36,578 nucleotides of DNA from an uncultured Verrucomicrobia subdivision 3 bacterium (GTDB lineage Bacteria; Verrucomicrobiota; Verrucomicrobiia; Limisphaerales; UBA11358), in the NCBI GenBank assembly GCA_903917705.1, contig CAIXBQ010000031.1, positions 1-36,578 of the forward strand, read 5' to 3'. The translations under genes and the position numbers were made by a program. The notes under the pieces are model-generated. The model ran no database searches and was not told where the DNA came from. It saw only the letters and a list, made by a program, of their open reading frames with translations. Below, piece by piece: positions 1 through 36,578 of this stretch (position 1 is the first letter of the stretch; each line of letters begins with the position of its first letter).

Positions 1-1
1 G

Positions 2-469
2 GTGGACTTCGCCGTGCCCAAACGCTTCGGCCTGGTCTATCGCGACAAGGACAACACCGACAAGACGCCGTTGTGCATCCATCGCGCGCCGCTCGGCACG
101 CACGAGCGGTTCATTGGCTTTCTCATCGAGCATTACGCCGGCAACTTCCCGCTCTGGCTCGCGCCGGATCAGGTGCGCGTCATCACGCTCAACGACGACG
201 AAGCGTTGATCAACTACGCCAAGCCCATCGTGGCCGAACTGCGCGCGAACATGGTGCGCGTGGACTCGGATTTCAGCGCCACGCCGTTCAAGGCGAAGAT
301 TTCCAACGCGGAACAATTGCGCGTCCACACGATGCTCGTCATCGGCGGCCGCGACATGGAAGCGGGACAGGTTTCCGTGCGCCTGCATCACGGCGGCCCG
401 CAAGGCGCGAAGCCGAAGGCGGAGGTCGTGGCGGACATCCTGGCGAGCATCAAAGAGCGGCGCGCGTGA
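2..469 (+). CDS. thrS: Threonyl-tRNA synthetase, C-terminal part (5' cut by window)
   Basis: This is the last 155 residues of threonyl-tRNA synthetase, which charges tRNA-Thr with threonine in the cytoplasm. The segment IHRAPLGTHERFIGFLIEHYAGNFPLWLAP is the class II motif 3 region passing into the anticodon-binding domain, and both are close to bacterial ThrRS. The rest (about residues 57-155) is the anticodon-binding domain, with the usual ending in which the protein is reminded of its motif VRLHHGG. The frame is already open at the window edge: the first codon is an internal valine, not a start. It ends 16 bp from the convergent glycosidase gene, and no clear terminator hairpin with a T run was seen between them. 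The family call is firm. Confidence 0.95.
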   Translation: MDFAVPKRFGLVYRDKDNTDKTPLCIHRAPLGTHERFIGFLIEHYAGNFPLWLAPDQVRVITLNDDEALINYAKPIVAELRANMVRVDSDFSATPFKAKISNAEQLRVHTMLVIGGRDMEAGQVSVRLHHGGPQGAKPKAEVVADILASIKERRA

Positions 470-485
470 CGCCCCGCGCGGGCTT

Positions 486-3400
486 TCAGCGCGCGGGAAT
501 GATATCCGCCGAGCGCAGCGTCACCGGGCCGAGCAGGCCCGATTCCAGCAGCGGCGAATCTTTCGTCCAGTGATGCCAGGTGGTGAACGTCAGCCGGCCC
601 GCGGGGCTGGGCTGGCCGTCAAGGAACCACTGCGGCCATTCCTTGAGCTGCTTGCCAACCCACTCGCGGTCCGACGGCAGCTGCTCATCACCAATCAGCC
701 GGTTCGGCCAGAGGTTGGTGACCTTGACCAACAGCCGGTTCACGCCCGGCTTGGCGGCCGCAGTGAGGTTCACACGGAACGGCGGCTTCCACAGCACGCC
801 GAGGCCTTGGCCGTTCAAAGAAACCTGCGCAAAATTTTTCACCGCGCCGAGATCAAGCCAGAGTTCGCGGTTGGCGCTCAACCGGTCGGCGGAAATTTCA
901 ATTTCCTTTTCGTAGCTGGCCGTGCCGGAAAAATAACGCACGCCGCTGTCCGCGTGATCGGTCCACGAAATTAATTTTTCCAGCGTCACCGATGCCGGCG
1001 CGCCCCAGTTCGGCGGGAAATTCAAATTCCATACGCCAAAAATTTCCAGCGGTGCCGGCAAGCCCGCCGCGTCCGCGTGCAGAATTTTGCCACTGACCGA
1101 GCATAAGACCAGGTTGCCGTTGCTCCACGCCTTGACAACCGCTGCGCCACCGGCAGCCACGCTCGTTTCCCATTGCGGCGGCTGGCCGGTGGCCGCCGTT
1201 GCCGGCAACGTGAGCGTTTCATTTTCATGTACTGTTGCGTGGCCGGGCTTGCCGTCGAGCGTGTAATCCACGCGCAACTCCTTGACGTGATCCAAGGCCG
1301 GGTCGCGGCCAAAAGCCGTGTTGTTGGCGGCGACCACCAACTGGCCGTCGCGCGCCAGTTCGGAAAGTTTCGCGGTCACATCCATGGCGCTGGTGTTGTC
1401 AACGGCGGTGTAAGTCGCGTGCTGAACCTCCAGTTTCGGTCCGCTGGCCGGCTCGCTGGCAAAGCTGCCACTGACGGCGGCAATATGATCCGCATTGTCC
1501 GCCGCGTGCCGGAAGATGACGAACACCGAGCCGGCGGGATCAAAATTCAGGCGCACTTTGGTGCGGCCGTTTTCCGCGCTCCAGACCGGTGCGGGTTCAA
1601 TCACGCCGGTGTCGGGATGCCACAGTTCGGGAAGCTTGCCGCTGACACGGAACAAACATTGGGCGGAATCAAACTGCCGCCGCTGGTTAGAGACAAAATA
1701 AATATCCGCTTTGCCGGCGATGCGATGAACGAACGCCAGCCGCGCGTAGTCGGCCGCGTTGGTAAATTCAAAATCCGGCTTCAAATTTTGTGCAGCGAAA
1801 ATATCGGTGAGCGATTTGCCCCAAATGACACAGCCTTTGCCGTCGGTATTTTTAAGCACGCTGGTGCCGTCGCATTTGCCCCAGAGTTCGTCGGCGAGTT
1901 TTTCCACCTGCGCGTCGCACTTCGGAAAATCCGCGAGGCTCGGCGAATGTTGCGGACGCGGGCCGACGACCGTCGCGCCGTCGCGCACGAGTTCGCGGAT
2001 GCGCTGCAAGGTTTGCGGCGTCATGTCCACATCGCTTGGCGGCAAAATCAGCGCGGCGTAATTTGCGCCGCTGGCCAGCGTGAGGCGGCCACTTTTCACC
2101 GTCGCGCCGTGCTGCAAAACATCCGCGTTGACGGCGTCGTAATCATAACCGGCGGGCAGTTCGGGATTGCCCGCGCGCATCTCGCTGGGCACGCTTTCGC
2201 CGGTGAAATACGCGGCGTCCGCCACGGCGCGGCCCTGCTGCAGCAGAAACTCACAGCGTGTGATGTAATCAATCCACGGTTTGCCCTGATTCCACCACGT
2301 TTCCGTGCGCTCGAAGTGAAAACCCCACTGGCCCATCGTCATGCCGGGCCAGGTGTTCGTCCACGGCTGCATGGCGTAGCGGTGGAAGATGTAGCGATTC
2401 AAGCCCTGGCAATACATCAGATCGCCGAGCGTCTTGAGCGAATACGGATCGTTCTGCCAGCGGCCGGGATCGGGACTCGCGGTGAACGATTCCGCGCCGA
2501 CAATGGTTTTGCCGTAGATGTGCGCGATGGACGCGGCGAGCTTGACGGACGCATGCCCCTGGCTGCCGGTCCAGAATTCGCCCATCACCACGTCGGCGGG
2601 CGCGCCGCTTTGCATGGATTCAAACGGCCCGGTGTAAGGCTCGACGGCGTTCAGCAAACCGTGCTGCTTGCAAAGCTCGGCGAAATGGCCGAAATAATTT
2701 TCCGCGAACAAATCCGCGATGGTGCGGCGCACGTCCCACAGGAAACGCTCGGAGACGGCGGGACTGTCCACGACGCGGCCGGTGAACGCCGGCAAAAATT
2801 TTGTCATGTCATAGCCGCGCCGCTTCTGAAATTCCGCGCGGAAATTTTTCGTCCAGTTCTGGCCGCCGACTTCGTAGCTGTCAATCAGCGAAGTGTTAAG
2901 CGTCTTGCCCGCGAGCGGCCCGATGTCCTCCAGAATCGGCTTCATAAAGCCGTCCCAATGCGCATCGAGCGCGGTCTTGCTGAACTTGTCGCACTCCAGG
3001 CCTTCGCCTTCCTTGGTGGCGGGATGATTGATTGCGCCGGTCGGCGTGTAGCCGAGCCGCAGGATGATCCATTCACCGGCGGGCACCTGCCAGTTTAGTT
3101 TTCCATCAGCGGTCAGTTTGCCAGTAAGATCAACCACGTCCCGGCGCTGCACAGCGCCAGCGGTCGCGGCGTCCGAATCGCGCGATGACAACACAAAATT
3201 TCCATTGAGACCGTCCTTCGCGTCAACATTGTCAATGGTCAAACGCGGCGCGAGTTCAATGTCCGCGAGCCGGATTTCCGTGGCTTTGGCCTTGGCCCCC
3301 AGAGCCGTAAATTGCACGCGCCAGAAACGCGCGACAACCGGCTGGGTGCCGAGTGAAACCGTGCAAACGGAGGAATTTTTCCGGCCAAACGCAAACGGCT

Positions 3401-4184
3401 TCAACGTGCGAAATTTTTTGCCGTCATCAGAAACCAAAATTTCACCGCTACATTCAGGAGTGTTTGGTCCGCCGACAATTCTCACCGTGCGTGCCGAAAA
3501 CGGTTTTTGAAATTCCAGTTGCGCCCACTGTGGCTTGCCGCGTTGGGGCACTGGCAGGCGGATGAAAGTTTTCGCATCGCCATCCGTAAGTTTCCCGCCC
3601 GGTTGTTCGCCGCCGCTGGCGGAGCCGACAGGCAAAAAACCCTTCATGCGCACGTTTTCATCGGCGGGCGCGGGAAACGCCAGCACCACGATGTCGCGGT
3701 AGAAATCCAGTTTCGTGGGCGGCGGCGGCAGCGCGGCGCTGAAATTCACCGGGCCGGTCACGCGCACCTCGCTGGTGGTGACGCGCTGCATGGCGTTGGT
3801 CACCGTGTTCCACGGGCCGCCGCTGCTTGACCAGCCGGCGCAGTTTTCCACGCAGAGCTCGAGGCCGAGCCGGCTTGCCTCCGACACCGCAAATTTAAAA
3901 TCTTCCCGCCATTCCGGACCCATGAACGGCACGTTACCGCGCGGGATACCGCAGTCCACGTTCACGATCGTCGCGCCGCCCAGGCCGATCTGCTTCATCG
4001 CCTCGAGGTCGGCGGTGAGGCCGGCCTTCGTGATATTGCCGTTCATCCAATGCCACCAAGTCTGCGGCCGGGCGGAATCCGGCGGATTCAAAAAACCGGT
4101 TTCCAGCGAATCAGCAAAGGCAGCGGACGCTGCCAGAGCCAGACAGACCGGGATGGATACGAGCAGCAGGCGAGGCGTTTTCAT
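486..4184 (-). CDS. Secreted GH106-like alpha-L-rhamnosidase
   Basis: A 1232-residue exported glycosidase. The ATG at 4184 opens a clean signal peptide (MKTPRLLLVSIPVCLALAASAAFA). Upstream in-frame starts would put charged residues before it, so they were not used. The N-terminal stretch TWWHWMNGNITKAGLTADL and the following CVENCAGWSSSGGPW match the large glycosidases annotated as GH106 or alpha-L-rhamnosidase. These remove rhamnose from complex plant or algal polysaccharides such as rhamnogalacturonan. Acidic residues in GEFWTG and GAESFTA in the middle third are candidates for catalysis, from family likeness only. The last about 150 residues (GVRYFSGTASYEKEIEI, LWKPPFRVNL) resemble a galactose-binding-like beta-sandwich. 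It is a single gene, divergent from the yebC-like gene, with no polysaccharide-utilisation partners in view. Substrate is inferred. Confidence 0.85.
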   Translation of the reverse strand: MKTPRLLLVSIPVCLALAASAAFADSLETGFLNPPDSARPQTWWHWMNGNITKAGLTADLEAMKQIGLGGATIVNVDCGIPRGNVPFMGPEWREDFKFAVSEASRLGLELCVENCAGWSSSGGPWNTVTNAMQRVTTSEVRVTGPVNFSAALPPPPTKLDFYRDIVVLAFPAPADENVRMKGFLPVGSASGGEQPGGKLTDGDAKTFIRLPVPQRGKPQWAQLEFQKPFSARTVRIVGGPNTPECSGEILVSDDGKKFRTLKPFAFGRKNSSVCTVSLGTQPVVARFWRVQFTALGAKAKATEIRLADIELAPRLTIDNVDAKDGLNGNFVLSSRDSDAATAGAVQRRDVVDLTGKLTADGKLNWQVPAGEWIILRLGYTPTGAINHPATKEGEGLECDKFSKTALDAHWDGFMKPILEDIGPLAGKTLNTSLIDSYEVGGQNWTKNFRAEFQKRRGYDMTKFLPAFTGRVVDSPAVSERFLWDVRRTIADLFAENYFGHFAELCKQHGLLNAVEPYTGPFESMQSGAPADVVMGEFWTGSQGHASVKLAASIAHIYGKTIVGAESFTASPDPGRWQNDPYSLKTLGDLMYCQGLNRYIFHRYAMQPWTNTWPGMTMGQWGFHFERTETWWNQGKPWIDYITRCEFLLQQGRAVADAAYFTGESVPSEMRAGNPELPAGYDYDAVNADVLQHGATVKSGRLTLASGANYAALILPPSDVDMTPQTLQRIRELVRDGATVVGPRPQHSPSLADFPKCDAQVEKLADELWGKCDGTSVLKNTDGKGCVIWGKSLTDIFAAQNLKPDFEFTNAADYARLAFVHRIAGKADIYFVSNQRRQFDSAQCLFRVSGKLPELWHPDTGVIEPAPVWSAENGRTKVRLNFDPAGSVFVIFRHAADNADHIAAVSGSFASEPASGPKLEVQHATYTAVDNTSAMDVTAKLSELARDGQLVVAANNTAFGRDPALDHVKELRVDYTLDGKPGHATVHENETLTLPATAATGQPPQWETSVAAGGAAVVKAWSNGNLVLCSVSGKILHADAAGLPAPLEIFGVWNLNFPPNWGAPASVTLEKLISWTDHADSGVRYFSGTASYEKEIEISADRLSANRELWLDLGAVKNFAQVSLNGQGLGVLWKPPFRVNLTAAAKPGVNRLLVKVTNLWPNRLIGDEQLPSDREWVGKQLKEWPQWFLDGQPSPAGRLTFTTWHHWTKDSPLLESGLLGPVTLRSADIIPAR

Positions 4185-4254
4185 AGTGGCGGCAGGAATC
4201 ATAGGCGGTGGCCACCCATTCTGTTGGTTGCGGCGTTCCACTGACAAGCGCAAA

Positions 4255-4268
4255 GGCGCGATCGCGCC
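4255..4268. repeat. 14-bp perfect palindrome between divergent genes
   Basis: GGCGCGATCGCGCC is a perfect inverted repeat in the 164-bp divergent spacer between the glycosidase start (4184) and the yebC-like start (4349). It could be an operator, but GC-rich palindromes around GCGATCGC also occur by chance or as over-represented words in some genomes. No regulator is known from this window. Confidence 0.4.
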
Positions 4269-4348
4269 AGCCGGGACAGGCGCAGCCGGGGAGGCGCCAC
4301 CGCATGGCTGTGGTTGAATCTTTCCCGCCGGTTTGCTAATTTGCGCGC

Positions 4349-5080
4349 ATGGGACGCCAATGGCTACATGCCAAACGATTGGTCGCCGGCCTCAAAAAGG
4401 GCCGGACGACCGGTAAACTTGTTCGCGAAATTTCCGTCGCCGCCAAGATGGGCGGCGCCGATCCCGCGATGAACGCACGCCTTTTCACCGCCGTGGAGAA
4501 GGCGAAGAAGGAGAGCGTGACGAAGGACGCCATCCAGCGCGCCATCAACAAGGGGGCGGGCGTGGGCGGCGAAAAACTCATCATGGAACAGGTGGTTTAT
4601 GAAGGCCGCGCGCCGCACAACGTGCCGGTCATTGTTGAAGTTTACACCGACAACGTGAACCGCACCGCGCCGGAAATCCGCGTGCTCTTCAAGAAAGGCC
4701 AGCTGGCCACCACCGGCAGCAACAAATTCCTGTTCGACCATGTCGGCCTCGTCGAGGCCCATCATCCCGACGCGAACAGCGACCGGGAAGCCGCCGCCAT
4801 CGAGGCCGGCGCCAACGAGGTGGAAACGCTCACGCACGATCAGAACGACGACATTCCCGAAGGCGCGGCCGGCGCAAAATTCATTTGCGAGCGCACGGCG
4901 GTGGCGACGGTTTCCAAATGGCTTTCGGCCAACGGCTGGGCGGTCGTGACGAGCGAGCTCGGCTATGTGCCAAAGCAGTTTCCCGAACTCACCGAGGCGC
5001 AACATGCCGAGGTGGGGGAATTCCTGCAGGCCCTGGACGACCACGACGACGTCCACCGCGTCTGGGCGGCGGTGAAATAG
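4349..5080 (+). CDS. YebC/PmpR family protein
   Basis: 243 residues, the usual length for the YebC/PmpR/TACO1 family. Members of this family have been described as transcriptional regulators and, more recently, as helpers of translation through proline-rich stretches. Diagnostic segments are KLVREISVAAKMGGADP, RAINKGAGVGGE, VYEGRAPHNVPVIVEVYTDNVNRTAPEIR and GSNKFLFDHVG. The first residues read MGRQWLHAKR instead of the common MAGHSKW, closer to the YeeN-type branch. No Shine-Dalgarno site is visible. A TTGAAT at 4314-4319 and TAATTT at 4337-4342 would place transcription very near the ATG, so a leaderless mRNA is possible but unproven. It is transcribed alone, divergent from the glycosidase and convergent with the efflux operon. 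A YebC-family call is secure; which subgroup function applies is open. Confidence 0.92.
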   Translation: MGRQWLHAKRLVAGLKKGRTTGKLVREISVAAKMGGADPAMNARLFTAVEKAKKESVTKDAIQRAINKGAGVGGEKLIMEQVVYEGRAPHNVPVIVEVYTDNVNRTAPEIRVLFKKGQLATTGSNKFLFDHVGLVEAHHPDANSDREAAAIEAGANEVETLTHDQNDDIPEGAAGAKFICERTAVATVSKWLSANGWAVVTSELGYVPKQFPELTEAQHAEVGEFLQALDDHDDVHRVWAAVK

Positions 5081-5107
5081 CGCGCGGGATAACACCCCTG
5101 GCATCGG

Positions 5108-5125
5108 CAGGCAAAGCCTGGGTTT
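5108..5125 (+). terminator. Weak candidate terminator after the yebC-like gene
   Basis: CAGGC-AAA-GCCTG forms a 5-bp stem with a 3-base loop, followed by GG and only three Ts. It lies 28 bp after the yebC-like stop codon. The short stem and T run make this a weak candidate. Confidence 0.3.
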
Positions 5126-5231
5126 GAAACAAAATTACCCAACTGGCGGGATTGGCCGGTTTCGGGGAAAAACCCACTTGCGCACCCGACGCGATTTCGA
5201 CGGTCCCCCAAGCAAAACCGGGGCCGGATGA

Positions 5232-6449
5232 TTATTCGCCCGCTTTACGACCGGCAACAAGCCGGAAAATCGAAACGGCCACCCCGACCATCACGACGGC
5301 CACGAGCGCAACCAGCCAGGCGGGCACAGCGAATTCGCTCACCTGCACGGACGGCGTCACGGAAAGACCAGGACCAATCACATGCCCGGCAGGCAACGGC
5401 TCGTCGAAAACAATCTTCACCGGCACGCGCTGGACGACCTTCACAAAATTACCGGTCGCGTTTTCCGGCGGCAGCAGACTGAACGCCGCGCCACTGCCGG
5501 CCTGGATGCTGTCCACATGCGCGCGGAAGCTTTTGCCGCCAAGCGCATCAATCGCCACCAGCACCGACTGGTTGGTCCGCATGTTTTCCAACTGCGACTC
5601 CTTGAAGTTGGCGGTCACCCAGACCGCCACCGGCACGATGGAAAACAACTGCTGCCCGGCCTGGACATAATCGCCGGTCTCGACGGCCTTGCGGGTGACG
5701 CGGCCACCGGCGGGGGCAGAAATCCGGGCATAGGAAAGATTCAACCTGGCGGCGGCAATATTGGTCTGGGACTCACGCCATTGCGCCATCACGGCGCCGA
5801 CCTGCGCCCACGCAGCGGCCAGGGTACGGTTGGCCTCATCGACCCGGGAGCCAGCCTCGGCCGTGTTTTCCCGGGCGGATTTCAAATCCGCCTGCGCCTT
5901 GGTGTTCGCAGCCCGGGTGTTGTCGAATTCCTGCGGCGAAACGGTTTTTTGTTCCAGCAAATCACGGGCCCGTTCAAAATCGGCCTGCGTTTTCCGGCTG
6001 GTGGCTTCCGACGCGTCCGCGTCGGCGGCGGCCTTGCGCGCGGCCGCCTCAGCGGTGGTGACTTTCGCCTGCATCAATTCCCAACCCGCCAGCATGGTTT
6101 TATAGCTCGCCTCCTGGGCCGCCGCCGCCGCTTCTTTCTGGGCGACAGTCATGGCGTAATCCGACGGGTCAATCACCACCAGCAACTCATTTGATTGCAC
6201 CAACTGGTTATCAAGCACGTGAACGGCGGCCACCGATCCGGAAATTTTCGGCGCAATGGAAACCACATGGGCGGCAATGAACGCGTCATCCGTGGACTCG
6301 TGCGTGAACACGTCCACGAGATAGCCAAGGCCAAAATAAACCAGCACCGCCAGCGCGATAGCGGCGGGCCAGAGAAACCACGGTGATCCGACGATGCCAC
6401 CCCGCGAGGCTCCGGGCACGGGCGCGGCGGCGGCTGGCTTTTCATTCAT
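5232..6449 (-). CDS. EmrA/HlyD-like membrane fusion protein (second adaptor)
   Basis: A 405-residue adaptor of the HlyD/EmrA type, which links an inner-membrane pump to an outer-membrane channel. After a short Pro/Ala-rich start comes a membrane anchor (FLWPAAIALAVLVYFGLGYLV), then ESTDDAFIAAHVVSIAPKISGSV, the EmrA-like lipoyl start. A long Ala-rich coiled-coil hairpin and the second lipoyl half (LSYARISAPAGGRVTRKAVETGDYVQAGQQLFSIVP) follow. The ATG at 6449 overlaps the pump stop as ATGAATGA, implying translational coupling; an earlier in-frame start at 6470 is less likely. Unusually, the C-terminus adds a hydrophobic helix (VPAWLVALVAVVMVGVAVSIF) before a basic tail. No EmrB-type MFS pump or TolC gene follows. 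The family is clear; which pump it serves is inferred. Confidence 0.9.
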   Translation of the reverse strand: MNEKPAAAAPVPGASRGGIVGSPWFLWPAAIALAVLVYFGLGYLVDVFTHESTDDAFIAAHVVSIAPKISGSVAAVHVLDNQLVQSNELLVVIDPSDYAMTVAQKEAAAAAQEASYKTMLAGWELMQAKVTTAEAAARKAAADADASEATSRKTQADFERARDLLEQKTVSPQEFDNTRAANTKAQADLKSARENTAEAGSRVDEANRTLAAAWAQVGAVMAQWRESQTNIAAARLNLSYARISAPAGGRVTRKAVETGDYVQAGQQLFSIVPVAVWVTANFKESQLENMRTNQSVLVAIDALGGKSFRAHVDSIQAGSGAAFSLLPPENATGNFVKVVQRVPVKIVFDEPLPAGHVIGPGLSVTPSVQVSEFAVPAWLVALVAVVMVGVAVSIFRLVAGRKAGE

Positions 6450-9400
6450 AGATGGAACCGGCTTCAGCATTCAACGCCTTTTCCCCGGCGTGATCCTTGG
6501 CGATCAGTATGTAGATGGACGGGATCACCAGCAGCGTGAACAGGGTGCCGAGCGCCATGCCGGAGACGATGACGATACCGATGGAATTCCGCGCCGCCGC
6601 GCCGGCGCCGCTCACCAGCGTGAGCGGGAAATGGCCGGCCACCGTCGCGGCGCTGGTCATCAGCACCGGGCGCAACCGCAGCAATGCGGCCCCGCGGATG
6701 GCGTCCATTTTCGAGCGGCCCTGGCGCTGGAGTTCATTAGCGAACTGGACGATGAGAATGCCATTTTTGGACACCAAACCGACCAGCGTGACGAGGCCGA
6801 CCTGCGAATAAATATTCAGCGTGGTCGTCCAGCCATTTGTCCAGAACGGCACACCCTGGCCGGGCATTTTCAGGAAGCAAAACATCAGCGCGCCGAACAT
6901 CGCCAGCGGCACCGAGCCGAGCAGAATGATGAACGGATCGCGGAAGCTGTTGAACTGCGCCGCCAACACGAGGAAAATCAAAACGACCGCGAGCAGGAAC
7001 GCCGGCAGAAACTTGTTCCCCTCCGTGCGCAACTGGCGCGATTCGCCGGTATAATCAAACTTGTAGCCGGCGGGCAGGTTCGCACACTCGCCTTCAAGAA
7101 ACTTCAGCGCGTTATCGAGCGGCACGATGGCGACGCCGCTGATTTTCACGGAGTTCAACTGCTGGAACCGGTTCAGCGAGCGCGGCGTGGTGCGCTTCTC
7201 AAATTTCGCGAACGTGCTGACCGGCACGAGCTGGCTGCCCGGCCCCTTGACATAGGTGCCCTCCAACTGTTCGGCGTTCAGCCGCGCACCGCGCTTGAGC
7301 TGCGGAATGACCTTGTAGCTGCGTCCCGCAAAGTCGAAGCGGTTGACGTAATTGCCGCCGACGAGCGCCGCGAGGTCGGAGCCGACCGTGGCCATGTCGA
7401 GGCCGAGCGCCGCGACCTTGTCACGGTCAATCACGAGCTGCACTTCCGGCTGGTCAATCCGGGTGTCAATGATGGGCGGAAAAGCGAACATGCGGTTGGT
7501 CGCACACTTCTGCTGAATCGCCTGCGCGAACTGCAAAATCTCGGCCGGCTCGGCGGTCGCGGACAGGACAAATTCCACCGGGAACTGGCCACCGCCGGGC
7601 AGCGCGGGCGGCGTGATCATCATCAGCCGGATGCCGGGAATCTTATTCACCAGCGCCTGGATCTCCGGCTGGATCTGGAACACCGTGCGCTTCCGCTCAC
7701 CCCACGGCTTGACCACCATGCCGCTAAAGCCGGAGCCGGGCATCGTCAACTGAAAGGTCTGCGCCGTCTCCGGCACTTTTTCAAACAGCTTTTGCACCGC
7801 ATCGGTGTAAAACGTCGTCTGCTCAATCGTCGCGTCCGCCGGACCCTCAACAATGCCAAACACCACGCCCTGATCCTCCATCGGCGCAAGCTCCTTGGCC
7901 GCCATCAGGAACAACGGCACGGCCAGCAAACTCAAACAAATCCACACGGTATAAACCGTCGGCCGCCACGCGAGCGTCTGGTCCAACACCCGGCCATAGA
8001 AATGTTTCAGCCGCTCGAAATCACGATTAATCCGACCGACGAGGCCGCGATCTTCGCGTTCATGGCTCAACAATTTTGACGACATCAGCGGCGACAGCGT
8101 CAGCGCCACGATGCCGGAGATGAACACCGCGCCAGCGAGCGTCAGCGCAAACTCACGAAACAGCGAGCCGGTCAAACCGCCCTGAAACGCGATGGGCGTA
8201 TAAACCGCCGCCAGCGTGATGGTCATGGCGATGATCGGCCCGATGAGCTCGCGGGCGCCAAACAGAGCGGCGTCCAGCGGCGTTTTGCCCTCGCGCACGT
8301 GGCGCTCGACGTTTTCGACCACCACAATCGCGTCGTCCACCACCAGCCCGACCGACAAAACGACGGCCAGCAGGGTCAGCAGATTCAGCGAGAAACCGAA
8401 CGTCTGCATCAAAAAAACCGCGCCGATGAGCGACAGCGGAATCGCCACCAACGGAATCAACACCGACCGCAGCGAGCCGAGAAACAGAAAGATGACGATG
8501 GAAACGATGATGAGCGTTTCGGTGAGCGTCTTCAAAACCTCGTGAATGGCGTCATCGATATATTTGGTCGCGTCGTAAGCCACGCGGCCGGTGAGGCCGG
8601 CGGGCAGGTCCTTCTGGATGGAATCCATTTCCTTGCGAACGCGCTTGATGACGTCGAGCGAGTTCGCATTGGGCAGCACCCAGACCCCCATAAACACCGC
8701 GCGTTCGCCGCTGAAGCGCACCTCGCTGTCGTAATCCTCCGCGCCAAGCACGACATCGGCCACATCGCGCAGCCGCACGAGCTGGTCGCCAGCCTGACGG
8801 ATGACGAGATTCTGGAATTCCGCCACGGACCGCAAATCCGTGTTCGCCGTCAAGTTCACCTGCACCAGCGAGCCCTTGGTGTGGCCGACGGCGGAAAGAA
8901 AATTATTCGCCGCCAACGCCAGCCGGATCTGGTTCGGGCTGATGTTGTACGCCGCGAGCCGGTCGGGCTTCATCCAGATACGCATGGCGAACGTGCGCCC
9001 GCCGAGGATGTCCGCGCGCTGCACCCCTTCGAGCGCCGACAGGCGCGGCTGCACAATGCGCACGAGGTAGTCGCTAATCTGGTTCGCCTCCAGAATATCC
9101 GACGAGAAACTCAGGTAAGCCGAGGCAAATTGCGAGTCGGCGGTCTCGACGTTAATGATGGGAACCTCGGCCTCCGGCGGCAGGTCGTTCCGCACCTGGT
9201 TCACCTTCGAATTGATTTCGGCGAGCGCTTTTTTCGCATCGTAATTCAGCTTCAAGCGCGCGGTGATGGTGGACATGCCGAGCTTGCTGGCCGATTCGAG
9301 ATAATCAATGCCGTCCGCCGCCGCAATGGCGCGCTCGAGCGGCTGCGTGACGAAGCCGCGCACCAGTTCCGCGCTCGCGCCAACGTAGACGGTCGTGACC

Positions 9401-9543
9401 GTGACGGTGGCATTCTCGTTGCGCGGGTATTGCCGGACGTTGAGCGAACGGACGGCCTGCAAACCCGCGATCAAAATGATCAGGTTGACGACGACCGCCA
9501 ACACCGGGCGGCGGATAAAAATATCCGTGAGATAAGATTTCAT
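6442..9543 (-). CDS. RND multidrug efflux permease (AcrB/MexB-like)
   Basis: A 1033-residue inner-membrane proton/drug antiporter of the hydrophobe/amphiphile RND family, with full family length. It starts IFIRRPVLAVVVNLIILIAGLQAV, the first of 12 expected membrane helices, and has two large periplasmic loops. The proton-relay pair is present in helix 4 (VLSVGLVVDDAIVVVENVERH). The matching lysine of helix 10 is in LVGLVSKNGILIVQFANELQ. It lies 12 bp downstream of the periplasmic adaptor gene and overlaps the EmrA-like gene, so tetR, adaptor, pump and second adaptor form one leftward operon. No outer-membrane factor is encoded here, so a TolC-like protein must come from elsewhere. The substrate cannot be read from the sequence. 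Confidence 0.95.
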   Translation of the reverse strand: MKSYLTDIFIRRPVLAVVVNLIILIAGLQAVRSLNVRQYPRNENATVTVTTVYVGASAELVRGFVTQPLERAIAAADGIDYLESASKLGMSTITARLKLNYDAKKALAEINSKVNQVRNDLPPEAEVPIINVETADSQFASAYLSFSSDILEANQISDYLVRIVQPRLSALEGVQRADILGGRTFAMRIWMKPDRLAAYNISPNQIRLALAANNFLSAVGHTKGSLVQVNLTANTDLRSVAEFQNLVIRQAGDQLVRLRDVADVVLGAEDYDSEVRFSGERAVFMGVWVLPNANSLDVIKRVRKEMDSIQKDLPAGLTGRVAYDATKYIDDAIHEVLKTLTETLIIVSIVIFLFLGSLRSVLIPLVAIPLSLIGAVFLMQTFGFSLNLLTLLAVVLSVGLVVDDAIVVVENVERHVREGKTPLDAALFGARELIGPIIAMTITLAAVYTPIAFQGGLTGSLFREFALTLAGAVFISGIVALTLSPLMSSKLLSHEREDRGLVGRINRDFERLKHFYGRVLDQTLAWRPTVYTVWICLSLLAVPLFLMAAKELAPMEDQGVVFGIVEGPADATIEQTTFYTDAVQKLFEKVPETAQTFQLTMPGSGFSGMVVKPWGERKRTVFQIQPEIQALVNKIPGIRLMMITPPALPGGGQFPVEFVLSATAEPAEILQFAQAIQQKCATNRMFAFPPIIDTRIDQPEVQLVIDRDKVAALGLDMATVGSDLAALVGGNYVNRFDFAGRSYKVIPQLKRGARLNAEQLEGTYVKGPGSQLVPVSTFAKFEKRTTPRSLNRFQQLNSVKISGVAIVPLDNALKFLEGECANLPAGYKFDYTGESRQLRTEGNKFLPAFLLAVVLIFLVLAAQFNSFRDPFIILLGSVPLAMFGALMFCFLKMPGQGVPFWTNGWTTTLNIYSQVGLVTLVGLVSKNGILIVQFANELQRQGRSKMDAIRGAALLRLRPVLMTSAATVAGHFPLTLVSGAGAAARNSIGIVIVSGMALGTLFTLLVIPSIYILIAKDHAGEKALNAEAGSIYE

Positions 9544-9555
9544 GCGCGTCCCGGT

Positions 9556-10680
9556 TTAGCTGTCACTCGGCCTGGGCGCCCGGGCGGGCTTGGGCGTATC
9601 CTCGTTATTTTCCTGCACGCTCGCGCCGCTGCGCAATTTGGAAACGCCAGCGCTCACCACGCGATCACCGGCGCTCAGGCCGGTTTCCACATCCACAAAA
9701 TCGCCGCGCGTCCGGCCGGCGCGGATAAATTTCTGCTGCGCGACCAAGTTCGTCCGGCCGGCCTTCACGGCCGGCGTGATGACAAAAACCGAATCGCCGA
9801 ACGGCGCGCTTAAAATCGCCGTGGACGGAATCGCCAGCACGGACTTCCCATCCGGCAAGATGATTTCGACGCGCACAAACATGCCCGGACGCAACAGCTG
9901 ATCCGCGTTATCAAACCGGGCGCGAAGCCGGACACTGCGGGTGGCCGGGTCCAGGTCGGGGTTGATGGCCGCCAGTTCGCCGTTGAAGAAATTGGACGGA
10001 TACGAGTCAGAAAGCACACGCACCGGGAGGCCGGTTTGCAGCCGCGCCAAATCCTGCTGCGGCAGCGAAAAATCCACGAACACCGGCGACAGCGCCTGCA
10101 ACGAGACGATGCCCTTGCCGGCGTCAAGGAGTTCGCCAAGATTCACCAGCCGGATGCCAAGTTTGCCGGCGAACGGCGCGCGGATGGTTTTCTTTTCAAT
10201 GACCGCCCGGATGGTATCCGCATTGGCCCGGAACTGCTTGAGCGTCGCCTCGGCCGTATCGAGTTCGGATTGGGAAACGGTCTTATCCGTCCGCAACTGA
10301 CGGGTACGGTCGGCGTTCAATTGCGCGAGCTCCGCCTGGGCTTCCGCCGCGCGCAACTGCGCCTCCTCGGACGACGTATCAAGCCTCACCAGCAGGTCGC
10401 CCGGTTTCACCGCCGCGCCGGATTCAAAGGCGATCTCCTTCACCGACCCGGCGATTTCCGGCGAGACCATGACCCCCTGTGCCGCGCTGACCGAGCCGAC
10501 GGCGACAAGCGTATCCGGCCATTTTTCCTCCCGCACGACGGCGGCCGCGACGGTTTCCGGCGGGGGCACATACGCCGCCCCGGCGGCAATCAAAGCCTGG
10601 ATCTGCAAAGCCTTCACGCCCGCGAGACCGCCGGCCACCACCGCCACGATAGCGAGGCCCATGAACAAATTTCGTTTCAT
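9556..10680 (-). CDS. RND periplasmic adaptor (MexA/AcrA-like)
   Basis: 374 residues. An N-terminal hydrophobic helix (LFMGLAIVAVVAGGLAGVKAL) acts as anchor or uncleaved signal. No lipobox cysteine is visible there. The lipoyl/barrel-sandwich halves are PEIAGSVKEIAFESGAAVKPGDLLVRLD and KKTIRAPFAGKLGIRLVNLGELLDAG, separated by a short alpha-hairpin rich in Ala, Glu and Gln. A beta-barrel (DLDPATRSVRLRARFDN, LRPGMFVRVEI) and a membrane-proximal domain follow. It joins the RND pump to an outer-membrane channel. Its ATG overlaps the tetR stop in an ATGA, so the two are probably translationally coupled, and the pump gene follows after 12 bp. Confidence 0.93.
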   Translation of the reverse strand: MKRNLFMGLAIVAVVAGGLAGVKALQIQALIAAGAAYVPPPETVAAAVVREEKWPDTLVAVGSVSAAQGVMVSPEIAGSVKEIAFESGAAVKPGDLLVRLDTSSEEAQLRAAEAQAELAQLNADRTRQLRTDKTVSQSELDTAEATLKQFRANADTIRAVIEKKTIRAPFAGKLGIRLVNLGELLDAGKGIVSLQALSPVFVDFSLPQQDLARLQTGLPVRVLSDSYPSNFFNGELAAINPDLDPATRSVRLRARFDNADQLLRPGMFVRVEIILPDGKSVLAIPSTAILSAPFGDSVFVITPAVKAGRTNLVAQQKFIRAGRTRGDFVDVETGLSAGDRVVSAGVSKLRSGASVQENNEDTPKPARAPRPSDS

Positions 10681-11312
10681 TTTTTTTCCTTGGATTTAAC
10701 AACCGTTTTCCGGACGCGCGGCTTAGGTCCGGCGCCAGCCAGAAACAATTCCACAATTCGCCTCGCCGTCAACTGGTCAGGCTCGCAGTCCGGCGAGACG
10801 ATGTTGGCGACGAGGTGAAAATTCGCCATGCCGTAAAAGCCAAACGTCAGCTCCTCGCTGTCAAAATGCCGGTCCAGGCCGCCCCGCTGCTGGGCGTGCT
10901 GGATGAGCGAGCGGATGAATTCAAAGTTGCGCGCGCACTTGTCGGCGTAGGACAGATTTTCCGGCAGTTCGCCCGGGGCGGCGAACATGGTGGCGAAGGA
11001 GATCCGCATCAGCTCGCGGTGCTGGCGGAAATAATCGAACAGCGCCAAGAGAATGTTCTCCAGTTGCGCGCGAATATCCCCGCCCTGCGCCGCCGCCTCG
11101 CGGAGAATACGGTAGCGTTCATCATGCGCCTCATGGACCAGCGCCTGAAACAGCCCCGCCTTGTCCTGGAAATGATAATACAGCGCCGGCTTGGAAACCT
11201 TCGCATCATCCACGATGTCCTGGACGGACGTGGCCGCATAGCCGGCGTTCGCAAAGCGCTTTTGCGCCGCGCGGAGGATCTGCCTGCGAGTTTCGGGTCC
11301 GTCTTTCGCCAT
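10677..11312 (-). CDS. TetR/AcrR family repressor of the efflux operon
   Basis: 211 residues. The N-terminal helix-turn-helix (TRRQILRAAQKRFANAGYAATSVQDIVDDAKVSKPALYYHFQDKAGLF) is a textbook TetR DNA-binding domain. The C-terminal part is the variable ligand and dimer domain. It is the first gene of the leftward efflux operon, overlapping the adaptor by four bases. A perfect palindrome sits one base upstream of the start codon, and a consensus -35 lies behind it. The simplest reading is an autoregulated repressor released when a pump substrate binds. The C-terminal tail is lysine-rich (KTVVKSKEKK). Ligand unknown. Confidence 0.93.
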   Translation of the reverse strand: MAKDGPETRRQILRAAQKRFANAGYAATSVQDIVDDAKVSKPALYYHFQDKAGLFQALVHEAHDERYRILREAAAQGGDIRAQLENILLALFDYFRQHRELMRISFATMFAAPGELPENLSYADKCARNFEFIRSLIQHAQQRGGLDRHFDSEELTFGFYGMANFHLVANIVSPDCEPDQLTARRIVELFLAGAGPKPRVRKTVVKSKEKK

Positions 11313-11313
11313 A

Positions 11314-11331
11314 ACCTACCGAACGGTAGGT
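11314..11331. promoter_or_regulatory. TetR operator palindrome
   Basis: ACCTACCG-AA-CGGTAGGT is a perfect 8-bp inverted repeat with a 2-bp centre, typical in size and form for TetR-family operators. It begins one base upstream of the tetR ATG (11312, minus strand) and covers the predicted -10 box, so bound repressor would block its own operon. Identity as the TetR site is inferred from position and symmetry. Confidence 0.8.
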
Positions 11332-11351
11332 AAGCCGGCCGGTTTTGTCAA
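11323..11351 (-). promoter_or_regulatory. Promoter of the tetR-RND operon
   Basis: On the minus strand a perfect TTGACA (11346-11351) is followed after 17 bp by TACCGT (11323-11328), a 3 of 6 match to a -10 box buried in the operator. Transcription would start about four bases before the ATG, giving an almost leaderless mRNA; no Shine-Dalgarno site fits in that space. Confidence 0.6.
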
Positions 11352-11440
11352 ATGAAAGTTGTCCACGCCCGAGTTATCGAGAGAGACGGCCGGCGGGAGG
11401 TCCAGACACGGCAGAACGACGGAGAACCGAAGCCGGCACC

Positions 11441-12784
11441 TCAACGCCGGAACATACCCGGCATCGCGCCGCCCATTTTGCCCATCATTTTGGACATCTT
11501 GCCCATCTTTTTCATCATCGTCTGCATCTGGAAAAACTTGTTGAGCATGGTATTCAACTCCGTCACCGTCACACCGCTGCCCGCAGCGATGCGCCGCCGG
11601 CGGCTGGCATTAAGGAGGACCGGATTACGCCGCTCCTTCAGCGTCATGGCGCAAACCATGCCTTCCATGCGCTTGAATTCATTTTCCTGCTTGCCGATGT
11701 CCATCTGCTTGAGGGCGTCACCGCCGCCGGGGAGCATTTTCACGATGCTTTCGAGGGAGCCGAGCTTTTTCATAGCGCGCAACTGCTCCAGGAAATCCTC
11801 CAGCGAAAACTCGCCCTTGCGCATTTTTTCCTCCATGCGCCTGGCCTCGTCCTCGCTGACGGCTTCGGCCGCTTTTTCGACGAGGCTGACGACGTCGCCC
11901 ATGCCGAGAATCCGCGACGCCATGCGTTCGGGATGGAACGGCTCGAACTCGTCCAGCTTCTCGCCAACGCCGGCAAATTTGACCGGCTTGCCGGTGACCG
12001 ACTTCAGGCTCAACGCCGCGCCGCCGCGCGCATCGCCATCGAGTTTCGTGAGAATGGAACCGGTGATGTTCAGCGCCTGATCGAAATGCGTCGCGACGTT
12101 CACCGCCTCCTGACCGGTCGCGGCATCCAGCACGAGCAAAATCTCCTGCGGCTTGACCAAGTCACGCAAGCGCACCAGTTCCTGCACCAGCGGCTCGTCG
12201 ATTTGCAACCGGCCGGCGGTGTCGAAAATCAAAATATTCCGCCCATTTATCCGCGCAAAATCCAAAGCCTCGCGGGCGATTTTCAAGACATCCGTCTCGC
12301 CCCGCTTCACGAACACCGGAATATCAATCTGCCCCCCGAGGGTCTCCAACTGGTCCATCGCCGCCGGGCGATAAACATCCGCCGCGACGAGCAGCGGCGC
12401 GCGGCCCTGTTTTTTCAACAGCCGCGCGAGCTTGCCGCTCGAGGTGGTTTTGCCGGAGCCATGCAGACCCACCATCAAAATGGCGCTGGGATTACCATCG
12501 AGTTTCAGCGCGGCGTTTTGCGAGCCAAGCAAATCAACCAGCTCGTCGTGGATGATTTTTACGATCTGCTGGCCGGGCTGGACGCTGGCAACGACCTCCG
12601 CGCCGAGCGATTTCAACTTGACCCGCTCGATGAAATCACGGGCGACCTTGAAATTCACATCCGCCTCCAGCAACGCCAGCCGCACCTCGCGAAGCGCGTC
12701 GGCGGCGTTGCCCTCGGAAATTTTCCCGAGGCCGCGCAAATTACGAAAGGCGTTCTGGAGCTTGGTGCTTAACGAATCGAACAT
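11441..12784 (-). CDS. ffh: Signal recognition particle protein Ffh
   Basis: 447 residues, normal for bacterial Ffh (SRP54). This GTPase binds 4.5S RNA and signal sequences on ribosomes and hands them to FtsY at the membrane. It has an N domain (residues 1-95), then the G domain with P-loop GLHGSGKTT (about 106-114), ADVYRPAAMDQL, DTAGRL, TKLDGDARGG and GVGEKLDEFEPF. The methionine-rich M domain carries the RNA-binding RRRRIAAGSGVTVTELN and a tail with many Met residues (MMKKMGKMSKMMGKMGG). It is a single gene. The region before its start contains a heptamer repeat. Confidence 0.97.
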   Translation of the reverse strand: MFDSLSTKLQNAFRNLRGLGKISEGNAADALREVRLALLEADVNFKVARDFIERVKLKSLGAEVVASVQPGQQIVKIIHDELVDLLGSQNAALKLDGNPSAILMVGLHGSGKTTSSGKLARLLKKQGRAPLLVAADVYRPAAMDQLETLGGQIDIPVFVKRGETDVLKIAREALDFARINGRNILIFDTAGRLQIDEPLVQELVRLRDLVKPQEILLVLDAATGQEAVNVATHFDQALNITGSILTKLDGDARGGAALSLKSVTGKPVKFAGVGEKLDEFEPFHPERMASRILGMGDVVSLVEKAAEAVSEDEARRMEEKMRKGEFSLEDFLEQLRAMKKLGSLESIVKMLPGGGDALKQMDIGKQENEFKRMEGMVCAMTLKERRNPVLLNASRRRRIAAGSGVTVTELNTMLNKFFQMQTMMKKMGKMSKMMGKMGGAMPGMFRR

Positions 12785-12800
12785 CCCGTCAGATTAACGG

Positions 12801-12828
12801 TTCAAAGTTCAAAGTTCAAAGTTCAAAG
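12801..12828. repeat. Four tandem TTCAAAG heptamers upstream of ffh
   Basis: Four exact copies of TTCAAAG lie head to tail 17 bp upstream of the ffh start codon, followed by a further TT. On the ffh strand they read as CTTTGAA units. The 7-bp period makes slipped-strand length change likely, which would alter promoter spacing or leader length. Function is not known from the sequence. Confidence 0.85.
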
Positions 12829-12883
12829 TTAGCCGACCGGCGGAGCAGACGACCAGACCACCCGCCTTCCGCCAACGAGACCG

Positions 12884-13228
12884 TCAGATCTCCGGATGAA
12901 ACATGGCCATAGCGCATTGGGCGTCCCGGACCATTTTGCTGCAGACAAGATTACAGAGCGAAAAGACCATCGGATCGGCAATCTCATAGCGGATCGAGTT
13001 GCCATCGCGCTCGCGCCTGACCAGATGGCTGTCATGCAGGATCGCCAGCTGTTTCGAGACATTGGCCTGCTTCAAGCCACTGGCTTCAACCATTTCATTG
13101 ACCGTCAGCGGCCCGGCATGAAGCGCCTGGAGCAATACCAGCCGGCTGGGCTCGGACAACACGGCAAACAGCCGGGCCACCCCGGCGAGCTGGGCGGCGG
13201 ACAAAGCCGGATGTTTTTTGGCAGCCAT
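12884..13228 (-). CDS. ArsR/SmtB family transcriptional regulator
   Basis: 114 residues from the ATG at 13228. A longer frame begins at a TTG (13255) and is not needed. The winged helix-turn-helix core runs LFAVLSEPSRLVLLQALHAGPLTVNEMVEASGLKQANVSKQLAILHDSHLVRRERDGNSIRYEI. Three cysteines sit together in the last helix (C92, C96, C105), as CNLVCSKMVRDAQC. There is no cysteine in the recognition helix, so the classic alpha-3 metal site is lacking. Sensing of a metal or a thiol/sulfur signal through the C-terminal cysteines is possible. It is divergent from the multiheme cytochrome, and a palindrome typical of this family lies between them, so it probably represses both genes. Confidence 0.9.
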   Translation of the reverse strand: MAAKKHPALSAAQLAGVARLFAVLSEPSRLVLLQALHAGPLTVNEMVEASGLKQANVSKQLAILHDSHLVRRERDGNSIRYEIADPMVFSLCNLVCSKMVRDAQCAMAMFHPEI

Positions 13229-13302
13229 GGCCGGATCAAAGCGGATGACGGACAAACAACTGTATTTTCAGCCGGCCCGCAAGTTTTATTTGCCACAATC
13301 GT

Positions 13303-13324
13303 TATATGAACATATATTCATATA
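13303..13324. promoter_or_regulatory. ArsR-type operator over two divergent promoters
   Basis: TATATGAA, six bases, TTCATATA is a perfect 8-bp inverted repeat of the ATA...GAA-TTC...TAT form seen for ArsR/SmtB regulators. It abuts TATAAC (13301-13306, minus strand, 5 of 6 match to a -10 for arsR) and TATAGT (13321-13326, plus strand, 5 of 6 match for the cytochrome gene). The -35 boxes are poor on both sides. A regulator bound here would block both promoters. Confidence 0.75.
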
Positions 13325-13342
13325 GTATTCATCCAGTTTTAA

Positions 13343-13368
13343 TCCGCCGGGGCCATACTGCCGGCGGA
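13343..13368 (+). promoter_or_regulatory. Leader hairpin before the cytochrome gene
   Basis: TCCGCCGG, ten bases, CCGGCGGA gives a perfect 8-bp GC-rich stem in the 5' leader, 25 bp before the cytochrome ATG. No T run follows, so it is not a simple terminator. It may stabilise the mRNA or tune translation. Confidence 0.5.
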
Positions 13369-13393
13369 AACCAACCCATTAAACGCATTGCCC

Positions 13394-15808
13394 ATGAAAA
13401 CCAAACTTTTATTGATGACGCTGCTGGGGCTGCCACTAACGCTGCCGGCGGCGAACAACCAGATCCTCGGCTGGAACAATCTCGGCATGCACTGCATGGA
13501 CAGCGATTATTCAGTGTTCAGCATCCTGCCGCCCTACAACACCATCGAGGCGCAGCTGATCGTGAACGGCGCGCTGGTGACAAACGGCGCGGGCTACACC
13601 ATCACCTATCAAGCGGTCGCCGATCCCGGCGGCTCGTTCAATTCCACCGCGATGGGCAAGGGAAATTACTACGCGTACGCGCAGGCCATTTTCGGGGCGG
13701 CGCTCGCGCCGGAAGGCGGGCTGGCCGGCTGGAACATGCCCGGCCGGAACAACACGCCGCAAGCCATGCTGTTTGAGACGACCAACCAGCCCGCCAGCGG
13801 GGTGTTTACGCCGGTCAACTGGTGGCGCGCGGAAGGTATCCCGCTCTCGCCCTACGACGACGCGCACCACAAGAATCCCTACCCGATGATGCGGCTCATC
13901 GCCAAGAGCGGCGCGACGCCCATCGCCACGAATGACATCGTTTTGCCGGTTTCTGATGAAATGGACTGCCGCGCGTGCCACGCCTCCGGGACGCAAACGG
14001 CGGCCAGGCCGGCAGCCGGCTGGGCCTGGAGCGGCATTCAAGAACGCGATTTCCGGCTGAATATTTTGCGGCTGCACGATGAAAAACAATTCGCGTCCAA
14101 TGCGGTGCTCTACGCAGCGGCACTCGCGGCACGGGGTTTTAATCCACAGGGGTTATATCGCGGCGTGGTGGCGGACAACAAAGCCGTGCTTTGCGCCGCG
14201 TGCCACGCCTCGGAAGCACTGGGGGCACCAAGCTACGGCACGATTCCGCCGCTCACGGCGTCCGTACACGGATTTCACGCGCAGGTCCTCGATCCACTTT
14301 CCGGCATCGCGCTCGACAGCACAGCCAACCGCTCGGCGTGCTATCGCTGTCATCCCGGCTCCACCACGAAATGTCTGCGCGGCGCGATGGGCGGGGCGAT
14401 GGCAGCGGACGGCTCGATGGAAATGCAATGCCAGAGCTGCCACGGCAACATGAGCACGGTCGGTTCGACCAGCCGCGTCGGCTGGTTCATGGAACCGAAT
14501 TGCGCGAGCTGCCATACCGGCACGGCGACGAGCAACAACGGCCAGATCCGTTACACCTCGGTTTTCACGGACACCAACGGCACGGTCCGCATACCGGTGA
14601 ACCGGACCTTTTCCACACAGTCAAACACCCCGGCAGGGGGCCTGTCGCTGTTCCGGTTTTCCAGCGGCCACGGCGGGCTGCAATGCGAAGCCTGCCACGG
14701 CTCGACCCATGCGGAATTCCCCAGCACACATATCAACGACAACGTGCGAAACATCAAGATCCAGGGCCACGCCGGGGTGATGGTGGAGTGCACCGCCTGC
14801 CACACAACGACGCCGACCAATTATGCCGGCGGCCCGCATGGAATGCATCCGGTGGGGGCGGCCTGGGTCTCCGCGCATCCAAGCTTCGCCGACCAGAACG
14901 GCACTTCGCAATGCAAGGCTTGCCATGGCACGGATTACCGCGGCACGGTGCTTTCGCGGATGCAAGCAGATCGCACACTGAACGCCTTTGGGACAAAGAC
15001 CCTTTTCCGCGGGGCCATCATCGGCTGTTATACCTGCCACAACGGGGCGGGGAACGATTCGAGCAACACCAACCCGCCGCCAAGCGTAAGCATGGTTTCC
15101 GGCAGCACGCCGAATACCGCGCCGCTGACCCTGCCGGTCACCGTCACGCCCGCGAGCGCGATGCTGCGAATCATCTCACAGCCAGCCAGCGGTTCGCTGG
15201 GAGTAAGCAGCAACGTGCTGACGTATTTCCCGAACCCCGGGTTTTCCGGCAGCGACACGTTCACGTACGCCGCCTGGGACACCTCGAAAAACTCCACGCT
15301 CGCCACAGGCACAGTCAGCGTCGTACAGGGTCCCTATTCACTCGGCATCGTCACACAAGTGGCGACCAATGCGCCGTCCGGCTGGCCGGTTGCGTTTGCA
15401 ACAGTGCCGACGGTGACAAATAATGCCGGCCCAGTCACCTTCCGCTGGGATTTTGGCGACGGGTCTGGGACCAGCACCAACCAATTTGCCCAGCACGTAT
15501 TTGCCAGACCGGGGAGTTATGCATGGAAAGTGGCGGCATCCGTCGGCACCGCCAGCGCGACCAACACCGGGACCATTGGCATCAATACGCCGGTCGCCCT
15601 AGCCCTGGCCCGCCCCCAAAAAGCCTCATTGACCCTGACCTGGCCGAAGCTCGCAGCCGATGTGATCGTGGAGCAGGCGGACTCGCTGGGCGCAAATGCC
15701 AAATGGACGGCCGTCACTAACATCCCCGCAAGCGGGCCAAACGATACAAGCTTGAATCTCCAGACCGGCAACGGCAACCGCTACTTCCGGATCCGCCAGC
15801 CCTGGTAA
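13394..15808 (+). CDS. Exported nine-heme c-type cytochrome with PKD domain
   Basis: 804 residues from the ATG at 13394; the frame also extends to a TTG six bases earlier. A signal peptide (MKTKLLLMTLLGLPLTLPAA) directs export. The first domain opens with LGWNNLGMHCMDSDYSVFSILPPYN, a block shared by certain multiheme cytochromes. Nine CXXCH heme sites follow between about residues 192 and 548: CRACH, CAACH, CYRCH, CQSCH, CASCH, CEACH, CTACH, CKACH, CYTCH. After the hemes come a cadherin/Ig-like segment (about 565-650), a PKD domain (FRWDFGDGSGT, about 682 on) and a C-terminal beta-rich piece ending YFRIRQPW. The fusion suggests electron transfer at the cell surface. Redox partner unknown; no cytochrome maturation genes nearby. 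Confidence 0.88.
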   Translation: MKTKLLLMTLLGLPLTLPAANNQILGWNNLGMHCMDSDYSVFSILPPYNTIEAQLIVNGALVTNGAGYTITYQAVADPGGSFNSTAMGKGNYYAYAQAIFGAALAPEGGLAGWNMPGRNNTPQAMLFETTNQPASGVFTPVNWWRAEGIPLSPYDDAHHKNPYPMMRLIAKSGATPIATNDIVLPVSDEMDCRACHASGTQTAARPAAGWAWSGIQERDFRLNILRLHDEKQFASNAVLYAAALAARGFNPQGLYRGVVADNKAVLCAACHASEALGAPSYGTIPPLTASVHGFHAQVLDPLSGIALDSTANRSACYRCHPGSTTKCLRGAMGGAMAADGSMEMQCQSCHGNMSTVGSTSRVGWFMEPNCASCHTGTATSNNGQIRYTSVFTDTNGTVRIPVNRTFSTQSNTPAGGLSLFRFSSGHGGLQCEACHGSTHAEFPSTHINDNVRNIKIQGHAGVMVECTACHTTTPTNYAGGPHGMHPVGAAWVSAHPSFADQNGTSQCKACHGTDYRGTVLSRMQADRTLNAFGTKTLFRGAIIGCYTCHNGAGNDSSNTNPPPSVSMVSGSTPNTAPLTLPVTVTPASAMLRIISQPASGSLGVSSNVLTYFPNPGFSGSDTFTYAAWDTSKNSTLATGTVSVVQGPYSLGIVTQVATNAPSGWPVAFATVPTVTNNAGPVTFRWDFGDGSGTSTNQFAQHVFARPGSYAWKVAASVGTASATNTGTIGINTPVALALARPQKASLTLTWPKLAADVIVEQADSLGANAKWTAVTNIPASGPNDTSLNLQTGNGNRYFRIRQPW

Positions 15809-15881
15809 TATCCCATGTTCAAGGTCATGATATTGCCGGATCAGCCGAATAGGAGACCCCTATCTCTTGCGAAAGCAGCCG

Positions 15882-16691
15882 TCACATCAACGCGCGGGAA
15901 TTCATCGTAACCTGCAACCGATAACGACCGGCGACGCGCGGCAATTGCATCCGCGCGCCAAACGCCGTGGAAAGAATTTTTGAATTCAGCACGTCCGACT
16001 TTGCCCCCGCCGCCAGAACGGCGCCTTGTTTCAGCACCAGCACATGCGAGAAGACAGGCATGATCTCCTCGACGTGATGCGTCACCAGAACCAGGGTCGG
16101 GGAATGTTTCCGGGCGCCGAGCCGCTGGAGAAATTGCAAAAAATGCTCGCGCGCCGCCGGGTCCAGGCCGGCGCACGGCTCGTCGAGAATCAGGATCCGC
16201 GGCTTCGCCATCAACGCCCGGCCAATAAGCACGCGCTGGCGTTCACCCTGCGAAAGCACACGCCACGGACGACCGGACAGATACCCGCACTCAACCTGCC
16301 GCAACAGCCTCAGGGCTTGCGCCCGCTCATGGGGCGTCACGCGCCCCCAGAAATCGATCATCGCGTATTTGCCACTGGCGACGGTTTCCAGCGCCGGTTC
16401 AGCGTCGGCCATCATCTGCCGCACGCTTGAGCTGACCAGACCGATTTTTTTCCGCAGCTCGCGCCAGTCCGATTGCCCATAGGTTTCGCCGAGCAGAATC
16501 ATTTCCCCCGCCGTCGGCATGAGGTAGCCAGCGAGCGCGCTCAGCAGCGACGTTTTGCCGGAACCGTTAGCGCCGAGGATGACCCAATGCTCCCCGCGCA
16601 GCACGCGCCAGTTCACGGCGTCAAGAATGACCGTGCGGTCGCGCACGATGCGAAGGCCGGAGACGTCGAGAATGGGTTTTGGAGGCTTCAC
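15882..16691 (-). CDS. ABC transporter ATP-binding protein
   Basis: 269 residues from a GTG at 16691. The open frame runs back to 16763, but those 24 codons cross a non-coding CACAAAG-type repeat, so the later start is preferred. It has Walker A GANGSGKTS (about 40-48), signature LSQGERQRVLIGRAL (about 146-160), Walker B ILILDEP (about 166-172) and the switch histidine in VLVTHHVEEI. One nucleotide-binding domain is present and no membrane segments. It resembles stand-alone ATPases of the ModF/YlmA kind, and no permease gene is adjacent. Substrate cannot be stated. It lies downstream of the TPR gene on the same strand, 164 bp away. Confidence 0.88.
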   Translation of the reverse strand: MKPPKPILDVSGLRIVRDRTVILDAVNWRVLRGEHWVILGANGSGKTSLLSALAGYLMPTAGEMILLGETYGQSDWRELRKKIGLVSSSVRQMMADAEPALETVASGKYAMIDFWGRVTPHERAQALRLLRQVECGYLSGRPWRVLSQGERQRVLIGRALMAKPRILILDEPCAGLDPAAREHFLQFLQRLGARKHSPTLVLVTHHVEEIMPVFSHVLVLKQGAVLAAGAKSDVLNSKILSTAFGARMQLPRVAGRYRLQVTMNSRALM

Positions 16692-16702
16692 ACGCAGGAT
16701 TT

Positions 16703-16732
16703 TTAACCACAAAGACGCCAGGCACGAAGAAA
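16703..16732. repeat. Degenerate CACAAAG/CACGAAG intergenic repeat
   Basis: AACCACAAAGACGCCAGGCA followed by CGAAG and an A run resembles the ACCACAAAGRCACNAAG type of short repeat found between genes in many environmental bacteria. It lies just upstream of the ABC ATPase start and argues that the first 24 codons of that open frame are not coding. The match is by eye. Confidence 0.4.
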
Positions 16733-16855
16733 AAAAACAAACAGCCGCAGGGAGAGTTGCCAAACCAATCCGGCAGCGTTGATCCCCTGCATGATCGCGC
16801 CCGGCGGCTAATTCTTCACCTTCAGGTCCCGGAGTTCTGGTGGTTTGATTTTAAA

Positions 16856-17359
16856 TCATAGTTTTTTGATCTCGTCCCACAACGGTTGCAGGTCGTCGTC
16901 AGCGAGCGCCATTTTCTTGATGGCCTCTTTTTTGCCAACGGAGATGGCGCACCGCAGCCACGTTCGCGCGAGGGCGAGCTGCCGCATCTGACACGCGTAG
17001 CAGGCAAGGTTGTAGGCGATGACGGGTTCCCGGGGAAACCGCTTCGCGGCGGGCAACAGCGCAGCCCAGGCTTTGGGCAGACCGTCGTCTTCCACCCGCC
17101 GCAAGGCATAGGCGCGGTGCAACCAGCCGCCCGCATCTCCCGGCAAGAATTTCAATTCCTGCCCGGCGATCTCCAGCGCGTCAGCCCAGCGTTTTTCGTG
17201 CGCACACAGCGTCCAGCCGACTTCCAGCACATCCGCATGGGTCTGGCAGGCCGGTGAAATCTTTTCCAATTCTTCGCGCGCATCGGCCGCGCAGCCCAGC
17301 CCCAGCCAGCCAATGGCGGCATTGAGGTGATGCGAGTCAGGCGGGGCGAGCGGTTTCAT
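16856..17359 (-). CDS. Small TPR-repeat protein
   Basis: 167 residues from the ATG at 17359 (MKPLAPPDSHHLNAA); the open frame extends 17 codons further without a better start. It is built of TPR-like helix pairs, for example LEVGWTLCAHEKRWADALEIAGQELKFLPGDAGGWLHRAYAL and PVIAYNLACYACQMRQLALARTWLRCA. It ends MALADDDLQPLWDEIKKL. No signal peptide or membrane helix is seen, so it is probably cytoplasmic and acts in protein contacts. Proteins of this exact build seem common in Verrucomicrobiota (from memory). Partner unknown. The ABC ATPase follows on the same strand. Confidence 0.82.
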   Translation of the reverse strand: MKPLAPPDSHHLNAAIGWLGLGCAADAREELEKISPACQTHADVLEVGWTLCAHEKRWADALEIAGQELKFLPGDAGGWLHRAYALRRVEDDGLPKAWAALLPAAKRFPREPVIAYNLACYACQMRQLALARTWLRCAISVGKKEAIKKMALADDDLQPLWDEIKKL

Positions 17360-17534
17360 CCGGCGGAATGATAATCGCGCTGCAGACAATCCGCCGCTAA
17401 AAAAACACAAGCACGGGAAGGCGGCGAAGAGAGCAACAGTCGAGAATATTCACCGGCGCCAATTTTGAAGTCATTACGCCAACCCTGAAACCGTGCTGGC
17501 ATTTCCGCCATCGGCGGTTTATGAATGGGTGATC

Positions 17535-18311
17535 ATGAAGAAGCTGATCTGTGTTTTACTGGCGACCATCGGCGCGCTTAGCGCACCGGCGAAGATCGTA
17601 ACCCGGACCGTCGAATACAAATCGGGCGATGCGACGCTCGAAGGCTATCTGGCCTACGACGATTCCGTTGCCGGCAAGCGTCCCGGCGTGCTGGTCGTGC
17701 ACCAATGGCTTGGCCTGACTGACTATGAAAAACACCGCGCGGAGCAACTCGCCCAACTTGGCTACGTCGCGTTCTGCGCGGACATCTACGGCAAGGACAT
17801 CCGCCCGAAAAACACGTCGGAAGCCGGCGTCGAGGCCACAAAATATAAATCCAATCGCGCGCTGCTCCGGTCGCGGGTGAAGGCCGGCCTGGATGTGCTC
17901 AAGAAGAACGAACTGGTGGATACCCGGCGCGTGGCGGCCATCGGCTATTGTTTTGGCGGCACAACCGTGATTGAACTGGCCCGCAGCGGCGCGGAATTGA
18001 AGGGCGTGGTCAGTTTCCACGGCGGACTTGATTCCCCGACCCCGGCGGACGGCAGGAGCATCAAATGCCAGGTGCTCGCCTGCCACGGGGCAGACGATCC
18101 ATTTGAGAAACCCGAAGATTTGGCGGCGTTTGAGAAAGAACTCCGCGACGCCAACGTGGACTGGCGGCTCATCAAATACGGCGGGGCGGTCCACAGCTTC
18201 ACGCAACCGATGGCGGGCAACGACAATTCCAAAGGCGCAGCCTACAACGAACGCGCCGACAAGCGTTCGTGGGCGGACATGAAACAATTCTTTGCGGAGA
18301 TTTTCCAATAA
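17535..18311 (+). CDS. Dienelactone hydrolase family protein, exported
   Basis: 258 residues from the ATG at 17535. The start is chosen because it opens a signal peptide (MKKLICVLLATIGALSAPA). The alpha/beta-hydrolase fold shows the dienelactone hydrolase triad: nucleophile cysteine in GYCFGG, aspartate in CHGADDPF and histidine in GAVHSFTQP. The oxyanion region VVHQWLGLTDYEKHRAEQLA matches the family. Such enzymes open lactone or ester bonds; the true substrate of this branch is usually unknown. It is followed after 73 bp by rsmD on the same strand. Confidence 0.9.
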   Translation: MKKLICVLLATIGALSAPAKIVTRTVEYKSGDATLEGYLAYDDSVAGKRPGVLVVHQWLGLTDYEKHRAEQLAQLGYVAFCADIYGKDIRPKNTSEAGVEATKYKSNRALLRSRVKAGLDVLKKNELVDTRRVAAIGYCFGGTTVIELARSGAELKGVVSFHGGLDSPTPADGRSIKCQVLACHGADDPFEKPEDLAAFEKELRDANVDWRLIKYGGAVHSFTQPMAGNDNSKGAAYNERADKRSWADMKQFFAEIFQ

Positions 18312-18384
18312 CCGGCATTCGTTGAATGGCAGCATCGGCCGACGATTCACGATTCAACAATTCCCGAAACGCTTTTACAAAATC

Positions 18385-18966
18385 ATGCGCATCACTGGCG
18401 GCCACGCAGCCCGGCGGATTCTCAAGGTTCCCAAAGGACTGGATGTCCGCCCGACGCCCGACCTCGTCAAGCAGGCGGTTTTCAACTCGCTCGGCGAACG
18501 CGTCGTGAACGCAAAGGTCCTGGAGCTATTCGCCGGCAGCGGCGCGCTGAGCCTGGAGTGCCTGAGCCGCGGCGCGGCCAGCGTAATATGCGTGGAAAAA
18601 TCGCACCGGCATGCGGAATTCATCCGCAGCAACGCGGAAGCGGCCGACTTCGGAGAAATCCTGGAAGTCCGCACACAGGATGTCTTCCCCGCGATGCACC
18701 AGCTGGCAGACAGCGGCCAGCAGTTTGATTTGATCCTGGCCGACCCGCCTTATGGGGAGAAGAACGTGAACCGGCGCTCGACTTCGTTGGCGCAGCAACT
18801 GCTCGACGACCGCCACCTGCCGAAGCTGCTCGCGGCGGGAGGAAGACTGGTGCTAGGCCACACGAAACGAGACACGCTGGAACTGGCCACACCGTGGACG
18901 GAAGTGAAAACGCTCAAACACGGCGACACCGTGATGCGCTTTTTGGAACTGAAGGAGCCGATGTAA
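18385..18966 (+). CDS. rsmD: 16S rRNA (guanine966-N2)-methyltransferase RsmD
   Basis: 193 residues from the ATG at 18385 (MRITGGHAARRIL), which matches the family start; the open frame upstream overlaps the hydrolase gene and is ignored. It methylates N2 of G966 in 16S rRNA, using S-adenosylmethionine. Motifs are RPTPDLVKQAVFNSL, the SAM site VLELFAGSGALSLECLSRGA and the catalytic DPPYG. It runs convergent to obg with 45 bp between. Confidence 0.93.
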   Translation: MRITGGHAARRILKVPKGLDVRPTPDLVKQAVFNSLGERVVNAKVLELFAGSGALSLECLSRGAASVICVEKSHRHAEFIRSNAEAADFGEILEVRTQDVFPAMHQLADSGQQFDLILADPPYGEKNVNRRSTSLAQQLLDDRHLPKLLAAGGRLVLGHTKRDTLELATPWTEVKTLKHGDTVMRFLELKEPM

Positions 18967-19011
18967 GGGACCGCTAATTTTTCGAGCCTCCCTGCGCCGG
19001 CGGCGACGAAA

Positions 19012-20202
19012 TCAGGACGCGGCTTCGACCGCCCGGCGGATGGCCTGCTTGAATTCGTCCATGCCCTCACCGAACGCGGCGGAGATGGACAGCAGAGAAA
19101 CCTTTTTTACCTTCTTTTTGAACTGCTTCAACTTCTCCCCGGCGATGGCTTCGTCAATCTTGTTGGCAACCACCAGGCGAGGTCTCTGCAGCAGGCCGGG
19201 ATCATAAAGTTCCAGTTCCTTGAGCAGCTGCTTGTAGTCATCCCACGGTTCGCGCCCGTCGGTACCGGCCATGTCGAGCAACAGAACAAGGATTTTGCAG
19301 CGCTCGATGTGGCGGAGAAATTCGTGGCCGAGGCCGACGTTCTGGTGGGCGCCCTCGATCAGCCCCGGCACGTCGCAGACGGTCAACCGCTTCCAGTCGG
19401 CGTATTCCAGAATGCCGATCTGCGGCGTCAGCGTCGTGAACGGATACGGCGCAATTTTCGGCCGCGCCTTGGAAATGGCAGCCAGGAGCGTGGACTTGCC
19501 CGCATTGGGATAACCAACGAGGCCGATCTCGGCCATGAGGCGGAGCTCCAAAAGATATTCGCCCTCGGTACCCGGCTCGCCCGGCTGCGCAAAACGCGGC
19601 GTCTGGTGGCGGGCGGTGGCAAAGTTGCGGTTGCCCAGCCCGCCGCGACCACCCTTGGACAGAATGAACTGCTGGCCGTGCGTCGTAAGGTCGGCGACGA
19701 GTTCGCCTTTGCCGGCATCGGCAGCGGCGGCTTCGCCGCCGGGCTGGGCGTCGTCGCTCAAATCCACTTCCATCGCCGTCTGCCCGCGCGACGTGCGCAG
19801 CAACGGACGCTTGCCCATGCCGCTGCCGATCAGCGGCTTTGAGTCATCGGCCTCATCTTCGTCACCCTCCTTCTTCATCCTGATTTCGACGGGCGGGGTG
19901 GTGTCCTTGAGCCGCCAGACCAGCGTGCCACAGGGAACCTTGATGATAATATCTTTGCCGGCGTGACCATCCATGCCCTTGCCCATACCGTGCTCGCCAT
20001 CCTGCGCGATGAGCCGCGGGACATAATATTGCTGGATGAGATTGTTCAGGTCGTGATCCGCCTGGAGAATGACACTGCCGCCGCGACCGCCATTGCCACC
20101 GCTAGGTCCGCCCTTGGGCACGAAGGCTTCGCGGTGAAAGGCGACGGCTCCCTTGCCACCGTGACCGGCGCGGGCGTAGATCTTTATTTCGTCAATGAAC
20201 AT
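19012..20202 (-). CDS. obg: Ribosome-assembly GTPase Obg with an acidic insertion
   Basis: 396 residues. Obg/CgtA is an essential GTPase for 50S assembly and stress control. The glycine-rich Obg fold is clear (FVPKGGPSGGNGGRGGSVIL), and the G domain follows with GYPNAGKST (about 230-238), DVPGLIEGA and NKID. There is no C-terminal OCT domain. An insertion of about 60 residues (roughly 101-166), rich in Asp and Glu, splits the Obg fold between CGTLVWRL and ELVADLTTHGQ, where most homologues have only a short turn. It lies downstream of rplU-rpmA on the same strand but behind a strong terminator, so it may have its own promoter. Confidence 0.95.
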   Translation of the reverse strand: MFIDEIKIYARAGHGGKGAVAFHREAFVPKGGPSGGNGGRGGSVILQADHDLNNLIQQYYVPRLIAQDGEHGMGKGMDGHAGKDIIIKVPCGTLVWRLKDTTPPVEIRMKKEGDEDEADDSKPLIGSGMGKRPLLRTSRGQTAMEVDLSDDAQPGGEAAAADAGKGELVADLTTHGQQFILSKGGRGGLGNRNFATARHQTPRFAQPGEPGTEGEYLLELRLMAEIGLVGYPNAGKSTLLAAISKARPKIAPYPFTTLTPQIGILEYADWKRLTVCDVPGLIEGAHQNVGLGHEFLRHIERCKILVLLLDMAGTDGREPWDDYKQLLKELELYDPGLLQRPRLVVANKIDEAIAGEKLKQFKKKVKKVSLLSISAAFGEGMDEFKQAIRRAVEAAS

Positions 20203-20270
20203 GGCAGCCGTAAATCGTTAAATGTTTGTATGGTTGAACCGGTTTTACTATTCCGATCCATAGGTCCGGC

Positions 20271-20305
20271 GACAATAAAAAAGGCGAGGCGCGAAGCCTC
20301 GCCTT
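20271..20305 (-). terminator. Rho-independent terminator of rplU-rpmA
   Basis: A perfect 10-bp stem, AAGGCGAGGC and GCCTCGCCTT with a 5-base loop, is followed on the minus strand by six Ts and ATTG. It lies 20 bp after the rpmA stop and before obg. Confidence 0.92.
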
Positions 20306-20325
20306 GAAATTTTTCCCCGGCCAGC

Positions 20326-20586
20326 TCAATTCTTCGCCGGCGCTTCCGCGACGATGTTGATGCGGCGGCTTTCCTTGTCGAACAGGACCTTGCCGTCGGC
20401 GAGCGCAAAAAGCGTCCAGTCACGGCCCGTGCCCACGTTCTTGCCAGCGACAAACTTGCTGCCGCGCTGGCGGACGAGGATGCTGCCGGCGGTGACAAAC
20501 TGGCCGCCAAATTCTTTTACGCCGAGGCGTTTGCTGATGCTGTCGCGGCCGTTCTTTACGCTGCCTTGACCTTTTTTATGTGCCAT
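20326..20586 (-). CDS. rpmA: 50S ribosomal protein L27
   Basis: 86 residues with the standard L27 sequence: [23 protein letters not shown], then [18 protein letters not shown]27 reaches the peptidyl-transferase centre with its N-terminus. The start is the true N-terminus, without the cleaved extension seen in Firmicutes. It follows rplU after 15 bp and ends before a strong terminator. Confidence 0.97.
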
Positions 20587-20601
20587 AAAATTGTTAAGTG
20601 T

Positions 20602-20916
20602 TTAAGCGTTGATTGCGGTGATTTTGACAACCGTCAGTTCCTGGCGGTGGCCGATGGTCTTATGATAGCCCTTGCGGCGCTTCATCTTGAACGTCAGCTT
20701 GTGTTCGCCGCGCTTGTGCTCGACGACATCCGCCACGACCGTCGCACCGGTGACGGTGGGCGTGCCGACCGCGAGTTTGCCGTCGTTGTTGACGAGCAGC
20801 ACGCGATCAAACGTGACGGGTTTGCCCGCCTCGACTTCAAGGCGTTCGATTTCGAGCTTGTCGCCGGCGGCGACGCGATATTGTTTGCTACCTGTTTCTA
20901 TAATTGAATAGGTCAC
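20602..20916 (-). CDS. rplU: 50S ribosomal protein L21
   Basis: 104 residues matching L21: YSIIETGSKQYRVAAGDKLEIERL, then KLTFKMKRRKGYHKTIGHRQELT. It binds 23S rRNA. The start codon is GTG, supported by GGAGA eight bases upstream (20925-20929, minus strand). The recombinase gene begins only 28-52 bp upstream in the opposite direction. The rplU promoter must therefore overlap the recombinase 5' end. A candidate is TTGGTT, 18 bp, CATAAT, with the -10 at 20967-20972. Confidence 0.96.
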   Translation of the reverse strand: MTYSIIETGSKQYRVAAGDKLEIERLEVEAGKPVTFDRVLLVNNDGKLAVGTPTVTGATVVADVVEHKRGEHKLTFKMKRRKGYHKTIGHRQELTVVKITAINA

Positions 20917-20945
20917 GATAAATTTCTCCAGTTTTCAGTTCTTAA

Positions 20946-20980
20946 TGAACGAAAGGGACAAATATATTATGAATCGTTCA
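20946..20980. promoter_or_regulatory. 35-bp dyad at the recombinase start, possible att or operator site
   Basis: TGAACGA (20946-20952) and TCGTTCA (20974-20980) form a perfect 7-bp inverted repeat around an AT-rich centre. The size and imperfect symmetry suit a serine-integrase attachment site or an operator. It lies in the spacer between rplU and the recombinase and covers both the recombinase start and the candidate rplU -10. Confidence 0.4.
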
Positions 20981-22573
20981 ATAGATTGCAACCAAAAAGA
21001 TGCGAATGTTTACAGCTATGCTCGTTGGTCGAGTGATGGGCAGGGAGATGGGGATTCCAGTCGGCGTCAGGATGATCGTGCGAAGCAATGGTGCGCCAGC
21101 CGTGGCCTCAAGCTTACGGGTGGCGAACAAGATGCCGGGGTGAGCGCGTGGAAGGGCAAAAACCGACTTGAAGGCAGCGGTCTGTCACGCCTACTCAAAA
21201 TTGTGAAACCCGGCGACTACCTGCTGGTCGAAGACAATGATCGGCTTTCCCGGCAAGACTGGCTAACCGCCATGAACTTCCTCGCCGAGATTGTGGCCAA
21301 GGGCGTGACGGTGGTCACGCTGGACAACGGAAATCAGATTGACGCCGAGCGCTTCCGGCGCGATCCCGGCTGTTTCTTGCCAGCCATTATGCGGGCGCAC
21401 CTTGGGAACGACGAAAATGAAAAAAAGTCCGAGCGTATCAAAGCCTCGTGGCAGGCTCGCAAAGCCAAAATAGCCAACGGGCAGGCAGCCAACTTTAATT
21501 TGCCCTGCTGGCTGCGCTGGGACAAGGAGTCCGACCGCCCAGTTCTCGTCGAAAATAACGCGCATGTCATCCGCCAAATGTTCCAGTGGGCGCTGGATGG
21601 ACTTGGCTGCCAAACCATCGCCCGAAGGCTACACCGGGAGGGCTGCAATCTCGTGGTCAAAGGCAAACGTCGTGTTCGCACCTTGACCATCAGCGGCCCC
21701 TTCGTCTGGCGCACCCTCCGTAACAAGCTCACGATTGGCCACGGTATTTATGTGCAGCCGTCGCCGCCCGGAGTTTATCCGGCCGTTGTAGACGAAAAGA
21801 CGTTCTACGCCGTCCAACAGCGGCTCGAAGCCAACAAACATCAGACCGCGCCGAGGGCGACGAGCACGTCGAGTTTGTTTACAGGAATCGCCTTTTGTAG
21901 CAAGTGCGGCGGAACACTTTGCCGGTTTACTCAGAGCCGGAAAACCAAGAGTTACCAGTATTTAGTGTGCTCAGAGACAGTTCACAAGCATGGGGAATGT
22001 GGCATGACCAGCATCCGATATGACGCAATCGAAATGTCGTTTTTACACCTGTTGAACCAAACTGATTTCGTGCGCAAGATGCTGAACGAACAGCAGCCCG
22101 CCGCACCAATGTTGATTGACAGCTTGGCTGGTCAACTAGCCGAAGCCGAACGTCAGGTCGGGAAACTGATGTCGTTGATCAAATCCGATCCGAACCCCAG
22201 CCCGGTCGTCTATCAGTCGATTAAAACGGAGGAAGCCAAGGCTGCGGAACTGCGTCAGAAAATCGAGGCGGAACAGGGGCGGCTTGCAGCGGAAGTGCCC
22301 GCAATGGCGCTGGGAAATTACGAGGAATTTTGCCAGCACTTTTGTGGTCAAATGGAACGGGCCGAATACCGGCGAGCAGTCAAGGCCATGCTGCCCAGTT
22401 TTGTATCACGGATTGTGGTCAATCTTGGTGAGAATCGATATTCAGTTTGGCTCAAAGGTGTTGCCCAACCGATTGATGTCTACATCTCAAAGCATCGTGA
22501 TTGGATTTTTAGCCCTGCTCCGTCGTGGGTTCTGGGTCGTCCGATTGCAGAAGGAGCCAACATCATCCGTTAA
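20969..22573 (+). CDS. Large serine recombinase
   Basis: 534 residues from the ATG at 20969, which has AAAGGGA about 12 bases upstream; an ATG at 20945 lacks such a site. The N-terminal resolvase domain has YSYARWSSDGQ with the nucleophile serine (about residue 21), RRQ, and EDNDRLSRQDW. A central recombinase domain (about 185-300) is followed by a zinc ribbon (CSKCGG, then paired cysteines at VCSE and ECGM) and a coiled coil (about 370-440). Such enzymes integrate and excise phages and mobile islands. It points away from rplU and stands at the left edge of the accessory region. The insert boundaries are not proven. Confidence 0.9.
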   Translation: MNRSIDCNQKDANVYSYARWSSDGQGDGDSSRRQDDRAKQWCASRGLKLTGGEQDAGVSAWKGKNRLEGSGLSRLLKIVKPGDYLLVEDNDRLSRQDWLTAMNFLAEIVAKGVTVVTLDNGNQIDAERFRRDPGCFLPAIMRAHLGNDENEKKSERIKASWQARKAKIANGQAANFNLPCWLRWDKESDRPVLVENNAHVIRQMFQWALDGLGCQTIARRLHREGCNLVVKGKRRVRTLTISGPFVWRTLRNKLTIGHGIYVQPSPPGVYPAVVDEKTFYAVQQRLEANKHQTAPRATSTSSLFTGIAFCSKCGGTLCRFTQSRKTKSYQYLVCSETVHKHGECGMTSIRYDAIEMSFLHLLNQTDFVRKMLNEQQPAAPMLIDSLAGQLAEAERQVGKLMSLIKSDPNPSPVVYQSIKTEEAKAAELRQKIEAEQGRLAAEVPAMALGNYEEFCQHFCGQMERAEYRRAVKAMLPSFVSRIVVNLGENRYSVWLKGVAQPIDVYISKHRDWIFSPAPSWVLGRPIAEGANIIR

Positions 22574-22743
22574 CTGCCACCAGCACTAGCCACCGGGCGA
22601 TCGGCTTCCAGTTGGAGCACCACGTCGCAGACGCGGGCAGCGGTGACCGGCTTCACCATCGCCAAGCTGCCATGCCGCGCACCCACCGGCACCACCGGCA
22701 CTAGCAGTTCGGCACCGGCGGCGTAAGCGCGGCGCGGACTGGT
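22570..22743 (-). pseudogene. Short minus-strand coding remnant
   Basis: A 57-codon open frame reads through AELLVPVVPVGARHGSLAMV and KPVTAARVCDVVLQLEADRP, protein-like in composition and codon use. It is closed upstream by a TAG and ends overlapping the recombinase stop. ATG at 22659 would give only 29 residues. I do not recognise the family. It is best read as the 3' scrap of a lost gene. Confidence 0.35.
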
Positions 22744-23309
22744 CTACCACACCAGACCCAAGCGGGTTTCGCGATTTCCGTTTTAAGGCGTTCTGTTGGG
22801 CACCCTGCTCAAGGGGCGATGGTCAATTCCGACCTGTGTTTACTAGTGGTTTGTGTTGTTAGCTGATTTTAGCACGATGGTTACTCCAAAAATAAAAAAT
22901 CGGCCGGTAAATCGCGTTTTAGAGCGTCGGCGCATTATCGCCAATGCTGGCGCGGGCTTGGTGCGGGTCAATCGGGCGCAGGGCGCAAGCGCGGGCGGCG
23001 CGGGCGGCAACCCGACAGGTGACCGTCCCCGGCGTAAGATTCCCGCACTTTTTTAACGGATCATCTGAACTTTTTGGTTCTACCGCGCCCCCGAGGCACT
23101 ACCGGCGGCGGAGGGCTGATCACGCTTTCAGAGCCGTGGTGGCCCCCAGTCAGCCAAAATCTTCCATTGAAAAATAAATGGCTTTTTTTGAAGATATTTT
23201 GTCGCGCTCGTCGATGGATCACGTTCTTTACCCAGACCTTGACCTTGTTTGAAAGCAGACTCGGGCTTTGATATGCTGCTGAGCCTTAAGCCGCAAACTG
23301 TTTACAGAG
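22574..23309. other. 736-bp stretch without a confident gene
   Basis: Between the recombinase and the rep-like gene I see a short minus-strand coding scrap at the left end, a weak 59-codon plus-strand frame (22877-23056), and a more AT-rich stretch (about 23150-23300). The last probably holds the promoter of the rep-like gene, with TTGTTT and TTGATA 17 bp apart shortly before 23280. No clear terminator, tRNA or long repeat was seen. Confidence 0.6.
22877..23056 (+). CDS. Doubtful small ORF, basic
   Basis: 59 residues, MVTPKIKNRPVNRVLERRRI and onward, then a Gly/Ala-rich stretch and a basic end (DRPRRKIPALF). The start of the frame looks protein-like and basic, the second half less so. No ribosome-binding site is evident. 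It could be a small DNA-binding accessory of the recombinase or chance. Confidence 0.25.
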   Translation: MVTPKIKNRPVNRVLERRRIIANAGAGLVRVNRAQGASAGGAGGNPTGDRPRRKIPALF

Positions 23310-23399
23310 ATGGAGCAGCAGGATGGCTATCAGTATTACCACCCGTGCGCCGGGCCGGAGACGGTGTTCCGCAAGGATTTCCGTTCTACGGTAGCATGA
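23310..23399 (+). CDS. 29-residue ORF coupled to the rep-like gene
   Basis: MEQQDGYQYYHPCAGPETVF and nine more residues. Its TGA overlaps the rep-like ATG in an ATGA, a classic arrangement for translational coupling. Many plasmid rep genes have such a leader peptide; that role here is inferred. No similarity recognised. Confidence 0.4.
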   Translation: MEQQDGYQYYHPCAGPETVFRKDFRSTVA

Positions 23400-24655
23400 C
23401 CGACAAGCATGTTCCGCATTCTTTTAATACCGCGATCGCCAGAGCTTACACGGTAAACGCCGCGATCCTCTTCCATGGCATCCTCCTCTGGAGCCGATTC
23501 ACCCCTGATCACTTCGTCCGTGCGACGTTGGCGGAGCTGAAAGCGCGGCACCCCTATCTTAGCCCTAAAAAGATCAGGAATGCCCTTCGACGCCTGACAC
23601 ACCCGCGCAAGCGCAACCCGGTGCTCCTTCACCGGAACGCCGACGACGGGAGCTACAGCTACTCCCCCTGCTGTGATCCAGAAAAGACGCCCGACCTGCA
23701 CAAGTTCGACACCAAGCTGGCCTGCGAGGTCGGCGTGGTCGCCGCCATCATCTATCAGAACATCAGTTTCTGGATCAAGCGAAACTGGGAGCAGACGCGG
23801 GAGGAGGTTGAAAGGAAGATCGACCCGAAGGTGCTGAACCTCGACGCCGTTTCCATTGACCGGTATACCTATGCCGAGTCCCGGAAGGCGGCGATCCATC
23901 ACGGGCGGGTGGACAAGTGGGCCGAGGATCATCCGTACCTTGCGCTGCGCACGGTTCAACGCGGGTTTGAGACACTCAAGAACGCTGGCCTGCTCAAGGT
24001 CAGGTACGTGAAGCGCAAGACTCCGGTCTGGAGTTTGCCTGAAGAAACGCTTTCAGAATACCTGCATGTACAGCACAATAACCTGCGTAAGGATATGGGC
24101 TTACAACTTGTTGATGGGTGCGAAAACGAAGAATTCGCCGCCAAAATCACAAAGTCAGCGCCAAAATCACAAAGTGACCGCCAAAAGGGCAATGCCAGCG
24201 CCAAAAGGGCAGGCAAACCAGAGTCAGTACGCGAAGAGTCAACGACTTACGCCGGGACTGTAGAAGCTAATAGTGATGAAGCTCAGTCGCTTCGCTCCCT
24301 TGATGAAGCAGAATTAAAAACTGCAACGTGTTCCTCCTTCGTCGGAACGACGTCGAGAGCGAGTGCTTCGCCCTCTCGGATTGAAATGACTCTGAAGGAA
24401 GTCCGGGAACAGCGGAGCAAGTTCAAGCCGGAAGTTCAGGAAGAAATCCGGCGGGCCGGTAAACCCAGCTTGCCAAAACCGAAAGAGCGTCCGGTGGACG
24501 CGTGGGGCAGGCCGCTCAAGCGGCACTACCAGTTTCATCGCAAGCCTGATGACCCGGAATTCTACGAGTACATGGAAGACCTGTCCCCGGCAGACCGCCG
24601 AGCGCACATCAACAAGCACATCGAGGAGTGGAAAGCCGCAGAGGCGGCGCGGTAG
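23396..24655 (+). CDS. Replication-initiator-like protein with duplicated winged-helix segments
   Basis: 419 residues. The ATG at 23396 is chosen because the conserved-looking part begins just after it; the frame extends further upstream without support. Residues 8-65 (HSFNTAIARAYTVNAAILFHGILLWSR, then HPYLSPKKIRNALRRL) and 102-200 (HKFDTKLACEVGVVAAIIYQNISFWIK, then HPYLALRTVQRGFETLKNAGLLKV) are two versions of one pattern. This pattern is found at the N-terminus of phage and plasmid replication organisers of the DnaD-like kind. The middle is low-complexity and encoded over four 20-bp DNA repeats. The C-terminus is charged (PVDAWGRPLKRHYQFHRKPDDPEFYEYMEDLSPADRRAH). It probably binds an origin within its own gene. 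No helicase gene is nearby. Function is inferred from pattern, not a database hit. Confidence 0.65.
   Translation: MTDKHVPHSFNTAIARAYTVNAAILFHGILLWSRFTPDHFVRATLAELKARHPYLSPKKIRNALRRLTHPRKRNPVLLHRNADDGSYSYSPCCDPEKTPDLHKFDTKLACEVGVVAAIIYQNISFWIKRNWEQTREEVERKIDPKVLNLDAVSIDRYTYAESRKAAIHHGRVDKWAEDHPYLALRTVQRGFETLKNAGLLKVRYVKRKTPVWSLPEETLSEYLHVQHNNLRKDMGLQLVDGCENEEFAAKITKSAPKSQSDRQKGNASAKRAGKPESVREESTTYAGTVEANSDEAQSLRSLDEAELKTATCSSFVGTTSRASASPSRIEMTLKEVREQRSKFKPEVQEEIRRAGKPSLPKPKERPVDAWGRPLKRHYQFHRKPDDPEFYEYMEDLSPADRRAHINKHIEEWKAAEAAR
24141..24220. repeat. Four 20-bp iteron-like direct repeats inside the rep-like gene
   Basis: Four head-to-tail units, each exactly 20 bp, start with CCAAAA: CCAAAATCACAAAGTCAGCG, CCAAAATCACAAAGTGACCG, CCAAAAGGGCAATGCCAGCG, CCAAAAGGGCAGGCAAACCA. 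A 20-bp period is not a multiple of three, so each unit is read in a different frame. This means the repeat is conserved as DNA rather than as protein. Such iterons are binding sites for the Rep protein in replication origins. Origin function is inferred. Confidence 0.75.
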
Positions 24656-24673
24656 TTAGTGCATGTTACTGAC

Positions 24674-25663
24674 TCACGAGCAGCACCGGGATATGGCCCG
24701 GCGGGCCAGTCGGCATCGGCTGCTCGGCAAGAGCGCCGGAGGCGCAGTCAGCCCCGCTCCAGCGCCCCTGCGCGGCCTGCCACGAGGTCGGGAGCCGGGT
24801 CTCGGCGGCAGACAGCCGTTGCGCCGGGCGACCTCGGCCTTGGCGGCGCTGGGCCGCTCCCGAACGCCGCGCTTTAGGCTGCCCAGCAGAACCGCCTCCG
24901 GGTTTTTGACCCGGACCACGTCGATGGAATGAAACATACCAACAACCCGATCGTCGCCCCCCGGCGCGATTACCAACACCTTGCCACGGCGAACAACGTA
25001 GGCTGGCAGAACCTTGCCGGATGGAACCCGCACCAGTGACCGGCGGCGGATGCGTTCACCATGGAGGATGCCGGTCCACTTCCGCTTCCTCGGGCGCGGG
25101 CGCATGGCGATGAGGCTTGCCGCCGCGCTGACCTGCTCCGCCGTCGGGCCAGCGCTTTGGGTTTTACCGTCATTATCCGCCGGTGAGGCGGGGGCGGGGA
25201 TTGCACGATGCAGCTTATGATCAGCTGCATAGCGCAAACTGCCACCCACCTGTGGCAGTGGCGCGGTAACCGCACTGACGGCCCGCGTGAAGCACACATT
25301 GACGACAGATGCTCGCCGCCGCCGAATCCGTGGCCGCCGCCATGCGGGGTCAGGTTTCGTGGCGCTGATCCGGTTCCTCCCGATCGTGAACGCCAGCCCC
25401 AGCCTCCGCAGGTGGCCCAGCCTCATTAACAGCTCCAGCGCGAACACGCGCCGACCAGTTCTGCTTCCCTGCGGATGTTCGGCGACGATGGAATTGATGA
25501 GTGACCAGACCGGGCACTCTTCAGCGTCCCGCAGGCGCTCCAGCAGCTGCTCGTCGAGGTAGTGGAGCCGGGGCGCAGCTGGTGCTGGAGGCAGGGGCGG
25601 CGGTGTCGCGGAGGCGCGGCGGATGGCGTAGGCGGCTTCAGGTTCGACCAGATCATATTGCAT
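24674..25663 (-). CDS. Unrecognised protein with N-terminal winged-helix-like part and C-terminal AT-hook
   Basis: 329 residues from the ATG at 25663. The first 100 residues ([20 protein letters not shown], then [32 protein letters not shown]) look like a winged helix. After a low-complexity linker comes [22 protein letters not shown], a small beta-rich part, and [20 protein letters not shown] leading to [10 protein letters not shown] (about 291-300), an AT-hook with the RGRP core that binds the minor groove of AT-rich DNA. The last 29 residues look like run-on, so the original 3' end may be lost. I associate this protein type with mobile regions of Verrucomicrobiota, from memory only. It is divergent from the HsdM fusion with a 69-bp spacer. 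Confidence 0.65.
25208..25259. repeat. Two adjacent perfect hairpins inside the AT-hook gene
   Basis: ATGCAGCT-TATGATC-AGCTGCAT (25208-25230) and ACTGCCAC-CCACCT-GTGGCAGT (25238-25259) are two perfect 8-bp inverted repeats seven bases apart. They lie in the linker region of the AT-hook gene. They could be protein-binding sites of the mobile element or chance. Confidence 0.5.
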
Positions 25664-25732
25664 ACCCTAAATACCCGGCTTCGGCTTTTGCTTTGCCTCG
25701 CTGATCGGTTGGCCTACGATGCTGGCCCAGCG

Positions 25733-27469
25733 ATGCAAAAACTGACCCTGTCCCAGCTTTCCAGCCTCTTATTCCGGGCGTGTGATGATCTTCGGGGCAA
25801 CATGGATGCCTCGGAATACAAGGAATACATCTTTGGCATGCTGTTCCTGAAGCGGATGAGCGACCTGTTCGATCAGGAGCGCGATCAGCTCGCAAAGAGC
25901 CTCACGGCGAAGGGCATGTCCGCCGCCAAGATCGAGACGCAGCTCCTCAACCCCGACCAGTATACGTTTTTCGTCCCGTCGGAGGCGCGCTGGAACTACA
26001 CCGACGCTGACGGCAAGAAGAAGGGCATCGCCCACATCAAGACCAACGTCGGCTCGACTCTGAACAAGGCGCTCGAAGCCCTTGAAGACGCCAACGTGGA
26101 CGCGTTGCAGGACGTGCTCAAGCACATCAACTTCAACCGCAAGATCGGCCAGCGCACGCTCGATGACGACACCCTGTCCAACTTCGTCCAGAACTTCGAG
26201 AAAATCCCCCTGCGCGATGAGAACTTCGAGTTCCCCGACCTGCTGGGTGCGGCCTACGAATACCTGATCAAGTTCTTCGCCGATTCTGCCGGGAAGAAGG
26301 CCGGGGAGTTCTACACCCCCGCCGACGTGGTGCGGACGCTGGTCGAAATCGTCGAGCCGCAGCCCGGCATGAGCGTGTATGACCCCACCTGCGGCTCCGG
26401 CGGCATGTTGATCCAGACGCGGGACTACGTCCGCGAATGTGGTGGCGATCCCCGTGACCTGTCGCTGTTCGGTCAGGAATCCATCGGCACGACATGGTCG
26501 ATCTGCAAGATGAACATGCTGCTCCATGGCATACCGCACGCCGACATCCGGCAGGAGGACACGCTGCGTCATCCGCAGCACAAGGCCGACAGCGGCGAAC
26601 TGAAACGCTATGACCGCGTGCTGGCCAACCCGCCGTTCAGCCAGAATTACATTAAGAAGGATATCGAGTATCCCGGTCGCTTTGCGGTCTGGATGCCTGA
26701 GAAGGGCAAGAAAGCCGACCTCATGTTCGTCCAGCACATGATCGCCGTGCTCAAGGCCGACGGCAAAATGGCCACGGTCATGCCGCATGGTGTGCTGTTC
26801 CGGGGTGGGGAGGAAAAGGAAGCGCGCAAGCACTTCATCGAGCGCGATGGCCGGGTGCTGGTGCGCGCCCCCAAGTCAGTGGCAAAAAAACGCATCAAGG
26901 ACATCATCGAACGGAAGCGCGTCTGGATTTACAAGAATCTGGCCGAATGGCGCGACCTCAATGCCACCCGCGTGCTGCGGGAATATCGCAACGGCGAAGG
27001 TTTTCTTTACCTTGGGCGCAGCTATCGCCTGCTGCTCGTGTCCAATCAGGAAGAGCCGCTCCGACTGAAGCAAGGGCGGTTCTGCCTGCGCCGTGATCTG
27101 GTTGACCGGGGCGGAATCTCGGCGGCACAGGCGGTCTTCCGCGACTACTACATCACGCAGGGGCGGGAGCGCATCGCCAAGCGGGTGCATTATTTCGCGG
27201 CCAAGGTTGGGGTGAAGCCCGGCAAGATTGATGTTCGGGAGCTGGGTCATCGCTGGGCCTCGTGTTCGCCGAAAGGCAATTTGGCGTTCCACTGGAAGTG
27301 CTTGATGGCCCCGCCCGCGATCATCGATTACATCGTTGTCCATGAGCTGTGCCATTTTCATCACCTTGATCACACGGCGGCGTTCTGGAACGAAGTGGAC
27401 AAGGTCATGGCCAATTACCGCGAGCGGAAAGATTGGCTTAAGCGAAACGGTGCGGCGCTGGATGTGTGA
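25733..27469 (+). CDS. Chimera: truncated HsdM methyltransferase fused to YgjP/DUF45 metallopeptidase domain
   Basis: 578 residues from the ATG at 25733. Residues 1-370 are the N-terminal and catalytic part of HsdM, the type I restriction methylase that makes N6-methyladenine: helical domain, then [10 protein letters not shown] (217-226) for SAM binding and the catalytic NPPF (299-302). The frame then leaves HsdM in [15 protein letters not shown] and continues as [20 protein letters not shown], the start of a YgjP/DUF45 (WLM-like) metal-dependent protease. Its zinc site HELCH (537-541) and third ligand His547 are intact. About 130 HsdM residues, HsdS and HsdR are missing. In many genomes a YgjP gene lies beside hsdR, so an internal deletion of a whole type I system is the likely origin. 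Without HsdS, site-specific methylation is doubtful. The protease half may still work. Confidence 0.85.
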
Positions 27470-27568
27470 CGAAAGGGTCTGGCGGAAGTTTTGCGCCGCT
27501 TTGCGCAATCAGCGGCGAGTGACAGGCCCACGGCGCTGACGCTATGCTCCAGCCATGCCACCGACCAA

Positions 27569-27690
27569 GAGCTACCAGAATAACTTGCCTCGCGGCCCGG
27601 CAGTTGGATCGCCACTTCATCGGCTTCGAGCGCGACGAGGACTTTGCCCGGAAATGCCGCCAGCGGCTTGCGACAGCACCCGCTCAATGA
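27569..27690 (+). pseudogene. 3' remnant of a DNA methyltransferase gene
   Basis: The frame ending at the TGA at 27688-27690 reads ITCLAARQLDRHFIGFERDE, then DFARKCRQRLATAPAQ. This is the C-terminus of N6/N4 DNA methyltransferases of the PF01555 type (TxLAAxxLGRxFIGxExD). No catalytic part precedes it; a frame from 27544 gives only 48 codons. It overlaps the 3' end of the receiver-domain gene on the other strand. Confidence 0.6.
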
Positions 27691-28090
27691 TCCTTAGCCT
27701 CGGCTGCGTGACCATTTTCTGAATACAGGCGCTGGCACCCAACCGCCGCGCCCGCTGCCGGATCGCCGCTACTTGGCCGGAATGGATCACCACCGGTACC
27801 CCCGGATACAGTGCTTTGAATGCACGCAAAAAGGCCAATCCGTCGCCGCCGGACCTGCCGTAATCGGTGATAACCAGATCAAACGTCCGGCGTTTGGCCG
27901 CCCGGAACGCCTGCGCGTTGGATGCGGCCTCAACCACCTTCGCCCCAAAATGTAATTTGAGCAGCGCTTTGACCAGCAGGCGCACGACAGCCTCATCGTC
28001 CACCAGCAGGATGGACGGGCGCTGACGGCGCGTCACGGCTCGGTGAGGATCAAGAAGTTTACGGTCGGTGGGCATGACGCTGAAAAACAT
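27617..28090 (-). CDS. Stand-alone response-regulator receiver protein
   Basis: 157 residues from the ATG at 28090; 28075 is also possible. A complete receiver domain is present. It has the acidic pair in SILLVDDEAVVR, the phospho-acceptor aspartate in DLVITDYGRSGGDGL, the switch serine in VVIHSGQ and the lysine in ACIQKM. No output domain follows, and no histidine kinase is nearby. The last about 12 residues (SGQSPRRARSR) are read across the methyltransferase remnant on the opposite strand, so the original 3' end was probably lost or replaced. Its role could be a CheY-like or phosphorelay intermediate; not decidable here. Confidence 0.78.
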   Translation of the reverse strand: MFFSVMPTDRKLLDPHRAVTRRQRPSILLVDDEAVVRLLVKALLKLHFGAKVVEAASNAQAFRAAKRRTFDLVITDYGRSGGDGLAFLRAFKALYPGVPVVIHSGQVAAIRQRARRLGASACIQKMVTQPRLRIIERVLSQAAGGISGQSPRRARSR

Positions 28091-28425
28091 GGCACGCAAT
28101 GAGGCGGCGGGCAAGGTTCAGTGGATTCCGCCAGCGCGTGCTGGCGATGAAAGCTTGCAGGCGGCGCGCGGCGGGCGTATAACCAACCTGACCGCAGAAA
28201 ACAATGTAGAGATAATAACATCAAAATTTAGCGTAGCTTAGGCTACGGCCTTCTCGAAAAACCGCGAATTTTTCCATGCAGAAGCCGCCTGAGTACGCGC
28301 CCGATGGGGCGCGGCTTGGAGCACTTTCTGCATGGGCGCTTCGCGGTGCCTTCGAGGAGGGTGTGACGAGTTCGCGCCCTTTAGTTTTTAGGCTGTGTCC
28401 AGTGTTGCGTTAAGGAAAGGACAAC
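28091..28425. other. 335-bp spacer carrying hairpins
   Basis: This gap separates the divergent receiver gene and the next rightward gene. The left half shows no feature beyond room for the receiver promoter. The right half holds a small hairpin, CGTAGC-TTAG-GCTACG (28232-28247), directly followed by the compound hairpin at 28249-28360. The ribosome-binding site AAGGAAAGG (28412-28420) serves the next gene. Confidence 0.7.
28249..28360. ncRNA. 112-nt compound hairpin, possible structured RNA or cruciform site
   Basis: Four nested stems stack into one long arm. The outer is CCTTCTCGAA with TTCGAGGAGG (10 bp, one G-U). Next come ACCGCGAA with TTCGCGGT (8 bp) and CCATGCAGAA with TTCTGCATGG (10 bp). 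The innermost is CGCGCCC with GGGCGCG (7 bp) closing a GATG loop. Short internal loops separate them (for example TTTTT opposite GCGC). No T run follows on the plus strand. Candidates are a small RNA, a leader element of the gene at 28426, or a DNA cruciform used by a recombination or replication protein. Strand is not determined. Confidence 0.55.
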
Positions 28426-29049
28426 ATGCCGTTTGACCCGCAAAATCCTATCGAATGGATCAATGAAATCACACAGAACGAACCACAATTCATCCGCTGT
28501 TTGTGCAAGTCTTTATACTGGGAAAGCCATCTCGTGCGGTTGCCTGCACGAGCTTTGCTGTGCAAGTGGGGAATGACCAGGCAAGGTCGGGTTGGTGTCA
28601 TTGATGAAAACGACCCGGTTGTCACACAGGTCAATATGCCTCCGCCAGAGCGGATGCTACCCGCTGGTGACGCTCAGTATGACGCACTTGTCCGGCAGGA
28701 AGACCCGGAAGCGCAACAGCCTTCTGCCTTTGGGTTTGCCGCTTACAAACACGCCGGTGGCCATGTGCCACAACCTGTAGGACACGCCTGCGCGTGGCGG
28801 ATATTGCCGATATATGCAACGCTGACTGGATTTGTTGTTGGCAACCGAGACGCAGCCGCGACTGCGGCAAGGCACTTTACGCAGTCAGCAGGCTGGGTGG
28901 CCGTTCATCCGACGGTGTTCCACCTGATGGATCAACACGCTTGCATCGAGAACACCCTACGGGCGCGGGCCTTTACAGCGTTCGGTTATGACCCCACTGG
29001 TTGCTTTGCGCCTCAAGCAGAACACGACAACTGTGGATTCATGATCTGA
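28426..29049 (+). CDS. Unrecognised protein, 207 residues
   Basis: ATG at 28426 has one of the best ribosome-binding sites of the window (AAGGAAAGG, five bases away). The protein has no signal peptide or membrane helix. It starts MPFDPQNPIEWINEITQNEP, has a middle His/Pro-rich part (HAGGHVPQPVGHACAWRILP) and ends PTGCFAPQAEHDNCGFMI, with seven cysteines in all. I do not recognise a family. It is the first of a rightward series (28426, 29086, 30698, 31507) and lies 65 bp after the compound hairpin. Confidence 0.65.
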   Translation: MPFDPQNPIEWINEITQNEPQFIRCLCKSLYWESHLVRLPARALLCKWGMTRQGRVGVIDENDPVVTQVNMPPPERMLPAGDAQYDALVRQEDPEAQQPSAFGFAAYKHAGGHVPQPVGHACAWRILPIYATLTGFVVGNRDAAATAARHFTQSAGWVAVHPTVFHLMDQHACIENTLRARAFTAFGYDPTGCFAPQAEHDNCGFMI

Positions 29050-29085
29050 CGATTGATGAAACCAACACGAAATAAAGGCTGAACT

Positions 29086-30597
29086 ATGGCATCAAAACGC
29101 GACTGGGTGGGCTACGCGAACTTGGCGGCAAACGTGGTGCAGACCGCGCAGCTTGACGGCATCAACAGCAAGATGCGTCAGATGGCGGAATTGGAACTTC
29201 AAAATGAATACCGCCAACAGCACGAGGCGGCTGTGGCAAAACACGAAGACCTGCTGCGGGAGGCGGTATTCTTCTATTCCGAGCGGCTTCGTGATCTGGA
29301 GGAAACCGCCAGCCAAAATCCAGCGGCAACCCACATCCGTACCTGCTATTTTCGGCGAACGTATGAAAACATGCCGCAGTTCAAGTCGAGCGGGTTTCGG
29401 AAGTTCGAGGACAAAGAGCGGCTGGCAAATGTACAGCGGGCTTACGATCGGATGATCCGGGAGTGCGCGAGCCGTCTGAAGCCAGACGATCTCCAAAAAT
29501 GCGACCAGTGCATCGAGCACATTTTTAGCCGCGACAAACTGCTGAAACTGATCTCGGTTCAGGAACAGTTGGAGCGAGATCGCAGCTCTTTGCCGGAAAG
29601 ACAAGCCGCCAAGCAAGCGGAATTGCAGAAAGTGGATGAGCAATGGCAGCAAAATGAATTCCCATTCTGGATCGGGCTTTGCTTTGTGGTAATGGCAGTG
29701 ATCGTACTGGCGATCATACTCGTTCTTTCCGGTATCTCCTTCATCGAGTCCAGCGATAGCGAATTTGCCCACGCGGGAATTATCGTCACCGTGCTCGGTA
29801 TTTCAGTTGGGGGTATATTGGTACTGCTGGTAAAGGCCAAATACTGGAAGTCCGAGCGGGAATTTGCGCAAAAAGTTGCCGCTCTAAAGTCTGAAATACC
29901 AGCAATGAGCCAAGCCGTTGCCTGCAAGGAAGCGGAGCTTGGCCAGCCCAGTGAGTTGTCCACGAAGTTTGGGACAGCAAAGCCTGAAGATTCCAAACAG
30001 CTGCTGCTTGAGCGCGATAATCTCTTACATGAGACGCTGGGCGATTTCGTCAAGGAGTTCGTTGAACGTGGCAGCAATCATGCTGAATTCGGTTTAGCCT
30101 GCGAAGTTGCCATCCTCAACACCAGCGCCGGTGAAATGGTCCTCGAATTCTGGCCGAACGTCGCGCCGGACCACGTCGAGAATTTCAAAAATCTCGCCAA
30201 GGAGGGCTTTTATGACGGCACCTGCTTCCACCGCGTCATCAAGGGCTTCATGATACAGGGCGGCGATCCGAACACGAAGGATGATGCCAGACAGAACCAG
30301 TGGGGCACAGGCGGCCCCGGCTATCAGATCAAGGCGGAGTTCAACGACAAGGCCCACACGCGCGGCGTCCTTTCGATGGCGCGCTCGAACAATCCTGATT
30401 CGGCCGGTAGCCAGTTTTTCATCTGCCACGGCGACTCGCGCTTCCTCGACCGCCAATACACGGCGTTCGGCAAGCTGATCAAGGGCGACGACGTGCTGGA
30501 GAAAATCGCCACCACGGCGACGGAACCCCCGGACCGGCCGGTGAAGCGCGTGAATGTTGAAAGCGTCAAAATCGTGTCCGCCGACAGCGTGAAATAA
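29086..30597 (+). CDS. Membrane coiled-coil protein fused to a cyclophilin domain
   Basis: 503 residues; ATG at 29086 with AAAGG eight bases upstream. Residues 1-190 are charged and helical with coiled-coil character. Two membrane helices follow (about 193-217, FWIGLCFVVMAVIVLAIILVL, and 229-250, AGIIVTVLGISVGGILVLLV), then another helical stretch to about 330. Residues 340-500 are a complete cyclophilin-type peptidyl-prolyl isomerase: VAILNTSAGEMVLEFWP, FHRVIKGFMIQGGDP with the catalytic arginine, and SAGSQFFI. Both ends should lie on the same side of the membrane, probably the cytoplasm. Codon use turns GC-rich at about 30103, suggesting that a host-like cyclophilin gene was joined to an accessory gene. 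The domain calls are firm; one function for the whole is not. Confidence 0.8.
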   Translation: MASKRDWVGYANLAANVVQTAQLDGINSKMRQMAELELQNEYRQQHEAAVAKHEDLLREAVFFYSERLRDLEETASQNPAATHIRTCYFRRTYENMPQFKSSGFRKFEDKERLANVQRAYDRMIRECASRLKPDDLQKCDQCIEHIFSRDKLLKLISVQEQLERDRSSLPERQAAKQAELQKVDEQWQQNEFPFWIGLCFVVMAVIVLAIILVLSGISFIESSDSEFAHAGIIVTVLGISVGGILVLLVKAKYWKSEREFAQKVAALKSEIPAMSQAVACKEAELGQPSELSTKFGTAKPEDSKQLLLERDNLLHETLGDFVKEFVERGSNHAEFGLACEVAILNTSAGEMVLEFWPNVAPDHVENFKNLAKEGFYDGTCFHRVIKGFMIQGGDPNTKDDARQNQWGTGGPGYQIKAEFNDKAHTRGVLSMARSNNPDSAGSQFFICHGDSRFLDRQYTAFGKLIKGDDVLEKIATTATEPPDRPVKRVNVESVKIVSADSVK

Positions 30598-30697
30598 CCA
30601 GCCATCCTTTTAGATTGAAAGGCAAAGATTATGTTGACGGAGGAAGCCATCGTGCAAGCACGGTATCGGCTGGTGTAATGCGCGTCTGAACAATTAA

Positions 30698-31366
30698 ATG
30701 AAATCTAGCATGAAAACGCAGAAGTCCGCCGCTAAACAAGCGGTTCGCCCGCTGACCGTGACTACCATCAAGCGGGCCATCAAGGCGCTGCCGGACGCCA
30801 AGGTCGAACCGCTGCTCAACTGGCTGCGAAACCACTACGACGGCGACGTCTGGGACCGGCAGATGGCCGCCGACGTCGAGCGCCTTGGGGATGTCGGCTT
30901 CGGTGTCGCCCTCGGAGGCAAGCCGACCGGTGATCCTGATAACCCGCTCGATTTCGGCGAACTTCACGACATGGATGAGGTCATGGCTTGGCTAGCTGAG
31001 AAAATAAAGCGGGCAAAAAAGGCCGAGAAAATCAGCAAACGACTGGTCGAGTGGGCCGAAGTTGACAAGTTCAAGAAAGTTCAGTGCCAAAGCGTCGGTG
31101 CGCATGATGTGTTCCAGTTGCAGTTCTGGATCAGCAAGAACACGGAGTGCCGGTCGGTGGATGACATCAAGAAACACCTCGGCTACATCGCGCGCGGTGC
31201 GGGCTTCAAAATTCCCGACGACGAGTGCGTTGTGTCAATGGACGCCGATCGCGTCTGGGCTTGGTTTAAGCTGGAACCGCGCCCCAAGCCCGCGCCTGAA
31301 CAGACGCCCAAGTGGCGTGGGCCATCAGCCGTCGGTAAGCCTTATAGCACAACCCCACTGCCTTGA
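30698..31366 (+). CDS. Unrecognised protein, 222 residues
   Basis: ATG at 30698 (a second at 30710) without a clear ribosome-binding site. The start is basic. Residues about 20-65 (IKRAIKALPDAKVEPLLNWL, then DGDVWDRQMAADVERLG) resemble the LP..-W-DRQ-AD pattern of small antitoxin-like proteins, a weak hint only. The middle is Lys-rich (EKIKRAKKAEKISKRL), followed by a compact part (DVFQLQFWISKNTECRSVDD) and a Pro-rich end. No membrane segment. A terminator-like hairpin follows at 31424. Confidence 0.6.
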   Translation: MKSSMKTQKSAAKQAVRPLTVTTIKRAIKALPDAKVEPLLNWLRNHYDGDVWDRQMAADVERLGDVGFGVALGGKPTGDPDNPLDFGELHDMDEVMAWLAEKIKRAKKAEKISKRLVEWAEVDKFKKVQCQSVGAHDVFQLQFWISKNTECRSVDDIKKHLGYIARGAGFKIPDDECVVSMDADRVWAWFKLEPRPKPAPEQTPKWRGPSAVGKPYSTTPLP

Positions 31367-31423
31367 AACTTTGCCCTGATACCCGCGAAGAGGGCAACCG
31401 GATGGCGCGGTCAGGGAGCTGAC

Positions 31424-31451
31424 ACCCCACGGGATCGACGATGGGGTTTTT
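31424..31451 (+). terminator. Candidate terminator after the 30698 gene
   Basis: ACCCCA (31424-31429) pairs with TGGGGT (31442-31447) around a 12-base loop, and five Ts (31447-31451) follow. It lies 58 bp after the stop of the 222-residue gene and before the HEAT-repeat gene. Confidence 0.5.
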
Positions 31452-31506
31452 CGCAATCAGGCTGCGTATGTAGGTTGTGAAGATTAACGCGAGAAACCAA
31501 AATGCT

Positions 31507-33072
31507 ATGATAAACCAAATCGACAACGACCTGTTATCAGGCGACCCGAACACGATCCAGCGGCAGCTTGGCTGCCGGGCGGCGGAGTTCATGCGCACCG
31601 GCAAAGTTCTGGCTTCTGGCAAGCTTATGGAGCTATATGCACACCGCCGCCAGATCAAGCCCGGCAAGGCGGAAGCCAAACTCATTCTGGCTTCGATGTT
31701 GTGCGAAGATGAGTCGGGACTCAAATCGAGACGGAATGAACTGGGCTGGTTCTGGTTTCGGCACTACACATCCCAGCAGCTCGGTGACTTGCTGGCGGAA
31801 TTGGCGCAGTGCAAGCACGGCTCGGTCAGCGTGCCTGCGACCACTGTCCTCGCGCACGTCCCGACGAAGAAAACTTTTACCGCCCTGCTGAAGCTCGTGA
31901 CGAATGTGGATGTCGAGGTTGCCAGCGAAGCGGTCAAGGGATTGGGTCAATTCCCGGCATCCCAGTCTCTGCCGAAGCTGCGCATAATCGCAAACTACAC
32001 CGGGCTGCATGGCTACGTGCGGCGGCGGGCAGTGGCCGCGATCGGAAAATTCAGGCACCCGGTCGATTTGCCGCTGCTGCGTGGGCTGGCGGCTGATCCT
32101 TCAGCAGATGTCCGGTGGGAGGCGCTCGAAGCGCTGTCCGCATATCAATGCCCGGAGGACGCGGCGATCGTGCGGAAGCTGGCCCATGACCGGGATGAGC
32201 ATGTCCGGTACAGGGCCATCGCAGCCATCTGGCAATATGGGCAACCGGAAGACCGGTGCTGGTTGCTGGAGCTTGTGAATGATCCGGCTCATCCGCACCG
32301 TGCTGTCGCGGTGGAGTCGCTCGCCGAGTTCAAGAACCCTGCGGATTTACCGCTGTTCCGAAAGCTGACCGGCGACCAGCACGTCGTTGTCCGGTCAAGC
32401 GCAGCTAGCGCGCTCGGCAAATTCCAGCACCCGGCGGACGTGGAGCTGCTCAAGCGCAGGGTGCTGGGAACAAGATCAATGTCCGTTGACGCCCTGCTGG
32501 CTTACCCGGCCAACATGGTTGCCGGAGCCATCCGGGAACTGGCCGCCGTGAAGAGCAGCAGTGTTCAGATGAATCTCGCCTTTTGTCTGGGCGATTGGCG
32601 TCACCCGGATGCGCCGAAGATTCTGCGGCAGGTGGTGGCGCGGGCGCACGTGTACGACACCGACTTGAGGGCGGCAGCCGCCGCTGCGCTGGGCACGCAG
32701 GGGAAGGCCCAAGACCTCCCCTTGCTCAAGCGGATGAGCCACTGGGATATGGAGTCGGTACGCCGCGAGGCTGTGTGGGCGGTCGCCAAGTACCGCCGGA
32801 TCGCCGATATCAAGTTTCTACAGGATTGCCGGTTTGATCCCACGCCAGCGGTTCGGACAGTGGCGGCCATGGCAATGGCCCGGATCATGAAGCGGGGTGA
32901 TCTTGAACGGTGGCTGCACCAGAACTTCGACACCGTGAGATTTGAAACTCTGGTGGAGGTTGACTTCGCCTTGTACGCGCCGCGCTGTCTGGTCAAAACG
33001 AAGCCGCGCCTCGGAAACGAGGACGTTGGCATGGCGCTGGGCATCGTGCGCTCCCACTGCCCGGAGTGGTGA
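31507..33072 (+). CDS. HEAT-repeat (PBS-lyase-like) scaffold protein
   Basis: 521 residues from the ATG at 31507; a GTG at 31477 is also in frame. From about residue 110 to 470 it is an array of some ten 31-residue HEAT units of the PBS-lyase type, such as DLPLLRGLAADPSADVRWEALEALSAY, AAIVRKLAHDRDEHVRYRAIAAIWQY and DLPLFRKLTGDQHVVVRSSAASALGKF. The N-terminal 100 residues are a separate helical part. There is no signal peptide or membrane helix. Such solenoids bind other proteins, and the partner is not shown. It is alone between a candidate terminator and the resolvase. Confidence 0.85.
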   Translation: MINQIDNDLLSGDPNTIQRQLGCRAAEFMRTGKVLASGKLMELYAHRRQIKPGKAEAKLILASMLCEDESGLKSRRNELGWFWFRHYTSQQLGDLLAELAQCKHGSVSVPATTVLAHVPTKKTFTALLKLVTNVDVEVASEAVKGLGQFPASQSLPKLRIIANYTGLHGYVRRRAVAAIGKFRHPVDLPLLRGLAADPSADVRWEALEALSAYQCPEDAAIVRKLAHDRDEHVRYRAIAAIWQYGQPEDRCWLLELVNDPAHPHRAVAVESLAEFKNPADLPLFRKLTGDQHVVVRSSAASALGKFQHPADVELLKRRVLGTRSMSVDALLAYPANMVAGAIRELAAVKSSSVQMNLAFCLGDWRHPDAPKILRQVVARAHVYDTDLRAAAAAALGTQGKAQDLPLLKRMSHWDMESVRREAVWAVAKYRRIADIKFLQDCRFDPTPAVRTVAAMAMARIMKRGDLERWLHQNFDTVRFETLVEVDFALYAPRCLVKTKPRLGNEDVGMALGIVRSHCPEW

Positions 33073-33209
33073 AGTGTGGCTGCCTGAGGCCGAACCGGCG
33101 CGTGTTCCAGTTGTCTCGGAAAACGGTCGTTTGATTGTATGTGCAATCCCGACGGCGACACCTGCGTGTTTCCAAAGGTTTTAATTCTCATATACCCGTC
33201 TCGTTTTTC

Positions 33210-33221
33210 TTTGTATACAAA
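33210..33221. promoter_or_regulatory. Palindrome upstream of the resolvase gene
   Basis: TTTGTATACAAA is a perfect 12-bp palindrome 27 bp before the resolvase ATG. It lies within a wider GTCTC (33198-33202) and GAGAC (33244-33248) pair, the latter touching the start codon. This could be a resolvase binding subsite or operator. Confidence 0.45.
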
Positions 33222-33248
33222 TCTCATCTGTGGTGTAGTATTTGAGAC

Positions 33249-33833
33249 ATGGCTACCAAATCCACCAAACGTCTCGTCGGCTACGCTCGCGTCTCGACCG
33301 GCGAACAGGAGCTTCAACTGCAACTCGACGCCCTGCGGAAAGCCGGGTGCGCGAAGGGCGACACCTTTAACGACAAGATCAGCGGATCGAAGTCCATCCG
33401 CCCCGGTCTCGACGCTTGCCTGAAGCATCTGAAGCCCGGCGACACCCTCGTCGTCTGGCGGCTTGACCGCCTCGGGCGGTCGGTTCGCCACCTCATCGAC
33501 GTCGTCGAAGACCTCCGGCAACGGGGCGTCGGGTTCAAGTCGCTTTGCGACGGCGCTATCGACACCACGACGGCCAGCGGCGAACTGATCTTCCACATCT
33601 TCACGGCGCTGGCCCAGTTCGAGCGGCGGTTGATTCAGGAGCGCACCAAGGCTGGTCTGACGGCGGCGCGTGCCCGTGGCCGCCTCGGTGGGCGTCCGCC
33701 GATGGAAGTTAACGATCCGCGCATCCAGACCGCGAAGACGTTGCATGCCGACAAGCGTATGCCGATCGCAGACATCTGTCAGACGCTGAAGATTTCTAGG
33801 CCTACGTTGTACCGGTGGCTGACGGTGAAGTAG
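33249..33833 (+). CDS. Small serine recombinase (resolvase/invertase family)
   Basis: 194 residues, the usual length for Hin/Tn3-type resolvases. The catalytic serine is in GYARVSTGEQELQLQLDAL (about residue 16). Arginines and the core follow in VVWRLDRLGRSVRHLIDVV, then FHIFTALAQFERRLIQERT and GRLGGRPP. A C-terminal helix-turn-helix (IADICQTLKISRPTLYRWL) gives DNA binding. It could resolve or invert DNA in the island. There is no transposase beside it. A 14-bp palindrome touches its stop codon. Confidence 0.93.
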   Translation: MATKSTKRLVGYARVSTGEQELQLQLDALRKAGCAKGDTFNDKISGSKSIRPGLDACLKHLKPGDTLVVWRLDRLGRSVRHLIDVVEDLRQRGVGFKSLCDGAIDTTTASGELIFHIFTALAQFERRLIQERTKAGLTAARARGRLGGRPPMEVNDPRIQTAKTLHADKRMPIADICQTLKISRPTLYRWLTVK

Positions 33834-33845
33834 TCAGCGCTGACT
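33832..33845. repeat. 14-bp perfect palindrome at the resolvase stop codon
   Basis: AGTCAGCGCTGACT begins within the TAG stop codon of the resolvase. It has no T run, so it is not a terminator by itself. It may be a crossover or binding site of the recombinase; no second copy was found by eye. Confidence 0.5.
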
Positions 33846-33916
33846 CACGCGTAAACCACTACAGAGGAACGGCCACTGGCCTTCAAAACGCCCGGATGGA
33901 CCGCGTCGTTTGTGGC

Positions 33917-34360
33917 TCATGTATCATAATCTCCACTGTCCCAAGGCTCGAAGAACGCCATGTAATTTCCGGGCTGCACTTCGACGGCCCACTCGCCATC
34001 AACTTCTTCGGGCGGGCGTGGCACCAGTCCGAACGTCGTGCCGTGCCGGTCGACCGCAAACGGCTGCACCTCAATGCGACCATACTCAACTGTCCCAAGC
34101 TCTGAGAGTCGCTGCTCGAACGCAGTGCGAGCGCGCTGCATGTCCAACGCTGCTCGCGTGCCCATGTCGTCAATCCGAGCTTCAAGAAAACATCCGCCCT
34201 CATCGAAAAGGTACAACGCGACAAACTCTCGGCCTGCGTTACCACCTACCGCCGGGACAAACGGAGTCGTGAGGAAGAACTGGCGACCGTCAGGCAGACG
34301 GCCAATGTGGCCTGCGTGCTGGTCGTCGTGCTCAATCGCAATTAGTTTGGGCTTGCTCAT
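33917..34360 (-). CDS. Unrecognised conserved-looking protein, 147 residues
   Basis: ATG at 34360 (MSKPKLIAIEHDDQHAGHIG). It is compact, acidic and without a signal peptide. RLPDGRQFFLTTPFVPAVGG, FVALYLFDEGGCFLEARIDD and the end PGNYMAFFEPWDSGDYDT look like a conserved soluble domain. From memory, similar proteins occur in planctomycetes and relatives without a known role. It is the second gene of a leftward pair, 31 bp after the Imm35-like gene, so the two may be related in function, for example as immunity proteins. That is inference. Confidence 0.7.
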   Translation of the reverse strand: MSKPKLIAIEHDDQHAGHIGRLPDGRQFFLTTPFVPAVGGNAGREFVALYLFDEGGCFLEARIDDMGTRAALDMQRARTAFEQRLSELGTVEYGRIEVQPFAVDRHGTTFGLVPRPPEEVDGEWAVEVQPGNYMAFFEPWDSGDYDT

Positions 34361-34391
34361 GGTGCGTGGGACGAGGTCTTGAACATTACGC

Positions 34392-34700
34392 TCATATTGA
34401 ACTCTTCAAATGTGCCTGCAACTTGCTCTCTGCGGCACGAATGCGCTCCTCAATCGGTGGAACCGTGCCGGTCTCAAACAAGGTGCCGTCCTCGCGTGAA
34501 ACCAAATATGGCGCATTGCCTGCGATGGCGTATCGAATCTCGCGGGTCTCGTGGTATGGCCGAGATGTCCAGAAAACAACCCAGCCAAGCGGACGCTCCT
34601 GAACGCTCACGACAATCATCTCCGGCTTGTCAGGCCAAGCCAAGTCTGGGTGATTGATGCGCTCATATACCAACAGCTCTGCTTGCTTTTGAGTAATCAT
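34392..34700 (-). CDS. Imm35/YrhB-like protein, possible orphan immunity protein
   Basis: 102 residues from the ATG at 34700 (MITQKQAELLVYERIN); the longer frame from 34742 adds an unconvincing start. PEMIVVSVQERPLGWVVFWTSRPYHETREIRYAIAGNAPYLVSRED and GTLFETGTVPPIEERI fit the YrhB/Imm35 fold, a family found as immunity proteins of polymorphic toxin systems. No toxin is encoded in the window. It is first of a leftward two-gene unit. Confidence 0.65.
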   Translation of the reverse strand: MITQKQAELLVYERINHPDLAWPDKPEMIVVSVQERPLGWVVFWTSRPYHETREIRYAIAGNAPYLVSREDGTLFETGTVPPIEERIRAAESKLQAHLKSSI

Positions 34701-34846
34701 GCCAAGTTGCCCGAACAATGTCACCGCAGCCAACCGGGCCAACGCCGACTCACGGTAAGAACTGCGCCAGCGGAGCGGCTAGCGCCACCGGCTGTTGTCC
34801 TCGACGGCATGATATACGTTTCGGCTCGGCTCATTCGCACTGCGAT

Positions 34847-35512
34847 TTAAAAATGTCTCCGACAGCTACGCAAGCCTAGCAGCGCACCGGCCATGGCGAG
34901 CAAACTCAAAGCACCCGGTTCGGGAACAGGACTGCTTGAAAACTGTATGTTGTCTATAGTCCAAATATTTTGGCCGGTTGATGGCGCTGAAAAGTTCAGT
35001 TGCTCGACTTGACCTGCAAAGGTTGAAATATCAGCTCCATATAATGTGTAATCTGGGCCTGTTCCAATGGCAGAGACAGACAAGACTTGACCGCCCAGAG
35101 AAACAATAAGCGATGTGCTTCCAGCGAAAGATTGTGCTTCAAAGAGAAGTGTTTGCGATCCAACTGGGACCAATCCGGTTTGGCTGATGGTGGCGGGATA
35201 AAAGGAAAGCATGCCTTCCAGTTGGAAGCTGTAATGTCCACTGATAGCCCCATTCGTTGCTAATAGAATTGCAAAGGTTGTGCCTATAGACCCAAGATTG
35301 TATAGCATTGAACCATTGGTAGTGCCAAAGACAGCCCACCCCGGTACACCGTTTGTGATTTCAACAGCGTATGGATAGTTTGGATCACCAACGATGGGGA
35401 TAATTTTTGCCGATTCAAAGTCTAGATTAACAAAACCCTGTGAATAGCCGGAACACTCTAAAGCAAGCAAGAGTATCGCAGAAGTTATAATTTTAATTGA
35501 GGTTTTTTTCAT
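34847..35512 (-). CDS. PEP-CTERM sorting-domain protein
   Basis: 221 residues with an N-terminal signal peptide (MKKTSIKIITSAILLLALECSGYS). A beta-rich body of a secreted protein begins GFVNLDFESAKI. The C-terminus is VPEPGALSLLAMAGALLGLRSCRRHF: a VPEP motif, a hydrophobic helix and an arginine cluster. This is the PEP-CTERM signal recognised by an exosortase, which leads to export and processing at the cell surface. The gene is AT-richer than the chromosome to the left. It begins eight bases after the stop of the next gene upstream (35521), so the two form an operon. Function of the body unknown. Confidence 0.9.
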   Translation of the reverse strand: MKKTSIKIITSAILLLALECSGYSQGFVNLDFESAKIIPIVGDPNYPYAVEITNGVPGWAVFGTTNGSMLYNLGSIGTTFAILLATNGAISGHYSFQLEGMLSFYPATISQTGLVPVGSQTLLFEAQSFAGSTSLIVSLGGQVLSVSAIGTGPDYTLYGADISTFAGQVEQLNFSAPSTGQNIWTIDNIQFSSSPVPEPGALSLLAMAGALLGLRSCRRHF

Positions 35513-35520
35513 ATGTTTTC

Positions 35521-36578
35521 TTATCGTGTTACGAACGGATCACCTACAGCCTGAAAGTATGGAGTGCGTCTGGCATTCCATGCACAAGTTCCAAAGTTTT
35601 TTCCCTCGGCCCATAATCCAAAGAATACTTGCGATAGTTCACAGCGAGCAGCAGTAGGCTCGTCAACGTGGGTCACTGCACCAATCGGCGTGCAGGAATA
35701 ATTTGAACCACCAAAAGCATTGGCAGAATACCACTTGAGCCAACTGCCTTGACCAGTTGTGTAATATTCGCCGTTGAACGACTCGATTGTTTCGATTAAA
35801 TACCATCCGCTGTTTGCTTGAAAGTTCATATTGAAACAATAATCACCACCACCGCCATTATAGACACCCCAGCTGCAAAATCCAGCGACACTGGTTCCTT
35901 GGATAATGCGATTGGTACTGGTGAATGGTTGGTATTCTACATTTGCCATAGGCACGCCATTGGAGGTAACCCCTTGGAGAGCCTGAAGCCCAAACGGAAG
36001 GCCTGTTGCGCCGCTAACAGTTACCCCCGAATCGTCAAAATAATAATTTGTATTCCCATAGTTGTTCATGCTGGCACTAGTGGTTGGACTGCCGAAGATA
36101 TAGTTTGTACCGATGGCTGCCAGTTTGTTGATGTATCCAAGGCAATCATTTGTTCCATTCATGTTGATGCTGGTGACATATGGATTCCAGTCAACCGCCA
36201 TGCCCGTAGCAAGCTGAACTTGCACACTCGGCCATTGATGCGATAAATATGCTGGATAAGGAAATATTTCCCACGGATATATGCCGGGGGTGTTCGTTTC
36301 GTTCACTCGCGATGGGATGTCTGGAAATAATATTACATATTGAGGATGCTTGGTTGGATTTGCCGCCAGCCATGCTTGGACCTGTGCAGCAAAGACGTTC
36401 GTGTATTCTGTTGGGAGGAATGTTTCAAGCGTTGTGCAGCCAATCCCCAGCACATTCGCGCCGCTGACGCCGGGACGATGGGCGAGGTAGTAGTTGAGAA
36501 CGGTGGCGCTGTCCGTCGAATTGGTATTGTAAATCAGCAGCAGATCGTTCGTCACGTTGATGGCGTTGGTCACAGTCA
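35521..36578 (-). CDS. TIGR03790-like secreted protein (5' cut by window)
   Basis: At least 350 residues; the frame is still open at the right window edge, and the GTG at 36573 is probably internal. NDLLLIYNTNSTDSATVLNYYLAHRPGVSGANVLGI matches the start of the TIGR03790 family (NVLVVYNxNSxxSxxxAxYYxxxR), known mainly from Planctomycetes, Acidobacteria and Verrucomicrobiota and without known activity. The rest is rich in Asn, Thr, Gly and aromatic residues, as in exported proteins. It lies eight bases upstream of the PEP-CTERM gene. Confidence 0.6.
   Translation of the reverse strand, partial: TVTNAINVTNDLLLIYNTNSTDSATVLNYYLAHRPGVSGANVLGIGCTTLETFLPTEYTNVFAAQVQAWLAANPTKHPQYVILFPDIPSRVNETNTPGIYPWEIFPYPAYLSHQWPSVQVQLATGMAVDWNPYVTSINMNGTNDCLGYINKLAAIGTNYIFGSPTTSASMNNYGNTNYYFDDSGVTVSGATGLPFGLQALQGVTSNGVPMANVEYQPFTSTNRIIQGTSVAGFCSWGVYNGGGGDYCFNMNFQANSGWYLIETIESFNGEYYTTGQGSWLKWYSANAFGGSNYSCTPIGAVTHVDEPTAARCELSQVFFGLWAEGKNFGTCAWNARRTPYFQAVGDPFVTR

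Follow-up and report, generated by a model that had tools for sequence, protein, structure and literature searches.

In a stretch of 36,578 nucleotides from an uncultured Verrucomicrobia subdivision 3 bacterium (the window), the front part of a type I restriction methylase gene, hsdM, continues in frame into the back part of ygjP, the gene of a YgjP-like metallopeptidase. This fusion is probably what a single deletion, some 8 kb long and internal to a type I restriction-modification (R-M) operon, has left behind: a scar without methylase function; that is, a loss of function and not a new enzyme. In the parent operon, hsdM and hsdS would have been followed by an AbiEi-like gene, an unassigned gene, hsdR and ygjP; the break would join hsdM codon 371 to ygjP codon 26 across no more than 10 shared nucleotides, and the hsdM start would now lead into a chimera of 578 residues.

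Structure of the chimeric gene

The chimera is encoded by a single uninterrupted open reading frame on the + strand (25733-27469), with its ATG at 25733 and its stop codon at 27467-27469, and comprises residues 1-371 of HsdM followed by residues 26-232 of the YgjP-like metallopeptidase, in the numbering of an intact relative (genome G182):

25733-26845, + strand: 5' part of hsdM, residues 1-371 (PF12161, PF02384; 95% amino acid and 88% nucleotide identity to G182 hsdM)
26837-26846, + strand: junction of 10 nucleotides, ATCGAGCGCG, with the breakpoint within it (alignment to hsdM of G182 and G016 and to ygjP of G182 and G042; block identities)
26846-27469, + strand: 3' part of ygjP, residues 26-232 (PF01863; 85% amino acid and 81% nucleotide identity to G182 ygjP)

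Three Pfam domains span the 578 residues, HsdM_N at 9-155, N6_Mtase at 169-372 and YgjP-like at 369-572, in line with the earlier note's claim of an in-frame fusion that lacks any stop or frame change. The note had also stated that both halves keep their catalytic motifs, and all of these are present: HsdM_N (PF12161) and N6_Mtase (PF02384) score above cut-off, with the SAM motif and NPPF in place (DPTCGSGG from residue 217, NPPF from residue 299), and the peptidase half contains HELCH (537-541) and His547, which we take to be its third zinc ligand. The two histidines and the glutamate of the peptidase motif and the later histidine are invariant across 18 aligned YgjP rows. The ATG at 25733 corresponds to the start of G182 hsdM, and window positions 25725-26846 align without gaps to 6727-7848 of the relative's locus. 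PADLOC assigns the hsdM half to MTase_I, its best model being aligned over 2-376 of 834 positions; the peptidase half finds a single, weak match by sequence in the PDB, proabylysin (4jiu, E 0.0033).

The intact operon and the missing DNA

The intact relative is Verrucomicrobia subdivision 3 bacterium UBA6082, whose contig DIXK01000035.1 (C60 of G182) carries the locus referred to here as L035. It belongs to the same order as the window's genome, while G016 and G042 belong to the same genus. The genes of the locus are as follows:

L035 6735-9224: hsdM, 829 amino acids
L035 9217-10500: hsdS
L035 10670-11716: AbiEi-like gene
L035 11695-12540: gene of no assigned family (no Pfam match), presumptively labelled abiEii
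L035 12544-15780: hsdR
L035 15777-16475: ygjP

A comparison with intact loci of relatives, which the earlier note had proposed, exposes the lost segment: the relative has the order hsdM-hsdS-x-x-hsdR-ygjP, and the kept parts at its two ends are 95% (HsdM) and 85% (YgjP) identical to the window, with the same hsdM start and the same end genes. Absent from the window but present in DIXK01000035.1 are the last 458 residues of HsdM, then hsdS, both genes that separate it from hsdR, hsdR itself, and codons 1-25 of ygjP, of which codons 23-25 (IER) coincide with those of hsdM. At the DNA level, the window matches the locus in hsdM up to 26846 (88%) and in ygjP from 26837 (81%), and nowhere else. The DNA missing from the window, taken as the difference in offset to this relative, which is not its ancestor, amounts to 8,004 nucleotides; this is a multiple of three, and the reading frame therefore survives. 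In the intact locus PADLOC matches HsdM and HsdR, and nothing for ygjP, the AbiEi-like gene or the gene at 11695-12540.

In this family, ygjP lies downstream of hsdR in all 39 testable loci among 80 GTDB loci (L038-L117), a locus being testable where the end of hsdR and at least 650 nucleotides beyond it are present; the remaining 41 are unscored, and the 39 include the damaged locus L085 described below. The ends of the hsdR and ygjP matches lie between -3 and 57 nucleotides apart in 38 loci, and 1,952 nucleotides apart in one. A deletion from hsdM to ygjP thus needs no rearrangement, and we infer that the loss was one event.

The junction

The sequence compatible with both parents is at most 10 nucleotides long (ATCGAGCGCG, 26837-26846), relatives standing in for the undeleted ancestor of the window. 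At the join, hsdM of both G182 and G016 reads ATCGAACGCGGCTGG and G182 ygjP reads ATCGAGCGTGATGG, so that the two G182 genes are exactly identical over only 5 nucleotides, ATCGA. Either parent may have supplied the G at 26842, as ATCGAGCGCGG is found in hsdM of three other loci (L040, L049, L058). In blocks of 30 nucleotides, identity flips at 26837, with 25-29 of 30 positions identical to hsdM before it and 19-28 of 30 identical to ygjP after it. The residue that follows the IER-like triplet in HsdM (IERGW and similar) is G in all 53 loci in which the motif could be parsed (27 of the 80 are unparsed); the D at the window's join thus derives from YgjP.

The earlier note had proposed a deletion at microhomology, with 15 nucleotides (IERDG) that fit both parents. 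The deletion is upheld by the loss evident against the intact relative; the overlap, at no more than 10 nucleotides, falls short of the 15 proposed, and the D is that of YgjP where HsdM has G. Repeats of about 10 nucleotides are also unremarkable in this pair of genes, as hsdM and ygjP of G182 have 11 exact 9-mer pairs in common, and no 10-mer. With 10 or fewer shared nucleotides, slippage or end-joining would fit better than homologous recombination as the origin of the join.

The brevity of the shared stretch bears on an assembly artefact, in which contigs or reads that belong to separate parts of one intact hsd locus, or to two strains, would have been wrongly joined and the organism would have no such gene; we consider this unlikely. 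Short-read assemblers commonly use word lengths above 10 nucleotides, and the join shares at most 10. The deleted segment, moreover, is not seen elsewhere in the genome, where the HsdM match ends at residue 373 and the HsdR matches are only 30-32% identical. An artefact would nevertheless be consistent with a fragmented genome that is 66% complete, with a join known from the assembled contig alone and found in no other genome searched, and with the conservation of the 5' part of hsdM, which may make assemblies prone to break: the HsdM family occurs in records of many phyla, and the best segments of this part are 85-89% identical in records from Nitrospira, Acidobacteria and Verrucomicrobia. 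Another metagenome contig (L045) likewise loses its hsdM match near the same codon and ends as a mosaic of fragments.

Restriction genes in the rest of the genome

The window is the entire contig C31 of its genome (3.76 Mb, 167 contigs, 66% complete). Whole-genome searches find no hsdS or hsdR on this contig; HsdS occurs only on contig C144, HsdR-like matches (30-32% identical) only on C144 and on the genome's own C60, and the HSDR_N domain is found nowhere in the genome. The absence of both subunits claimed in the earlier note holds in this sense, and an intact hsdS or hsdR elsewhere in the same locus, which the note had said would speak against its reading, was looked for and is not present on C31. 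The sole HsdM match of the genome is the one that ends at residue 373, and the AbiEi-like gene has no match in a search that had no positive control.

Contig C144 (5.7 kb) encodes an HsdS and a KilA-N protein, along with an EcoR124_C-family HsdR frame that has C-terminal domains only (L186:117-3569). Its type I system is apparently of a second, unrelated family, and broken; N6_Mtase has no match on this contig, and its HsdS has no match to that of G182. Two further observations concern genes related to either half of the chimera: a second, complete YgjP-like gene on contig C47 (L187:2642-3373) adjoins genes for an MFS transporter and a CvfB-like protein, and a second N6_Mtase match (E 1.5e-5) lies within a 1,115-codon open reading frame on contig C93 (17631-18041).

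Losses in both halves of the chimera

The earlier note had described an HsdM without its C-terminus. The truncation is as claimed; its extent is greater, as the cut also removes the final third of the catalytic domain. The Pfam N6_Mtase profile (311 positions) is covered over 4-205 in the chimera and over 4-305 in the intact relative, so that the catalytic domain is incomplete and positions 206-311 are gone. The block lost just past the join is invariant in 13 of 13 HsdMs, a chosen set, at G372, L374, A376, I378-P381, L384-F385 and G387-A392. A structural model of the first 480 residues of intact HsdM places strands at 374-379, 392-398 and 407-412; this model is poor (mean pLDDT 49.8, pTM 0.42), and the argument for the loss of methylase function is based on how strongly the lost block is conserved and not on the fold of the model. 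With the end of its catalytic domain gone and no specificity subunit of its own, the chimera would be unable to methylate, and restriction would have been lost along with hsdR.

On the peptidase side, residues 1-22 of YgjP are replaced by unrelated HsdM residues, and the near-invariant R16, T18 and D20 are gone. The YgjP-like Pfam profile is aligned over 7-207 of its 207 positions in the chimera, even though these first 22 residues of the intact relative are replaced. In a model of the relative's YgjP, which is fair (pLDDT 79.4, pTM 0.67), strands are found at 2-4, 7-14 and 20-23, and the replaced residues correspond to two of them and most of the third. To judge from its sequence, peptidase activity of the chimera may be impaired or incidental.

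It is improbable that a real deletion left a working peptidase, with the promoter and start of hsdM expressing an active YgjP domain and the methylase half as a mere carrier. Such a protein would have HELCH and His547 intact, as is the case, and a preserved frame, which a third of all deletions would keep by chance; it would have to do without the replaced N-terminal residues, R16, T18 and D20 among them, and without its presumed operon partners. The ratio dN/dS of about 0.09 relative to G182 over 205 codons of ygjP points to constraint, though, should the deletion be young, mostly to constraint that predates it.

A bifunctional methylase-protease under selection, borrowing for instance the HsdS of C144, is barely credible. 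Both sets of motifs are intact in the chimera, an HsdS is in fact present in the genome, and the hsdM half is strongly constrained on the window branch (52 synonymous and 4 nonsynonymous changes; Fisher p 0.07). Against this, the catalytic domain is cut ahead of the block invariant in 13 of 13 HsdMs, the HsdS on C144 has no match to that of G182 and lies beside half an HsdR of the EcoR124_C family, and no homologue of the whole protein is found in the genomes, contigs, plasmids and phages searched. We also hold it highly improbable that the fusion is real, translated and selected as an arm derived from the methylase, which would bind DNA or subunits and tether a YgjP-like protease, for example one that still docks on type I restriction subunits and destroys them; if true, this would reveal the target of the orphan protease in these operons.

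The earlier note had left the choice between a dead scar and a new methylase-protease. The scar is far better supported, because the methylase domain is cut, hsdS is absent from the locus, 22 peptidase residues are lost and no second example is found in the genomes and records searched; the new methylase-protease is not borne out. What counts against the scar is that neither half shows decay and both catalytic motif sets are kept, which is compatible with a maintained fusion as well.

Constraint and age of the probable deletion

Changes on the window branch were counted by simple, uncorrected parsimony on three sequences for each half rather than on a tree, as codon changes at which the other two sequences agree. 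Over 368 codons of hsdM, synonymous and nonsynonymous changes number 52 and 4 for the window, 42 and 8 for G182, and 55 and 14 for G016; over 205 codons of ygjP, they number 18 and 8 for the window, 23.5 and 7.5 for G182, and 41 and 14 for G042. Compared with the other branches, that of the window shows no excess of nonsynonymous change in either half, and thus no relaxed constraint (Fisher p 0.07 for hsdM, in the direction of more constraint, and 0.61 for ygjP); the 95% bounds on the neutral share of this branch are at most about 5% for hsdM and 25% for ygjP. The join is therefore young, or an assembly join, or, least likely, has been kept, and the counts cannot separate these. The incompleteness of the methylase half, together with the lack of any further copy in the searches, favors a young deletion.

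Searches for further fusions

The earlier note had proposed a search for full-length homologues of the 578-residue protein; this was extended to relatives, the phylum, GTDB contigs, and viral, plasmid and phage sequences, and yields none. Among 195 genomes, the window's own included, 158 have a match to the whole protein, and among the matches listed only the window's own row covers both halves, so that no second fusion is seen among the matches listed for the 194 other relatives. No fusion occurs in the best 80 of 492 loci on GTDB contigs, where matches reach no further than query residue 443; those that pass residue 372 are presumably extended by chance into the remaining HsdM. None of 6 viral loci in IMG/VR spans the fusion or passes residue 383, and none of 123 phage records covers 80% of the protein. 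One of 3,410 plasmid records covers at least 80%, that of Salinibacter ruber M8 pSR56 (83% at 29% identity, in two pieces). It was rejected as a second fusion because the pieces are two genes in reverse order: in the annotation a methyltransferase gene of its own lies behind the metalloprotease gene, the order opposite to that of the fusion.

A shorter query, an 87-residue peptide that bridges the join, gives the same picture. It has matches in 95 of 387 genomes of the phylum, including the window's own, and only the window's match spans residues 1-87; the others end at or before 52 or start at or after 34, so that the join is spanned in none of the 386 other genomes. None of 45 plasmid records covers 80% of this peptide. 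A search of the order with intact HsdM at E 1e-60, in which up to three candidates were scored per genome, finds matches in 66 of 320 genomes (92 rows), and among these only two end before residue 390, the window copy (373) and a copy with two stops in genome G294 (380). In the open PMC literature, no HsdM-YgjP fusion was found; the matches to DUF45 were set aside since, in the available parts of those papers, they concern DUF450.

Other damaged loci of the operon family

Three further loci of the same operon have suffered internal losses. In L085 (641-6618) a stop is found at codon 464 of the hsdM frame, hsdR residues 1-39 are joined in frame to 1036-1076, and ygjP is complete from residue 4. 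In L037 (G042, reverse strand) hsdR lacks about 446-746, and its remaining parts lie in different frames with a stop in the first; the AbiEi-like gene, the unassigned gene and ygjP are present over their length. In L045 (11053-12604) hsdM is cut after HFIQK, and the start of an AAA ATPase, hsdR 412-590 and a weak match to 23 residues of ygjP near the contig end are found. The segments lost differ from those in the window, and none of the three has an open HsdM-YgjP frame.

The break of L045 close to hsdM codon 371 raised the question of a deletion hotspot there. The idea was discarded, since it would draw on no more than two cases, of which one lies near a contig end, and the order otherwise offers only the stop-bearing G294 copy (380). 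Type I restriction loci can go piecemeal, as these other family members show, and a single deletion scar is accordingly of little weight.

Genomic surroundings of the fusion

Two recombinase genes lie to either side of the fusion:

20945-22573, + strand: large serine recombinase, bordering the variable region that contains the fusion (PF00239, PF13408, PF07508)
33249-33833: resolvase

In all 19 loci of same-genus relatives compared, each with up to 1.5 kb on that side, blastn similarity ends by 20925, just upstream of rplU; among the translated matches listed, one reaches 20931. This end of similarity, together with the recombinase and the resolvase, places the fusion within a variable region beside rplU-obg. 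The part of this region considered here is window positions 20926-33833. No att-like pair of repeats was recognized between 20500 and 36578 among the 20 largest of 27 families of direct repeats, these 20 being imperfect. The window also encodes, at 29086-30597, a protein of 503 residues with a cyclophilin-type isomerase as its C-terminal third (PF00160, 344-495) and a long unassigned N-terminal part.

Comparison with known systems

Since ygjP lies behind hsdR in every one of the 39 testable loci, a role of the peptidase in restriction is worth testing; no explanation of such a role was found in the open PMC literature. In plasmid records (among the 60 listed of 543), the peptidase is mostly annotated as a SprT family zinc-dependent metalloprotease. 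Plasmid pSR56 (NC_014028.1, L188) has the order methyltransferase, subunit S, ATP-binding protein, subunit R and SprT metalloprotease, much like the parent operon; it differs in that its genes are intact and separate, and in that a further methyltransferase gene follows the metalloprotease. For the type I locus of the Iodobacter plasmid pl1, no peptidase gene is annotated in the stretch shown, the PLSDB gene tables being incomplete.

Published work already links a type I R-M system to a metallopeptidase in an island of E. coli E2348/69, as far as the available part of that report extends (PMC12255303). This RptR-RMS-DarTG-M48 (RRDM) island is described there as an anti-phage island, tested, with a repressor and a zinc metallopeptidase, called M48, downstream of the type I R-M genes; DarTG is embedded between hsdS and hsdR, at a spot termed a potential recombination hotspot (PMC12255303). 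In the same part of the report no gene fusion is described for RRDM, in contrast to the window (PMC12255303). The likeness is one of description and not of compared proteins: RRDM resembles the parent operon in its downstream metallopeptidase and in the defence module between hsdS and hsdR (PMC12255303).
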